Below are positions 1 through 64,000 of a stretch of DNA of 64,000 nucleotides, piece after piece. The notes under the pieces are model-generated. The model ran no database searches and was not told the DNA's origin. It worked only from the letters and a program-made list of their open reading frames with translations. How positions within the stretch are numbered: position 1 is the first letter of the stretch; every line of letters begins with the position of its first letter. Both the position numbers and the translations under genes were made by a program. The stretch comes from Desulfovibrio aminophilus DSM 12254 (GTDB taxonomy: Bacteria; Desulfobacterota; Desulfovibrionia; Desulfovibrionales; Desulfovibrionaceae). The DNA is taken from contig NZ_AUMA01000006.1 in NCBI RefSeq assembly GCF_000422565.1, forward strand, positions 1 to 64,000. Direction: 5' to 3'.

Positions 1-62
1 GGATGTGCAAGCGCGGCAACGCGTTCAGCTTACCGGTACTAATAGATCGTGAGGCTTACCCA
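1..62 (+). rRNA. rrl: 23S ribosomal RNA, 3' end (partial)
   Basis: The first ~60 bases match the conserved 3' end of bacterial 23S rRNA, including the segment reading ACCGGTACTAATAGATCGTG followed by AGGCTTA. Only the last bases are in the window, so the rRNA operon runs in from the left. The exact 3' end is approximate because the partner strand of the terminal helix lies outside the window. Confidence 0.93.
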
Positions 63-160
63 AATCCTCTCTCCCCTATGAAACTAATATAGTTTCGGGC
101 TTTGATGAACCGGATCGGCGCGCTGAACCGCACCACCCCGGGAGAAGCCCAACCATATTT
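63..160 (+). other. 23S-5S internal transcribed spacer with inverted repeats
   Basis: About 100 bases separate 23S from 5S. A perfect 7-bp inverted repeat with a 3-base loop (GAAACTA at 80-86, TAGTTTC at 90-96) sits just after 23S. GGGCTT (97-102) can also pair with AAGCCC near 145-150 to enclose the rest of the spacer. Such stems are usual sites for RNase processing of pre-rRNA; that role is inferred. No tRNA is present in this spacer. Confidence 0.6.
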
Positions 161-278
161 GTCTTGGTGGCCTTGGAGGAGGGGACACACCCGATCCCTT
201 TCCGAACTCGGCAGTTAAGCCCTCCATCGCCAATGATACTGCGATCTTAATCGTGGGAAAGTAGGTCGCCGCCAGGAC
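161..278 (+). rRNA. rrf: 5S ribosomal RNA
   Basis: An approximately 118-nt segment opens with GTCTTGGTGG and closes with GCCAGGAC, which pair as the terminal 5S helix. The inner conserved block CCGATCCCTTTCCGAACTCG and the AAGCCCTCCATCGCC region are diagnostic. It lies ~100 nt after 23S and directly before a terminator, the normal end of a bacterial rRNA operon. Ends are accurate to a base or two. Confidence 0.95.
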
Positions 279-289
279 AATTTCTTCAA

Positions 290-318
290 AAAAGGCCCCT
301 CAAAATGAGGGGCCTTTT
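290..318 (+). terminator. Intrinsic terminator of the rRNA operon
   Basis: Perfect hairpin: AAAAGGCCCCTC, a short AAAA-type loop, and GAGGGGCCTTTT, ending in a T-run. It lies 12 nt after 5S. The flanking A-run would let it act on the opposite strand too, but no minus-strand gene ends here. Confidence 0.93.
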
Positions 319-388
319 CACGTTTGCAGAACCTTACCGTTGACCCGGAAGGCGCTTCGAAGCACACTGACCTTGGACGGAGCCACGT

Positions 389-1021
389 ATGCCGCATCTC
401 AAGGTCATCCCCATCAATCGCGCGGACCAGACGCGCCGCCGCCTCACCCAGGCAATGGGAACGGTCCTGGCGCGGGTCGGTTTCGAGGCCGCGACCGTGG
501 ATTTGGTGATCGCCGAGGCAGGGCTGAAACGCGGCGATTTCTACCGCTACTTCACAAGGCTGTCCCAGTTGGTGGCGGCCTATGCCCACAGCGGGGCTTT
601 CTGGCCCAACGCCGGCGACCTTATCGGCCGAGATCGCGAGAAATTGCGCCGCATGAGCCCGGATCAGCTGGTGGCGGCCTTCTTCAAGCGCACCCTCCGG
701 CTTTTGCTGGATCGGCCGGAGAGCCTGGCGATCATGGCCTGGGAGGCGCTTTCCCGCAATGATCTCAGCCGGGCCCTGGAGGGGGTGCGTGAGCGCTCCG
801 CCCTGGAGTTTTTCGAGCTCATGGAGCAGGATCCCCCTGTGGACGTGGACGTGACGGCCCTGGTGCTCTTTCTCGCCGGCGGAGTGAACTTCCTGGCCGT
901 GCGCTCCCTGGTGACGGGTTGCGTGGGCGGGGTGGATCTCGTGTCGCCGGCGGGATGGGCGCGTATTGAGGAAACCATAGACTTGATCGTCAGGCGGACC
1001 CTGGCTCACGGGCCGAGCTAG
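389..1021 (+). CDS. TetR/AcrR-family transcriptional regulator
   Basis: A 210-residue protein of typical TetR length. Residues ~10-60 form the N-terminal helix-turn-helix (DQTRRRLTQAMGTVLARVGF, then VDLVIAEAGLKRGDFYRYF), ending in the usual aromatic F-Y-R-Y-F before the ligand-binding helices. The rest is a helical, poorly conserved sensor domain, so the inducer cannot be named. An ATG with GGAG six bases upstream supports this start. It is followed after 28 nt by a HAD phosphatase on the same strand, possibly co-transcribed. TetR proteins usually repress a neighbouring gene; no clear operator palindrome was seen. Confidence 0.88.
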   Translation: MPHLKVIPINRADQTRRRLTQAMGTVLARVGFEAATVDLVIAEAGLKRGDFYRYFTRLSQLVAAYAHSGAFWPNAGDLIGRDREKLRRMSPDQLVAAFFKRTLRLLLDRPESLAIMAWEALSRNDLSRALEGVRERSALEFFELMEQDPPVDVDVTALVLFLAGGVNFLAVRSLVTGCVGGVDLVSPAGWARIEETIDLIVRRTLAHGPS

Positions 1022-1049
1022 AGGCCGTCTCTCACGGAGTTTTTCCATC

Positions 1050-1703
1050 GTGTCCTATTCCTTTGTTCTTTTTGATTTCGACGGAACGCTGTGCGACAGC
1101 GCGGAGGGCATCATCCAAGGCATGAACCTGACCTTTGCGGCCCAGGGGCGGCCGCGCCCCTCGGATGATGCCGTGCGCGGCGTCATCGGCCTGCGCATTG
1201 AAGAGTGCTTCCTGCGGCTCTGCCCGGATCTCGCGCCCGAGGACATCCCCACCTGGATCGCTATCTATCGGGAGGAGTATCTCAGCCGGGGGCATCTCCT
1301 GAACCGCCTGTTTCCTGGCGTGGAGGAGACGCTGGCCGGGCTGAAGCGCCGGGGCGTGATTGTGGGGGTGGCCAGCAACAAAGGTCAGCCGGGCCTTGAG
1401 CGCGCCGTGGAGAGCCTGGGGATCGGCGCCTATTGCGACCTGTTGGCGGGGGCACGAACGGACCTGCCTCGCAAGCCCGATCCCGGCTTCTACCGCTCAT
1501 GCATCGCGCCGTCCCTGCCCGGCATCGCGCCGGACCAGGTGCTTATGGTTGGGGACACGTCTACGGACCTACGTTTTGCCTCCAACGTGGGTATGCCCGC
1601 CTGCTACGCGGCCTGGGGTTATGGGAACAGGGAGGAGTGTCTAGCGCTACGTCCTCGGTACGTGAGTGAGTCCCCGGCCTTGCTGGCAGGCATCTGGAAA
1701 TGA
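1050..1703 (+). CDS. HAD-family hydrolase, phosphoglycolate phosphatase-like
   Basis: A 217-residue HAD hydrolase. Motif I is near the N-terminus (LFDFDGTLCDS, nucleophile Asp and acid/base Asp). A helical cap follows (residues ~15-80), then motif II/III with the Ser and Lys (VGVASNKGQPG; RKPDPGF), and motif IV (MVGDTSTDLRFA) for magnesium. This layout matches Gph/PPaseX-type phosphatases of small phosphorylated metabolites; substrate is not determinable. The GTG start has GGAG ten bases upstream. It probably follows the TetR gene in one transcript and ends just before a short hairpin. Confidence 0.85.
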   Translation: MSYSFVLFDFDGTLCDSAEGIIQGMNLTFAAQGRPRPSDDAVRGVIGLRIEECFLRLCPDLAPEDIPTWIAIYREEYLSRGHLLNRLFPGVEETLAGLKRRGVIVGVASNKGQPGLERAVESLGIGAYCDLLAGARTDLPRKPDPGFYRSCIAPSLPGIAPDQVLMVGDTSTDLRFASNVGMPACYAAWGYGNREECLALRPRYVSESPALLAGIWK

Positions 1704-1707
1704 AAAT

Positions 1708-1727
1708 GGCCGCCCGGGAGGACGGCC
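1708..1727. terminator. Possible bidirectional terminator hairpin between convergent genes
   Basis: GGCCGCCC pairs with GGACGGCC (one mismatch, 4-base loop) between the stop codons of the convergent HAD phosphatase and mucR genes. The flanks are A-rich on one side and short T/C on the other, so it is a weak terminator by eye. Confidence 0.5.
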
Positions 1728-1749
1728 TTCAAAGCGCGACTGAGCCGCG

Positions 1750-2142
1750 TTACTTCTTCTTGCCCCGCTTGGTCCAGAGTTTCATGTCCTTCATCTTTTT
1801 GCGGCGCTCACGCTGGAGCGACTTGCAGACCAGAGGGAAGTTCTTCTTGTAGCCGAACTTCTCCCTATACTCCGCCGGGGTCAGGTCATGGCTGCCCAGG
1901 TGTTTCTTGGTCAGAATCTTGAACGACTTGCCGCAGACGCAGCAGATGATCGACTTTTCGCGTACCGACTTCTGGGGATCGCAGGCCAAGCCTTCCTCGG
2001 CCTGGGGTTCGCCACCCTCGGCGATGGCCTGAATGCCGTGCGCCAGTTTGCGGACCATGGAGGTGATCTCTTCCTCGGTCATGGTGCGGACGCTGGCTTG
2101 GGCTTTCACGATCTCCAAAGCTTCCTTCAAATAATCTTCCAT
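1750..2142 (-). CDS. mucR: Ros/MucR-family zinc-finger transcriptional regulator
   Basis: A 130-residue protein with the Ros/MucR signature in its C-terminal half: CCVCGKSFKILTKKHLGSHD, a prokaryotic Cys2His2-like zinc finger (Cys-x2-Cys and two His), followed by LTPAEYREKFGYK and a basic tail rich in Lys/Arg. MucR proteins bind AT-rich DNA and act as global silencers in alphaproteobacteria; paralogues are frequent in Desulfovibrio. The start is taken at position 2142, where AAGGAG lies six bases upstream, rather than the longer open frame to 2187. Its upstream region holds a 13-base A tract, the type of AT-rich DNA these proteins prefer, so autoregulation is plausible. Confidence 0.9.
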   Translation of the reverse strand: MEDYLKEALEIVKAQASVRTMTEEEITSMVRKLAHGIQAIAEGGEPQAEEGLACDPQKSVREKSIICCVCGKSFKILTKKHLGSHDLTPAEYREKFGYKKNFPLVCKSLQRERRKKMKDMKLWTKRGKKK

Positions 2143-2522
2143 GCGTTTCTCCTTGGGTGTCGGGAAAAAAGAGCAAGTCGGCTGCATGGCCCTTTACAGG
2201 GTCATCAACGTGAACCCACTTTCTGCATTTTGCATAGTTTTTTTTTTTTTACAAGTCATTTTCCTGCAACGTAGTTCCGTACTGCGTGCATGACGAACGC
2301 AGTGTCCATGGTCGCGTCCGTATGCCTTCAAAATAGTGATCCACGCTGAAACGTTGACGTTTCCATCAAGGAAGGGGGCACGTCTCAGACTTTGACTTTT
2401 CGAGCAGAATACGCCTCGTCAGAGAGAGGGAGACGGGAAAAACACGAAAATCGGCGAGTCGGACGGCGCTTGATTCCATGTCTCCGTTGCATTATGTTTT
2501 TTGTGCGCGGCAAGGAGGTTGT
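2143..2522. other. 380-bp non-coding regulatory interval between mucR and a divergent gene
   Basis: No credible gene fits here. Visible elements are a run of 13 T on the plus strand (about 2238-2250), a perfect 7-bp inverted repeat (ACTGCGT at 2281-2287, ACGCAGT at 2297-2303), and a compact 16-base palindrome (GAAACGTTGACGTTTC, 2348-2363). A sigma-70-like promoter at 2470-2498 faces the right-hand gene. The palindromes look like operators or small hairpins. The region is more AT-rich than its neighbours, consistent with binding by the adjacent MucR protein (inference). Confidence 0.6.
2470..2498 (+). promoter_or_regulatory. Predicted sigma-70 promoter for the coiled-coil membrane protein gene
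   Basis: TTGATT and TATGTT are separated by 17 bases. The expected transcription start is near 2505. This excludes the longer upstream open frame and fits the AAGGAGG ribosome binding site at 2512-2518 before the ATG at 2523. Confidence 0.55.
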
Positions 2523-2948
2523 ATGGACGCGAACAAGGACAACATTCTTCATATGGATGGCTACCGGAGGTCGGAGGCGGCGCCCGCCGGAGAGACCTCC
2601 CGGACCGGACGTGATTTCGGCAAGCTTGCGCTTGTGCTGGCGCTTCTTTCCCTCGTGCTTGTCGTGATCTTTTTTTTCGGCCTGAGCAGCAACCTCAAGG
2701 GAATTTCCGAGGAAATGCGGCAGGTGGCCAACTTGAAAACCGAGCTGGCTGCGGTACAAGCCCAGATGGCCCTGGTGCAGAGCCAGCCCACGGAAGGATC
2801 GCGTAAACTGCTGGTCAACGCGATGATCGAGGACATGGCCCAGAAAGCGGACTTTCTCGGTGGCATGATCCAGAATGAGGAGCAGGCTCGCCGCATGGCC
2901 CAGGTGCAGGAATCCTTGCGTCAGATTCAACTGGAACTGGCGCATTAG
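2523..2948 (+). CDS. Single-pass membrane protein with C-terminal coiled coil, function unknown
   Basis: A 141-residue protein. Residues ~1-32 are polar and cytoplasmic, ~33-55 form one hydrophobic segment (LALVLALLSLVLVVIFFFGL), and the remainder is a Gln/Glu/Leu-rich helical region with heptad spacing, likely a coiled coil in the periplasm or along the membrane. No enzymatic motif is visible. An excellent AAGGAGG four bases before the ATG fixes the start. It is monocistronic: its own promoter lies upstream and a strong terminator follows. I do not recognise the family; a structural or envelope-associated role is a guess. Confidence 0.75.
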   Translation: MDANKDNILHMDGYRRSEAAPAGETSRTGRDFGKLALVLALLSLVLVVIFFFGLSSNLKGISEEMRQVANLKTELAAVQAQMALVQSQPTEGSRKLLVNAMIEDMAQKADFLGGMIQNEEQARRMAQVQESLRQIQLELAH

Positions 2949-2971
2949 CATCAGCCGTCATTGTTTGGATA

Positions 2972-2999
2972 AGGGGGGCGAATCGCCCCTCTTTTTTTT
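2972..2999 (+). terminator. Intrinsic terminator
   Basis: GGGGCGA pairs with TCGCCCC across a minimal loop and is followed by a run of eight T. It lies 25 nt after the stop of the coiled-coil membrane protein gene. Confidence 0.88.
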
Positions 3000-3028
3000 G
3001 CTCAATGCACGTATTCGTCCGAGAGTTC

Positions 3029-3057
3029 TTGACGATACAGTATTCATAGCATATTTG
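3029..3057 (+). promoter_or_regulatory. Possible promoter for the MerR-family gene
   Basis: TTGACG at 3029-3034 with a weak TATTTG 17 bases on. Transcription would start at or within a base or two of the GTG at 3065, and no Shine-Dalgarno sequence is visible before that GTG, so the message may be leaderless. The -10 is poor and this is tentative. Confidence 0.35.
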
Positions 3058-3064
3058 ATCAGTT

Positions 3065-3988
3065 GTGAACAGTAATGAACAACAATCTTCCGACACGAGG
3101 CGCGCCACCTTCATCAGCCTGCGCGAAGTGGGGCGCAGGCTCGGCATTCCACCCTCCACCATCGTTTACTACAAGGACCGTTTCAGCCGTTTCATACCAT
3201 CCGCCGGTGGCGCGGGGCGGAGGCGTCGCTACCCGTCAGAATCTTTGGAATTGTTCAGGAGGATACGCGAGATGTTCGAGAACAACTGGTCCGTCGAGCA
3301 GATCGAACAGGAGCTGACCGCCTGTCGCGGTGAGCTTTTCGACGCCGGGAAGTTGGAAGGGGCGGAGGCTGGAAGCGCGGCCGATGGAGGCGCCACTCGG
3401 ATCGCGGCGCTATTGGCCAAGATGTCCGATGTTCTGGAGAATCAGGCCTTGTTTCGGGGCGAGATCCGTTCTTTGCGCGACGAGGTCGCGTCCTTGCGCC
3501 AGGAACGTGATGTGGCTGAAGCCCATCAGAGGGAGAAGGTTGCGGAATTGGAGCGCGAGATTGAGCGGCTGCGTTTGCTGGCCGACGGCCGTAACCGGAA
3601 TGACTCCCTCGACTTTCCACCTTCGGAATATTTGGATCTGCCGTTGGTGATCCGCACGGGGCTGGGAGAGTATCTCGGCGTCTTGGGGCGGAACAGCAGA
3701 GCTTTCGGGCTCAAGGACTTCGTTGCCCTGTTGGAGCGGTCGACGGACCGAGGGGAAGCCGTGGATCTGCGCTGGCGGCGCGAAGGTGACGCGGAATGGA
3801 GGTTGGCGGTAGTTGCCGCTGTCGATTCCGATGATACGCGGCGCATCGTCCTGTCCACTGCTCGAACCGTGACGCCCAGCGGCAACGCGGTCGTTCGGGT
3901 GCTCAAGCTCACGATCAACGATCAGGACGCGCCAGATTCCTTGTTGTTGAGCCTTTTCCGACAGATTCGCGAGAGTTTCGAGGGGTAA
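3065..3988 (+). CDS. MerR-family regulator with long coiled coil and C-terminal domain
   Basis: A 307-residue protein. Residues ~16-85 are a winged MerR helix-turn-helix (SLREVGRRLGIPPSTIVYYK, then an RYP wing and a helix reading IREMFENNWSVEQIEQEL). Residues ~115-180 form a long coiled coil (VASLRQERDVAEAHQREKVA and following), and ~190-307 is a separate alpha/beta domain of unknown function. It is much longer than metal-sensing MerR proteins and lacks their C-terminal cysteines, so the ligand is not a thiol-bound metal. Start: GTG without a visible ribosome binding site; no better in-frame start is seen. Similar MerR-HTH proteins occur in Desulfovibrio, but no function is established to my knowledge. 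Confidence 0.8.
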   Translation: MNSNEQQSSDTRRATFISLREVGRRLGIPPSTIVYYKDRFSRFIPSAGGAGRRRRYPSESLELFRRIREMFENNWSVEQIEQELTACRGELFDAGKLEGAEAGSAADGGATRIAALLAKMSDVLENQALFRGEIRSLRDEVASLRQERDVAEAHQREKVAELEREIERLRLLADGRNRNDSLDFPPSEYLDLPLVIRTGLGEYLGVLGRNSRAFGLKDFVALLERSTDRGEAVDLRWRREGDAEWRLAVVAAVDSDDTRRIVLSTARTVTPSGNAVVRVLKLTINDQDAPDSLLLSLFRQIRESFEG

Positions 3989-4029
3989 AAAAAACATGGT
4001 TTTTCCCGCAATTCTCTCTAGAAAAAATC

Positions 4030-4058
4030 TTGATCGATCCTTGCTTTTTTGATTATAT
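4030..4058 (+). promoter_or_regulatory. Predicted sigma-70 promoter
   Basis: TTGATC and TTATAT with a 17-base spacer, in an AT-rich gap between the MerR-family gene and the next gene. The expected start of transcription (~4065) favours the ATG at 4095 over more upstream starts. Confidence 0.5.
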
Positions 4059-4094
4059 GTCCAGGAGTCTCATGGTAACATGGGGGTGGGTGTT

Positions 4095-4523
4095 ATGCCG
4101 CAGGTTGCTGCCCGGATCTCGCAAGATCATGAAAAGTGGCTCAAGGACTATTTCAAGACGAAAAGCGCTGGGGCGGAGTTCATCCTGCCTTGGGCCGTGG
4201 ACATCTTCTTCAAGTCCATCCGCGGCGTGTCCTCCGACTTCTCGGTGGCCGAACTGAAGACCATTCTGGAAGCCCACCGCGACGTGAAGCTGCTGCCCAA
4301 CCAGTCCAAGCAGGCTTATCTGCTGTTGCGCGTCGAGGAGGCCTGCCAGGAGCACAACGTGCATATCCAGCACGGCGCCAGCAAGAACAACCTGGAAGTG
4401 AAGCTGCGTCGACTCACGGACCTCCAGGCCACGGCCTTGATGATCTGGGCCACGGCCTACTGGACGAGCAAGGTCTGGAACGGTGTCTCCGTGGAAGATT
4501 ACGTCAAACTGTCCATCGCCTGA
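4095..4523 (+). CDS. Conserved hypothetical protein
   Basis: A soluble protein of 142 residues (147 if ATG 4080 is used). It has no signal peptide, membrane segment or recognisable motif. The sequence is a mix of helices, with Trp/Phe-rich patches (WAVDIFFKSIRGVSSDF; LMIWATAYWTSKVWNG) and a Leu-rich stretch in between. The start at 4095 is preferred because a G-rich stretch (GGGGGTGGG) lies five bases upstream and the predicted promoter leaves too little leader for the earlier ATG. It stands alone between the MerR-family gene and thiDN, each with its own promoter. I do not recognise the family. Confidence 0.7.
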   Translation: MPQVAARISQDHEKWLKDYFKTKSAGAEFILPWAVDIFFKSIRGVSSDFSVAELKTILEAHRDVKLLPNQSKQAYLLLRVEEACQEHNVHIQHGASKNNLEVKLRRLTDLQATALMIWATAYWTSKVWNGVSVEDYVKLSIA

Positions 4524-4574
4524 GCCTCCCCGTCCCATTTCCTTTTCCATTCCCGTGACCGGGCGGCGGCGCGG

Positions 4575-4603
4575 TTGACCGCGTCGGACCGCGCGGCTAT
4601 TGT
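4575..4603 (+). promoter_or_regulatory. Predicted sigma-70 promoter for thiDN
   Basis: TTGACC and TATTGT with a 17-base spacer. It predicts a ~28-nt leader and rules out the longer open frame starting at 4575. The leader is too short for a TPP riboswitch and none of its conserved elements is present. Confidence 0.6.
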
Positions 4604-4637
4604 TTTTCCCCGTCAGCGAGACCCTGTGGAGTGCACC

Positions 4638-6002
4638 ATGTATCTCGTACCCAGCATCCTGACCATCGCCGGTTCCGATTCCGGCGGCGGCGCGGGCATT
4701 CAGGCCGACCTGAAGACGATCACCGTGCTTGGCGGCTATGGTCTGTCCGTGATTACCGCCCTGACGGCCCAGAATACCAGGACCGTGGCCGGCATCGAAG
4801 CCCCCAGTCCGGAGTTCGTGGCCTTGCAGCTGAAGACCGTGCTCACGGACATCCCCGTGGCCGCGGCCAAGACCGGTATGCTTTTCTCCGCCCCGATCAT
4901 TCGTGCCGCAGCCCCGTTCCTGGCACGCAAAAACTTCCCCTTGGTGGTGGACCCGGTCTGTGTGGCCCAGACCGGAGCCAAGCTCCTGGAGGATGACGCG
5001 GTTGCGGCCATGCTTGAGCGCATTTTTCCGGTGGCGGACCTGCTCACCCCGAATATCCCCGAGGCCGAGCTGTTCACCGGCATGACCATCCGGGGGCCCG
5101 AGGACATTTGCCGGGCCGCCGAGAAGCTTCTGGATCTGGGCCCCAAGGCCGTGTTGATCAAGGGCGGCCATTTGGAATCCCTGGCCGCCACGGACTGGTA
5201 CGCCGCCCCGGATCAGAAATCCCTCCCCCTGATCCAGCCGCGCGTGAACACCCGCAGCCTGCACGGCACTGGCTGCACGTTGTCGGCGGCCATCGCCACT
5301 GGCCTGGGCCAGGGATTGGACATGCTTTCGGCCATCCGCGCGGCTCAGCGCTACCTCAACCTCGGCCTGCGCAGCGCCTTCCCCTTGGGCGGCGGGGCCG
5401 GGCCGGTGAACCACTTGGCGCCCCTGTTCAAGGAGCGGGCCCGACGCGGCGTACTGGAAAGCCTGGCCGAAGCCGGCCCCCGTCTGGCCACCCTGCGCGG
5501 CCTAGCCCGAGTTGTGCCGGAGTCGTCCATGAATCTGGCGTTGGCCGTGCCCCACGCCGACGCGGTGGACGAGGTGGCGGCCTATTCCGGCCGCATCACG
5601 GCCACCCGGCGGGGCGAGATTCTCATCTCGGGCTGCCCGGAGTTCGGCGCGGCCCCGAATCTGGCCCAGGTTCTTCTGGCCGCCCGGAGACACAATTCCG
5701 AGGCCGCCTGCGTCCTGACGTTGCGCCTGGACGACTCCGTGGCCGGGGCTCTGGAACGGGCCGGATTGGTGGCGGCTTGGTTCGATCGGGCCGAGGAGCC
5801 TGGTTATCTCAAGGACCGCGAAGGCAGCATCCTGGAGTGGGGGACGTATGAGGCCCTGGCCCGGCATCCGGAGCCCGCGGCCGTGGACGCGGTCTGCGAT
5901 CGGGGGGAAGTGGGTAAGGAACCTCAGGCCCGGCTTTTGGGCGAGGACGTGGATGATCTCTTGCGCAAGCTTGGCCTGCTGCTCACGGAGCTGGCGCGCT
6001 GA
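4638..6002 (+). CDS. thiD: Bifunctional HMP/HMP-P kinase and ThiN-type thiamine-phosphate synthase
   Basis: A 454-residue fusion. Residues ~1-255 are ThiD, phosphorylating hydroxymethylpyrimidine twice: the N-terminal substrate loop reads LTIAGSDSGGGAGIQADLK, a lysine/glycine site VLIKGGH follows, and the ATP/anion-hole motif HGTGCTLSAA is near residue 210. Residues ~290-430 match ThiN (PESSMNLALAVPHA, then FGAAPNLAQVLLAARR). ThiN replaces ThiE in archaea and some anaerobic bacteria and joins HMP-PP to the thiazole phosphate. The fusion thus covers three steps of thiamine synthesis. It has its own promoter and is followed by a separately transcribed tRNA. Confidence 0.9.
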   Translation: MYLVPSILTIAGSDSGGGAGIQADLKTITVLGGYGLSVITALTAQNTRTVAGIEAPSPEFVALQLKTVLTDIPVAAAKTGMLFSAPIIRAAAPFLARKNFPLVVDPVCVAQTGAKLLEDDAVAAMLERIFPVADLLTPNIPEAELFTGMTIRGPEDICRAAEKLLDLGPKAVLIKGGHLESLAATDWYAAPDQKSLPLIQPRVNTRSLHGTGCTLSAAIATGLGQGLDMLSAIRAAQRYLNLGLRSAFPLGGGAGPVNHLAPLFKERARRGVLESLAEAGPRLATLRGLARVVPESSMNLALAVPHADAVDEVAAYSGRITATRRGEILISGCPEFGAAPNLAQVLLAARRHNSEAACVLTLRLDDSVAGALERAGLVAAWFDRAEEPGYLKDREGSILEWGTYEALARHPEPAAVDAVCDRGEVGKEPQARLLGEDVDDLLRKLGLLLTELAR

Positions 6003-6034
6003 TTTTCAAACTGTTGGCGCTGATATCCTTCCGG

Positions 6035-6064
6035 TTGACAGTCGAAAACGCCCTGTCGTAATGT
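6035..6064 (+). promoter_or_regulatory. Predicted promoter for tRNA-Leu
   Basis: A consensus -35 (TTGACA, 6035-6040) is followed after ~17-18 bases by TAATGT. Transcription would begin about seven bases before the mature tRNA 5' end. Confidence 0.6.
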
Positions 6065-6076
6065 TTCGAGCTTTTG

Positions 6077-6160
6077 GCGAGAGTGGCGGAATTGGTAGAC
6101 GCACTGGACTTAGGATCCAGCGGCTTGGCCGTGGGAGTTCGAGTCTCCCCTCTCGCACCA
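6077..6160 (+). tRNA. tRNA-Leu (anticodon TAG)
   Basis: An 84-nt class II tRNA. The acceptor stem GCGAGAG pairs with CTCTCGC and ACCA is encoded. The D-loop carries the usual AATTGGTAGACGC; the anticodon stem-loop is CTGGA-CTTAGGA-TCCAG, giving anticodon TAG. A short variable arm (GGCTTGGCCGTGGG region) and the T-loop GTTCGAGTC are present. It decodes CUA and other CUN leucine codons. Confidence 0.96.
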
Positions 6161-6219
6161 CAGATGGAAGGACAGCCGGCCGCGACGCGGCGTTTCACCC
6201 TGGAGGAGGACAATAGGCT

Positions 6220-7581
6220 ATGAAGTACGATGTTCAGGACATTTCCCCGGTCGAGCGGAAGATCTCGGTCACGGTTCCGGCCGAGGAAGCCAACGCGGCC
6301 ATTCTCACCACCATCGCCCTCTACAAGACCAAGTACGACGTGAAGGGCTTCCGCAAGGGCAAGGCCCCGGCCAGCGTCATAGAGGGCAAGTTCCGCGGCC
6401 AGATATACAATGAGGCAACCACGGACCTCATCAACTATCACATCAACGACATCCTCAACCAGCTCAAGCTCACGCCCATGTCCCGCATCAACGTGGATGC
6501 GGGGCTGCTCGCCCGCGACGAGGAGTTCACCTACACCTTGGGCTTCGAGATCGCGCCCCAGTTCGACCTGCCCACCTACATCGGGCTGGACGTGGACGAG
6601 GAGCGCGTGGAGGTCAAGGACGAGGAGGTGGCCGAGGTCGAGCGCCGCATCCTGGACAACCAGGCCAAGCCCAAGGTCATTTCGGACGTGCGTGAGCCCA
6701 AGGACGGCGAGATCGTCACCGTGAGCTTCGGCGCCTACCGCGACGGCGAGGTGATTTCCGGGATCAAGGCCGAGAATTTCGAGCTGACCCTGGGCGAGGG
6801 CCAGGCCCTGCCCGAGTTCGAGGAACTCATCAAGACCCTGACCACCGGCCAGAGCGGCGAGAAGGACATCACCTTCCCGGCCGACTTCATCAATACCGAG
6901 CTGGCCGGCCAGACCGTGACCATGAAGATCACCCTGCACGCGGTGAAGGTCAAGGAACTGCCGGAGATGGGCGACGACGTGGCCAAGAAGGCCGGTTTCG
7001 AGAACGTCGAGAAGATGCGCGAGGCCATCCGCCAGTCCTACCAGGAGAGCCGCAAGCAGCTACACAAGTCCGCAGCTCAGAAGAAGCTTCTGGACGGGCT
7101 GGTCAAGCTCCTGGATTTCCCCCTGCCGCCGTCCCTGGTTGAAGACCGCATCGACCGCCTGATCAAGGATCTGGAATACCGACTGGATCGCAAGGGCAAG
7201 AATCTGCTGAGCCTGGGCAAGACCATGGAGCAGTTGCGCGAGGAGTATCGCGTCGAGGCCGAGCAGAGCGCTCGGGCAGAGCTGCTGCTCCTGGCGGTGG
7301 CCGATAAGGAAGGCCTCTCGGTGAATCCGCAGGAGCTGGACGCGGCCCTCAACCGTCTGGCCATGCAGACCCGTCAGGACTTCATGGAGCTGAAGCGCTA
7401 CTACGAGGAAAACAACCTGGTGGTGGCGCTCAAGGATCGCCTGCTCATGGACAAGGCCATGGAGTTCATCTACTCCAAGGCCCAGCGCCGCGAGATCGAC
7501 CCCGTCCAGGCCGAGTCCGCCGACGAGTCCGAGTCCAAGCCCAAGAAGCGCGTCGCCAAGAAGGCCCCCAAGGCCGAGTAG
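6220..7581 (+). CDS. tig: Trigger factor, ribosome-associated chaperone and prolyl isomerase
   Basis: A 453-residue protein of normal family length. Residues ~1-115 are the ribosome-binding tail domain with the signature loop GFRKGKAP, which docks on L23. Residues ~150-240 form the FKBP-like prolyl isomerase domain, and the rest is the helical chaperone cradle. The C-terminus is a Lys-rich tail ([14 protein letters not shown]), longer and more basic than in E. coli. It folds nascent chains at the exit tunnel. A GGAGGA ribosome binding site precedes the ATG. It heads the conserved tig-clpP-clpX-lon neighbourhood. Confidence 0.97.
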
Positions 7582-7596
7582 CGCCGAGACGATTCC

Positions 7597-7624
7597 GGCG
7601 GCCGGACCTGCTGGTCCGGCCGCC
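7597..7624 (+). terminator. Strong hairpin after tig
   Basis: A perfect 12-bp stem (GGCGGCCGGACC / GGTCCGGCCGCC) with loop TGCT, followed by GTCCATTTTTC. The T-run is offset by five bases, so it may terminate only partly and let some transcription reach clpP. Confidence 0.75.
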
Positions 7625-7781
7625 GTCCATTTTTCGCACAGAGCGCGTCCGGGCCTTGCGCCCGCTGTCCCGAGGTCTTATCATGGGAACCGCGAGGCCG
7701 TGTCCGGACTCAAGTTCCCCGGCGTTTCCGCCGATGTGCCTGAAGAAGGCCGAAGGCCCCGCGTCACCTCAAGGAGAGCAC

Positions 7782-8396
7782 ATGCCCACGATCCCCATCG
7801 TCATCGAAACCACCGGCCGCACCGAACGGGCGTACGACATCTATTCCCGCCTGCTCAAGGACCGCATCATCCTCCTGGGCAGCTCCGTCGACGACCATGT
7901 GGCCAGCCTCATCTGCGCCCAGCTCCTGTTCCTGGAGTCCGAGGACCCGGACAAGGAGATCTACATGTACATCAACTCCCCGGGTGGCGTCGTGACCGCC
8001 GGGCTGGCCATCTACGACACCATGCAGTACATCTCCCCGCCGGTGGCCACCCTCTGCATGGGCCAAGCCGCGAGCATGGCCGCGTTGCTGCTGGCGGCTG
8101 GGGCCAAGGGCATGCGTTACGCCCTGCCCAACAGCCGCATCCTCATCCATCAGCCGCTGGGCGGAGCCCAGGGGCAGGCCACGGACATCGACATCCAGGC
8201 CCGCGAGATCCTGCGCATGCGCCGCGACCTGAACCAGATTCTGGTCAAGCACACCGGCCAGGACATCAAGAAGATCAACCAGGACACCGAGCGCGACTAT
8301 TTCATGCGCCCGGAAGAGGCCCTGGCCTACGGCATCATCGACAAGATCATGAACTCGCGCAACGAGCTGCAACCCGCCGAGACCAAGCAAGGATGA
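7782..8396 (+). CDS. clpP: ATP-dependent Clp protease proteolytic subunit
   Basis: A 204-residue serine peptidase subunit that forms the tetradecameric barrel served by ClpX and ClpA. The catalytic triad is visible: Ser98 in [14 protein letters not shown], His123 in [10 protein letters not shown], and Asp in the [10 protein letters not shown] segment (~172). No obvious propeptide is present. AAGGAG seven bases before the ATG fixes the start and rejects a longer in-frame extension. clpX begins four bases after its stop, so the two are translated together. The ClpA partner is encoded at 34740. Confidence 0.97.
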
Positions 8397-8400
8397 CCTC

Positions 8401-9657
<1,257 letters not shown>

Positions 9658-9676
9658 TCCGTTTCCCGCCTCGGAT

Positions 9677-9704
9677 TTGACATCGGCCCCGGCGGCGTTA
9701 CCTT
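9677..9704 (+). promoter_or_regulatory. Predicted promoter for lon
   Basis: Consensus TTGACA at 9677-9682 and a moderate TACCTT 16 bases on, in the gap after clpX. No heat-shock sigma-32 element or CIRCE repeat was seen, so lon appears to have at least one housekeeping-type promoter. Confidence 0.5.
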
Positions 9705-9761
9705 GTGCACACGCCGGGCTCCCGCCGGGAGCCGATCCGCCGAACTGAACCGGAGGACCCC

Positions 9762-12212
<2,451 letters not shown>

Positions 12213-12227
12213 GTCGGGATATGAATG

Positions 12228-12268
12228 AAAAAGAGCCCCCGGCGCGTTATGCGCCGGGGGCTCTTTTT
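12228..12268. terminator. Strong bidirectional terminator
   Basis: A perfect 18-bp stem (AAAAAGAGCCCCCGGCGC and its complement) with loop GTTAT, T-run on both strands. It separates lon from the convergent M23 peptidase gene and can serve both. Confidence 0.96.
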
Positions 12269-12293
12269 CATTCGTTCTTCGGGGGGGGCAGCG

Positions 12294-13613
12294 CTACTTG
12301 TTGCCCAGCTTGCCCATGAAGTTGTCGTTGATCCAGTGCTGGTCCCACCACTCCACGGGATTCACCGGCACTCCCGAAATGATCACGCCGAAGTGCAGGT
12401 GGTCGCCGCCGGCCATGCCCGTGGCCCCGGTGCGGCCGAGGGTGTGCCCCTTCTTGACGCTGTCGCCTTTTTGCACGTCGATCTGCGAGAGGTGGGCGTA
12501 GAGGGTCTGGAGGCCCATGCCGTGGTCCAGAACCACGGCGTTGCCGTAAATGCCGATGAAGCCGGTTTCGATCACCACGCCGTCGTTGGCGGCGGGCACG
12601 GGCGCGGCTTGCAGGCTGGCCAGATCGACGCCCAAGTGAGTCTGGTGGTCCACCTTGCGGCCCTGGTAGTAGTAGTCGCGGGCGTCGGCGAATCCGGCTC
12701 GGGGCGCGGCGTTGGGCAGACGCAGGAAGGCTCCCCGCCAGAGCGGTTCGGCTGCGGTCTGCCGACCCAACTGTTCGAGCAGGGCCCGGTTCTGCACCCG
12801 CAGCTCGCTGTTCACCTTGAGGAAGATGTCGATGGGGCGGGAAATGCCCGGAAAATTGCTTTGGAACTGGGGCATCTTGTCGTCAAGAAAGCTGTCCGAG
12901 AGGTTGATGTTGTCGGAGCGGAAGCGGCGCGGAATGGCGTTCACCGGTACGGAGCGGGAGCGCTCATTGCCGGCCTTGTCGGCGGCCATGAGCACGGGCT
13001 TGAACTGGGCGGGCTCCATGTCCCAGGGGAAGGTGAACAGGCAGGCGTACTTGCCGCTCTTCATGCGGAAGCCGGGGAAAAAGTGGGAGCCGACGCTCAC
13101 GCCGGTCTTTCCGGGCTCCTCGGAAATGGCGTAGACCACCAGACAGGCGCCGCCCTGGTTGACGTTGTTTTGGATCGTCTCCAGATCCACGCGGGGCGGG
13201 GTCAGGTCCACGGTGTAGGTACGGGACAGGATGGCGGTTCCCGCCTGCCCGAAGGGGTAGAGGGAGGCGTCGCGGGCCTTGACGCGGATTTCCAGGGAGC
13301 CTTCTTTGATCTCCTGGGGCAGAACGAGTTCGGCTTCGAAGGCGTGAGCCTTCTCCAACTCTTTGTGCAGCAGGGAAATCTCCCGTCCGTTCTGGGTTGC
13401 GACCACGTCCACGGACTTGAGGCCTGAACCGAGATCGCTGACGGTCAGGTGCAGGGGGGCGGCCACGGTGACGTATTGCCCCTCGGGCAGAAGCGCCACC
13501 CGGGGCGCGTCGGTGTCGCGGAAGACGATGATGCTCCCGCCCAGGACCAGCAAGGCCAGGGCGGCCCAAAGGACGAGTTGCAAGATGCGGGTGGTCGCTG
13601 ATTTCTGCGTCAT
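12294..13613 (-). CDS. Membrane-anchored M23 (LytM-type) metallopeptidase
   Basis: A 439-residue protein. An N-terminal hydrophobic segment (~10-32, LQLVLWAALALLVLGGSIIV) anchors or exports it. A long beta-rich periplasmic region follows, resembling Ig-like domains. The C-terminal ~120 residues are the M23 zinc peptidase: THLGVD supplies His and Asp, and HLHFG supplies the third ligand and catalytic His. These residues are intact, so it should cleave peptidoglycan cross-bridges rather than act as an EnvC-type activator. An AGGAG site precedes the ATG. It is transcribed towards lon and shares its terminator. Confidence 0.9.
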   Translation of the reverse strand: MTQKSATTRILQLVLWAALALLVLGGSIIVFRDTDAPRVALLPEGQYVTVAAPLHLTVSDLGSGLKSVDVVATQNGREISLLHKELEKAHAFEAELVLPQEIKEGSLEIRVKARDASLYPFGQAGTAILSRTYTVDLTPPRVDLETIQNNVNQGGACLVVYAISEEPGKTGVSVGSHFFPGFRMKSGKYACLFTFPWDMEPAQFKPVLMAADKAGNERSRSVPVNAIPRRFRSDNINLSDSFLDDKMPQFQSNFPGISRPIDIFLKVNSELRVQNRALLEQLGRQTAAEPLWRGAFLRLPNAAPRAGFADARDYYYQGRKVDHQTHLGVDLASLQAAPVPAANDGVVIETGFIGIYGNAVVLDHGMGLQTLYAHLSQIDVQKGDSVKKGHTLGRTGATGMAGGDHLHFGVIISGVPVNPVEWWDQHWINDNFMGKLGNK

Positions 13614-13694
13614 GATACTCCTGCCTGTGGAAAAGTTTCTAGAAATTGTCTACGCTCAAAACGCGGGAGGGGCAACCCCGCATTGGAGTAGGGC

Positions 13695-14168
13695 ATGGAG
13701 GGCGAAATTTTGGTGATGGGAGCGGGGAATCCGCTCATGCGGGACGACGGGGCGGGCGTGCTCGCCGTGCGTGCGCTCATGGCCGAGCCGTGGCCCAAGT
13801 GGGTGGAATTCGAGGACGCCGCAACCTTCACCCAGGATCTCTTCCATCAGCTCGACCGCTACGTAGCCGTGCTCATCCTGGACGTGGCCCGGTTCGGAGG
13901 CGCGCCGGGAGAGGTGCGCGTGTTGGGCGGGGAGGATGTCCTGGCCGGAAGCGGCCCCGGGGTGTCGCTGCATGAGCTGGATTTGGCCGAGTCCCTGCGC
14001 TTGGCGCGGGAACTGGGGGAACTGCCCCGGCTGCGCTTGGTGGTCATGGAACCCCGCGACGTCGGATATGGCCTGGAGCCTACAGCGGAGATCCGTGCGG
14101 CTCTGCCTCGGATGATTCAGGCCGCCCGGGACGAGTTGCGGCTTCTCTTGGATGGGGTTCAGTCCTGA
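13695..14168 (+). CDS. Hydrogenase maturation protease (HyaD/HybD/HycI family)
   Basis: A 157-residue protein opening with the family signature MGAGNPLMRDDGAG, which holds the first acidic nickel-sensing residue. A second acidic site follows in LDVARFGGAPG and a His in VSLHELDLAE. These enzymes clip the C-terminus of the large subunit of [NiFe] hydrogenases after nickel insertion. No hydrogenase structural gene lies in the window, so its client must be elsewhere. An ATG with GGAGTAGGG upstream gives the start. It converges on and overlaps the next gene by ten bases. Confidence 0.88.
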   Translation: MEGEILVMGAGNPLMRDDGAGVLAVRALMAEPWPKWVEFEDAATFTQDLFHQLDRYVAVLILDVARFGGAPGEVRVLGGEDVLAGSGPGVSLHELDLAESLRLARELGELPRLRLVVMEPRDVGYGLEPTAEIRAALPRMIQAARDELRLLLDGVQS

Positions 14169-14596
14169 GACTTTTCCTCCAGGGCGTCCATGAGGCTGAT
14201 GGTCAGCTTGAGGAAGTCGGCCTCGGTGAGAATGCCCACCAGACGCCCCTTCTCGACCACGGGCAGGCAGCCGTACTTGTGGTTGAGCAGGAGTTCCGCC
14301 GCGGATTTCACCGTGGCCGAGGACTCCACGGTCTTCAGGTCCGTGCGCATGATCTCCTTGATCGGGATGCCGGCGTCGATTTCGTCCTGGGTTTCGGGGT
14401 CCACCCCGGCGAGCTGGGAGACCGTGGCCGAGAGCAGGTCGCGGTGGGTCAACAGGCCGATGAACATGGTGTCCCCGGTCACGATGGGGATATGACGGAT
14501 GCGCTGGAGCTTCATCAGGGCCCGGGCCGAGAGCAGCGTGTCGGTTTCGCGCAGGGAGTAAACGGACTTGGTCATGATGTCGGCGACGGTGAGCAT
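14159..14596 (-). CDS. Tandem CBS-domain protein
   Basis: A 145-residue protein made of two CBS motifs: residues ~1-65 ([20 protein letters not shown] ... [18 protein letters not shown]) and ~78-135 ([20 protein letters not shown] ... [19 protein letters not shown]). Such stand-alone Bateman modules bind adenine nucleotides and regulate partners; no partner is encoded with it. The start at 14596 has GAGGGGAA upstream; the frame continuing to 14716 is not coding. Its stop overlaps the convergent hydrogenase protease gene. A TTGACA at 14645-14650 (minus) may be its -35. Confidence 0.9.
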
Positions 14597-14745
14597 GGCG
14601 GATTCCCCTCTGTTCCTCCATTCTTTTCCCAAAGGCCCCATCCGTGTCAAGCGGGGAACTCCGACCGGGGAGGGAGGAACCTTTGTTGACTTGGGGGGAC
14701 AAACGTGGTTTTGCAACGGCTGACGGAAAAATGAGGGGGAGCGGC

Positions 14746-15399
14746 GTGTCCGTGATCGATCCGAAGCGACTGCGCGAACGCATGGTGCGTGAGCAGATCG
14801 AGGCCCGGGGCGTACGCGACCCGGCCGTCCTCGAGGCCATGCGCCAGGTGCCGCGCCACCTCTTCGTGGAACCCGCCCTGGTGCCTAAGGCTTACATGGA
14901 CGCCCCCCTGCCAATCGGCGAGGGTCAGACAATCTCTCAGCCCTATATCGTGGCCCTGATGACCGAACTGCTCCAGGTCAAGCCGGGCATGAAAATTCTG
15001 GAGATCGGCACGGGCTCGGGTTATCAGGCCGCCGTCCTGGCCCAGATGGGCGCCACGGTCTATACGGTGGAGCGCATCAAGCCGCTGTTTTTCGCGGCCC
15101 GGAAGCGCTTTATGGACATGCGGCTTTTCAGCATCAAGCCCAAGCTGGACGACGGCACCCTGGGCTGGCCCGAGGAGGCTCCCTTCGACGCCGTGATGGT
15201 CACGGCGGGCGGGCCCCAGGTGCCGCCGCCCCTGGTGGATCAGTTGGCCGATCCGGGGCGCTTGGTGATCCCGGTTGGCGAGGGCCGCCGAGACCAGAAG
15301 CTCATCATGGTGGAGAAGCGCGACGGCCGTGTGGAGAGCGTGGATATGGGCGGCGTGGCCTTCGTGGACCTCGTCGGCGCCCACGGCTGGGGGGCCTGA
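14746..15399 (+). CDS. pcm: Protein-L-isoaspartate O-methyltransferase
   Basis: A 217-residue SAM-dependent enzyme that repairs isoaspartyl residues in aged proteins. Family marks are [18 protein letters not shown], the HLFVEP segment, the substrate loop [19 protein letters not shown], and SAM motif [16 protein letters not shown]. The best start is GTG 14746, with AGGGGGA six bases upstream; a longer frame to 14644 gives non-conserved residues. An Mrp gene follows 90 bases later from its own candidate promoter. Confidence 0.93.
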
Positions 15400-15411
15400 T
15401 GTTCCAGCCGG

Positions 15412-15440
15412 TTGGCTTTTTGACCAAGGTTCGTTAGATT
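15412..15440 (+). promoter_or_regulatory. Possible promoter for the mrp-pgsA operon
   Basis: TTGGCT and TAGATT are 17 bases apart in the gap between pcm and mrp. Both boxes match consensus at four of six positions. Confidence 0.4.
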
Positions 15441-15489
15441 TCCCTGGCCGGACGACCGGCTTGAGACCAGTTCAAAGAAGGTGCACCAC

Positions 15490-16377
15490 ATGACTCAATC
15501 CTGCGGCAGCTGCTCCGGTTCCAAGGGCGGCGAGAAGACCGACCCGAAGCTGGCGCTTCAGAACGAACTCATCAGTTCCACCTTGGCGCGCATCAAATAC
15601 AAGCTCTTCGTCATGAGCGGCAAGGGCGGGGTGGGCAAAAGCTCCGTGGCCGTGAACATCGCCGCGGCCCTCTCGGCCAAGGGCTTCAAGGTCGGGCTCA
15701 TGGACGTGGACATCCACGGCCCCAGTGTGCCCCGGCTCCTGGGGTTGCGCGGGCAACTGGATGTGGACCGGGGCAGCCTGATCCTGCCCAAACGCTACAG
15801 CGACACCCTGCACGTGGTTTCCATGGAGTCCCTGCTCCAGGACCCGGACCAGGCCGTGCTCTGGCGCGGTCCCATGAAGACCTCGGCCATCCGCCAGTTC
15901 ATTTCCGATGTGCAGTGGGGTGACCTGGATTTCCTGGTGGTGGACTCCCCTCCGGGCACAGGCGATGAGCCCATGACCGTGCTGCGGACCATCCCCGAAG
16001 CCCTCTGCGTGGTGGTCACCACCCCTCAGGAGGTTTCCCTGGCTGATGTGCGCAAGGCCATCAATTTCCTCCAGTACGCCCAGGCCAACATCCTCGGCGT
16101 GGTGGAGAACATGAGCGGCCTGATCTGCCCGCACTGCGGCAAGGGCATCGACCTGTTCAAGAAGGGCGGCGGCCGGGAGCTGGCCGAGCAGTATGGCCTG
16201 GAGTTTCTGGGCGCCGTGCCTCTGGATCCCGCCACCGTGGTGGCCGGAGACCGAGGTGTGCCCGTGGTGCTTCTGGAAGAAGACACCCCGGCCAAGCAGG
16301 CCCTGCTGGAATTGGGCGACAACGTGGCCCGAGCCGCGCAGAACAGCCTGGAAGCGGCCTCGACCATCCATAGATAG
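15490..16377 (+). CDS. mrp: Mrp/NBP35-family iron-sulfur carrier ATPase
   Basis: A 295-residue P-loop protein. The deviant Walker A is MSGKGGVGKSS (~residues 41-51), MDVDIHGPSVPRLLG follows, and SPPGTGDE is the switch-II segment. The conserved C-terminal CPHC binds a bridging [4Fe-4S] cluster between monomers. The N-terminus adds a CGSCSG Cys motif typical of the eukaryote-like NBP35 form found in anaerobes. It assembles or carries Fe-S clusters to apo-proteins. ATG 15490 is preferred over the in-frame GTG 15481 because GAAGG lies at the right distance. Confidence 0.92.
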   Translation: MTQSCGSCSGSKGGEKTDPKLALQNELISSTLARIKYKLFVMSGKGGVGKSSVAVNIAAALSAKGFKVGLMDVDIHGPSVPRLLGLRGQLDVDRGSLILPKRYSDTLHVVSMESLLQDPDQAVLWRGPMKTSAIRQFISDVQWGDLDFLVVDSPPGTGDEPMTVLRTIPEALCVVVTTPQEVSLADVRKAINFLQYAQANILGVVENMSGLICPHCGKGIDLFKKGGGRELAEQYGLEFLGAVPLDPATVVAGDRGVPVVLLEEDTPAKQALLELGDNVARAAQNSLEAASTIHR

Positions 16378-16389
16378 GCGGCGGAACAC

Positions 16390-16941
16390 ATGAGCCATTT
16401 CAACCTGGCGAATTCCCTGACCATGGCGCGGATCGTGGCCGTGCCGGTCATGGTCTGCCTACTGTATTTCCCCAACCCGTTCATCTGTTGGGTGGCGGCG
16501 CTGTTCTTCGTGGCCGCCTCGGTGACCGACATCTTCGACGGCATCGTGGCTCGCCGACAGGGCCGCATCACCACCCTGGGCAAGTTTCTGGACCCCCTGG
16601 CCGACAAACTGCTCATCAGCTCGGTGCTGGTCATGCTTGTGCGCCTGGAGTGGGCTCCGGCCTGGGTGGCGGTATTGATCATCTGCCGGGAACTGGCCGT
16701 GACCGGGATGCGGGCCGTGGCGGCGGAGAAGGGCGAGGTCATCGCGGCGGATCGTTTCGGCAAGCTGAAAACCATCGCTCAGATCGTGGCCCTGACCCCG
16801 CTCATCCTGCACTATCCCGTGTTCGGACTGGACTCCGCGGCCATTGGTACGATCCTCTTGTATATCGCCCTGTTGCTGACGCTTTTCTCCGGCGGAAATT
16901 ATCTGTACAATTTCTATAAAAACTGGTTACTATCCGAATAG
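16390..16941 (+). CDS. pgsA: CDP-diacylglycerol-glycerol-3-phosphate 3-phosphatidyltransferase
   Basis: A 183-residue integral membrane enzyme with about five to six membrane segments. The CDP-alcohol phosphotransferase motif is complete: DIFDGIVARRQGRITTLGKF continuing LDPLADK. The first steps of phosphatidylglycerol synthesis are its expected role. It starts 12 bases after mrp with a GGCGGAA-type site, so the two are co-transcribed. A second member of this family is at 60156; this copy is the more standard PgsA by length and sequence. Confidence 0.92.
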   Translation: MSHFNLANSLTMARIVAVPVMVCLLYFPNPFICWVAALFFVAASVTDIFDGIVARRQGRITTLGKFLDPLADKLLISSVLVMLVRLEWAPAWVAVLIICRELAVTGMRAVAAEKGEVIAADRFGKLKTIAQIVALTPLILHYPVFGLDSAAIGTILLYIALLLTLFSGGNYLYNFYKNWLLSE

Positions 16942-16977
16942 GCTGAAGAATAACGGAAAAGGAAGGAGGCGGAGTCC

Positions 16978-17247
16978 GTGGATTCCGACAGCCGCCTGAT
17001 GCGCATCACCAACTGCCTCCAGACCATCCTGGAGCTGGAGCCCGCACTCCGTAAACTGGAGTTCGGGCACACGCTGCTTGATGAATTCGAGGTGCTCAAG
17101 AACTTTCTCGCACGCATCGACGAGGTGGAGCTGTCCGAGTCCGACGTGGACCGCATTGAGCGGGCCACGGCCAATTTTTTGGAGGAACTGCGGGAGCCCA
17201 TGGCCCAGATCGCCGCGTCGGCTGGAGCCGGCCACAGGCTTCAGTGA
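16978..17247 (+). CDS. Small acidic helical protein, function unknown
   Basis: An 89-residue protein, Glu/Leu-rich and predicted all-helical, without cysteines, signal or membrane segment. A GTG start has AAGGAGGCGG nine bases before it, which is a strong site and argues that the gene is real. It sits six bases before the FtsB-like gene and 36 after pgsA, so it belongs to the same operon. I do not recognise the family; its fixed position next to an FtsB-like gene hints at an envelope or division link, which is only a suggestion. Confidence 0.75.
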   Translation: MDSDSRLMRITNCLQTILELEPALRKLEFGHTLLDEFEVLKNFLARIDEVELSESDVDRIERATANFLEELREPMAQIAASAGAGHRLQ

Positions 17248-17253
17248 GAGGAT

Positions 17254-17577
17254 ATGCTGGCGCGTCGCATCCTGGTCGGTTTCCTCATCCTCCTGAATTT
17301 GTTCCTCTTTTTTCGGCTCATCTGGAGCGACCAGGGGTTGTTCGCCTACATGACGCTCAGGAACCGCTACGAACAGCTCCAGGCCCAGATCGACGATGTG
17401 GACAGGAAGAACCTGGATCTGAGTCAGGACATCCGGCGGCTGAAGTCGGACCGGGCTTACCAGGAGAAGGTCATCAGGGAGCGGCTCAAGTACGTCAAGG
17501 ACAACGAAATCCTTTACCTCTTGCCCGAAGAGTCCGATAAACCCCTGGGAGATGGCGCGGATGACAAAAAAGATTGA
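17254..17577 (+). CDS. ftsB: Septum-formation initiator, FtsB/DivIC-like
   Basis: A 107-residue bitopic protein. It has a short cytoplasmic N-terminus, a transmembrane helix at ~6-25 (ILVGFLILLNLFLFFRLIW), then a periplasmic coiled coil (~33-70: LRNRYEQLQAQIDDVDRKNL), and the family end-motif REVIRERLKYVKDNEILYL-like segment (IRERLKYVKDNEI). FtsB links FtsL and FtsQ in the divisome. GAGAGGA precedes the ATG. Its 3' end overlaps the TPR gene by 17 bases, showing translational coupling. Confidence 0.87.
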   Translation: MLARRILVGFLILLNLFLFFRLIWSDQGLFAYMTLRNRYEQLQAQIDDVDRKNLDLSQDIRRLKSDRAYQEKVIRERLKYVKDNEILYLLPEESDKPLGDGADDKKD

Positions 17578-18379
17578 GTGGTACCAGGAAGTCCTCTCGC
17601 TGGAGCCGGGTTCCAAGGTCTTTTTCGCCCTGGCCAAGCTCTTCGTCGAGACGGGGCAGCTGGAAGCGGCCGTGAACACGTTGCGTCAGGGCCTGGATCG
17701 CCATCCCGACTTTCTGGAGGCTCGGCTGCTGCTGGCCCAGGTGCTCGTCCGTCTGGAGCGCCCTGGCGAGGCCGCCCTGGCCGTGGAGCCCGTGACCCGG
17801 GCCCTGCGGGTCTACCCCGATTTTTGGCGGCTCTGGGCCCAGAGCGTGGTGGACGTCCAGCGCGATTTCGCGGTCTTCCTCATGCTTGTGGCCTCCCATT
17901 TCACGGAGAAGCCGGTGCAGTGGATGGACGTGGTCCTGGAGGGCGTGAATTCCCTGTCCACCCGTTTGGTGGGGCCGCCTCCGCCGCCCGCCGAACCCGC
18001 TCCGGCCCGTTTTGTCCCGACCGTACCCCAGGCCCGCGCCGAGACCCCGGACGAGGCCCAGGCGGCCGACGCGACGCTCCGGTTTCCGGGCGCGGGCAGC
18101 CTGCGCACCCGGACCATGGCCGATCTGCTGGCCTCCCAAGGCGACTACACCGGGGCTTTGGCAATTTACAAGGAACTGTGGATGGGCGCTCAGCCGGGCT
18201 TCGAACGCGAGGATCTGGCTGGACGCATTGAGAAGATGGAGGCGGAGCTGCGTGAAGGAACCCCGGCGTCGCGTCCGGGCGTGGAGGCGGAAGACGCCTT
18301 CAGCCGTCACGCCAAAAATCGGCTCATCGGCACGTTGGAAGCCCTGGCGGCCCGCTTCGAGGCGCGCGTCCGGGCATGA
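17561..18379 (+). CDS. Tetratricopeptide-repeat protein
   Basis: A 272-residue soluble protein. Residues ~5-110 hold about three TPR units (WYQEVLSLEPGSKVFFALAK; LVETGQLEAAVNTLRQGLDR; HPDFLEARLLLAQVLVRLER), then a Pro/Ala-rich linker (PPPPPAEPAPARF), and one further TPR-like hairpin (LLASQGDYTGALAIYKEL). It has no signal peptide, so it should scaffold protein contacts in the cytoplasm. ATG 17561 is preferred over 17552 on spacing from GGGAG. It overlaps the end of the FtsB-like gene, so a role in the same process is plausible. Confidence 0.83.
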   Translation: MTKKIEWYQEVLSLEPGSKVFFALAKLFVETGQLEAAVNTLRQGLDRHPDFLEARLLLAQVLVRLERPGEAALAVEPVTRALRVYPDFWRLWAQSVVDVQRDFAVFLMLVASHFTEKPVQWMDVVLEGVNSLSTRLVGPPPPPAEPAPARFVPTVPQARAETPDEAQAADATLRFPGAGSLRTRTMADLLASQGDYTGALAIYKELWMGAQPGFEREDLAGRIEKMEAELREGTPASRPGVEAEDAFSRHAKNRLIGTLEALAARFEARVRA

Positions 18380-18450
18380 CCGGGCGGCCTTCCGGCCCCC
18401 GCTCGTGATGATCCGCCCGGGCGTCCGGGCCTGAGAAGTGAGGCTTGTCC

Positions 18451-19251
18451 TTGTTGCGACGTTTTCTGTTTCTGGTCTTGTCCCTGACCCTTCTGGCCGG
18501 ATGCGCCTCCATGGACGACACATGGGAGGGCACTAAGAAGGCGGCCAAGACCGCCTGGTCCTCCACCAACGACTTCGTCAATCCCAATCCCGAGATCGAC
18601 GTCGACCGCTACAAGATGGAGAACCCCAACCAGGAGAAGCTGGCGCGGCTGTTCACCTCCGTGGACCAGCACGTGCTCCGGCTCATGCGCTTCGTGGGCG
18701 ACCAGGATCTGCGCCCCACGGAGGAGTGGATCGCTCTCCTGTTTCAGCGCTTCCCCTGGATCAACGGGCTGATCGTGGCCGATGGCGAGGGTCGCATTCT
18801 GGACCGCCGCCCCCCCCAGCCGGTGAAACCCTTCAGCCACCCGCTCTGGTTCGAGGCCGTCTGGCGCGACACCATTCTCAAAAGCGTGGTGGACAACACC
18901 GAACTCGGGCCGGAACTGTACTTCGGCACCCCCATCTACAAGGACGTGAGCCTCGACGGGCTCATCGTGGTGCACTTCGACCCGCGCACCTTGTTCAGTT
19001 TCTGCCCCGAACCCGACCAGCTCATCATTCTGGCGCCTGGACGCGGGGTCTGGACCCCGAACAAGGCGGTGGACACGGCCGCGCTCGGCCAACTGCCCTG
19101 GGATGAGATCCTCAAGGACCACGTGAACGGGCAGGTGCAGGCCGGCGGCAAGTATTACACTTGGCTGGCCCGCTACGTGGGCCGGGATCTCTTCGTCTAC
19201 CTCACCGAGAGCGTGGACCCCAAGATCGATGGCCGGAGCTGGTTCTTCTAA
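18451..19251 (+). CDS. Lipoprotein with possible Cache/PAS-like sensor domain
   Basis: A protein of ~266 residues. The N-terminus is a lipoprotein signal, [12 protein letters not shown], with the lipobox Cys near residue 20. No standard ATG is available: TTG 18451 has GAGG seven bases upstream; TTG 18445 is the alternative. The mature part contains [15 protein letters not shown] and later [15 protein letters not shown], a pattern seen in periplasmic Cache/PDC sensor folds, which is suggestive only. It is followed by fbp 29 bases later. Function unknown; a membrane-tethered small-molecule sensor or accessory is one possibility. Confidence 0.72.
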
Positions 19252-19280
19252 CGGACCGCGCGCAAGAAACGGAGATTGTC

Positions 19281-20294
19281 ATGGCTCCCCAGATCACCGT
19301 CACCGAACATCTGCTGCTGCATCAGAAAAAGACCCCCACGGCCACCGGCCGTTTCACCCGGTTGTTCAACGAGATCATCCTTTCGGCCAAGATCATCTCC
19401 CGCGAGGTGACCAAGGCCGGATTGGTGGACGTGCTGGGCTTCACCGGCGACACCAACGTCCAGGGCGAGGAGGTCCGCAAGCTCGACGAATACGCCAATC
19501 GCGTGCTCATCCACCGTCTGTCCCGCTGCGGCGTGCTCTGCGCCATGGCCTCGGAGGAGAACGCGGACGTCATCGAGATCGCGGCCGGTCTGCCCGTGGG
19601 CGAGTACATTCTCATCTTCGACCCCCTGGACGGCTCTTCGAACATTGACGCCAACGTGAGCATCGGCACCATCTTCTCCATCCTGCGCCGCAAGACGCCG
19701 GTGGAGGGTCCGCTGCTTTCCAGCGACGTGCTCCAGAAGGGCGCTGAACAGGTGGCCGCCGGGTACATCGTCTACGGCTCCTCGACCATGCTCGTGTTCA
19801 CCACCGGCGACGGGGTGCATGGCTTCACCCTGGACCCGGGCGTGGGCGAGTTCCTGCTCTCCCATCCGAACATCCGCATCCCCGAGCAGGGCCGGATCTA
19901 TTCCGTGAACGAGGGCTACCAGCACTACTGGGACGAGGCCACGCGCAAGGTCATGGAGCACTTCAAGGACTCCGAGGGCGCGCGCCGCAAGCCCTACAGC
20001 CTGCGCTACATCGGCTCCCTGGTTGCCGACTTCCACCGCAATCTGCTCTACGGCGGCGTCTTCCTCTATCCGGCGGACAGCCGCGATCCCAAGAAGCCCG
20101 GCGGCAAGCTGCGTCTCATGTGCGAAGCCAACCCCCTGTCCATGGTCGTGGAGCAGGCCGGCGGCTTGGCCACCGACGGGGTGCGCCGCATCCTGGACAT
20201 CGAGCCCGAACACCTGCACCAGCGCGTGCCCCTGGTCATCGGTTCCCGCGACGACGTGCTCAAGATCAAGGAAATCTACGAGTCCTTTTCCTGA
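19281..20294 (+). CDS. fbp: Fructose-1,6-bisphosphatase, class I
   Basis: A 337-residue enzyme of gluconeogenesis. The metal-binding and catalytic motif [20 protein letters not shown] is intact, preceded by the acidic [23 protein letters not shown] and the sugar-phosphate loop [20 protein letters not shown] complete the family pattern. The ATG at 19281 has CGGAG upstream. Its stop overlaps the tsaD start by one base (TGATG), so both are translated from one message. Confidence 0.95.
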
Positions 20295-21367
20295 TGCTCT
20301 GCCTCGGCATTGAATCCTCTTGCGACGAGACGGCCGTGGCCGTGGTCTCGGAGGGCGGGCTTCTGGCCGAACGTCTGGCCTCCCAGGCCGACATGCACGC
20401 CTTGTTCGGCGGCGTGGTCCCCGAGATCGCGGCCCGGGAACACCTGAGCGTGCTGCCCGTGCTCTGCCGAGAGGCCCTGGCCGAGGCCGGAGTCGCCCCG
20501 GCCGACCTGAACGGCGTGGCCGTGGCCAGGGGGCCCGGCCTGCTGGGCTGTCTGCTGGTGGGGCTTTCCTTCGCCAAGGGCTTCTGCCTCGGTACGGGCG
20601 CCCGGCTCGTGGGCGTGAACCATCTGCACGCCCATCTTCTCGCACCCGGGCTGGAACGGGAGATGGTCTTCCCGGCTCTGGGCCTGCTCGTCTCCGGCGG
20701 CCACACCCACCTTTATCGCATGGACTCGCCGGGCCGGTTCCTGCTCCTCGGCCGGACCCTGGACGACGCGGCCGGGGAGGCCTTCGACAAGGTGGCCAAG
20801 CGCCTCAATTTTCCCTATCCCGGCGGCCGGTTCCTGGACGAGTTGGCCCGGGAGGCGGAGCCGGATCACGATCTCTTTCCGCGCGCCTACATCGACAACG
20901 ACAACCTGGATTTCAGCTTCAGCGGTCTGAAGACGGCCGTGGTCTCCCATGTGGACGCCCATCCCGGGCTGCGCGCCGCGCGCATGACCGGACCAGGGGA
21001 ACCCGGCGGGGAGGGAGGGGACCGCGCGGCCCTGGCGCGGGTCTGCGCCTCCTTCAACTGGGCCGTATCCGATACTCTGCGCATCAAGGCCGAACGGGCC
21101 CTGGACCGCGAACGGGGAATCAGGGCGCTGGTGGTGGCGGGGGGCGTGGCCGCCAATTCCGGCATCCGCACGGCCATGGGTGATCTGGCCCGCCGGCGGG
21201 GGCTGGAGCTGTTCCTGCCCAGCCCGCGGCTATGCACGGACAACGCCGCCATGGTGGCCCACGCGGGATTCCTGTCCCTATCCATGGGCCGCCGTCACGG
21301 CCTGGATCTGGAAGCCGTGCCCAGGGGACGCGTCGTGCCCGAGGATTGGCTCCAAGGCACGGACTGA
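20294..21367 (+). CDS. tsaD: tRNA N6-threonylcarbamoyladenosine transferase TsaD
   Basis: A 357-residue ASKHA-fold enzyme. It opens with [15 protein letters not shown]. The iron-binding histidines are in [10 protein letters not shown], with VSGGHTHLY, then [13 protein letters not shown] and the C-terminal Asp region [11 protein letters not shown]. With TsaB/E it installs t6A at position 37 of ANN-decoding tRNAs and is essential in most bacteria. An insertion of ~15 Gly/Glu-rich residues ([13 protein letters not shown]) is clade-specific. The start codon overlaps the fbp stop. Confidence 0.95.
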
Positions 21368-21389
21368 GCGGACTTCGCGCCGGGGCTTC

Positions 21390-21418
21390 TTGACAGCGGG
21401 CCCGCCTCGAACTACTCT
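21390..21418 (+). promoter_or_regulatory. Predicted sigma-70 promoter for trxA-trxB-bamD
   Basis: Consensus TTGACA with TACTCT after 17 bases, about 100 bases before trxA and directly after tsaD. The leader of ~85 nt has no recognisable riboswitch. Confidence 0.6.
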
Positions 21419-21514
21419 TTCGAATCTAGCTGCATGTCACTTTTGTGAACCGATTCCGGCCGGATTCCCCGCCCGGATCGGGCATGGGCGAAGCCGGAAA
21501 AAAGGAGATACCAT

Positions 21515-21838
21515 ATGGCGATTCAGGTGACCGACGCCAACTTCCAGGACGAAGTGCTGAAGTGCGATCTGCCCGTGCTGGTGGACTTCTGGGCGCCCTG
21601 GTGCGGCCCCTGCCGGGCCATGGGGCCGGTGATCGATGAGCTGGCCGGCGAATACACTGGGCAGGTCAAGATTTGCAAGATGAACGTTGACGAGAATTCT
21701 GCCACTCCGAGCAAATACGGCATCCGGGCCATTCCGACCCTGATTCTGTTCAAGGGCGGCGAGGTGCTGGACCAGACCACCGGCGCCGTGTCCAAGAGCA
21801 GCATCAAGGAAATGCTCTCCAAGAAGGCTCTGGGCTGA
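21515..21838 (+). CDS. trxA: Thioredoxin
   Basis: A 107-residue classical thioredoxin with the active site FWAPWCGPCRAM (Cys30, Cys33), buried Asp in LVDFWA, and the cis-Pro in IRAIPTLILF. It reduces protein disulfides using electrons from TrxB, which is encoded five bases downstream. AAAAAGGAG precedes the ATG, one of the best ribosome binding sites in the window, implying strong expression. Confidence 0.97.
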   Translation: MAIQVTDANFQDEVLKCDLPVLVDFWAPWCGPCRAMGPVIDELAGEYTGQVKICKMNVDENSATPSKYGIRAIPTLILFKGGEVLDQTTGAVSKSSIKEMLSKKALG

Positions 21839-21843
21839 GACGA

Positions 21844-22764
21844 ATGAAGAGTTACGACGCCGTCGTCATCGGGGGCGGTCCGGCAGGCATGACGGCCGCC
21901 CTTTATCTTTTGCGGGCCGGCGCCTCCGTGGCCCTGGTGGAGAAGCTCTCGCCCGGCGGTCAGGTTCTGATGACCTCGGAGATCGAGAACTACCCCGGTT
22001 TCCCCAAGGGCATCAAGGGCTACGAGCTGGCGGACTTGATGACCGCCCACGTGGGAGTCTATCCGCACGACACCCTCAACGACGAAGTGCGCGAGATTCG
22101 CACGGTCGGCAAGCGCCACCAGATCCTGGTGGGATCGGACTGGATTGAGGCCAAGGCCGTGATCCTCTGTTCCGGCGCGCGTTACCGCAAGCTCGGGGTT
22201 CCCGGAGAGGAAGCCTTCATTGGCCGGGGCGTGTCCTACTGCGCCCTGTGCGACGGCAACTTCTTCCGCGACCGCGAGGTGGCCGTGGTGGGGGGGGGCA
22301 ACTCGGCCCTGGAGGAGGCGCTTTACCTCTCCCGGCTGGTCAAGAAGCTGCATCTCATCCATCGCCGCGACGAGTTCCGGGGCTGCAAGTGCTACCAGGA
22401 CAAGTGCCTGGCCCATCCCAAGATGGCCGTGCGCACCAGTTCCGTGGTCCAGGAGATCGCTGGGGACACCGAGGTCCGCGCGGTTCTGGTCAAGAACCTG
22501 AAGAGCGGCGAGGTGAGCGAGATTCCCGTGGACGGCGTGTTCATTTTCGTGGGCTTCGAGCCGGTCATCGAATTCGTGCCCGAGACGGTGGCCCGCGACA
22601 AGGGCGGCCTGATCACGGATTGCGAGATGCGCACCAACGTGCCCGGCATCTTCGCCGCCGGCGACATCCGCTCCAAGAACTGCCGTCAGGTGGCCACCGC
22701 CGTGGGCGACGGCGCCACCGCCGCCACAGCGGCCTTCGCCTATCTGGAACAACTCGATGCGTAA
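21844..22764 (+). CDS. trxB: Thioredoxin reductase
   Basis: A 306-residue flavoprotein. The FAD motif is VVIGGGPAGMTAAL, the redox-active pair is Cys133-Ala-Leu-Cys136 in SYCALCDGNFF, the NAD(P)H Rossmann motif is VVGGGNSALEEAL, HRRDEFRG (~173-180) carries the arginines expected for NADPH phosphate, and the C-terminal FAD motif is GIFAAGDIR. The CALC pair differs from the CATC of E. coli but keeps both cysteines. It lies between trxA and bamD; its end overlaps bamD by eight bases. Confidence 0.95.
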   Translation: MKSYDAVVIGGGPAGMTAALYLLRAGASVALVEKLSPGGQVLMTSEIENYPGFPKGIKGYELADLMTAHVGVYPHDTLNDEVREIRTVGKRHQILVGSDWIEAKAVILCSGARYRKLGVPGEEAFIGRGVSYCALCDGNFFRDREVAVVGGGNSALEEALYLSRLVKKLHLIHRRDEFRGCKCYQDKCLAHPKMAVRTSSVVQEIAGDTEVRAVLVKNLKSGEVSEIPVDGVFIFVGFEPVIEFVPETVARDKGGLITDCEMRTNVPGIFAAGDIRSKNCRQVATAVGDGATAATAAFAYLEQLDA

Positions 22765-23488
22765 CCGGTTTTTCGTTCCGGCCCTGTTCCTGTTGCTCTT
22801 GGCCTTCCAAGGCTGCGCGCTGATCGACTACTATTTCTTGCCCAAGCCCGAAGATACGGCCCAGGAGCTTTATGAGGCGGGCATGGACGCCATGCAGGAG
22901 AAGCATTATGGCGACGCCGCCGAATACTTCACCAAGCTCAAGGATCAGTTCCCCTTCAGCCCGTTCACGTTGAAGGCCGAAGTGGCCTTGGGCGATGCCT
23001 ACTTCCTGAACGAGAAATACTCCGAGGCGGTCAACGCCTACAAGGAATTCGAGTCCCTGCACCCGCGCCACCAGGATACGCCCTACGTCTTGTTCCAGAT
23101 CGGCCTGTCCAACTATAATCTGTTCAAGTCCTTCGACCGGCGCATGTCGCCCATCGAAGAGGCCCTGGAATACTTCCAGCGTGTGCGCGAGACCTATCCC
23201 AATTCCCAGTACGCCAAATCGGCCGCCGACTACGTGGTCCAATGCCGCCGCAAGCTGGCTGAGCACGAGTTGTTCGTGGCCGATTTCTTCTGGCGCACGG
23301 ACCAGTTCGGACCGGCCTGGAACCGCTACCGTTTCGTGGTGGAGAACTTCCAGGATCAGCCGGACCTCCGCGACTACGCCAAGCGCCGGGCGGAATACGC
23401 TTACTATGAGTATCAGAAGACCCTGACCAAGGAAGAGCGAGAACGCATCGAGGGCGGCTGGAAGCAATGGCTCAAGAAGTGGCTCTGA
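22757..23488 (+). CDS. bamD: Outer membrane assembly lipoprotein BamD
   Basis: A 243-residue lipoprotein. The signal FLLLLAFQGC ends in the lipobox Cys near residue 20. The rest is five TPR-like helical hairpins (AQELYEAGMDAMQEKHYGDA; YTEAVNAYKEFESLHPRH-type; YFQRVRETYPNSQYAKSA), as in BamD/YfiO, which helps BamA insert beta-barrel proteins. The start overlaps the trxB end, so it is co-translated with the thioredoxin pair. A terminator follows. Confidence 0.9.
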   Translation: MRNRFFVPALFLLLLAFQGCALIDYYFLPKPEDTAQELYEAGMDAMQEKHYGDAAEYFTKLKDQFPFSPFTLKAEVALGDAYFLNEKYSEAVNAYKEFESLHPRHQDTPYVLFQIGLSNYNLFKSFDRRMSPIEEALEYFQRVRETYPNSQYAKSAADYVVQCRRKLAEHELFVADFFWRTDQFGPAWNRYRFVVENFQDQPDLRDYAKRRAEYAYYEYQKTLTKEERERIEGGWKQWLKKWL

Positions 23489-23498
23489 CGAAGGGAGG

Positions 23499-23520
23499 AA
23501 GGCGGTCTTTGGACCGCCTT
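23499..23520 (+). terminator. Intrinsic terminator after bamD
   Basis: AAGGCGGTC pairs with GACCGCCTT around a TTTG loop and runs into TTCGTTT. The next gene's ATG follows only ten bases later. Confidence 0.82.
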
Positions 23521-23530
23521 TTCGTTTGAT

Positions 23531-24406
23531 ATGACGCAGCGCGGACTCTTTCCATCCTGGCTGGACGGCTCCCTGGCGAGCGACGCGGCCTTCGGGCGGG
23601 CTTACGCCGCCGTGCCGGACGCCCGCCGGGCCCTGCTCAAGACGGCCATCGCCCGGCTTTGGGAGTGGTGCGGTCCGGCTGATGCCGTGAGCCTGCGCCG
23701 CGACATGCTCTGGCGCTCCGGGTTGCGCAGCGTGAGTGTGGCGGGTCCGCGCCGTTTCGCCCTGGTGCTTTTCGACGCCGGAGAGACCTCCCCGGCCCGT
23801 TTGCTGGCGGCGTTGGTCCCGGCTTTGACCGCCGGGATTCCCGAAGTTCTGGCCGTCCGTCTGGGCGGCCGCGCCCTGCCTCCCGCGCCCCAACTCCTGG
23901 CCCTGGAATTGGCAGGAGTGGAGCGTTTGGCGCTGCTGTCGCGCAAGCGCTGCACCGAGTTGCTGGAGCATCTGGGCCAGGGCGGGGAGTCCGGCTTGGT
24001 GCTGGCTCTCGGCCGAGATGCGGGCTCCGTCCTGGCTGTGGCTCCGCTCCATCCGGCCCGGCAGCGGGCCTGGGTTCCCGGCGGCGGCCCGGCGGGGGTC
24101 TGGCTGGACCGGACCGGAAGCCCGGACCTGGAGGCTCTGGCTTTCGCGCAGCATGGCGCGGAAATCAACGTCTGGGGTGGTCGGGGCCGTTCCATTCCGG
24201 ACGGTTTTGTGAGACGATCCGGCACGTTCGAAACCTTCCTCCGTCAGGGCTACGCCACGCTGTACGTCCCGGAGGAGCGGCGCGAGGCCTGTGCGGGCCG
24301 CGCCCCGTTGGTTCTCGGACCCGGCTGCGAGTCCTGTTGGCTCTGGCCGGACCTGGAAGCGTCCCTGTTCACGCCCCGTCATGTCTGTTGGAGCGTGGAC
24401 GGCTGA
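23531..24406 (+). CDS. Hypothetical protein, weak HisD/aldehyde-dehydrogenase-like pattern
   Basis: A 291-residue soluble protein, Ala/Leu/Arg-rich. The middle (~70-170: LLAALVPALTAGIPEVLAVR, then QLLALELAGVERLALLSRKR) faintly recalls the Rossmann part of histidinol dehydrogenase, where the cofactor-binding half alternates between similar segments. Catalytic residues of that family are not evident, so this is only a hint. The ATG sits ten bases after a terminator hairpin with no Shine-Dalgarno visible, which is odd. It is followed by the EF-G-like gene and may be co-transcribed with it. Confidence 0.6.
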   Translation: MTQRGLFPSWLDGSLASDAAFGRAYAAVPDARRALLKTAIARLWEWCGPADAVSLRRDMLWRSGLRSVSVAGPRRFALVLFDAGETSPARLLAALVPALTAGIPEVLAVRLGGRALPPAPQLLALELAGVERLALLSRKRCTELLEHLGQGGESGLVLALGRDAGSVLAVAPLHPARQRAWVPGGGPAGVWLDRTGSPDLEALAFAQHGAEINVWGGRGRSIPDGFVRRSGTFETFLRQGYATLYVPEERREACAGRAPLVLGPGCESCWLWPDLEASLFTPRHVCWSVDG

Positions 24407-24433
24407 TCCACCGACACGGACCCCGGAGCGGAC

Positions 24434-26482
24434 GTGAGCAAGAAGAAGCCTTCCGGCAAATACCTGTCCACTCTGCGCAACATCGGCATCATCGCCCACA
24501 TCGACGCGGGCAAGACCACGCTGACGGAGCGCATCCTCTACTACTCCGGCCGCATCCACCGCATCGGCGAGGTTCATGAGGGCACGGCCACCATGGACTA
24601 CATGCCCGAGGAGCAGGAGCGCGGCATCACCATCACCTCGGCCGTGACCACCTGCCCTTGGCGTGACTGCTTGGTGAACATCATCGACACCCCGGGCCAC
24701 GTGGACTTCACCATCGAGGTGGAACGCAGCCTGCGCGTGCTCGACGGGGCCGTGGGCGTGTTCTGCGGCGTCTCCGGGGTCCAGCCCCAGTCCGAGACGG
24801 TCTGGCGGCAGAGCGAGCACTATCGTGTGCCCAAGATAGCCTTCGTGAACAAACTGGACCGCCCCGGCGCGGATTTTTCCGCCGTGCTGGAGTCCATCAC
24901 CACCCGTCTGCGGGCCAAGCCCTTGGCCCTGACCGTACCCGACGGCGAGGGCCCGGAGCTGCGGGGGATCTTCGACCTCATCGATGAGAAGCGGCTGGTC
25001 TTCGACCAGGCCGACCAGGGCGTGGAGTTCGCTGTTTTCGACTGGACGGACGAGGAACGCGCGCATCTGGCGCCCTGGCGCGAGAAGGTCCTGGAGGCCG
25101 CCGCCGAGGAGGACGATGCCTTGATGGAGCGCTACCTCTCCGGCGAGGTCCTGGCTCCCGCGGAAATCCGCGCGGCCCTGCGCAAGGCCACCCTGGGCAT
25201 GCGCCTGGTGCCCGTGCTGGCCGGTTCCGCCCTCAAGAACGTCGGTGTGCAGCCTGTCATGGACGCCATCTGTCATTATCTGCCCGGCCCGGCCGAGGTG
25301 CCCCCGGCCGAGGGCCTCGACCCCGTCACCAAGCGCAGGAAGTCCTTCCCGGTTTCGCCGGACGCCCCGCTTTCGGCCCTGGCCTTCAAAGTCAGCCTGG
25401 ATTCCGGCCGCAAACTCGTGCTCATGCGTCTTTATTCCGGCATGCTCCAGGCCGGAGATACGGTCTACAATTCCACGCAGGGGGTGCGCGAGCGCGTGGC
25501 CCGGCTGTTCAAGCTCCACGCCGGGCGCAAGGAGCAGGTCGAGCAGGCGCTGGCCGGCGAGATCGTGGCCGCCGCGGGCATGAAGGACGCGCGCACCGGC
25601 GACACCCTCTGCCAGGAGAACGACCCGGTGGTCCTGGAGCGTATCGGGGACTACCGGCCGGTGATCTCCGTGGCCATCGAACCGCGCAATTCCGAGGAGT
25701 CCGGCAAACTCGACGAGGTGCTGGAGAAGTATCTCATGGAGGATCCCACCCTGGCGGTCAAGCGTGACGAGGAGACCGGCCAGGTGGTCCTCTCGGGCAT
25801 GGGCGAACTGCACCTGGAGGTGATCCTGGAGCGCATGTCCCGCGAGTTCGGCCTCGCGCCCCGCTCGGGCAAGCCCCAGGTTGTCTACCAGGAGACCGTG
25901 GGTGGTCGGGCCGAGGCCTTCGAGGAATTCCACCGCGAGTTGGGTGAGGTCATGCACTACGGCGGCGTGCGTCTGTCCGTGGAGCCCCTGACCCGGGATT
26001 CCGGCCGCGACGTGGTCCTGGAAGTGGCCGGGCAGACCTGTCCGGCGGCTTGGTTGGAGGCCGTGGTCGAGGGCGTGTCCGACGGCCTGCAGAGCGGCGT
26101 GATCAAGGGCTATCCGGTGCAGGATGTGCGCGTGCGCGTGCTCGATCTGGCCCGCCGCGAGGGCGAGTCCAGCCCGGCCGGATACCGCATGGCGGCGGCC
26201 ATGGCGCTCAAGAAGGCCCTGGCGGGGGCTCAGCCGCTGTTGCTGGAACCCATCATGTGGGTCGAGATCGGCGTACCCGACGACTTCGTGGGCGAGGTGG
26301 TGGGCCTGCTGGGAGCCAAGGGCGCCAAGATCGAGAACCTTTTCGACCGGGCCGGGCAGAAGGTCATTCAGGCCCTTGCCCCTCTCTCTCCGCTGTTCGG
26401 TTTCTCCACGGATCTGCGTTCGGCCACCCAGGGCCGCGCCGGATTCGTCATGAAATTCTCCCGCTTCGACGTTTTGGACTAG
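24434..26482 (+). CDS. fusA: Elongation factor G paralogue (EF-G2-like)
   Basis: A 682-residue translational GTPase. G1 is AHIDAGKTT, G2 the ERGITITSA region, G3 DTPGHVDF, G4 NKLDRPGAD, followed by domains II-V of EF-G. It lacks the linkage to rpsL-rpsG-tufA that marks the main fusA in most bacteria, and its sequence diverges (for example VFCGVSGVQPQSETVWRQ), so it is probably the second EF-G class, whose role in translocation versus recycling is not fixed. GTG start, CGGAGCG upstream. A terminator follows. Confidence 0.88.
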   Translation: MSKKKPSGKYLSTLRNIGIIAHIDAGKTTLTERILYYSGRIHRIGEVHEGTATMDYMPEEQERGITITSAVTTCPWRDCLVNIIDTPGHVDFTIEVERSLRVLDGAVGVFCGVSGVQPQSETVWRQSEHYRVPKIAFVNKLDRPGADFSAVLESITTRLRAKPLALTVPDGEGPELRGIFDLIDEKRLVFDQADQGVEFAVFDWTDEERAHLAPWREKVLEAAAEEDDALMERYLSGEVLAPAEIRAALRKATLGMRLVPVLAGSALKNVGVQPVMDAICHYLPGPAEVPPAEGLDPVTKRRKSFPVSPDAPLSALAFKVSLDSGRKLVLMRLYSGMLQAGDTVYNSTQGVRERVARLFKLHAGRKEQVEQALAGEIVAAAGMKDARTGDTLCQENDPVVLERIGDYRPVISVAIEPRNSEESGKLDEVLEKYLMEDPTLAVKRDEETGQVVLSGMGELHLEVILERMSREFGLAPRSGKPQVVYQETVGGRAEAFEEFHRELGEVMHYGGVRLSVEPLTRDSGRDVVLEVAGQTCPAAWLEAVVEGVSDGLQSGVIKGYPVQDVRVRVLDLARREGESSPAGYRMAAAMALKKALAGAQPLLLEPIMWVEIGVPDDFVGEVVGLLGAKGAKIENLFDRAGQKVIQALAPLSPLFGFSTDLRSATQGRAGFVMKFSRFDVLD

Positions 26483-26495
26483 AAACGCTTTCAGG

Positions 26496-26522
26496 AAGCC
26501 CGGGCGCCTGCGTTCCGGGCTT
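26496..26522 (+). terminator. Intrinsic terminator
   Basis: AAGCCCGG pairs with CCGGGCTT around an 11-base loop and is followed by a short T-rich tail (TATGTTTC). It separates the EF-G paralogue from the chemotaxis operon. Confidence 0.7.
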
Positions 26523-26553
26523 TATGTTTCCCGGCGCCCACCGATGAGATGGA

Positions 26554-26595
26554 ATGGCGCGTTCGCCATCGAAGGTATTCTCGAGAAGATATAAT
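26554..26595 (+). promoter_or_regulatory. Promoter of the H-NOX chemosensory operon with inverted repeat
   Basis: A consensus -10 (TATAAT) lies at 26590-26595. There is no good -35; instead a perfect inverted repeat, ATGGCG-CGTT-CGCCAT (26554-26569), sits just upstream of the -35 position. A perfect -10 with no -35 and a nearby palindrome is the usual look of an activator-dependent promoter. No sigma-54 or sigma-28 element was found. The predicted start (~26602) excludes a longer reading frame that begins at 26554. Confidence 0.5.
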
Positions 26596-26667
26596 TGCCA
26601 GTTGGTCGCGCTTCTGGGAGATGTTGACATGAACCTCCGGTTCGCCGGAGCGAGGAGGGGACGCACT

Positions 26668-28755
26668 ATGCGCGGATCTGTCGTGGTCTGGCTGGCCGGA
26701 GTGGCGATCATCGTCATCATTTCGGCGGCGTCTTTGGGCCAGGACTGGAAATTCCTGCTGGTCGCCGACGTCATCGCCCTGGGGGTGCTGGCCTGGGCCG
26801 CCGCCATGACGGCCCGTCTGCCCGGGGCGATCCGGTCCGCATTCTCCGCCTTCCGTGACGCGAAGGATCCCGAGGCCCTGAACGCCGTTTCTGGTGAGGC
26901 AGGGGAACTGCTGGCCCCATTGCGTGAGGGGGTCGCCGCGCTGAGCAAGGACGCCGTGTTTTTCGGCGGAGCCATCCGGGCCGCCAACAACCCCCTGCTG
27001 GTCTGCGATCGCCAGGGCAAGATCGTTTTCGCCACCAAGCCGCTGCTGGAAATTTTGCGCAAACCCGCGAACCAGGTTCTGGGCCTTTCGGTGAGCCAGG
27101 CGTTCTACAACCGCGAGGGCTCCTCGATTACCGAGAAGGTCATGGAATCCGGCCAACCCCTGGACAAGGACGCTGAGCTGGCCCTCTACGACGGCCGCAC
27201 GGTGCCGGTACGCCTCGCCTCCAACGTCATCGTCGACGGCATGGGCAAGGTCATCGGCGCGTTCAGTTCGTTCATCGACCTCTCTCAGCGCGTGGCCGAT
27301 CTGCGGCGGCTCGAGGAGCAGCGAGCCCAGGTGGCCCGGATCGGCAAGGAGGTTTCCACCTTGGCCGAGCGCGTGGCCTCGGCCTCGGAGGAACTTTCCG
27401 CCTCGGCTGACGAACAGGCCCGGGGAGCCCAAAAACAGAAGTCCCAGACCGATTCCGTGGCCACGGCCATGGAGGAGATGACGGCCACGGTCCTGGAGGT
27501 GGCTCAGAATGCGGCGGCCACGTCCCAGGCGGCTGACGAGGCCCGAACCTCGGCCCACCAGGGCGTGGACATGGTCGGTCAGGCCGTGCGCGGCATCAAC
27601 AACGTCTCCGAGTCCGCGGGCAAGCTTTCGGAGGTGCTGGCCCAGTTGGACGCGCAGGCCGCCGAGATCGGCCGCATCATCAACGTGATCAATGACATCG
27701 CGGACCAGACCAACCTCCTGGCGCTCAACGCCGCCATCGAGGCCGCCCGCGCGGGTGAGGCCGGACGGGGCTTCGCCGTGGTGGCCGACGAGGTGCGCAA
27801 GCTGGCCGAGAAAACCATGACCGCCACCAAGGAGGTCGAGGAGGCCATCGGCACCATCCAGCAGCGTTCCCGCCACGCCACTGAATCCATGGACGAGACC
27901 GCGCGGCAGGTGCATGCCAGCACGGATCTTTCGAACAAGGCGGGCGAGGCGCTTCAGACCATCATGCAGCGCATCGAGGACATGGTCATGCGGGTGTCCC
28001 AGATCGCCGCGGCCGCCGAAGAGCAGTCCTCGGCCGCCGAGGAGATCAACCGGAACATCGAGGAGATCGCCCAGGTGGCCAGCGAGGCCGACGAGGGCGC
28101 GTCGCAGGCGGCCGTGGCCACCCGCGACCTGGCCGAACTGGCCCAGGAACTGCTTACGGTTGCTTCGCACTTCACCGGCGGAGGGCAGGAGGCGGGCAAG
28201 CTGCGCCAGTCCGAGGGCGAAATGAAAGGCGTGCTGCCGAAACTGACCCAGGATTACGTGCGCGAGGCGTATGGCCAGGAGGTTTTCGAGGCCATGCAGG
28301 AGAGCATGGGCGGCCCCGTGTTCCTGCCTACGGCCAGCTATCCCGATCAGGTGCTGCATCAGATGGCCGAGTTCGTGTCCGGCCGCAAGGGATCTTCGGC
28401 GCGCGACTTCTTCCTCGGCATGGGACGCTTCACCATCAAGCAGTTCTACAAGATGTACAAACGCTACTTCAAGGATGAGAACCTCAAGACGTTCTATCTG
28501 CGCATGAACGACCTGCACGCCCAGCTGACCAAGGACCAGCCGGGCATCAAACCGCCCAAGTTCAGCTACGAGGACAAGGGCAAGACCCTGTTCATGAACT
28601 ATCGTTCCAAGCGCGGGCTGTTTGACTACTTCGAGGGTATTCTCCAGGGAGCGGCGGAATTCAAGGGCGAGCGGGTCAAGATCAAGATCATTCCCCTGGA
28701 TGAAGAGACCGCCCGTGCCGAGATCACCTTTCTGGACGCCGGAGCCGGGAAGTAG
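26668..28755 (+). CDS. Methyl-accepting chemotaxis protein with PAS and C-terminal H-NOX haem domain
   Basis: A 695-residue receptor. Residues ~4-22 and ~29-48 form a membrane hairpin with almost no periplasmic loop. A PAS domain follows (~100-200: [20 protein letters not shown]). The MCP signalling helices span ~210-500 with the conserved tip near 333-365 ([20 protein letters not shown]). Residues ~519-695 are an H-NOX domain: [10 protein letters not shown] start, proximal haem His617 in NDLHAQLTK, the Y-x-S-x-R motif at Tyr645/Ser647/Arg649, and Tyr654 where oxygen-binding H-NOX proteins carry a distal Tyr. The sensor is therefore cytoplasmic and C-terminal, replacing the CheR pentapeptide tail. 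The start at 26668 has GAGGAGGGG seven bases upstream. cheA follows after 26 bases. Confidence 0.9.
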
Positions 28756-28781
28756 CCGGGGGCGAACGGCGGGAGGCCGAG

Positions 28782-30917
28782 ATGTCGGATGATCTGAACA
28801 GGCAGGTGTTTCGCGAGGAGGCGTACGACCTCCTGGGCGAGCTGGAGACAACCCTGCTGGAGCTGGAGCAGACGCCCGGCGACCTGGACGTCATCAATCG
28901 GGTGTTCCGGGCCTTGCACACCATCAAGGGCTCGGGCTCCATGTTCGGGTTCGAGGACATCGCCGCCTTCACCCATGAAGTGGAGACGGTTTTCGATCAG
29001 GTGCGCAATGAGGAGTTGGCCGTAACCACGGAACTCCTCAACCTCGTCTTTCGTGCCCGCGACTACATCCAGAAGATGCTCGACGCCGACGGCGCGACCG
29101 TGGCCCCGGAGGTTCGCCAAGAGATCCTGGAAGGACTGGTCCGGGTGTCCGCCGCGGCGGCAGAACCGGCTGCCGTTGTCGAGGCCGCGCCTGGGGCCGA
29201 AGCCGGAGGACCGGCCGAAGCGGAAGTCGCGCCGGAGGAATGCGGATACGCCGTGCGTATCCGTTTCCGCGACAGCCGCCCACCGGCGGGATTCAGCCTG
29301 GAGCCGCTCCTGGAGGAATTGGGCAAGCTCGGCTCCTGCGGCGTGTCCCCGGAAAAGGTGCTCGATCCGGAAAAATCCGGGCCTGTCTGGAACGTGACCT
29401 TGCGCACCACGGCCTCGGAAGAAAATATCCGCGACGTGTTTTTCTTTTCCGAGTTCGACTTGGACGTTGAGGTCCGCCGCCAGGACGACGCGGCCCAGGC
29501 CGCGCCGCCGGTCGAGCAGCTGGAGGAGGCCAAAGCCCGCCCGGACAAGAAGCTCGGCGAAATCCTCGTGGAGGAGGGTGCCATCGATCCCAGCGACTTG
29601 GCCGAGGCCTTGGCCCAGCAGAAGCCGCTCGGGCAGATTCTTGTGGAGTCCGGCAAGGTGGACAAGGACCGCGTCGAGCAGGCCGCCGCCAAGCAGGCCC
29701 AGGCTCGGCGCGAGGTCGGGGAGAAGCGGGGCGAGGAGGCGGGCAAGGGGCACCCGGAGTCCGTGTCCTCCATCCGTGTGGCCGCCGAGAAGCTGGACAA
29801 CCTCGTGGATCTGGTGGGGGAGCTGGTCATCGTTCAGGCTCAGATTTCCCAGGTTGTGGGTGAGCGCTCCGATCCCGTGCTCACGGCCCTTTCCGAAGAG
29901 TTGGAACGGCTTTCCGACGCCCTGCGCGACAGCACCCTCGGCATCCGCATGCTGCCCATCGGGACCACCTTCAGCCGCTATCGCCGCCTCGTGCGCGATC
30001 TTTCGGCCGACTTCGGCAAGGATATCGCATTGGTCACCCAGGGGGCCGAAACCGAACTGGACAAGACCGTCATCGAGCGTCTGGGCGATCCGCTCATGCA
30101 TTTGCTGCGCAACAGCATCGACCACGGCATCGAACCTCCTGAGGAACGCCAAGCCGCGGGCAAGCCGTCCCAGGGCACCATCCTCCTGGCCGCCGAGCAT
30201 TCCGGCGGCGAGGTGCTCATCCGCATCAGCGACGACGGCCGGGGTATGGACTCCGAGGCCATCAGGGCCAAGGCCGTTGAGCGCGGCCTGATCCAGCCCG
30301 AGGCGGAGTTATCGGAGAAGGAACTGTTCAAGCTCATTTTTGAGCCAGGTTTTTCCACCGCCAAGAAGCTCACCAGCGTCTCGGGCCGAGGCGTGGGCAT
30401 GGACGTGGTCAAGCGCTCCATCGACGCCCTGCGGGGCAGCGTGGAGATCAGAAGCCGCAAGGGTCAGGGCTCGGAGATCATCATCCGCCTGCCGCTGACC
30501 CTGGCGATCATCGATGGGCTCCAGGTGCGCGTGGGCGACGCCTTCTTCGTCATTCCCCTGTCCCTGGTGGAGGAATGTGTGGAACTGGCGCACCAGGATG
30601 TGGAGGAGGCCGGGAACCAGCGCATCCTTTACCTTCGCGGTGAGATCGTGCCCTACATTCATCTGCGCGAATGGTTCGAGGTGGACGGAGCGCCTCCGGC
30701 CATCGAGCAGATCGTCATCACACGGGTGGAGGGCAGCCGCATGGGCATCGTGGTCGACAGCGTCATCGGGGAGCACCAGACCGTGATCAAGACCCTCGGC
30801 CGCGTCTACAAGGACGTGGAGGGGATTTCCGGCGCCACAATCAAGGGTGATGGGAGCATCGCCCTGATCATCGACGTGCCTCGTCTGGTTCGTGGTGTGG
30901 TGGTGGCCTCCCAATAG
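28782..30917 (+). CDS. cheA: Chemotaxis histidine kinase CheA
   Basis: A 711-residue kinase. P1: the HPt domain with His46 in FRALHTIKGSGSMFGF. A P2-like domain spans ~150-240. Residues ~256-305 hold two copies of a KLGEILVEEG / PLGQILVESG motif resembling the N-terminal module of GspE/PulE ATPases, an unusual insert. P3 is the dimerisation helix pair; P4 has the N box (HLLRNSIDHGIE), G1 (ISDDGRGMD), F box (FEPGFSTAKK) and G2 (SGRGVGMDVV), all intact. P5 is the CheW-like C-terminus. It phosphorylates response regulators under control of the receptor encoded just upstream. GGGAGG precedes the ATG. Confidence 0.95.
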   Translation: MSDDLNRQVFREEAYDLLGELETTLLELEQTPGDLDVINRVFRALHTIKGSGSMFGFEDIAAFTHEVETVFDQVRNEELAVTTELLNLVFRARDYIQKMLDADGATVAPEVRQEILEGLVRVSAAAAEPAAVVEAAPGAEAGGPAEAEVAPEECGYAVRIRFRDSRPPAGFSLEPLLEELGKLGSCGVSPEKVLDPEKSGPVWNVTLRTTASEENIRDVFFFSEFDLDVEVRRQDDAAQAAPPVEQLEEAKARPDKKLGEILVEEGAIDPSDLAEALAQQKPLGQILVESGKVDKDRVEQAAAKQAQARREVGEKRGEEAGKGHPESVSSIRVAAEKLDNLVDLVGELVIVQAQISQVVGERSDPVLTALSEELERLSDALRDSTLGIRMLPIGTTFSRYRRLVRDLSADFGKDIALVTQGAETELDKTVIERLGDPLMHLLRNSIDHGIEPPEERQAAGKPSQGTILLAAEHSGGEVLIRISDDGRGMDSEAIRAKAVERGLIQPEAELSEKELFKLIFEPGFSTAKKLTSVSGRGVGMDVVKRSIDALRGSVEIRSRKGQGSEIIIRLPLTLAIIDGLQVRVGDAFFVIPLSLVEECVELAHQDVEEAGNQRILYLRGEIVPYIHLREWFEVDGAPPAIEQIVITRVEGSRMGIVVDSVIGEHQTVIKTLGRVYKDVEGISGATIKGDGSIALIIDVPRLVRGVVVASQ

Positions 30918-30930
30918 CCGGAGGCGGGAG

Positions 30931-31812
30931 ATGGGAATCAAGGACGACGATGGCGATGCGCGGCGGCGAGCGGTGGAGGCGTGTTCCACCACGCCCAAGA
31001 TGAGCGAGGCGGACTTCCGACGTTTCAGCCAGTTCATCACCGCCGAACTGGGCATCAAGCTGCCGCCGGCCAAGAAGACCATGCTGGAGGCCCGGCTGCA
31101 GAAACGCCTGCGGGCCCTGGGCCTGGGTTCCCACCGGGAATACTGCGAATTCCTGTTCAGTCCCCAGGGAATGGAACAGGAGCTGGCCCAACTCATCGAC
31201 GTGGTGACCACCAACACCACGCATTTCTTTCGTGAGCCCCGGCACTTCGAGATCCTTGCCGCGAAGGTGATTCCGGACATCCTGCGGCGCAAGGGGCGCG
31301 GCCGGGTGGCGGTCTGGAGCGCGGGCTGCTCCACGGGCGAGGAGCCGTACACCCTGGCCATGGTGCTTTCGGAATGCGCCGAGATCAACCCGGAGCTGAG
31401 CTTCTCCATCCTGGCCACGGACATCTCCACCCAAGTCCTGACCCTGGCCAAGCGGGCCGTGTACGCCGAGGACCGCATCGAGGGCATCCCCGAGGCCCTC
31501 AAGCGGAAGTATCTGCTGCGCAGCAAGGACCGCTCCCGTCGGCTGGTGCGCATGGGGCCGGAATTGCGCTCCAAAGTCAATTTCCAGCGCCTGAACTTCA
31601 TGCGCGAGTTCGACTTCCGGGAGGATCTGGACATCATCTTCTGCCGCAACGTGGTCATTTATTTCGATCGGGGCACACAGGAAGAGCTGTTCAAGCGTTT
31701 CTGCGGCAAGCTGATCCCCGGAGGATACTTGTTCATCGGCCATTCCGAGAGTCTCACCGGCATGGACCTTCCCCTGGTCCAGGTGGCCCCCACCGTATAC
31801 CGCAGAACCTGA
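30931..31812 (+). CDS. cheR: Chemotaxis protein methyltransferase CheR
   Basis: A 293-residue enzyme that methylates receptor glutamates with SAM. The N-terminal helical domain (FRRFSQFITAELGIKLPPAK) is followed by TTNTTHFFREPRHFE and SAM motif I, VWSAGCSTGEEPYTLAM, then the ATDISTQVL and CRNVVIYFD segments. GGAGGCGGGAG precedes the ATG at 30931. It lies 13 bases after cheA and 15 before cheB, one operon. The receptor here lacks a C-terminal tether peptide, so CheR must dock without one or act on other receptors. Confidence 0.95.
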   Translation: MGIKDDDGDARRRAVEACSTTPKMSEADFRRFSQFITAELGIKLPPAKKTMLEARLQKRLRALGLGSHREYCEFLFSPQGMEQELAQLIDVVTTNTTHFFREPRHFEILAAKVIPDILRRKGRGRVAVWSAGCSTGEEPYTLAMVLSECAEINPELSFSILATDISTQVLTLAKRAVYAEDRIEGIPEALKRKYLLRSKDRSRRLVRMGPELRSKVNFQRLNFMREFDFREDLDIIFCRNVVIYFDRGTQEELFKRFCGKLIPGGYLFIGHSESLTGMDLPLVQVAPTVYRRT

Positions 31813-31827
31813 CGACCGGAGGCGCGC

Positions 31828-32901
31828 ATGCGAAAACCCATCCGTGTGCTCATCATCGACGACTCGGCGGTGGTCCGCCAGACCCTGGCCCAACTTCTGG
31901 CATCGGACCCCGACATCGAGGTCATGGCGGCGGTGGTGGACCCGCTGGTGGCCGTGGAGAAGATCAAGAGCGAGGTGCCGGACGTCATCACCCTGGACAT
32001 CGAGATGCCGCGCATGGACGGAATCACCTTCCTGCGCAAGCTCATGAGCCAGCATCCCATTCCCGTGGTCGTCTGCTCCTCCCTGGTGGAGCCGGGCGAC
32101 GAAACCACCCTGCGGGCCCTGGAATACGGCGCCGTGGAGATCGTGACCAAGCCCAAGGTGGGCACCAAGAAATTCCTGGAGGAGTCGGCGATCCGCATCT
32201 GCGACGCGGTGAAGGCCGCTGCCCAGGCCCGGATCAAGCCCTTCCGCGGTGGCCGGGACATGGAAGTCGCGCCCAAACTCTCGGCCGACGCGGTCCTGGC
32301 CGCGGGCAAGCCGCAAGCCCTGCGGACCACGGAAAAGATCGCCCTGGTGGGGGCCTCCACGGGCGGCACGGAGGCCCTGCGGGTGTTCCTGGAGGCCATG
32401 CCCCTGGACTGTCCGCCCCTGGCCATCGTCCAGCACATGCCCGAGCATTTCACCCAGGCCTTCGCCAACCGTCTGAACGCCGGCTGCCGGATCTCCGTGC
32501 GGGAGGCCCGGGACGGAGACTCCATGTTGCGCGGCCAAGCGCTCATCGCCCCCGGCAACAAGCACATGCTGCTCAAGCGCAGCGGCGCCCGCTACTACGT
32601 GGAGGTCAAGGACGGGCCCCTGGTCTCGCGTCACCGGCCCTCGGTGGACGTGCTTTTCCGCTCCGGGGCCAACTACGCGGGCAAGAACGTGGTGGCGGCG
32701 ATCATGACCGGCATGGGCGACGACGGGGCCCGGGGGATGCGTGAACTGTTCGACGCCGGAGCCTTCACCATCGCCCAGGACGAGGCCAGCTGCGTGGTAT
32801 TCGGCATGCCCCAGGAGGCCATCAAGCATGGCGGGGTGCAGAAGATCCTGTCCCTGGAGGCCATCGCCGGGGAGATGGTCCGGCGCTGCAACTCAGGCTA
32901 G
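31828..32901 (+). CDS. cheB: Chemotaxis methylesterase/glutamine deamidase CheB
   Basis: A 357-residue two-domain protein. Residues ~1-125 are the receiver with phospho-acceptor Asp57 in [12 protein letters not shown] and Lys in VTKPK. The C-terminal esterase has Ser177 in VGASTGG, His203 in QHMPEHF and an Asp in [10 protein letters not shown] (298/299). All residues are intact. CheA phosphorylates it to balance CheR. It ends the chemosensory operon; its TAG stop overlaps the stop of the convergent DUF190 gene through a CTAG palindrome. Confidence 0.96.
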
Positions 32902-33245
32902 GCCTTTCTCCCTTCGTTGTGACGGTAGAACATGACCTGCACCCCTTCCAGGGTGACGAGGCCCTCCTTGATCACTCCGTCCAAGAAGGGCAGGAAGGAT
33001 TCGATCTTGCCCGGGGTGTCCACGATTTCGACCACCACGGGCAGATCCTCGGAGAGCCGCAGGATCTTGGCCGTATGCACGAGGCTGTTGGCCCCGAATC
33101 CGGAAATGCCCCGGAGCACGGTGGCTCCAGCCAATCCCTGGCGGCGGGCTTCCTCCACCACGACCTCGAAGATCGGGCGGCCCTTGTGGCGGTCGCTTTC
33201 CCCCACGAAGATGCGCAGACGTTCGGCGTGACGCGGCAGATTCAT
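32898..33245 (-). CDS. DUF190-family protein
   Basis: A 115-residue alpha/beta protein similar to DUF190 proteins ([45 protein letters not shown]). The fold resembles a ferredoxin-like regulatory (PII-like) domain; its biochemical role is not settled. It lies 44 bases downstream of crcB in the same direction, an association seen widely, which suggests a part in fluoride export or its control. The start at 33245 agrees with the conserved N-terminus. Confidence 0.85.
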
Positions 33246-33289
33246 GGCGGCCTCCGTGTGGTTGTGGGCGCGGCGGTTTTCCCCTAGAC

Positions 33290-33667
33290 TCAAAGCAGGC
33301 GGCCCAGGGCCATGCCCGCCAGGACGCAACAGAGCCCCAGCGCCGACTGCCCGGCCACGTTGGCGACGGCGGCCAGCGTCTGGCCCAGGCGGAGCAGAGC
33401 GGCGGTTTCGAACATGTAGGTGGAGAAGGTGGTGAAGGCGCCCATGAATCCGGTCAGGGCGGCCAGACGCCATTCGCCGGACAATCCGGCGCGGTTCTCC
33501 AGCAGGCCCCAGACCAGGCCGAAGAGCAGACACCCGGCCATGTTCACCGCGAAGGTTCCCACGGGCAGGTCCGAGCCGCAGAGCTTCTGGACGGCCCCGG
33601 CCAGCCAGTAGCGGCAGAGGGTGCCGGCGGCCCCCGCCAGGGCCAGGATGATGAGTTTACGGATCAC
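33290..33667 (-). CDS. crcB: CrcB/Fluc fluoride ion channel
   Basis: A 125-residue protein with four membrane segments. Characteristic marks are GTLCRYWLAG, NMAGCLLFGL (with the conserved Asn), and GFMGAFTTFSTYMFE, the phenylalanine-box region that lines the fluoride pore. It works as an antiparallel dimer to expel fluoride. The GTG start has GGAG six bases upstream. Only ~50 bases separate it from the divergent cyaB gene, so there is no room for a fluoride riboswitch. Confidence 0.92.
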   Translation of the reverse strand: MIRKLIILALAGAAGTLCRYWLAGAVQKLCGSDLPVGTFAVNMAGCLLFGLVWGLLENRAGLSGEWRLAALTGFMGAFTTFSTYMFETAALLRLGQTLAAVANVAGQSALGLCCVLAGMALGRLL

Positions 33668-33719
33668 TGTCGCGCTCCGGTCACTGCATACCAGCGTCCG
33701 CCCCGAGAGGAAAGCCCGC

Positions 33720-34331
33720 ATGAGCCTGGAATGTGAATTGAAATATCTCAACCCGGACCTGGACGCGGTTCGCGCGGCCCTGGGCAACCTGGGCGCGGAG
33801 CCTCTGGGGCGGTGCTTCGAGGAGAACCTCGTCCTGGACGATCAGGCGCGTTCACTGAAGAAGCGCGGACTGCTTCTGCGGCTGCGTCGGGCCGGGGGGG
33901 TCTCGACCCTCACGATCAAACAGCCCGCCCGGCGTGACGCGGCCTGCAAGGTCTGCGCGGAGCATGAGACCGTCGTGTCCGCTTTCGCCGAAACCCTTGC
34001 CGGCCTGGAGGCTCTCGGTTTCGTCCCGGCCTTCGTCTACGAGAAGCTGCGCGAGACCTGGCGGCTGTCGGGCTGCTCCATCTGCCTGGACAGCCTGCCG
34101 TTCGGCGACTTCGTGGAGATCGAGGGGCCGGAGGACGCGTTGCGCTCCTGCGCCACGGCCCTGGGGCTGGACGGCGGCCTGACCTCGCGGGAGACGTATC
34201 ACGCCCTGAACATGGCCTGGCGCAGGGCTCGGGGCCTTCCCGAGGACGAGAACTTCGTCTTCGTGGAGCCCGAGCGTTCCCGCCTTCTGGCTGAAGTCGA
34301 GGCGTCCGCCGGGCAGCCGATCAAGAACTGA
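33720..34331 (+). CDS. cyaB: Class IV adenylate cyclase / CYTH-domain triphosphate enzyme
   Basis: A 203-residue CYTH protein. The signature E-x-E-x-K is Glu4-Cys-Glu6-Leu-Lys8 at the extreme N-terminus. Basic residues lining the triphosphate tunnel follow (RGLLLRLRR; LTIKQPARR) and acidic metal ligands occur later (FVEIEGPEDAL). Members are class IV adenylate cyclases or triphosphatases; the VRLR/IEGP pattern is nearer the CyaB type. The start at 33720 has AGAGGAAAG upstream. A cNMP-domain transporter is encoded at 60761, a possible but unproven target. Confidence 0.85.
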   Translation: MSLECELKYLNPDLDAVRAALGNLGAEPLGRCFEENLVLDDQARSLKKRGLLLRLRRAGGVSTLTIKQPARRDAACKVCAEHETVVSAFAETLAGLEALGFVPAFVYEKLRETWRLSGCSICLDSLPFGDFVEIEGPEDALRSCATALGLDGGLTSRETYHALNMAWRRARGLPEDENFVFVEPERSRLLAEVEASAGQPIKN

Positions 34332-34347
34332 AAAAAACGGCCGGGGC

Positions 34348-34376
34348 TCGACAGTCGCGCGCTTCGGCCTTATTAT
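34348..34376 (+). promoter_or_regulatory. Promoter of the clpS-clpA(-aat) operon
   Basis: TCGACA and TATTAT separated by exactly 17 bases, each matching consensus at five of six positions. Predicted start ~34383, 36 bases before clpS. Confidence 0.72.
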
Positions 34377-34418
34377 CGGGATGGGCCGTCAGGCCCGCAT
34401 TTCTGGGGGACAGGCAGC

Positions 34419-34733
34419 ATGAGCGACCATCTTTTCGGGGATCAGTTCCAGACCGGGGCGATTTCCGAGAATGAAACCCAGGAGCCTCCCCGTTTCCGGG
34501 TGCTCCTGCACAATGACGACTACACCACCATGGAGTTCGTGGTGGAGGTGCTCATGCGAGTGTTTCAGAAAAGCGAGTCCGAGGCGACCACGATCATGCT
34601 TGCCGTGCACAACGAGGGGGTCGGCGTCTGCGGGGTGTACACTGCGGAAGTCGCCGAGACCAAGGTGGACCTGGTCCACCGGATGGCCAAGGTGGCCGGT
34701 TTCCCCCTGCGATGCAGCATGGAAGGGGAATAG
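34419..34733 (+). CDS. clpS: ClpS adaptor for N-degron substrates
   Basis: A 104-residue adaptor. After a flexible ~20-residue N-terminus comes the ClpS fold: RFRVLLHNDDYTTMEFVVEV (the Asn-Asp-Asp pocket that reads the substrate alpha-amino group), then VHNEGVGVCGVYTAEVAETK. It delivers proteins with Leu, Phe, Tyr or Trp N-termini to ClpA, encoded six bases downstream. The pathway is completed by aat in the same cluster. Confidence 0.95.
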   Translation: MSDHLFGDQFQTGAISENETQEPPRFRVLLHNDDYTTMEFVVEVLMRVFQKSESEATTIMLAVHNEGVGVCGVYTAEVAETKVDLVHRMAKVAGFPLRCSMEGE

Positions 34734-34739
34734 CGTCAC

Positions 34740-37094
34740 ATGCTCAGCAAGGGACTGGAGAACGCCCTCACCTCGGCAGTGGCCGAGGTGAAACGGCGCA
34801 AGCACGAATACCTGACGTTGGAGCACCTGCTCTACGCGCTCTGTCTGGAGCCCACGGGCGAGGGCGTCCTGGCGGCCTGCGGCGCGGACGTGAACAAGCT
34901 GCGTGAGCAGATTCTGCGGTTCTTTTCCGAGAACCTGGAGGTGTTGCCCGAAGGCGCGGAGTCCGAGGTCATCCAGACCCTGGGGGTTCGCCGCGTCCTG
35001 CAGAGGGCCGTCTGGCAGAAGCGGGCGGCGGGCAAGGAGATCGTGGAGGTGGGCGACGTGCTGGCCGCGCTTTTCGAAGAGGAGGACTCTTACGCGGTCT
35101 ATTTTCTCCGTTCCCACGGCGTCTCCCGCCTGGACGTGCTGGAGCACATCTCCCACGGCATGCCCGCAACCGAGCAGCCCGGCTGGGAGGCCGCCCCGCG
35201 CCGCCAGTCCCCGGGGGGACGGCCCGGCGCTCCCCAATCCGCGCCGCAGGCTCCCGGACCGGACCAGGGCAAGAAGTCAGCCTTGGAGGAGTTCACCTCG
35301 AACCTCACCGAGCGGGCGGCCCAGGGCGGTATCGACCCGCTCATCGGCCGCGCCGAGGAGCTGGCCCGCACGGTCCAGGTTCTGGCCCGGCGGCGTAAGA
35401 ACAATCCGATCTTCGTGGGCGATCCCGGCGTGGGCAAGACGGCCATGGCCGAGGGGCTGGCGCTCATGATCGTGGACAAGAAGGCCCCTCGGCAATTCTG
35501 GGACGCCCAGGTCTACGCCTTGGACATGGGCGCGCTCCTGGCCGGGACGAAGTACCGGGGCGATTTCGAGGCCCGGCTCAAGGGCGTGCTGGCCGAACTC
35601 AAGCGCGAGCCCGGGGCGATCCTCTTCGTGGACGAGATCCATACCATCGTGGGCGCGGGTTCGGTGAGCGGCGGCAGCCTGGACGCCTCGAACATCCTCA
35701 AGCCCTTCCTGGCCGCGGGGGAGGTGCGTTGCATCGGCTCCACCACCTACGAGGAGTACAAGAATCATTTCGAGAAGGACCGGGCCCTGTCCCGGCGCTT
35801 CCAGAAGATCGAGATCTCCGAGCCCAGCGTGGAGCAGACCGTGGACATCCTCAAGGGTCTCAAGCCCTACTACGAGGAACACCACGAGGTGAATTACACC
35901 CAGAACGCCCTGCGGGCGGCGGCCGAACTCGCGGCCCGGCACATCAACGACCGTTACCTGCCGGACAAGGCCATCGACGTCATTGACGAGGCCGGGGCCT
36001 TCTACCGGCTCTCGGGCCGTCCGCGCAAGGACAACGCCATCAAGGTGGCGGACATCGAGAAGGTCGTGGCGCGCATGGCCCGCATCCCGGCCCGGCGTCT
36101 CACCACGTCCGACCGGGGAAGGCTCAAGGATCTGGAGACGGACCTCCGGGCCGTGGTCTTCGGCCAGGACGAGGCCGTGTCCGTGCTCTCCCGGGCCATC
36201 AAGCGGGCCCGCGCGGGCATGAAGCAACCCGGTCGTCCCATGGGTTCCTTCCTGCTTACCGGCCCCACGGGCTGCGGCAAGACCGAACTGGCCAAGCAGT
36301 TGGCCGCCGTGCTCGGGGTCCAGTTCCTGCGCTTCGACATGAGCGAATATATGGAAAAGCACGCCGTGGCCCGGCTCATCGGCGCGCCTCCCGGCTATGT
36401 GGGCTTCGACCAGGGTGGCCTGCTCACCGAGTCCATTCGCAAGAATCCGCACTGCGTGGTGCTTTTCGACGAGATCGAGAAGGCCCACCCGGACGTCTTC
36501 AACATCCTGCTCCAGGTCATGGACTACGCCACCCTGACCGACAACAACGGGCGCAAGGCCGACTTCCGGCAGGTGATCCTGCTCATGACCTCCAACGCCG
36601 GGGCCCAGGACATGGCCAAGGCGGGCATCGGCTTCTCGCGCAACGACAAGAGCGACCGCAAGAGCACGAGCCTGAAGGCCATCGAGCGCCTGTTCAGCCC
36701 GGAGTTCCGCAATCGCCTGGACGCCACCGTGCCCTTCGGCGCACTCAACCCCGAGATCATGGCCCGCATCGTGGACAAGTTCATCGGCGAACTGAACACG
36801 CAGCTCAAGGAGCGCCGCGTCAGCGTGACGCTCACCGAGGCGGCCCGGGCGCTCCTGGGCGAAAAGGGCTATGATCCGGCCTTCGGAGCTCGGCCCATGG
36901 CGCGGGTCATCCAGACCGAGATCAAGGACGCCATCGCCGAGGAACTGCTCTTCGGGGAACTGCAGAAGGGCGGGGTGGTCGAGGTGGACGCCAAACCAGC
37001 GGCCGAGCGGGTCGCCGCCACGCCTGGAGCCTGCGGTCCCTCGGGCGATTTCCTCTTCAGCTACGGCCCGGCCGGGGACGCCGGGGCCCACTGA
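34740..37094 (+). CDS. clpA: ATP-dependent Clp protease ATP-binding subunit ClpA
   Basis: A 784-residue AAA+ unfoldase with two ATPase modules. The N-domain (~1-140; LENALTSAVAEVKRRKHEYL) binds ClpS. D1 has Walker A GDPGVGKTAMAEG and Walker B ILFVDEIHTIVG; D2 has GPTGCGKTELAK and VVLFDEIEKAHPDV. No ClpB-type middle coiled coil is present, which separates it from ClpB/C. It works with the ClpP encoded at 7782. An unconserved Pro/Gly-rich linker (~145-180) follows the N-domain. Confidence 0.96.
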   Translation: MLSKGLENALTSAVAEVKRRKHEYLTLEHLLYALCLEPTGEGVLAACGADVNKLREQILRFFSENLEVLPEGAESEVIQTLGVRRVLQRAVWQKRAAGKEIVEVGDVLAALFEEEDSYAVYFLRSHGVSRLDVLEHISHGMPATEQPGWEAAPRRQSPGGRPGAPQSAPQAPGPDQGKKSALEEFTSNLTERAAQGGIDPLIGRAEELARTVQVLARRRKNNPIFVGDPGVGKTAMAEGLALMIVDKKAPRQFWDAQVYALDMGALLAGTKYRGDFEARLKGVLAELKREPGAILFVDEIHTIVGAGSVSGGSLDASNILKPFLAAGEVRCIGSTTYEEYKNHFEKDRALSRRFQKIEISEPSVEQTVDILKGLKPYYEEHHEVNYTQNALRAAAELAARHINDRYLPDKAIDVIDEAGAFYRLSGRPRKDNAIKVADIEKVVARMARIPARRLTTSDRGRLKDLETDLRAVVFGQDEAVSVLSRAIKRARAGMKQPGRPMGSFLLTGPTGCGKTELAKQLAAVLGVQFLRFDMSEYMEKHAVARLIGAPPGYVGFDQGGLLTESIRKNPHCVVLFDEIEKAHPDVFNILLQVMDYATLTDNNGRKADFRQVILLMTSNAGAQDMAKAGIGFSRNDKSDRKSTSLKAIERLFSPEFRNRLDATVPFGALNPEIMARIVDKFIGELNTQLKERRVSVTLTEAARALLGEKGYDPAFGARPMARVIQTEIKDAIAEELLFGELQKGGVVEVDAKPAAERVAATPGACGPSGDFLFSYGPAGDAGAH

Positions 37095-37106
37095 ACCTGA
37101 AACCGA

Positions 37107-37132
37107 AGAGGCGGCCTCTCGGGGCCGCCTCT
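37107..37132 (+). terminator. Hairpin between clpA and aat
   Basis: AGAGGCGGCC pairs with GGCCGCCTCT around a six-base loop. The following CTCTTCC is pyrimidine-rich but not a true T-run, so it may attenuate rather than stop. The aat ATG is only 12 bases beyond it. Confidence 0.6.
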
Positions 37133-37143
37133 CTCTTCCATTC

Positions 37144-37851
37144 ATGGCCATCTACCGTCTTTTCGAAGAACCGGTCTTCCCGGACCCGGGCGAGGCCGAG
37201 CCCGACGGGCTCCTGGCCGTGGGCGGCGATCTCTCGCCCCTGCGTCTGATCAGCGCCTACGCCCAAGGCATCTTCCCCTGGTTCGGCCCGGAGTCCCCGA
37301 TCCTCTGGTGGTCTCCCGATCCTCGTCCGATCCTCCTGCCCGAGGCCCTGCACGTGCCCCACAGCCTGCGTCGAACGCTCAATTCAGGCCGCTTTTCCTT
37401 CACCCTGGATCGCGACTTCGGGGCGGTCATCCGGGCTTGCGCGGTTCAACCCCGGCCCGGGCAAACCGGCACCTGGCTCGTGCCCGAGATGATCGAGGCC
37501 TATGAGCGGCTGCACCACCTGGGCCATGCCCACAGTCTGGAAGTCCATACGCGCGGGCCGGAAGGGCCGCTGGTGGGCGGGTTGTACGGTCTGGCGCAGG
37601 GGCGGGCCTTTTTCGGCGAATCCATGTTCCACGAGACGCCCGAGGCGTCCAAGGCGGCCCTGGTCATGCTCATGCGCCTCCTCGGAGCGCGCGGCTATCA
37701 CTTCCTGGACTGTCAGCAGGCCACGCCGCACGTGCTGCGCATGGGCGCGCGCGAGGTCTCCCGGCGGGAATTCCTGCGGCGTCTGGAGGCGGCCTTGCGC
37801 TTCCCCACGGAAGAAGGCTCGTGGACCGATTTCGAGAATCTGCTCATCTGA
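37144..37851 (+). CDS. aat: Leucyl/phenylalanyl-tRNA-protein transferase
   Basis: A 235-residue enzyme that adds Leu or Phe to proteins with N-terminal Lys/Arg, creating ClpS-readable N-degrons. Marks are FPDPGEAEPDGLLAVGGDLS, the family motif YAQGIFPWF, LWWSPDPRPILLP, GGLYGLAQGRAFFGESMF, and FLDCQQATPHVLRMGA. Its place after clpS-clpA groups recogniser, unfoldase and tag enzyme. No Shine-Dalgarno is visible: a hairpin and pyrimidine stretch precede the ATG. It ends one base from the convergent HD-GYP gene. Confidence 0.95.
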   Translation: MAIYRLFEEPVFPDPGEAEPDGLLAVGGDLSPLRLISAYAQGIFPWFGPESPILWWSPDPRPILLPEALHVPHSLRRTLNSGRFSFTLDRDFGAVIRACAVQPRPGQTGTWLVPEMIEAYERLHHLGHAHSLEVHTRGPEGPLVGGLYGLAQGRAFFGESMFHETPEASKAALVMLMRLLGARGYHFLDCQQATPHVLRMGAREVSRREFLRRLEAALRFPTEEGSWTDFENLLI

Positions 37852-37852
37852 G

Positions 37853-38554
37853 TCAGACGGCCAATGCCGTTTCGAGAACTGCGGGCAGGGCGGAGTCCTT
37901 TTCCTGCGGCAGCCCGTGGCGCAGTTCGCGGAACCGGTCAGCGTTCCGCACAAAGACGTTCGCAAGAATCGGGTCGAACTGGCTGCCCGCGCAGAGCCTG
38001 ATTTCGTCCACCACTCGCTCGAAGGTGCGCGCCGGGCGGTAGGGGCGGTCCTGGAGCATGGCCGACACCGAGTCGGCCAGGGCGATGACCCGGGCCCCGA
38101 AGGGAATGGCAGCGCCCGTCAGACCGGAGGGGTAACCCTTGCCGTCGAATCGCTCGTGATGGTGCAGGATCATCTCCACCACGCCCGCCTCGGCCAGTGG
38201 CCGCACCGGTCGCACGATCTGCGCGCCGATGGCCGGGTGGCGGCGCAGCTCACCCCATTCGGCAACGCTCAGTGGTCCGGTTTTGCGCAGCAGGGTGTCG
38301 GAGACGCCGATCTTGCCGATGTCGTGCAGGTGCCCGGCCAGGTGGATCAGATCGGCCTCGAACGGGGTCGCGCCCTGGAGCAGGGCCAGTTCCCGGGCCA
38401 GATCGGCCACCTCGTCGGAATGTCGCCACGTGTGGTGATCCTTGGCGTCGATGGCTTTGCCGAGGGATTCCGCGAACTGGTGCAGGATGAGGGCGATGCA
38501 GCCGCAGGATGCGCCGGGAACGGGGCGCGGCGCGCACGAACTGGACGGAATCAT
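37853..38554 (-). CDS. HD-GYP domain phosphodiesterase (probable c-di-GMP hydrolase)
   Basis: A 233-residue protein that is essentially one HD-GYP domain. The metal ligands are His77-Asp78 in GHLHDIGKIG, with HHHERFDGKGYPSGL (residues ~121-134) giving the GYP motif, and an upstream His in HTWRHSDEV. Such domains hydrolyse cyclic di-GMP; activity is not shown by sequence alone. There is no receiver or other sensory domain, so control may be at transcription: a perfect Fur-box-like palindrome lies in its promoter. CAGGAGG before the ATG gives a strong start. Confidence 0.9.
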   Translation of the reverse strand: MIPSSSCAPRPVPGASCGCIALILHQFAESLGKAIDAKDHHTWRHSDEVADLARELALLQGATPFEADLIHLAGHLHDIGKIGVSDTLLRKTGPLSVAEWGELRRHPAIGAQIVRPVRPLAEAGVVEMILHHHERFDGKGYPSGLTGAAIPFGARVIALADSVSAMLQDRPYRPARTFERVVDEIRLCAGSQFDPILANVFVRNADRFRELRHGLPQEKDSALPAVLETALAV

Positions 38555-38607
38555 GAATGTCCTCCTGGTTTCGGGACCGCTCGACGGCCGCCGTTGCCCA
38601 GGTCTTA

Positions 38608-38624
38608 TTGAAAATGATTTTCAA
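38608..38624 (-). promoter_or_regulatory. Fur-box-like operator in the HD-GYP promoter
   Basis: A perfect 17-base palindrome, TTGAAAATGATTTTCAA, contains the 7-1-7 form TGAAAAT-N-ATTTTCA that Fur proteins bind. On the minus strand it lies directly after TTGACT and before AATAAG, that is between the likely -35 and -10 boxes, 54 bases before the HD-GYP ATG. That is where an iron-dependent repressor would block transcription. PerR or Zur boxes look similar and cannot be excluded. Confidence 0.68.
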
Positions 38625-38643
38625 AGTCAATAAGTGGTGATGA

Positions 38644-38669
38644 AAAAAGCCGCTCGCGGCGGCCTTTTT
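38644..38669 (-). terminator. Intrinsic terminator for the minus-strand gene at 38677
   Basis: On the minus strand, GCCGC/GCGGC stem flanked by A-run and T-run (AAAAAGG ... GCTTTTTT). It starts a few bases after the stop codon and isolates that gene from the HD-GYP promoter. Confidence 0.8.
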
Positions 38670-38676
38670 CGGGCGG

Positions 38677-39159
38677 TCAACCCTGGACGGATTCCACGAT
38701 GGGGCGATGCAGGCTCAGGTCGTAGAGCCCCCGCAGGGCCACGGGCAGATCGTAGTGGGGAATCTTCTCGAAGCGGATGAAGCCGATGCTCTTGCCCTCG
38801 GCCAGGGAGCAGAGCGGCGGCAGGCCGCGCGGCACGGGGAAGGCCAGGGGCGCGGAGTCGATGGCCGTGAGCCTTGAGGCGTAATGGGCTTTGAGGTAGG
38901 ACACGATCTGGTCCCGCTCCTGGAGCGTGAAGGCCTCCAGGATGACCTTGCGGCTGCTTTCGGGATCGGGCGCGCCCTCGATGGTCGGGCCCAGGAGCGC
39001 GTTCCAGTCGCAGCCGCCTTCCTCGGCCGGATCCCAGGCGTGGCGGAAGAGGTGGACCTCCACGTCGCGGCGGCCCTTGAAACTCTTGATGGTCATGGAC
39101 AGGGCGTAGGCCCGCTCCAAGGGCAGGGGCGCGGCGGGGGCGACGAGGCGGATATCCAT
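38677..39159 (-). CDS. Conserved hypothetical protein
   Basis: A 160-residue soluble protein without signal or membrane segments. Segments such as YALSMTIKSFKGRRDVEVHL and LAEGKSIGFIRFEKIPHYDL suggest an alpha/beta fold; I see no catalytic motif and do not recognise the family. The start at 39159 has AGGGAG seven bases upstream; the frame to 39228 is not supported. It diverges from uvrB across ~77 bases, so their promoters share that gap, and it has its own terminator. Confidence 0.7.
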   Translation of the reverse strand: MDIRLVAPAAPLPLERAYALSMTIKSFKGRRDVEVHLFRHAWDPAEEGGCDWNALLGPTIEGAPDPESSRKVILEAFTLQERDQIVSYLKAHYASRLTAIDSAPLAFPVPRGLPPLCSLAEGKSIGFIRFEKIPHYDLPVALRGLYDLSLHRPIVESVQG

Positions 39160-39180
39160 GCGGAACTCCCTGTTCGAGCG

Positions 39181-39209
39181 TTGACGGAACCCAAGGGTCT
39201 GCATACTGA
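39181..39209 (+). promoter_or_regulatory. Predicted promoter for uvrB
   Basis: TTGACG at 39181-39186 with CATACT/TACTGA 15-17 bases on. A loose GTTC-N11-GAAC repeat overlaps the -35, but I cannot match it to a known LexA box of this group. Confidence 0.45.
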
Positions 39210-39236
39210 TTTTGAGCCTCGGAGACAAGGGAAGGC

Positions 39237-41246
39237 ATGTCCGAATTCAGACTGGTCAGCGAATTTCGGCCAACAGGCGATCAGCCCCAGGCCATCGAGG
39301 CCTTGTGCGGCAACCTGAGCGCCGGGGTGCGTGATCAGGTGCTCCTGGGCGTCACCGGTTCGGGCAAGACCTTCACCATGGCCCAGGTGGTGGCCCGACT
39401 GGGCCGCCCGGCCCTGGTCCTGGCCCCGAACAAGACCCTGGCAGCCCAGCTCTACAACGAGTTCAAGACATTTTTCCCGCACAACGCCGTCGAGTATTTC
39501 GTCAGCTATTACGACTATTACCAGCCGGAAGCCTATCTTCCGCACACGGACACCTTCATCGAGAAGGACTCCTCGATCAACGACGACATCGACAAGCTGC
39601 GCCACGCCGCCACCCACGCCCTGCTCACGCGGCGCGACGTGCTCATCGTGGCCTCGGTGTCCTGCATCTACGGCCTGGGTTCGCCCGAATACTACGCCAA
39701 GATGATCATCCCGGTGGAGGAGGGGCAGGCCCTGTCCATGGAGTCCCTGCTCGCGCGGCTGGTGGAGGTGCACTACGAGCGCAACGACTACGACTTTCAC
39801 CGGGGCACCTTCCGGGTGCGCGGCGACGCCGTGGAGATCATCCCGGCCTATGCCCGGGAGCGTGCCCTGCGCCTGACCTTCTTCGGCGACGAGATCGAAT
39901 CCATCCTGGAGACCGACCCGCTCACCGGCGCGGTCACGGCTCGGCTGAAGAAGACCGTCATCTACCCCGGCAGCCACTACGTCTCGGACCGGGACAACCT
40001 GAACCGGGCCATGGACGCCATCCGCGAGGAACTGCGCGGGCGGCTGGAGACCTTCCGCCGCGAGAATCGGCTGGTGGAGGCCCAACGCCTGGAGCAGCGC
40101 ACCCAGTTCGACCTGGAGACCATCGAGGAACTGGGCTACTGCAACGGCATCGAGAACTATTCCCGGCACCTGGACGGCCGGTCCCAGGGCCAGCCTCCGG
40201 CCACGCTGCTGGACTACTTCCCCAAGGACTTCATCCTTTTCGTGGACGAATCGCACATCACCATCCCCCAGGTGGGCGGCATGTACAACGGCGACATCTC
40301 GCGCAAGACCACCTTGGTGGACTTCGGTTTCCGCCTGCCCTCGGCGCTGGACAACCGGCCGCTCAACTTCGACGAGTTCCTGACCCGCGTGGGCCAGTCG
40401 GTCTATGTCTCGGCCACGCCCGGCCCCTGGGAGATGGAGCGGGCCCAGGGTTTGGTGGTGGAGCAAATCATCCGGCCCACGGGCCTGGTGGACCCGGAAG
40501 TGGAGATGCGCCCCACCGAGGGCCAGATGGACGACATCCTGGCCGAATGCCGCAAACGCCAGGCCCGGGACGAGCGCGTGCTCATCACCACCCTGACCAA
40601 ACGCATGGCCGAGGATCTCACCGACTACCTCAACGACATGGGCGTGACCGCCCGCTACCTGCATTCGGATATCGACACCCTGGAGCGCATGGCCATCATC
40701 CAGGCCCTGCGGGCCGGAGAGTTTCAGGTTCTGGTGGGCATCAACCTCCTGCGCGAAGGGCTGGATCTCCCCGAGGTCACGCTGGTGGCCATCCTGGACG
40801 CTGACAAGGAGGGCTTCCTGCGCTCCACCCGTTCCCTGATCCAGACTTTCGGCCGCGCCGCCCGCAACGTGGAGGGCAGGGTTCTGCTCTACGCCGACGC
40901 GGAAACGCAATCCATGCGCGCGGCGCTGGAGGAAACCGCACGACGTCGCCGTCGCCAGTTGGAATACAACGAGAAACACGGTATCACGCCGAAGACCGTG
41001 CGCAAGCGGCTGGAGAACGCCCTGGCCGACATCACCACCCGCGCGGCGGTGTCCGACGGCACGGACTTGGCCGCCGTGGCCGAGGACTTGGCCCGCTACG
41101 GCGTGGAGCCCAAGGGCCTGGAGAAGGAAGTCCGGCGGCTGGAGCGGGAGATGCGCGCGGCGGCCAAGGAGCTGGAGTTCGAGCGCGCGGCGGTGTTGCG
41201 GGACAAGATCGGAATGCTCAAGGAACGGCTGCTGCAACTGGGGTAG
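39237..41246 (+). CDS. uvrB: UvrABC excision nuclease subunit B
   Basis: A 669-residue DNA repair helicase of normal length. Walker A is [14 protein letters not shown]; the beta-hairpin that clamps DNA is [20 protein letters not shown]; helicase motifs include [23 protein letters not shown] and QTFGRAARN. The C-terminal UvrC-binding helix is [20 protein letters not shown]. It loads at damage with UvrA and recruits UvrC. GGGAAGG precedes the ATG. Confidence 0.97.
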
Positions 41247-45370
<4,124 letters not shown>

Positions 45371-45402
45371 GAGTTCGGGGAAAGCCCGTCAGGGCTCCGT
45401 CT

Positions 45403-45439
45403 CAAGAGGCTCAACCCCGCGCCGGGTTTGAGCCTCTTG
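45403..45439. terminator. Long hairpin after dapB
   Basis: CAAGAGGCTCAA pairs perfectly with TTGAGCCTCTTG, with further CC/GG pairs inside. Neither strand has a T-run directly after it, so termination would be inefficient or Rho-assisted. It lies between convergent dapB and the HPt gene. Confidence 0.55.
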
Positions 45440-45477
45440 CCATGATGGCTGCGGAGACCGGGAGGATGGTGCGCGGA

Positions 45478-45831
45478 TCAGCTTGTGGCGGCGTGGTCCA
45501 GGTGGCCGCGCATGAAGGCGAAGACGCGTTCCATCTCGGCCTCCAGGTCCGACAGGCAACCAGAGGCGGCCGGCAGGTCGCCCGACCCGGCCGCCTGTTC
45601 CAGGGCCAGGCAGTGGCCGCGCAGGGTTTCCGCTCCCAGGGCGGCCGACGCCCCCTTGAGCGAATGGGCCAGGAAGCGCAGAGTTTCGGCGTCCCCGGCG
45701 GCCAGGGCTTGGCGCACGGCCTCCAGCCGCTTGGGCTCCTCCTCCAGAAAGACCGTGAACATACGGGCCACCAAGGCCGGGCGCTTGGCGGTCATTTCCT
45801 CCATCCAAGCGGTGGTGATGGGGTCATGCAC
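45478..45831 (-). CDS. Stand-alone HPt phosphotransfer protein
   Basis: A 117-residue helical protein with the HPt signature FLAHSLKGASAALGAETL; His56 is the phospho-acceptor. There is no kinase, receiver or membrane region. Start: GTG at 45831 with GAGGAAGGA upstream. It lies 11 bases after rtcB on the same strand, an unexpected pairing. HPt proteins relay phosphate between a hybrid kinase and a response regulator; neither is next to it, so the partners are unknown. Confidence 0.87.
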   Translation of the reverse strand: MHDPITTAWMEEMTAKRPALVARMFTVFLEEEPKRLEAVRQALAAGDAETLRFLAHSLKGASAALGAETLRGHCLALEQAAGSGDLPAASGCLSDLEAEMERVFAFMRGHLDHAATS

Positions 45832-45842
45832 CGGTTCCTTCC

Positions 45843-47264
45843 TCACCCCTTGACGCAGATCAGCGGCTCCACGCGGACCACGGGCTTCGCCAGCCCGGCC
45901 GCCGCCGCGGACGCGATAACGAGATTCACGTCCTTGTACGCTCCCGGAGCCTCTTCGGCAACGTCCCGAAGGTCTTTGGCGCGAAGAAAAATGCCCCTGC
46001 GCCGCAACGACTCGGCAACATCCCGTCCTCGAAAGCTTTTTTTGGCCCGAGTGCGGCTCATGGCCCGGCCCGCGCCGTGGCAGGCGGAGTCCAGAGCGGG
46101 ATTTTCGTCGATTCCGGCCAGGATGTAGGAGGACGTGCCCATGCTGCCGCCCACCAGCACCGGCTGCCCCAGGGCCGTCAGGTCCGGAGGCAGGCCGGGG
46201 TGGCCGGGGCCGAAGGCGCGGGTGGCGCCCTTGCGGTGGACGTAGAGCGTCCGGCGTCGGCCGTCCAACACGTGCTCCTCGCGGCGGCAGGTATTGTGGC
46301 AGACGTCGTAGAGCAGATTCAGGCGGACGCCGGGCAGTACGCTGCCGAAGGCTTGGCGGACCATGTGGGCGATGACCTGCCGGTTGGCCAGGGCGCAGTT
46401 CACGCCGCAGGCCATGGCCGCCAGGTATTCGCGGCCCAGATCCGAGCACAGGGGGGCGCAGGCCAGTTCCGGGTCGCCCGGCGTCAGGCCGTGGCGAGGG
46501 GCTTCGGCCAGCATGCGCGGCAGAAAGTCCTGGCCGATCTGGTGCCCCAGGCCGCGTGAGCCGCAATGGATGGAGATCAGCACCTGTCCCGGTCGCAGGC
46601 CGAAGCCGTCGGCCAGCGGGGGATCGAAGACCTCGGCCACCCATTGCACTTCCAGGTAGTGGTTGCCCGAGCCCAGGGTGCCGATCTGGTCGCGGATGCG
46701 GGCCTTGGCCTCGGCCGAGACCGCGCCCGGGGCGGCCCCATCCATGCGGCCGTGTTCCTCGCATCGGGCCAGATCGCCGGGCGCGCCGAAACCCCGGCCC
46801 ACGGCCCAGGACGCCCCGCCGCGCAACATACGATCGATTTCCGCCTGGTCCAGGCGCAGGGGCCCGCCCTGTCCCACGCCCGAGGGAACGGCCAGGGCCA
46901 GGGCGTCGGCCAGGGGGGCCTGGACGGTGAGCAGATCCTCGCGGTCCAGGCTGGTGGTCAGGGTGCGTACCCCGCAAGCGATGTCGAAGCCTACGCCGCC
47001 CGCCGAGACCACACCCTCGACCGGATCGAAGGCGGCCACGCCGCCGATGGGGAAGCCGTAACCGGAGTGGGCGTCGGGCATGGCCCAGGCCGCCGAGACG
47101 ATGCCCGGCAGGGTGGCCACGCCGCTCAGTTGCCGGGCCACATCCTCCTCCATGGCCCGAAGCAGGGGCTCCGAACCGAAGAAAACGGCGGGCGCGCGCA
47201 TGCCGTCCCGAGGGGGAAGTCGCCACTGGTGGTCCGAAATCCGGACCAGACGGGAGATGTCCAT
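45843..47264 (-). CDS. rtcB: RNA ligase RtcB
   Basis: A 473-residue GTP-dependent ligase joining 2',3'-cyclic phosphate ends to 5'-OH ends. Manganese ligands are Asp94/Cys97 in GGVGFDIACGVR, His202 in GSGNHYLE, His233 in SIHCGSRG and His323 in DVCHN. The guanylated His396 is in SACHGAGRAMSR. All are intact. No RtcA cyclase or RtcR regulator is adjacent, unlike E. coli. The next gene in the same direction is a lone HPt protein. Confidence 0.93.
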   Translation of the reverse strand: MDISRLVRISDHQWRLPPRDGMRAPAVFFGSEPLLRAMEEDVARQLSGVATLPGIVSAAWAMPDAHSGYGFPIGGVAAFDPVEGVVSAGGVGFDIACGVRTLTTSLDREDLLTVQAPLADALALAVPSGVGQGGPLRLDQAEIDRMLRGGASWAVGRGFGAPGDLARCEEHGRMDGAAPGAVSAEAKARIRDQIGTLGSGNHYLEVQWVAEVFDPPLADGFGLRPGQVLISIHCGSRGLGHQIGQDFLPRMLAEAPRHGLTPGDPELACAPLCSDLGREYLAAMACGVNCALANRQVIAHMVRQAFGSVLPGVRLNLLYDVCHNTCRREEHVLDGRRRTLYVHRKGATRAFGPGHPGLPPDLTALGQPVLVGGSMGTSSYILAGIDENPALDSACHGAGRAMSRTRAKKSFRGRDVAESLRRRGIFLRAKDLRDVAEEAPGAYKDVNLVIASAAAAGLAKPVVRVEPLICVKG

Positions 47265-47293
47265 GGACGGCCGCCTTTCACGGCCGGAAGAAG

Positions 47294-47320
47294 CCGGGGA
47301 GCCGCGGCGCGGCTCCCCGG
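47294..47320 (-). terminator. Strong hairpin after the ACT-domain gene
   Basis: CCGGGGAGCC pairs with GGCTCCCCGG around a GC-rich 7-base loop, ten bases after the stop of the double-ACT gene and just before rtcB. On the minus strand it is followed by CTTCTTCC, a weak U-tract. Confidence 0.65.
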
Positions 47321-47330
47321 GATGCCGTTC

Positions 47331-47762
47331 CTAGAGGTTGTAGAGCTTGTCCCCTGGCACGATGGGGATGTTGTTCTTTTGGAGCACCTCGATGGCCTGG
47401 TCCGTGCGGTCGAAGCGGAAGATGATGATGGCGTTGCTGCCGCTCTGCTGCACGAAGGCGTACATGTACTCCACGTTGACCTTGGTGTCCCGGAGCATGT
47501 CCAGGATGCGGTGCAGACCGCCGGGAGTGTCGTCCACCTCCACAGCCACCACGCTGGTCCGGCCCACGGTGAAGCCGTTCTGCTTGAGGATCTCGCGAGC
47601 CTTCTCGAAGTCCGAGACGATGAGCCGAAGGATGCCGAAGTCCGAGGTGTCGGCCAGGGACAGGGCGCGGATGTTGACCTTGGCTTCGGACAGGAGCCGG
47701 GTCACCTCGGCCAGGCGCCCGGCCCGGTTTTCCAGGAAGATGGAGAGCTGATCGACCTTCAT
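47331..47762 (-). CDS. Tandem ACT-domain protein
   Basis: A 143-residue protein of two ACT domains: ~1-68 (KVDQLSIFLENRAGRLAEVT) and ~70-143 (VVAVEVDDTPGGLHRILDML). ACT pairs bind amino acids, often aromatic or branched. It follows paaK by 39 bases on the same strand, a conserved association in anaerobes, where it is thought to regulate aryl-CoA ligase or indolepyruvate oxidoreductase; that role is inference. The Gly-rich turn D-x-P-G-G is intact, so ligand binding is plausible. Confidence 0.88.
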   Translation of the reverse strand: MKVDQLSIFLENRAGRLAEVTRLLSEAKVNIRALSLADTSDFGILRLIVSDFEKAREILKQNGFTVGRTSVVAVEVDDTPGGLHRILDMLRDTKVNVEYMYAFVQQSGSNAIIIFRFDRTDQAIEVLQKNNIPIVPGDKLYNL

Positions 47763-47801
47763 GGGTTGCCTCGCTTGCTTGCGGTGTGGGGGCTGTGCCA
47801 C

Positions 47802-49112
47802 CTACGCCTGGGGTTGGTTGCGCATGTCCACGATGCGTTTGGCCTTGCCCTCGGAACGTTGGATGGTGCGCGGCTCCACGAGTTTGACCCGGGCCGTGAC
47901 ACCCAGGAATTCCTTGATGTTTTTTTGTACCTTGGATTCCACGCGTTGTAAATTCTTGATGGCGTCGGAGAACAGGCGCTCGTCCACCTCCACCTGAACC
48001 TCCAGGTTGTCCAGGTTGCCGTCGCGGGTGACGATGAGCTGGTAGTGCGGGGAGAGGCCGTCGGTCTCCAGGAGGATGGTCTCGATCTGCGAGGGGAAGA
48101 CGTTCACGCCCCGGATGATGAGCATGTCGTCGCTGCGGCCCTGGACCCGCTTCATTCGCGCCAGGGTGCGGCCGCAGCGGCAGGGCGCGGTGTTCAGGCA
48201 GGTCAGGTCGCGGGTGCGGTAGCGCAGCAGCGGGATGGCCTCCTTGGTCAAGGTGGTGATGACCAGTTCGCCGATCTCGCCGTTGGGCAGATTCTCGCCG
48301 GTCACGGGGTCGATGACCTCCACCAGGAAGTGATCTTCCATGAGGTGCAGGCCGTTCTGGGCCTCGGCGCATTCGATGCCCACGCCCGGGCCCATGATCT
48401 CGGACAGGCCGTAGATGTCGATGGCGGTCAGGCCGAGGGTGGCCTCCAGCTCCTTGCGCATGGTGTCGCTCCAGGGCTCGGCTCCGAAGATGCCGATGCG
48501 CAGGGGCAGGCCCTTGAAGTCGATGCCCATTTCGTGGGCCACCTCGGCCAGGTGCAGGCAGTAGGAGGGGGTGCTGCAGATGACCGTGGCTCCGAAGTCG
48601 CGCAGGAGCATGGCCTGGCGGCGGGTGCCGCCGCCGGACACCGGGATGACCGTGGCGCCGAGTTCCTCGGCGCCGTAGTGAGCGCCCAGGCCGCCGGTGA
48701 ACAGGCCGTAGCCGTACGCGTTATGCACCAAGTCGTGGCTGGTCACGCCGGCGGCGGCGAAGCAGCGGCCCATGAGCCGGCTCCAGTTGCGGATGTCGCG
48801 GCGGGTGTAGCCGACCACCGTGGCCTTGCCCGTGGTGCCGGAGGAGGAGTGGATACGCACGATGTTGTCGCGGGACACGGCGAAAAGGCCGAAGGGGTAG
48901 TGGTTGCGCAGATCCTGCTTCTCGGTGAAGGGCAGGAGTCGGATGTCGGCCAGGCTCTTGATGTCGCCGGGTTTGAGGCCGCGCTCCTCGAAGCGCTTGC
49001 GGTAGAAGGGCACGTTCTCGTAAACCCGTTCGGCCAGGGCCTGGAGGCGGCGGAGCTGCAAGGCCTCCAGATCCTCCCGGGGCAGGGTTTCCATGTCCAC
49101 GTCAAAAATCAT
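47802..49112 (-). CDS. paaK: Phenylacetate-CoA ligase
   Basis: A 436-residue adenylate-forming enzyme making phenylacetyl-CoA (or related arylacetyl-CoA) from the acid, ATP and CoA. The P-loop is [16 protein letters not shown], the adenine site [13 protein letters not shown], the hinge RYRTRDLT and the C-terminal lid Lys lies in [11 protein letters not shown]. In anaerobes it works with indolepyruvate oxidoreductase (IorAB), either degrading aromatic amino acids or making them from arylacetates. iorAB is not in the window. AAGGAGGAG precedes the ATG. Its leader carries a Phe-rich peptide and an intrinsic terminator. Confidence 0.94.
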
Positions 49113-49151
49113 GACCACTCCTCCTTCCTCGCGCCGCTTCCGGCGGCGGTG

Positions 49152-49181
49152 AAAAAAAGAGCCGCGGGTGTCGCCCGCGGC
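49152..49181 (-). terminator. Intrinsic terminator inside the paaK 5' leader
   Basis: On the minus strand, GCCGCGGG-CGACA-CCCGCGGC (perfect 8-bp stem) followed by CTCTTTTTTT. It lies 40 bases before the paaK ATG. No minus-strand gene ends upstream, so it can only act on paaK leader transcripts: an attenuator-type position. Confidence 0.8.
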
Positions 49182-49214
49182 CCGGTTCGGCAGTGTCGTG
49201 CGCGCCGATCCCTG

Positions 49215-49277
49215 TCACGGGCCCGTGGGGGTTCTGGGCGTCCGGAGTCGGAAGAAGAATAGGGAATTGCGCCACAT
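49215..49277 (-). CDS. Candidate leader peptide with three consecutive Phe codons
   Basis: A 20-residue open frame, ATG to TGA, beginning Met-Trp-Arg-Asn-Ser-Leu and then Phe-Phe-Phe (TTC TTC TTC at 49251-49259). It ends 33 bases before an intrinsic terminator and ~100 before paaK. That layout matches pheA/pheST-type attenuators, in which ribosomes stalling at uncharged Phe codons prevent termination. No strong Shine-Dalgarno is visible, and TTGACG ~30 bases upstream could be a -35, so the message may start close to the ATG. Translation is not shown; chance is possible. Confidence 0.4.
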   Translation of the reverse strand: MWRNSLFFFRLRTPRTPTGP

Positions 49278-49384
49278 TGGTGGGTTCTTGCCCCAAGAGG
49301 CCCGCGGCGTCAAGCCCCGCGCGGCCTGCCGCCATTGCGGGGGCGGAGGAAAAGAGGTAGTGGGCTCAACACATCGGAGGTCCC

Positions 49385-49990
49385 ATGACACTGCGCGATC
49401 TCGTGCTTCGAAACCGTTCCGTGCGCCGCTTCCATCAGGACAGGCCCGTGGACCTGAATACCCTCGAGGAACTGACGGACTTGGCCCGGCACACGGCCTC
49501 GGCCGGGAACCTGCAACCCCTGCGCTACGTTCTTTGCGCCGCCCCGGCGATGAACGCGGCGGTTTTCGACTGCCTCGGCTGGGCCGCCTATCTCAAGGAC
49601 TGGCCCGGCCCGGAGGAGGGCGAGCGCCCGGCGGCCTATATCGTGGTCTGTCAGGATACGACCGTGGCCGCCACGGTGGACTGCGACCACGGCATCGCCT
49701 CCCAGACCATCCTTTTGGGCGCGGTGGAGAAGGGTCTTTCCGGTTGCATCCTGGCCTCGGTGAACCGCAAGAAGCTGGCCCGGATTCTGGATCTGCCGGA
49801 ATCCCTGACCATTCTTCTTGTTTTGGCCCTGGGCCAGGCCGCCGAGAACGTGATTCTGGAGGAAACCGCCCCGGGCGGAGACATCCGTTATTGGCGCGAC
49901 GCGGCGGGCACGCACCACGTACCCAAGCGAGGGCTTGGCGAAATCATCGCGCGCCGCTATGGTGGCGGGAAGAACACGGAGCACGCATGA
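49385..49990 (+). CDS. Nitroreductase-family flavoprotein
   Basis: A 201-residue FMN protein. The N-terminal RNRSVRRFHQDRPVDLNTLE is the usual FMN-phosphate-binding Arg-Ser-x-Arg region, with ARHTASAGNLQPLRYVL and the C-terminal half GIASQTILLGAVEKGLSGCI. Substrate cannot be inferred; members reduce nitro groups, quinones or flavins. ATG with CGGAGG upstream. It overlaps rsfS by four bases (ATGA), starting the nitroreductase-rsfS-gpmI-zinc ribbon run. Confidence 0.87.
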   Translation: MTLRDLVLRNRSVRRFHQDRPVDLNTLEELTDLARHTASAGNLQPLRYVLCAAPAMNAAVFDCLGWAAYLKDWPGPEEGERPAAYIVVCQDTTVAATVDCDHGIASQTILLGAVEKGLSGCILASVNRKKLARILDLPESLTILLVLALGQAAENVILEETAPGGDIRYWRDAAGTHHVPKRGLGEIIARRYGGGKNTEHA

Positions 49991-50388
49991 CGTCTGAAAG
50001 CAAGAAGCAGAAATTCAATGTCATCCCCGGTCCGGAGAAGGCCGCCCTGCTGGCCTTCTGGCTGAGCGAGAAACAGGCCCTCGACGTGCGCGCCCTGGAC
50101 GTGCGCGGGCTGTCCTCGGTGAGCGACGCCGTGCTCGTGGCCACTGCCAAGAACCTGCGCCACGGCAAGGCCCTGGCCGATCACGTGCTGGACCGCTGCG
50201 GCGAACACCGCTTCGAGTACCTCGGCATGGAGGGCTACCAGGCCGGGGAATGGGTTCTGCTGGACCTGAACGACGTGGTGGTCCACATCTTCCAGAACGA
50301 TCAGCGCCGCTTCTACAACATCGAGGGCATGTGGTCCGAGGCCCCGGAAATCGCCTTCGAGGGCGCGGACGGAGACGCGGACGAATGA
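49987..50388 (+). CDS. rsfS: Ribosomal silencing factor RsfS
   Basis: A 133-residue protein of the RsfS/Iojap family. The conserved core is LDVRALDVRGLSSVSDAVLV ... KNLRHGKALADHV, and WVLLDLNDVVVHIF. It binds L14 on the 50S subunit and blocks joining with 30S during starvation. The acidic C-terminal tail is extended. It is coupled to both neighbours by ATGA overlaps. Confidence 0.95.
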   Translation: MTSESKKQKFNVIPGPEKAALLAFWLSEKQALDVRALDVRGLSSVSDAVLVATAKNLRHGKALADHVLDRCGEHRFEYLGMEGYQAGEWVLLDLNDVVVHIFQNDQRRFYNIEGMWSEAPEIAFEGADGDADE

Positions 50389-51929
50389 GTCGCCTCACGC
50401 CCACGCTCCTGCTCATCCTGGACGGCTGGGGCCAGGCCCCGGCCGGGCCGGGCAACGCCGTGTCCCTGGCCCGTACGCCCAACCTGGACCGTCTTCTGGC
50501 CGAATACCCCTACGCCCCGCTGCGCTGCTCGGGCCGCGCCGTGGGCCTGCCCGAGGGCTTCATGGGCAACTCCGAGGTGGGGCACATGAACATCGGCGCG
50601 GGCCGCGTCGTCTACCAGGACATGACCCGCATCGACTTGGCCGTCGAGGACGGCTCGTTCTTCACCAATCCGGCCTTCACCGACCTCTGCGCGGCCGTGC
50701 GCGCTTCGGGAGGCCGCCTGCATCTCATGGGCCTGGTCTCGGACGGCGGGGTCCACAGCCATCAGAACCATATCTACGCCCTGCTGGAGGCGGCTCGGAA
50801 ACAGGGAGTGTCCCAGGTCTTCGTGCATGTCTTCCTGGACGGGCGCGACACCCCGCCGGACAGCGGGGTGAACTACGTCCGCGCGCTGGCCGAGCGGATG
50901 CGCGGGATCGGCGTCGGCCGCATCGCCACGCTCACCGGCCGTTATTACGCCATGGACCGCGACCGCCATTTCGAGCGCAACGAGCCCGCCTGGCGGGCCC
51001 TGGTGCTCGGCGAGGGCGAGGCGGTCGCTGATCCCGTGGAGGCCGTGCGCGCGGCCTATGCCCAGGGCCAGACCGACGAATTCGTGAAACCCCGCGTGGT
51101 GGTCGAGGACGGCGCGCCCGTGGGACGCATTCTCGACGGCGACGGGGTGTTCTTCTTCAACTTTCGGGCCGACCGCGCCCGCCAGATCGTCCGGGCCCTG
51201 TTCGAGGAAGATTTCCGGGAGTTCGAACGCCCGCTGTTCCCTCGCCTCGCGGGCCTGGCCACCATGACCCGTTACGAACAGTCCTTTCCCCTGCCGGTGG
51301 CCTTTCCGCCGCAGGATCTCGGGGATACCCTCGGGGAGACGCTCTCCCGCGCGGGTCTGCGCCAGCTGCGGATCGCCGAAACCGAGAAATACGCCCACGT
51401 GACCTATTTCCTGAACTGCGGCCGGGAGGAGCCTTTCCCGGGCGAGGACCGGGTGCTCATCCCTTCGCCTCGGGACGTGGCCACCTACGACCTGAAGCCC
51501 GGCATGAGCGCGGTCCAGGTCACGGACACCCTGCTGGAGAAATGGGGAACATACGACTTGGTCGTGTGCAACCTGGCCAACCTGGACATGGTCGGTCATA
51601 CCGGCGTCATCCCGGCGGTGATTGAGGCCTGCGAGGTGGTGGACGCCTGCGTGGGACGTCTGGCCGAGCGGGTTCTGGCCGACGGCGGCCGCCTGCTGCT
51701 TACGGCCGACCACGGCAACGCCGAGGAGATGATCGATAAGAACGGCGGTCCCCAGACTGCCCACAGCACCAACCCTGTGGCCCTGGTCCATGTGGAGCGG
51801 GGGGCGGAGAAGGCCCGGGTGCGCCCCGGCGTCCTCGGCGACATCGCCCCCACCATTCTGGATCTTTGGGGCCTGCCCAGGCCCGAGGCCATGAGCGGCG
51901 CGCCCCTGGTGACGCGAGGAGAATCGTGA
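50385..51929 (+). CDS. gpmI: 2,3-bisphosphoglycerate-independent phosphoglycerate mutase
   Basis: A 514-residue, two-domain manganese enzyme of glycolysis/gluconeogenesis. The phospho-Ser is in PEGFMGNSEVGHMNIGAGR, preceded by the metal site LLILDGWG. The inserted phosphotransferase domain has VHVFLDGRDTPP and NFRADRARQI; the C-terminal metal site is LTADHGNAEEM. Start overlaps the rsfS stop and its own stop overlaps the next ATG. Confidence 0.96.
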   Translation: MSRLTPTLLLILDGWGQAPAGPGNAVSLARTPNLDRLLAEYPYAPLRCSGRAVGLPEGFMGNSEVGHMNIGAGRVVYQDMTRIDLAVEDGSFFTNPAFTDLCAAVRASGGRLHLMGLVSDGGVHSHQNHIYALLEAARKQGVSQVFVHVFLDGRDTPPDSGVNYVRALAERMRGIGVGRIATLTGRYYAMDRDRHFERNEPAWRALVLGEGEAVADPVEAVRAAYAQGQTDEFVKPRVVVEDGAPVGRILDGDGVFFFNFRADRARQIVRALFEEDFREFERPLFPRLAGLATMTRYEQSFPLPVAFPPQDLGDTLGETLSRAGLRQLRIAETEKYAHVTYFLNCGREEPFPGEDRVLIPSPRDVATYDLKPGMSAVQVTDTLLEKWGTYDLVVCNLANLDMVGHTGVIPAVIEACEVVDACVGRLAERVLADGGRLLLTADHGNAEEMIDKNGGPQTAHSTNPVALVHVERGAEKARVRPGVLGDIAPTILDLWGLPRPEAMSGAPLVTRGES

Positions 51930-52168
51930 TGGAGTCCAAGAAACCGTTGACCCCCGTGAAGCCCACCGGCATGGAGGTCATCTATCTCTATCCCTGTCCG
52001 TTCTGCGAGCGCGAGGTGCCGCTCATCGCGCCCACCCGCCCGGCCATGGCTCAGTGCGACGCCTGCCGCAAGAACTTCCCCATCGTGCCGGTGGACGATC
52101 GGACCATTCGCTACTTCAAGATCATGCTCGCGGGGGGCAAGGCCAGCATTGATCCAGATTTTCTTTAA
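51929..52168 (+). CDS. Small double-CxxC zinc-ribbon protein
   Basis: A 79-residue protein with two knuckles, CPFCE (~24-28) and CDACRK (~48-53), spaced as in rubredoxin-like zinc ribbons. It contains no other motif. The start overlaps the gpmI stop by one base (TGATG), and CGAGGAGA upstream supports translation. It may bind nucleic acid or a protein partner; the operon gives no firm clue. Confidence 0.8.
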   Translation: MESKKPLTPVKPTGMEVIYLYPCPFCEREVPLIAPTRPAMAQCDACRKNFPIVPVDDRTIRYFKIMLAGGKASIDPDFL

Positions 52169-52250
52169 GTAAAACTTAAGATATCATCACAATATCTTGA
52201 TTTCATAAAATAAGGCGCCGCGCCCCCTTGAGGGCACGGCGTCGTGTCGT
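52165..52250 (+). other. AT-rich inverted-repeat region ending in a possible terminator
   Basis: A sudden AT-rich stretch holds TTAAGT-AAA-ACTTAA (52165-52179) and AAGATAT-N7-ATATCTT (52178-52198). It is followed by an imperfect GC hairpin (GGCGCCGCGCCC / GGGCACGGCGTC, 52214-52243) and then GTTTTCC, which may end the gpmI operon. No gene is present in this 178-bp gap. Confidence 0.5.
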
Positions 52251-52346
52251 TTTCCCCGATCCACGTCCAGCGCGTCTTTCAACCTGCCGCGATAATTCTA
52301 GAAAAATACCAAAGAGCATTGAGTATTTTGAAATGATTGACTTTAT

Positions 52347-53243
52347 TCATTTCGTTTGTTTGCCAGTTTGTTGCAGGGCGTTGCCCGCGATGATGCAGAC
52401 GAGTCCGGCCAGGGTCGAGGCCCGGATCGCCTCGCCGAGCAGGAAGTGGATGAAGACCAGGGAGAGGAAGGGCGAGAGGAAGATGAGGTTGGCCACCCGG
52501 GCCGTTCCCGATGGGGTGCGCGCGGCCAGACGCATGGCCGAGAGCCAGAGCACGAAGGTCAGGCCCATCTCGAACAGGCCCACGTAGGCCCCGGCCAGGA
52601 GCCCGGCCCAGCCCAGAGGCGGAAGGGCGGAGAAGGCCAGGGTCGCCGCCAGGATGCAGGGGAAGGCGGCCAGAAAGTTGAGCAGCAGGGCCGCCACCGG
52701 GTCCGCCTTGAGCCGGGTGTTGCCGATCCAGTACAGGGCCCAGAGCAGGGTGCTGCCCAGGGCCAGGGCCACGCCCTGGGGATTGCTGAAGCGCAGACCC
52801 GTCAGGTCGCCCCGGCAGGAGATGACCACCACCCCGGCGTAGCTGACGAGGATGGCGGCCAGATCCCGGGGGCGCAGGCGCTGGCCCAGCAGGGGCACGG
52901 CCAGTAGGCTCAGGGTCACGGCCCAGGTGTAGTTCAGGGGCTGGGCCTCCTGGGCGGGCAGAAGCGCGTAGGCCTGGAACAGGACCACGTAGTAGAGGAA
53001 CGGATTGAGCAGGCCCAGGCCGCAGCAGAGGAGCTTCTCGCGCCGGGACATGGCGCGCAACAGTCCCAGGCGGCCCCGGGCGGCCAGCACCGCCAGCAGG
53101 GCCAGAATGGAGACCGCGTCGGCCAGCAGCAGGAGCTGGAGCGGGTCGAGGGTGCGCAGGGCGATCTTGAAGGCGGTGGCCACCGTGCTCCAGACGAGCA
53201 CGGCGAGCCCGCCGCAGAGATACGCCCGGCGCTGGTCGTCCAT
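52347..53243 (-). CDS. EamA-family (drug/metabolite) transporter
   Basis: A 298-residue protein with about ten membrane helices in two EamA halves, the first ~6-145, the second ~150-290. WSTVATAFKIALRTLDPLQL and NYTWAVTLSLLAVPLL are typical DMT segments. Substrates range from amino acids to nucleotides and are not predictable. It starts ten bases after the LOG-family gene on the same strand, so the two are co-transcribed. Confidence 0.88.
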   Translation of the reverse strand: MDDQRRAYLCGGLAVLVWSTVATAFKIALRTLDPLQLLLLADAVSILALLAVLAARGRLGLLRAMSRREKLLCCGLGLLNPFLYYVVLFQAYALLPAQEAQPLNYTWAVTLSLLAVPLLGQRLRPRDLAAILVSYAGVVVISCRGDLTGLRFSNPQGVALALGSTLLWALYWIGNTRLKADPVAALLLNFLAAFPCILAATLAFSALPPLGWAGLLAGAYVGLFEMGLTFVLWLSAMRLAARTPSGTARVANLIFLSPFLSLVFIHFLLGEAIRASTLAGLVCIIAGNALQQTGKQTK

Positions 53244-53252
53244 GCTCCGGGC

Positions 53253-53909
53253 CTAGAGGATGACGCGTTTCTTGATGATGTTCACGGCCTCTTCCGGCGA
53301 ATCCGTGACCGTGAAGAGATCCAGGTCCGCCTCGTGGCAGAAGCCGTTGGATACCAGTTGGTTCCTGAACCAGTCCACCAGTCCGCTCCAGTAGTCCTTG
53401 CCCAGGAGCACGATGGGGAAGGGCTTGATGCGCTTGGTCTGGATGAGCACCAGGGCCTCGGAAAGCTCGTCCAGGGTGCCGTAACCCCCGGGCAGGGCGA
53501 TGTAGGCCAGGGCGTACTTCACGAAGATGAGCTTGCGGATGAAGAAGTACCTGAAGTCGCAGCGGATTTTCAGGTAGGGATTGTATTTCTGCTCCAGGGG
53601 TAGATGGATGTGCAGTCCGATGGACTCGCCGCCGGCGTTGTAGCAGCCCTTGTTGGCAGCTTCCATGAGCCCGGGGCCGCCGCCGGTGATGACCGAGAAG
53701 CCCGCCTCGGCCAGGAGCCGGGCCAGGGTTTCGGTCTGGCGGTAGAGCGGGGAGTCCGGAGTCGCCCGGGCAGAGCCGAACACGGACACGGCCGGTCCGA
53801 TGTCTGAAAGGCTTTCGAAGCCGTCCACGATCTCGGACATGATTTTGAACAGACGCCAGGATTCATGGATCGAGAGGTTGTCGATGACGTATTGTTTGGA
53901 CTGTTGCAT
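53253..53909 (-). CDS. LOG-family protein (Rossmann nucleotide-binding)
   Basis: A 218-residue member of the LOG/YgdH group. Motifs are VITGGGPGLMEAANKGCYNA and ALPGGYGTLDELSEAL, the PGGxGTxxE active site of cytokinin riboside monophosphate phosphoribohydrolases. In bacteria these proteins hydrolyse nucleoside monophosphates at the N-glycosidic bond. The start at 53909 has GAGGAG upstream; the longer frame to 54038 is not used. Confidence 0.9.
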   Translation of the reverse strand: MQQSKQYVIDNLSIHESWRLFKIMSEIVDGFESLSDIGPAVSVFGSARATPDSPLYRQTETLARLLAEAGFSVITGGGPGLMEAANKGCYNAGGESIGLHIHLPLEQKYNPYLKIRCDFRYFFIRKLIFVKYALAYIALPGGYGTLDELSEALVLIQTKRIKPFPIVLLGKDYWSGLVDWFRNQLVSNGFCHEADLDLFTVTDSPEEAVNIIKKRVIL

Positions 53910-54049
53910 GAAGGCTCCTCGGCGGTGTTGCTTGAAATCGCGATATGGGGCACTAGACCTTTTCGCGGGGCGTCGGCTCCGCTCCGGTCTTGTACACGGA
54001 TTCCCGGCCGCCGGGAAGGGCGGCCCACAGGCCATCACGGGAGAACACG

Positions 54050-55660
54050 ATGAAGATCACCTTCCTGGGCGCGGCCCAGACCGTCACCGGTTCCTGCTAC
54101 ATCCTGGAGAACGGCCAGAACCGCTTCAGCATCGACTGCGGCATGCACCAGGGCAACGCCGAGATCGAGAAACGCAACCTGGACATGGCGCCCTATCGGC
54201 CCAAGGATCTGGACTTCGTCCTGGTGACCCACGCGCACATCGACCACACGGGCCTGCTGCCCCGGCTGGTGGCCCAGGGCTTCAAAGGACCCATCTACGC
54301 CACCCCGCCGACCCTGGACCTCATGCGCATCATGCTCCTGGATTCCGCGCACATCCAGGAGATGGAGGCCGAGTGGCGCTCCCGCAAGCGTCTGCGCCAC
54401 GGCCAAGCCACCGAGGCGGCTCTGTACACCATGGCCGACGCCGAGGCCTGCCTGCCGCTGCTCAAGCCCGTGGAATACGACACGACCTTCGAGCCCGGCC
54501 CGGGGGTGCGCGTGACCTACCGCGACGCGGGCCACATCCTGGGCTCCGCGCTCATTGAGTTGGAGTATGCCGAGAAGGAGGGCGCGACCAAGTTGGTCTT
54601 CTCCGGCGATCTGGGACGGCCCGACCAGCTCCTCGTCTCCGACCCGAGCCAGGTGGATACCACGGACTACCTCTTTCTGGAGTCCACCTATGGCGACCGC
54701 GACCACAAGGACGACCGCAACTCCCTGGACGAACTGGCCGAGGCCGTGGCCTACGCCTACAAGAACGGCGAGAAGGTCATCATTCCCGCCTTCGCCGTGG
54801 AGCGCTCACAGCAGCTCATCTACGCCTTATCCCTGCTGCGGGAGCAGAACCGTCTGCCCGCGGACATGCCGGTGTACCTGGACAGCCCACTGGCGATCCA
54901 GGCCACCGAGATATTCAAGAAGCATCCGGAGTACTTCGACCTGGAGACCCGCGAACGCATCGCCGCGGGCAAGAATCCCCTGGACCTGCCCAACCTGCGC
55001 CTCACCCAGAACACCGAGCAGTCCCGGGCCATCAACACGAGCAAGGGCCCGGCCGTGGTCATCTCGGCCAGCGGCATGGCCAACGCCGGGCGCATCAAGC
55101 ACCATCTGCGCCACAACCTCTGGCGCAAGGGCGCCAGCGTGGTCTTCGTGGGCTTCCAGGCCGTGGGAACGCCAGGCCGCAAGATCGTCAACGGAGCCAA
55201 GAAGATCACCATCCTCGGTGAAGAGGTGGCCGTGGCCGCCAAAATATTCACCATCAACGGATTTTCCGGCCACGCCGGGCAGTCCGAGCTGATGGCCTGG
55301 CTGCGGCGCTTCAAGGACCACAACCATCTGCGCGTGATCCTGACCCACGGTGAGCCCCGTTCCCAGGAACGGCTGGCCGAGCTGGTGCGCCAGGAACTGG
55401 GCGTGGAGGCCCACATCGCGGCCTACCGCGAGGAATTGACCCTTGAGCCCGGGCTGGCCATGCGGCCTGTGGTGGACGTGGAGAAGGCCGCGCCGCGCAT
55501 CGACTGGGAGTTCCTCATCCAGGACAGCGAACGGCTCTATGCCGAGTTCCGCAAGCGTGTGGAGCAGGCTCGGCAGCGTTCCTGGGCGGACCAGACCGAA
55601 CTGCGCGACCGGGTCATGGACGTAAACCGCCGGATGGTGGAACTCATCTCCGAGATGTAG
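54050..55660 (+). CDS. Metallo-beta-lactamase/beta-CASP ribonuclease-like protein
   Basis: A 536-residue enzyme. The zinc motif is VTHAHIDHTGLLPRL with LGAAQTVTGSCY before it, the later ligands are in YRDAGHILGSALIEL and FSGDLGRPDQLL, and the beta-CASP region has YLDSPLAIQATEIF and VVISASGMANAGRIKHHL with RMMBL-type HAGQSELMAWL at the end. These enzymes cut or trim RNA (CPSF73-like). AcGGGAGA precedes the ATG. rsmD follows directly, with its start right after this stop. Confidence 0.9.
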   Translation: MKITFLGAAQTVTGSCYILENGQNRFSIDCGMHQGNAEIEKRNLDMAPYRPKDLDFVLVTHAHIDHTGLLPRLVAQGFKGPIYATPPTLDLMRIMLLDSAHIQEMEAEWRSRKRLRHGQATEAALYTMADAEACLPLLKPVEYDTTFEPGPGVRVTYRDAGHILGSALIELEYAEKEGATKLVFSGDLGRPDQLLVSDPSQVDTTDYLFLESTYGDRDHKDDRNSLDELAEAVAYAYKNGEKVIIPAFAVERSQQLIYALSLLREQNRLPADMPVYLDSPLAIQATEIFKKHPEYFDLETRERIAAGKNPLDLPNLRLTQNTEQSRAINTSKGPAVVISASGMANAGRIKHHLRHNLWRKGASVVFVGFQAVGTPGRKIVNGAKKITILGEEVAVAAKIFTINGFSGHAGQSELMAWLRRFKDHNHLRVILTHGEPRSQERLAELVRQELGVEAHIAAYREELTLEPGLAMRPVVDVEKAAPRIDWEFLIQDSERLYAEFRKRVEQARQRSWADQTELRDRVMDVNRRMVELISEM

Positions 55661-56218
55661 ATGCGGATCATCGCGGGAACTTACGGTGGCCGGAGCATCA
55701 AGACCGGCGAGGGCCCGGGCTACCGCCCCGCCACCGGCAAGGTGCGCGGAGCCGTGTTCTCCATGCTTGAGGCCCGGGGTTTGGTGTGGGGCGGCCTGCG
55801 CGCGCTGGACGTCTTCGCCGGAAGCGGCAGCCTCGGCATCGAGGCCTTGAGCCGGGGCGCGGACTTGGCTTGGTTCCTGGAGAAGGACGCCCGGGCGGCC
55901 GCGCTCATCGCCGACAACCTCAAGGCGCTCGGCGTCCAGCCAGGACGCTTCCGGGTTCTGCGCAAGGACGCCCTCTCCGTGCTTTCGCGGCCGCCGGAGC
56001 GGCCCTTCGGCCTGGCCTTCGTGGACCCGCCATATGGGCAAGGACTGCTGGCTCCGGCGCTTGACAACTTGGCGCGAAAGCAGTGGATGGAAGAAGGCGG
56101 CCTTGTTCTGGCCGAATCCGAGGCCGCTCTGCCGCCCCTTCGGCCCGAGGGCCTGGAACTTCTCACCGACCGGCTCTACGGTCAGACCAGGATCACCTTA
56201 TGGAGCATAAAGCGCTGA
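55661..56218 (+). CDS. rsmD: 16S rRNA (guanine966-N2)-methyltransferase RsmD
   Basis: A 185-residue SAM methyltransferase. RIIAGTYGGRSIKTGEGPGY at the N-terminus, SAM motif DVFAGSGSLGIEALSRGAD, and the catalytic tetrapeptide in AFVDPPYGQG. It modifies G966 on assembled 30S intermediates. Its ATG follows the previous stop with no gap, and its end overlaps the coaD start by 19 bases, a conserved rsmD-coaD pairing. Confidence 0.95.
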   Translation: MRIIAGTYGGRSIKTGEGPGYRPATGKVRGAVFSMLEARGLVWGGLRALDVFAGSGSLGIEALSRGADLAWFLEKDARAAALIADNLKALGVQPGRFRVLRKDALSVLSRPPERPFGLAFVDPPYGQGLLAPALDNLARKQWMEEGGLVLAESEAALPPLRPEGLELLTDRLYGQTRITLWSIKR

Positions 56219-56718
56219 ATCCCCGCCTGGCGGTCTACCCGGGCACCTTCGACCCGCTGACCAAGGGGCATCTGTCCATCACCAGCCGTGGGCTGATGAT
56301 TTTCGACCGGGTCATCCTGGCCGTGGCCAAGAGCACCCCCAAGAAAACGCTCTTCACCGTGGAGGAGCGCGTGGAGCTGGCCCGGGAGGTTTTCCGGGAA
56401 CAGCCCAACGTGCTGGTGGAGTCCTTCGACGGCCTGCTCATCGACTACGTGACCCGGCGGGGTGCCGGGGCCGTGCTGCGCGGGCTGCGCGCCGTCTCGG
56501 ACTTCGAGTACGAGTTCCAGATGGCGCTCATGAACCGCCGCCTGGCCCGGGATATCCAGACCGTGTTTTTGATGACCGACTACAAGTGGATGTACCTCTC
56601 CTCGACCATCGTCAAGGAAGTGGCCTGCCACGGCGGGAACGTGAAGGGCCTCGTGCCCGACGAGGTCGTCAGCCCGCTCTATGCCCGTTGCGTGGCCCGG
56701 GCCCGCGAGGGGGCCTGA
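56200..56718 (+). CDS. coaD: Phosphopantetheine adenylyltransferase
   Basis: A 172-residue nucleotidyltransferase, the fourth step of coenzyme A synthesis. The N-terminal AVYPGTFDPLTKGHLSITSR carries the T/HxGH motif (TKGH), followed by VESFDGLLIDYV, RGLRAVSDFEYEFQMALMNR and YLSSTIVKEVACHGGNV. The ATG at 56200 is inside rsmD with AGGA upstream. Length and motifs are standard. Confidence 0.96.
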   Translation: MEHKALNPRLAVYPGTFDPLTKGHLSITSRGLMIFDRVILAVAKSTPKKTLFTVEERVELAREVFREQPNVLVESFDGLLIDYVTRRGAGAVLRGLRAVSDFEYEFQMALMNRRLARDIQTVFLMTDYKWMYLSSTIVKEVACHGGNVKGLVPDEVVSPLYARCVARAREGA

Positions 56719-56725
56719 CGCGCGC

Positions 56726-57640
56726 ATGGAACGCGTGCGCGTCCTCTGCCTGGCCGGGCCCACGGGCACGGGCAAGACCGGGGCGGCCCTGGCCGCGGCC
56801 AGGGAGATTCCGGCCGTGGTGGTCAATTTCGACTCCCGCCAGGTCTACGCCGATCTGCCCATCGTCACGGCCCAGCCCGACGCCGAGGAGCGGGCCGTCT
56901 GTCCACACCGGCTGTATGGCTTTTTACCCACGGCCGAAAGCCTTACCGCCGCCGCCTTCGCCGAGCTGGCCCGCCGGGAGGTCCGGGAGGCGGCCGGAGC
57001 CGGGCGGCTGCCCATTCTGGTGGGCGGCACGGGGCTCTACCTGCGGGCCATCCTGCATGGCTTGGCCCCCATTCCGCCCATCCCCGCCGAGGTCCGCGAG
57101 GCCGTTCTTGCGCGGCTGCGTGGCGAGGGGGCGCCGACCCTGCACGCGGAACTGACGCGCCTGGACCCGGAGTACGCGGCGCGCATCCATCCCAACGACA
57201 GCCAACGCAACGCCCGGGCCCTGGAGGTCTTCCTGGCCACGGGAAAGACCCTGACATGGTGGCACCACGAGGGCTCCGAGGCCGCCCCATTCCAGCCGTT
57301 GCTCCTGGGCCTGGGCACGGACGTGGCCGCGTTGGAACCGTTGTTGGCCGCGCGGGTGCGGGCCATGCTGGCGGCCGGGGCACTGGAGGAGGTGCGCCAA
57401 GCCTTTGAGCGCTGCCCGGACCCCGAAGCCTCGGGCTTCAGCGGTATCGGCTGCCCCGAACTGTTGGCCCATCTTCGGGGAGAATGCGGCCTGGATGAGG
57501 CCGTGGCGCGTTGGATCAAAAACACACGGGCCTACGCCAAGCGCCAATTCACCTGGTTTCGGGCCGTGCCCGGCCTGCGCTGGCTGACTCCCGGTGATGA
57601 CGAGGCAGTGCTTCGCGCCGCCTTGGAGTGGTTGAATTAG
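56726..57640 (+). CDS. miaA: tRNA dimethylallyltransferase MiaA
   Basis: A 304-residue enzyme that isopentenylates A37 of UNN-decoding tRNAs. The P-loop is AGPTGTGKTGAALA, then FDSRQVYADLPI, the DMAPP/tRNA site LVGGTGLYLRAI and IHPNDSQRNARALEV. The C-terminal AYAKRQFTWFRA is conserved. It follows coaD by seven bases and shares a TTAG overlap of stops with the convergent SixA-like gene. Confidence 0.94.
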   Translation: MERVRVLCLAGPTGTGKTGAALAAAREIPAVVVNFDSRQVYADLPIVTAQPDAEERAVCPHRLYGFLPTAESLTAAAFAELARREVREAAGAGRLPILVGGTGLYLRAILHGLAPIPPIPAEVREAVLARLRGEGAPTLHAELTRLDPEYAARIHPNDSQRNARALEVFLATGKTLTWWHHEGSEAAPFQPLLLGLGTDVAALEPLLAARVRAMLAAGALEEVRQAFERCPDPEASGFSGIGCPELLAHLRGECGLDEAVARWIKNTRAYAKRQFTWFRAVPGLRWLTPGDDEAVLRAALEWLN

Positions 57641-58137
57641 ACGGCGGTTCCGGCCAGGAGCTGCAGATGCTGGGGCTTGAGCAGCCAAAGCAGATTGCCG
57701 TTGCGCGCCGCCAGGTGCGGGACGTCGATGCAGAGCAGGCCGCCGTTCTCCAACCCCAGGGCGATGGGCTCGGGGTAGGGGGAGAGGAGTTGCGAGGCCA
57801 TGAGCGCCAGGTTGGGCAGATGTCCGGCCACGAAGAGTGCGCCCAGCTTGTCGAACTGGCGCAGGAACTCCAGGCCGGCTTCGGCCGGGGCCGAAGGCTT
57901 GAGGGCCTCGGAGCGGGCGATGCGCCGGGAATCGAAGCCCGTGGCCTTGGCCACGATCTCGGCGGTCTGGGTGGCCCGGAGCTTGTTGCTGGCGGCCATG
58001 GCCTCGGGCCGCACGCCGAGCAGCCGCATGGCTCGCGCGCTCTTTTCGACTTGGCCCCGGCCCACAGGGCTGAGCGGCTGTTCGGGATTGATCTGGCGGG
58101 GCAGACAGGCGCCGTGTTGCATGAAATAGATGAGCAT
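57637..58137 (-). CDS. SixA-like histidine phosphatase
   Basis: A 166-residue histidine-phosphatase-superfamily protein. The N-terminal catalytic motif reads IYFMQHGAC, with His8 retained but the usual preceding Arg replaced by Gln. Other family parts are present: LSPVGRGQVEKSARAMR, SNKLRATQTAEIVAKA, and VAGHLPNLALMAS with the second His. SixA removes phosphate from phosphohistidine in HPt domains; a lone HPt protein is encoded at 45478. The start at 58137 has GGAGGG upstream. Confidence 0.85.
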   Translation of the reverse strand: MLIYFMQHGACLPRQINPEQPLSPVGRGQVEKSARAMRLLGVRPEAMAASNKLRATQTAEIVAKATGFDSRRIARSEALKPSAPAEAGLEFLRQFDKLGALFVAGHLPNLALMASQLLSPYPEPIALGLENGGLLCIDVPHLAARNGNLLWLLKPQHLQLLAGTAV

Positions 58138-58278
58138 GGGCCCTCCGCTGGCCTGCATCGACGTTTTTCCACAGGCTAGCACGCCCCGGGACCGCGCCGC
58201 AAGGTCGTGGCCTTGCGCTCCGGCCCCCGCCAGGGTACACCGTGAAACGGCGTCATCCGTCGTACACGAGGCGAAAAC

Positions 58279-59256
58279 ATGCGAAAATCGACCACGGTGA
58301 TTGTATTCCTGGCCGTCTGGGCCCTCTGCTGGTCCGATCCTTCGGCGTACGCCGAGGCGCGGGTCGATTGGGTTCGGGGTCAGGTCGAGGCCCAGGCCTT
58401 CGAGACCGTGGACCTGGACCCGTACGCGCCCACCGGTGACCCTGCCGTGGCCTTGCGCAAGGCCGCCCTGGCCGCGCGCAAGGAATTGCTGGACGCGGTT
58501 TCGGCCATCCGTTTCGACGCCGATTTCGGCGTCGGCGGACTGTTGGCCCGGGACCAGTCCTTGGCCGGACGGGTGCGCGGCCTGTTGCAGAATTCGCCCT
58601 TCCAGGGAGCCGAGAGCCAGGACGCCGAAGGGCGCCGCGGCATGGCGGCCACGGCCGAGGCCCGGCTCTCGGGCCCGCTCCTCGATCTGCTCGTGCCGCC
58701 ATCCCTGGTCCAGTTCCAGAGCGGCGTGCCGCCCAGGCGCACCCTGGCCCCGAGCGCTTCCGCGCTGCCCACGCCGGGCATGACGCCCCTTGCCCCGGCT
58801 CCGGCCCCCGCGCCGGGCCTTCTGCAGGTTCCGGCCGCGCCGGGCGGTCCTTCTCCCCACAGCGGCCTGATCGTGGACGCACGCGTTCTGCCGCTGATTC
58901 CGGCTCTCCTGCCGGTGATTTTGGACGACGCCGGAACGGGTCTGTACGGCGCTTTCCTGGTTTCTCGCGCCGCGACCTTGGCCAACCGCCTGGCGATCTA
59001 TGCCGCCTCGGCCGACGATCCGGCCGTGCGCGAACGCTGCGGGGCCCAGCCGTTGAGCGTGAAGGCCGCGACCCTGGGGCCCTCGAACGTCGACCCGGTA
59101 TTGTCGGCCGGGGATGTCGAGCGGGTCCGGGCCCTGATGCGCAATCCCGAGATCCTGGCGCGTTGCGCCGTGGCCATTCTCTGGACGCCTCCGGCAACTC
59201 CGGCCGAGGGCGCTTCTCCCATCAACGAGTCCGTGAGCAACGACACCCCGAGGTGA
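58279..59256 (+). CDS. Secreted protein, LPP20/FlgP-like pattern
   Basis: A 325-residue exported protein. Residues ~1-25 are a signal peptide (VIVFLAVWALCWSDPSAYAEA). Then DWVRGQVEAQAFE and LRKAALAARKELLDAV resemble the LPP20/FlgP-type domain; a Pro/Ala-rich linker (PLAPAPAPAPGLLQVP) leads to HSGLIVDARVLPLIPALLPV, a segment common in uncharacterised deltaproteobacterial envelope proteins. There is no lipobox. A second secreted protein starts five bases later, so they are likely partners. Confidence 0.68.
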   Translation: MRKSTTVIVFLAVWALCWSDPSAYAEARVDWVRGQVEAQAFETVDLDPYAPTGDPAVALRKAALAARKELLDAVSAIRFDADFGVGGLLARDQSLAGRVRGLLQNSPFQGAESQDAEGRRGMAATAEARLSGPLLDLLVPPSLVQFQSGVPPRRTLAPSASALPTPGMTPLAPAPAPAPGLLQVPAAPGGPSPHSGLIVDARVLPLIPALLPVILDDAGTGLYGAFLVSRAATLANRLAIYAASADDPAVRERCGAQPLSVKAATLGPSNVDPVLSAGDVERVRALMRNPEILARCAVAILWTPPATPAEGASPINESVSNDTPR

Positions 59257-59260
59257 CAGC

Positions 59261-60148
59261 GTGTCTCCGCGTTCGACCGCCCTTTGCCTTTTCCTGTTTC
59301 TTTTGGCTTCGGCCTTCCCGGCTCATGCCGGTTCTGTGGAGGTCTTCCTGCCCCTGGAACAGAATCTGAGTCCCATGCAACTGCGGGCCAAGGCCCGTCA
59401 GACGGCTTTCGTCCAGGCCGTGAACCAGGCGGTGCTGGCGATCCTGCCCGCGCGGCCCGGCGAGGCCCAGGAGGCCAAGCTCCAGGAATATTTTCAGGAT
59501 CGCGCCCAGCAGTACGTCACCGGCTACCAGGACGTCTCGGCCGTGCAGGAACCCGAGGGGCTGCGACTGACCTTGAACGTCGAAGTGAACCAGACGGCCC
59601 TGAAGGCCGTCCTGAATCGTTGCGGGGCCTACGCAACCGCCGGACGGCCCCTGGCCTACGATCTGCGCCTGCTCAGTCCGCTCACGGCCGAGGAGTCGCG
59701 CCGCCTGGACGACTTGGCGATCATGGGAGGTCTGGAGCGCCACGCCGGGGTCTTGCCCGAGTTCACCCTGGAACGCGGGGTGGGAACGCTCTGGAAAGGC
59801 ACCATCCGTACCGCCGAGACCCAACTCTCGGACGTGCATCCCGATCCCGTGGGCCTCTGGGAGAAGCTCTGGAGTCGCTACTTCGCCGGCCAGTCCTCGG
59901 TTTCCGCCGGAAGCTTCACGACCTTGCGCGTGTCCGGCTGGTTCTCGCCCGATGGCGCGGCCGAGTTCGACCGGGTGTTACGCGACTTCGGCGCGGTCCA
60001 GGACGTGCAGATGACCGACATGGAACTGGCCACCTCCGGCGTGGCCGCCTCCTGGCGCTTCAAGGTGATCGACGCCGAGGCCCTTGAGGCCCGGCTCAAG
60101 GAATACCTTCCCGCGCGGGGCCTGACACGGACCCAATCCGGCGGCTGA
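59261..60148 (+). CDS. Secreted protein of unknown function
   Basis: A 295-residue protein with a signal peptide (ALCLFLFLLASAFPAHAG). The mature part begins VEVFLPLEQNLSPMQLRAKA and continues with helical and beta segments; it faintly recalls DUF2066-type proteins. GTG start with CCGAGG upstream. It sits between the LPP20-like gene and a CDP-alcohol transferase, all in one direction with short gaps, suggesting an envelope-related operon. I do not recognise a firm family. Confidence 0.65.
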   Translation: MSPRSTALCLFLFLLASAFPAHAGSVEVFLPLEQNLSPMQLRAKARQTAFVQAVNQAVLAILPARPGEAQEAKLQEYFQDRAQQYVTGYQDVSAVQEPEGLRLTLNVEVNQTALKAVLNRCGAYATAGRPLAYDLRLLSPLTAEESRRLDDLAIMGGLERHAGVLPEFTLERGVGTLWKGTIRTAETQLSDVHPDPVGLWEKLWSRYFAGQSSVSAGSFTTLRVSGWFSPDGAAEFDRVLRDFGAVQDVQMTDMELATSGVAASWRFKVIDAEALEARLKEYLPARGLTRTQSGG

Positions 60149-60155
60149 GGTGCGC

Positions 60156-60740
60156 ATGCCTCTCCGGGAAGACAACTGGACCATCCCCAACCTGCTGACG
60201 ATCTCCCGGATCCTGCTCACTCCGGCCTTTGCGGCGGCCTTCACCAGCCACCGTTTCGACCTGGCCTGGGGGCTGTTCGCCCTGGCCGGCCTGACCGACG
60301 CCCTGGACGGGCTCCTGGCCCGGCTGCTGCACCAGCGCACCCGTCTGGGCGGCATGCTCGACCCCCTGGCCGACAAGGTCCTGCTCGTGACCTCCTTCAT
60401 CTGCCTGTCCCTGGCGGGCTTCCTGCCCGCCTGGCTGGCCGCCCTGGTGGTCAGCCGCGACGCCATCATCGTGGGCGGGCTGGTGATGCTCAACTTTTGG
60501 GGCGTGGAGGTGCGCAACAAGATCCGGCCGTCGCTCTGGGGCAAGCTGACCACCGCCGCGCAGATCAGCCTCGTCTTCATGGTCATGCTCCAGGAGTCGC
60601 TGGGCTGTTCCTGGCCCCTGCTCCAGGACGGGCTGATTCTTCTCGCCGCGGCCTTGACTGCGGTGTCGGGATTGCATTACGTGCTGCGTGGTTTCGCTCT
60701 GTTCCCGGTTCCGGATGACGACGAACGTTTCCGGCGGTAA
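60156..60740 (+). CDS. CDP-alcohol phosphatidyltransferase
   Basis: A 194-residue membrane protein with about five to six helices and the complete motif DALDGLLARLLHQRTRLGGM-LDPLADK, the metal and CDP site. It differs from the PgsA at 16390 in length and sequence. Candidates are a second phosphatidylglycerophosphate synthase, a cardiolipin synthase of this class, or phosphatidylserine-type enzyme; sequence alone cannot choose. ATG 60156 is preferred over the GTG at 60150. Confidence 0.85.
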   Translation: MPLREDNWTIPNLLTISRILLTPAFAAAFTSHRFDLAWGLFALAGLTDALDGLLARLLHQRTRLGGMLDPLADKVLLVTSFICLSLAGFLPAWLAALVVSRDAIIVGGLVMLNFWGVEVRNKIRPSLWGKLTTAAQISLVFMVMLQESLGCSWPLLQDGLILLAAALTAVSGLHYVLRGFALFPVPDDDERFRR

Positions 60741-60760
60741 CGGGTGCTCCAGGGGGGGCA

Positions 60761-62986
60761 GTGCTGCAAGAAATTCTGGAGGATCTCCGGCCCGCGCGGC
60801 TGCTGAACACCGTTAGCGTGGGACTGGCGGCGGGCCTGTTCATCGTCGTCAACCAACTCTCCTTCGCCACCCTGATCTTTTCCGGGAGCTTGAGCCACGG
60901 CGCCATCCGGGCCACGAGCCTGACGCTCTTCGGCGGCTTGGCCCTGTGCCTGGTGGTGGCCCTGATGAGCAGCTTCCGGGCCTCCGTGGCCTGTCCCCAG
61001 GACACGCCCACGGCCATTCTGGCCCCCACGGCCGGAGCCATGGCCGTGGTCCTGGCCGGGGGCTCGCCGGATACGGCCTTCGCCACCGTGGCCGCGGCCC
61101 TGGGCCTGTCCACGCTCGTCACGGCCCTGGTCTTCATCCTGCTGGGGCGCTTCCGCCTGGGCAACCTCGTGCGCTTCATGCCCTATCCCGTGGTCGGCGG
61201 GTTCCTGGCGGGCACGGGCTGGCTGTTGTTGAGCGGCAGCTTCGGGATCATGACCGGCGCGCCGCTGAATCTGGACATCCTGGGCCAGCTCTTCACCCGG
61301 CCGAGCTTCATCAAGTGGCTCCCGGGCGCGGCCATGGCCCTGTTCCTGTTCTTCGCCCTGCGGCGCTTTCGGAACTTCTTCATCCTTCCGGTCACGCTGG
61401 TCGCCTCCCTGGCGCTCTTCCTGGCCTTCGTCTCCCTGTCCGGCATGGGCCTGGAGGGTGCGCGGGCCATGGGCCTGCTCCTGGGCGTGGGCGGCGAGGC
61501 CGCCCGCTGGCCGGTCTTCGGCCCCTCGGACCTGGCCCTGGTGCGCTGGGACGTGATCTGGCGGCAGGCCGGACCGCTACTCACCATTCCGCTGCTCTCC
61601 ATGGTTTCGCTCCTGCTCAACGCCAGCGGCATCGAGCTGGGCGCGCGGCGCGATCTGGACCTGAACCGGGAGCTCCTGGCCAACGGCCTGGGCAACGCGG
61701 TGGCCGGGCTGGGCTGCTCCAACGTGGGCTACGTGGCCATCAGCCTGTCCCTGTTCGGAGCCAGCACCGGCGCGCATTCCCGCATCGTGGGCCTGCTGGC
61801 CGCCCTGGTCACCGGCGCGGTGCTCTTCCTGGGCTCGAACCTCGTGGGTTCTTTTCCGCGTTTCCTCATGGGCGGCCTCGTGCTCTTCATGGGCCTGTCC
61901 ACCATCTGGGAGTGGGTGGTCCAGGGCTGGCGGCACATGCCCCTGTGGGACTATCTCCTGGTCCTGTTCATCCTGCTGGTCATCGCCAACTTCGGCTTCC
62001 TCACCGGCGTGGGCGTGGGCCTGGGCGCGGCCATCGTGCTCTTCGTGGTCAACTACAGCCGCATCTCCGTGATCCGCGAGGAGAGCGACGGCACCATGCT
62101 GCGCAGCACGGTGGAGCGGCCCGTGCCGCACCAGCGCATCCTGGCGGAGCAGGGCGGCCGCATCGCCGTGTTCCGGCTCCAGGGCTTCCTGTTCTTCGGC
62201 ACGGCCAACTCCCTGCTGACCCGCCTCAGCGCCTGCATGGCCGACGAGAAGCGGGGCCTGCTCTGCATCCTGCTCGACTTCCGGCAGGTCAACGGCTTCG
62301 ACATCTCGGCCCTGAACAGCTTCCACCGCCTGGCCCAGTTGGCCCAGACACGCGGCGTGACCCTGGTCTTCGCCTACGCGGGCAGGGTCTTCCTGGAGCA
62401 GCTGCGGCGCTCCGCCGGGGCCGAGGCCGAGGCGTTCCAGGCCCGGCCGGACATGGACCAGGCCCTGGAGTGCTGTGAGGAGCGCCTGCTGGCGGAGGAG
62501 CTGCTCGCCTTGGAAGAGCGACGCAACCGGGGAGGGGTGGACGACTTTTTCGATCTCGTGGTGGACGACATGCTCCGCCATCTGGAGCAGAAGGAACTCT
62601 TCGAGGACATCGCGGAGCGGCTGCGGCCCTGGCTGGAGGAGCGCTCGGTGGCCCCGGACCGGGCCTTCATCGAGCAGGGGCGGCCCACCGAGGGCTTCTT
62701 CCTGCTTTTGCGGGGCACGGCTCGGGAGGACGTGAAGCGCTCCGACGGGCAGACCGTCCGCCTGCGCACCCTGAGCCCGGGCACCGTTGCCGGCGAACTG
62801 GGCGCGTCCTTGGGCTATCCGGCGCTGTCCAGCGTGGTGGCGATCACGGAGTGCCGGGTGGGCTTCTTTTCCCGAGAGAACCTCGATCGTTTGGAACGGG
62901 AGGATCCCGCCCTGGCGCTGACCTTCCAGAAAATGCTCAACGGGCTTCTGGAGCAGCGCCTTTTGGCGCGGGCCAATTCGGGCTGA
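60761..62986 (+). CDS. SulP-family anion transporter with STAS and cNMP-like domains
   Basis: A 741-residue protein. About twelve membrane helices (~15-440) form the SulP core, including GFLAGTGWLLLSGSFGIMTG and GCSNVGYVAISLSLFGAST. A STAS domain (~464-575) has CILLDFRQVNGFDISALNSF. Residues ~615-735 resemble a cyclic-nucleotide-binding domain (FIEQGRPTEGFFLLLRGTAR, then GTVAGELGASLGYPALSS), but the phosphate-binding Arg of the usual cassette is missing. GTG start with AGGGGGG upstream. Substrate is some anion, possibly sulfate or bicarbonate. Confidence 0.87.
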   Translation: MLQEILEDLRPARLLNTVSVGLAAGLFIVVNQLSFATLIFSGSLSHGAIRATSLTLFGGLALCLVVALMSSFRASVACPQDTPTAILAPTAGAMAVVLAGGSPDTAFATVAAALGLSTLVTALVFILLGRFRLGNLVRFMPYPVVGGFLAGTGWLLLSGSFGIMTGAPLNLDILGQLFTRPSFIKWLPGAAMALFLFFALRRFRNFFILPVTLVASLALFLAFVSLSGMGLEGARAMGLLLGVGGEAARWPVFGPSDLALVRWDVIWRQAGPLLTIPLLSMVSLLLNASGIELGARRDLDLNRELLANGLGNAVAGLGCSNVGYVAISLSLFGASTGAHSRIVGLLAALVTGAVLFLGSNLVGSFPRFLMGGLVLFMGLSTIWEWVVQGWRHMPLWDYLLVLFILLVIANFGFLTGVGVGLGAAIVLFVVNYSRISVIREESDGTMLRSTVERPVPHQRILAEQGGRIAVFRLQGFLFFGTANSLLTRLSACMADEKRGLLCILLDFRQVNGFDISALNSFHRLAQLAQTRGVTLVFAYAGRVFLEQLRRSAGAEAEAFQARPDMDQALECCEERLLAEELLALEERRNRGGVDDFFDLVVDDMLRHLEQKELFEDIAERLRPWLEERSVAPDRAFIEQGRPTEGFFLLLRGTAREDVKRSDGQTVRLRTLSPGTVAGELGASLGYPALSSVVAITECRVGFFSRENLDRLEREDPALALTFQKMLNGLLEQRLLARANSG

Positions 62987-63025
62987 GGAACTTCCTGATC
63001 TTTCCGCAGAGTCCGAGGGATGAAA

Positions 63026-63053
63026 AAAGCCCGGAACCAAGGTTCCGGGCTTT
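63026..63053. terminator. Strong bidirectional terminator
   Basis: AAAGCCCGGAACC pairs perfectly with GGTTCCGGGCTTT around AA, flanked by A-run and T-run. It separates the SulP gene from the convergent tatA gene and can serve both. Confidence 0.95.
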
Positions 63054-63077
63054 CATTTTTTCAAAGAATCGAGAGGA

Positions 63078-63275
63078 TTACTGCTCGTCCTTGTCCTTCT
63101 TGGGCGCGCCCTTGTTCGGAGTCACGTCGATCTCCTCGGGCTCGGTGGTGGCCTTCTTGAAATTTTTGATGGCCTTGCCGAGTCCGCCGCCGATTTCCGG
63201 CAGCTTTTTGGCTCCGAAGATCACGACCACGATGAGCAGGATGATGAGCAGTTCCGACATTCCGATTCCGAACAT
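63078..63275 (-). CDS. tatA: Twin-arginine translocase subunit TatA/TatB
   Basis: A 65-residue protein. One membrane helix (~6-20, [16 protein letters not shown]) is followed by the hinge [16 protein letters not shown] and an amphipathic helix, then a charged tail. The length and the K-K-L-P-E-x-G-x-G-L-G pattern are TatA-like. It forms the pore for folded, often cofactor-bearing proteins such as periplasmic hydrogenases. tatC is not adjacent. CGGGAGG precedes the ATG and a good promoter lies upstream. Confidence 0.93.
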
Positions 63276-63301
63276 GGGCAGCCTCCCGAGACGTTAGGAG
63301 C

Positions 63302-63330
63302 GCTATACACGTAGCGCCCGAGCAGGTCAA
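63302..63330 (-). promoter_or_regulatory. Sigma-70 promoter for tatA
   Basis: On the minus strand, TTGACC and TATAGC separated by exactly 17 bases, close to consensus. It gives a ~20-nt leader holding the ribosome binding site. Confidence 0.72.
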
Positions 63331-63415
63331 TACGCCGGACACGGCCTTTACTTCCGTTCGTCAGGGCTTTAAACAGGCCTTTTCTGGCCGTTTCCGGCCG
63401 GTTGAAGGAAGGACG

Positions 63416-63811
63416 ATGGGGGTGCTCACAAGGTTGCCGGGAACGGCCTGCGCCTTTTTCGAGCGCGGGCGGTGTTTCTACGAGGAACGCCTGAATCCCG
63501 GCTATCACGAGGAATGGCGCTGCCTCGTGCTCCAGCGCTGGGAGTCCGTGTACGAGGACTTTCTGCGCCAGGCCGACGCCTTCGGCCTGGAGGACGCGGC
63601 GGCTTCCGGACTCTGGCAGCGGCGTTTCGAACGCTTGGCCGGAGCCGATCCCCAGTGCGCGAATTTTCAGCCCGGCCCGGAGGACGAGCCGCCCGGTTGC
63701 GTGTTCGCACGGGAAGGCCTGTGCCTGCTGACCCTGCCACTGTGCGAGGGCCAGTGCGCGCGGTTCAAAACCCGTGTCCTCGACCCGGCCGAAAGCCCGG
63801 CCAAGGAGTGA
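63416..63811 (+). CDS. Cysteine-rich small protein, function unknown
   Basis: A 131-residue soluble protein with seven or more Cys: an N-terminal pair (TACAFFERGRCFYEE), Cys in WRCLVLQ, one in PQCANF, and a C-terminal cluster (GCVFAREGLCLLTLPLCEGQC). The spacing could bind metal or form disulfides; it does not match a known ferredoxin pattern. There is no signal peptide. GAAGGAAGG precedes the ATG. The next gene begins four bases after its stop, so they are co-transcribed. I do not recognise the family. Confidence 0.7.
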   Translation: MGVLTRLPGTACAFFERGRCFYEERLNPGYHEEWRCLVLQRWESVYEDFLRQADAFGLEDAAASGLWQRRFERLAGADPQCANFQPGPEDEPPGCVFAREGLCLLTLPLCEGQCARFKTRVLDPAESPAKE

Positions 63812-63815
63812 CGGC

Positions 63816-64000
63816 ATGTTCGTATTTTTCCCCACCATGCATGCGGAATTGCTGCCCGACGGCGTTTTGCCCGGCGTCCTGCTGCTGGACCCGGGGTATG
63901 ATGACGCTGCAAGCGAAGGCCGCCTGCGTCCTGCCGGCCTGCCCCTTGAGCCGGCGGCTGCGAGGGCGCTGGTGCGCGACAGCGTGAATTTCGGAGAGCA
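63816..64000 (+). CDS. Unknown protein, 5' part (runs off the window)
   Basis: An open frame from ATG 63816, with AAGGAG eight bases upstream, stays open to the end of the window (61 codons). It begins MFVFFPTMHAELLPDGVLPG and continues with a Pro/Ala/Leu-rich segment. It immediately follows the Cys-rich gene, so it is probably the next gene of that operon. Too little is present to assign a function. Confidence 0.6.
   Translation, partial: MFVFFPTMHAELLPDGVLPGVLLLDPGYDDAASEGRLRPAGLPLEPAAARALVRDSVNFGE

Follow-up and report, generated by a model that had tools for sequence, protein, structure and literature searches.

The 64,000-nucleotide stretch of the Desulfovibrio aminophilus DSM 12254 genome analysed here (contig NZ_AUMA01000006.1, positions 1 to 64,000 of the forward strand; the window) carries a forward-strand gene at 26668..28755 that open reading frames, Pfam and AlphaFold2 together resolve as a PAS-MCP-H-NOX receptor of 695 aa. 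The enclosing open frame (26554-28755, forward strand) gives 733 aa when counted from its first ATG. We prefer the ATG at 26668 as the start because a ribosome-binding-site-like GAGGAGGGG, read directly at 26652..26660 on the same strand, closely precedes it, and residue numbers throughout are those of the 695-aa protein beginning there. The forward-strand features run in order through a two-helix membrane anchor (residues ~3-65, 26674..26862), a PAS domain (residues 108-207, 26989..27288; Pfam PAS_9, E 1.4e-7), an MCP signalling hairpin (27376..28077) with methylation-type motifs, a linker (residues 503-518, 28174..28221) and an H-NOX (HNOB) domain that is predicted to bind haem (residues 519-688, 28222..28731; His617, YxSxR at 645-649, distal Tyr654). 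The initial annotation had described MCP signalling helices followed by an H-NOX domain, and Pfam places both in one frame: the MCPsignal core at 286-470 (E 9.5e-50) and HNOB at 520-673 (E 1.6e-35; 122.9 bits against a cut-off of 25.5, scored on the 695-aa protein), the latter inside the 519-695 region to which the domain had been assigned. The H-NOX start at M519, H617 and Y645-S647-R649 also lie exactly where they had been read. Five matches, some of them overlapping, to what we take to be the methylation motif pattern fall at residues 237, 245, 265, 447 and 448 and are predicted methylation sites.

The receptor gene heads an MCP-CheA-CheR-CheB cluster on the forward strand. Beginning 26 bp past its end is a CheA kinase gene (28782..30917) with Hpt, dimerisation, ATPase and CheW domains by Pfam; the frame of a CheR methyltransferase (30892..31812, taken from the first possible start; Pfam CheR, E 1.8e-62) overlaps CheA, and a CheB methylesterase with a receiver domain (31828..32901; Pfam CheB_methylest, E 2.2e-63) follows. 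No CheY was found in the subset of window ORFs that was scanned. On the upstream side, a weak terminator-like stem separates the EF-G gene from the receptor, one such stem being found where 1.7 are expected by chance; a separate receptor transcript is possible. The CheA linker (window positions 29541-29771) contains a repeated segment of LGEILVEEG / LGQILVESG type, with a sub-threshold match to DUF4388.

The full-length AlphaFold2 model, a monomer built with 28 relatives, has a membrane hairpin of two helices (3-23 and 27-65), PAS strands and helices at 110-204, two long MCP helices (206-361 and 363-502) that meet at residue 362, and an H-NOX region at 518-688. Its mean pLDDT is 79.3, falling below 50 in the linker at 504-510, and its pTM is only 0.33, so the relative placement of the domains is not fixed by the model. 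Modelled alone, the H-NOX domain reaches a pLDDT of 93.6, and its best solved-structure matches in Foldseek are 6cww, 1u55 and 1u4h, the O2-binding Caldanaerobacter H-NOX (top matches: E 8.7e-14, TM-score by query length 0.85-0.88). AlphaFold2 and Pfam also sustain the earlier description of a membrane hairpin that has no periplasmic sensor and is combined with PAS and H-NOX. Paired hydrophobic stretches occupy the anchor position in most relatives scanned, and the PAS_9 match recurs in 25 of 29 aligned proteins.

Because both MCPsignal and HNOB were matched in all 29 aligned full-length proteins (the receptor and its 28 relatives), their association is not a chance one. The H-NOX domain stands after MCPsignal (519-688 versus 286-470), so this is not the clostridial N-terminal arrangement; the sensor follows the signalling domain, as in chemoreceptors with a C-terminal ligand-binding domain. 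From the tip residue E358 to the H-NOX methionine there are 161 residues in 24 of the 29 proteins and 159-160 in the remaining five. Within the linker, S515 is conserved in 29, L512 in 28, G517 in 25, R513 in 24 and K511 in 21, the other positions being variable, and the M519 that follows is invariant (29/29). That invariance led us to consider an internal start at M519 that would produce a free H-NOX, a candidate we rejected: the Shine-Dalgarno signal before the H-NOX methionine does not rise above that of synonymously recoded sequences (duplex energies average -3.98, and -4.03 in the null) among 43 of 47 chosen coding sequences (L003, L036, L039 and L042 left out), some of the 43 being the same gene from two collections.

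The initial annotation had held that the H-NOX replaces a CheR-tether tail, and this did not survive comparison with the other MCPs of the genome. Just one of 21 has a pentapeptide-like tail (EFERF, in L098 on contig 24), and most (16 of the 21) end 151-156 residues past the tip motif, so that the H-NOX looks added behind a normal MCP end, following an ordinary hairpin terminus and a short linker. The other five of the 21 are the H-NOX receptor itself, one protein with a hemerythrin extension, one with a Cache-type extension, and two with tails of 186 and 190 residues. Since MCP hairpins are antiparallel, the second arm of the hairpin ends on the membrane side, beside the PAS domain and the methylation helices.

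The H-NOX might be a passenger on this hairpin, with sensing done by the PAS domain or at the membrane and no signalling role for the C-terminal domain. Two natural fused receptors (L128 and L129) could be read in that way, their H-NOX being degenerate and yet the MCP tip retained in frame, as could the low confidence with which the linker is predicted; however, the tip-to-H-NOX length is nearly fixed, and the H-NOX is better conserved than the PAS domain (mean majority 0.69 versus 0.54; 34 of 170 versus 1 of 100 columns invariant). We therefore regard a passenger domain as very improbable.

Aligned to the Caldanaerobacter domain, the receptor keeps His617, Y645-S647-R649 and P630, and places Tyr654 at the position of Tyr140. 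His617 and Y645-S647-R649 are invariant in the 29 aligned proteins, and of 61 distinct H-NOX sequences fused at the C-terminus, 60 have the proximal His, 61 have YxSxR and 59 have the distal Tyr; three more distinct pieces, truncated before the MCP tip, also carry the distal Tyr. The exceptions are the degenerate copies L128 and L129, in both of which the distal Tyr is replaced by Phe and the stretch past the proximal position departs from the usual sequence, and in L129 the proximal His is replaced by Tyr as well. In the Caldanaerobacter pocket, Trp9 and Asn74 are the hydrogen-bond partners of Tyr140, and equivalents of these two residues occur in none of the 61 fused sequences, so that O2 may be bound with a different affinity, or weakly. 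None of seven stand-alone H-NOX proteins had the distal Tyr; six of them come from other families in the phylum sample, and the seventh from within the family. It is important to note that the residue is not strictly tied to MCP fusion, since L133, from family f109, has an H-NOX frame of stand-alone length that carries it; the sister sequence of L133, L123, ends before the site.

H-NOX domains of obligate anaerobes that have a distal Tyr bind O2, which this residue stabilises, and occur as fusions with MCP domains (PMC9814294, PMC8738867). By this comparison the distal Tyr of the D. aminophilus receptor favours O2 sensing over NO-only sensing. The initial annotation had envisaged gas taxis, or an output triggered by NO or O2, in an anaerobe; a gas-sensing role stays plausible, and the distal Tyr now narrows it in the direction of O2. 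The same receptor could instead respond to NO, or to NO together with O2, as a stress signal, with NO the physiological ligand. The Caldanaerobacter domain does bind NO and CO besides O2 (PMC9814294), and all 61 fused copies lack the Trp9 and Asn74 of the O2 pocket; both points suit an NO receptor. Nevertheless, the near-universal distal Tyr of the fused copies contrasts with its absence from all seven stand-alone homologues outside f109, and partial scans of the genes adjoining the receptor showed none related to NO; we consider NO an unlikely physiological ligand. At five other loci, ten neighbouring proteins were examined, and no O2 or NO enzyme was among them.

A further reading is that the domain acts through haem oxidation or haem occupancy and not through O2 binding. 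This reading has a precedent in Vibrio cholerae, whose H-NOX, according to one proposal, senses redox state without haem by way of cysteines (PMC7108781), but residues 519-695 of the D. aminophilus protein translate without a single cysteine, and His, YxSxR and Tyr are retained together in nearly all copies. On this evidence a redox or haem sensor seems very improbable.

The C-terminal H-NOX order is common in this lineage and is not an oddity of one genome. In the taxonomic survey of this domain order, which the initial annotation had raised, all 3 genomes of the genus carried HNOB, as did 97 of the 247 sampled for the family Desulfovibrionaceae, 98 of the 297 sampled for the order (nine from two other families, seven from f111 and two from f109) and 12 of the 395 sampled for the phylum. 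Named relatives belong to Desulfovibrio, Pseudodesulfovibrio, Solidesulfovibrio and further genera. The 98 HNOB places of the family sample comprise 91 frames of at least 632 aa, six of 332-422 aa and one of 222 aa; of the six, the two inspected (L008 and L021) turned out to be one at the edge of a contig and one with a broken frame. By contrast, the six HNOB matches of the phylum sample that fall outside the family are separate frames of 186-246 aa, too short to be fusions; like the receptor's domain they have the HNOB profile, the proximal His and YxSxR, but they are unfused and lack the distal Tyr. In all 61 distinct sequences with the MCP tip in frame, including those from four of the seven f111 genomes (L111, L112, L130 and L131), the H-NOX is C-terminal and lies ~160 residues past the tip.

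The contrast that the initial annotation had drawn with N-terminal H-NOX receptors is borne out by Acetoanaerobium noterae (L122), in which, by eye, the H-NOX (profile match 1.3e-21) comes first, followed by two hydrophobic stretches and then the MCP part. On a midpoint-rooted tree, two N-terminal copies split from the C-terminal copies at 100/100; as the N-terminal side has just those two rows, one branch is very long and the root was placed at the midpoint, this split does not prove two fusions. A possible pre-fusion intermediate in f109 was also considered, L133 having a separate H-NOX frame after an MCP piece. We draw no conclusion from it, because completeness of this genome is 43%, the MCP piece has a disrupted frame and, on the tree, the H-NOX sits amid the fused copies. 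In L133 and L134, both from fragmentary f109 genomes, a frame that looks hemerythrin-like by eye follows the H-NOX, so that two O2-type binders adjoin; a peroxiredoxin-like frame lies upstream of the H-NOX in L134 and at a greater distance in L133. None of the 44 viral-contig stretches that matched our search pattern was a relative. One record labelled Planctomycetaceae (L042) is a 4.7-kb MAG contig with a Pseudodesulfovibrio-like EF-G, receptor, CheA order, and its label is probably a binning error. Genome G232 has a second fused copy (L125) whose N-terminus is longer and different, with what appears by eye to be a larger region past the first hydrophobic helix, unlike the short hairpin.

Among 36 named loci, CheA lies within ~170 bp in ten (L034-L043) and ~2.6-3.2 kb downstream in four (L049, L050, L052 and L053; in L049 another MCP-like gene sits between receptor and CheA), and no CheA homologue was found in the stretches examined for the other 22, several of which are short; the adjacent CheA is thus not an obligatory partner. 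The CheA dimerisation domain is matched three times in the D. aminophilus genome; the third match is weak, and a separate scan of its frame scored below the cut-off. Contig 6 has a second, fuller cluster, in which a CheA with two matched Hpt stretches accompanies frames that we read by eye as CheY, CheW, ParA, CheR and CheB, with CheW also matched by profile. This cluster resembles the D. vulgaris cheA3 operon, which has a parA homologue and is needed for motility in soft agar where cheA1 and cheA2 are not (PMC3944678). The partner kinase could be the neighbouring CheA, that of the fuller contig 6 cluster, or both.

Taken together, the architecture, the ligand residues, the nearly fixed spacing and the gene cluster make it probable, in our judgement, that this protein is a membrane-anchored chemoreceptor for O2 whose C-terminal H-NOX acts on the end of the hairpin, and so on CheA. 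From the conserved ligand residues and the fold, we infer that the domain would bind haem through His617; by analogy with the Caldanaerobacter domain, the ferrous haem would bind O2, held by Tyr654, and probably NO and CO too. The antiparallel MCP fold would seat the H-NOX at the membrane-proximal end of the bundle, beside the PAS domain and the methylation helices, from where a ligand-driven shift could pull on or release the hairpin end through the short, partly conserved linker. We further infer the direction of the signal, its kinase and its output: CheA activity would change, most simply that of the CheA encoded 26 bp downstream, CheR and CheB would provide adaptation, and the PAS domain may be a second input at the same end of the hairpin. 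In an anaerobe the likely output would be to avoid O2 gradients or to take up a position within them. COX1 was also looked for in the D. aminophilus genome and not found, a result that we do not enlist as evidence.

A broader proposal is possible but rather doubtful: that two lineages have attached H-NOX to opposite ends of the hairpin, the Clostridia in front of it and the Desulfovibrio group after it, and that in the latter PAS and H-NOX share that end and jointly gate one kinase, making a two-input O2/redox coincidence receptor beside its own CheA. Here the H-NOX could work from either end, because both ends of the hairpin meet at the membrane side.

Several known receptors bear on the O2 chemoreceptor that we favour. 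The clostridial MCP-H-NOX proteins (Tar4 of Caldanaerobacter/Thermoanaerobacter tengcongensis, and the Acetoanaerobium protein) likewise join a distal-Tyr H-NOX to an MCP part and membrane helices, but their H-NOX is N-terminal, ahead of the membrane helices (by eye in Acetoanaerobium, and reportedly in Tar4), whereas that of the Desulfovibrio-group receptor is C-terminal. The D. aminophilus receptor differs from them further in having a PAS domain after the membrane hairpin and in lacking Trp9 and Asn74. DcrH of Desulfovibrio vulgaris, a characterised case, is similarly a membrane MCP whose C-terminal domain is cytoplasmic and binds O2; O2 avoidance has been proposed for it, and reviews treat the route of the signal from its hemerythrin to the MCP part as an open question (PMC9388753, PMC13401364). 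The DcrH sensor is a hemerythrin with a non-haem di-iron site, and the protein also contains HAMP and a periplasmic domain, where the D. aminophilus receptor has H-NOX and PAS. TlpD of Helicobacter pylori shares the order of PAS, MCP hairpin and C-terminal sensor, and in its crystal structure the C-terminal CZB straddles the central coiled coil (PMC12871147, a preprint); it differs in being cytosolic, with a CZB zinc sensor and without canonical methylation sites, while the D. aminophilus receptor is membrane-anchored and has an H-NOX with predicted haem and methylation-type motifs.

Chemoreceptors with C-terminal sensors make up a subfamily that is poorly characterised and uses at least 17 domain types (PMC7390727). 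MCPs of this type are therefore already known, and the form that combines H-NOX with PAS is an apparently unstudied variant: in the H-NOX/HNOB literature, covered at the level of the titles and abstract beginnings listed and with most subscription papers outside that scope, we found no experimental paper on it. Early domain-survey work, of which Iyer 2003 is said to be the founding survey, reportedly already lists a Desulfovibrio H-NOX. What the conserved H-NOX version would offer to the question of how a sensor behind the hairpin signals is a haem spectrum that reads out ligand state directly, with natural comparison variants in L128 (no Tyr), L129 (neither Tyr nor His) and the N-terminal counterpart. 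It also suggests that these anaerobes own a direct haem O2 receptor besides those of the DcrA and DcrH types.

Two further MCPs of the D. aminophilus genome have C-terminal extensions of other kinds. A DcrH-like protein on contig 8 (L120:2389-4092, reverse strand) has MCPsignal at 207-390 and Hemerythrin at 447-562. The other, on contig 4 (L121:3106-4836, reverse strand), ends in a Cache/PDC-like stretch in which MCP-like_PDC_1 scores over the cut-off and dCache_1 under it; Cache domains are normally extracytoplasmic, and this one would be cytoplasmic.
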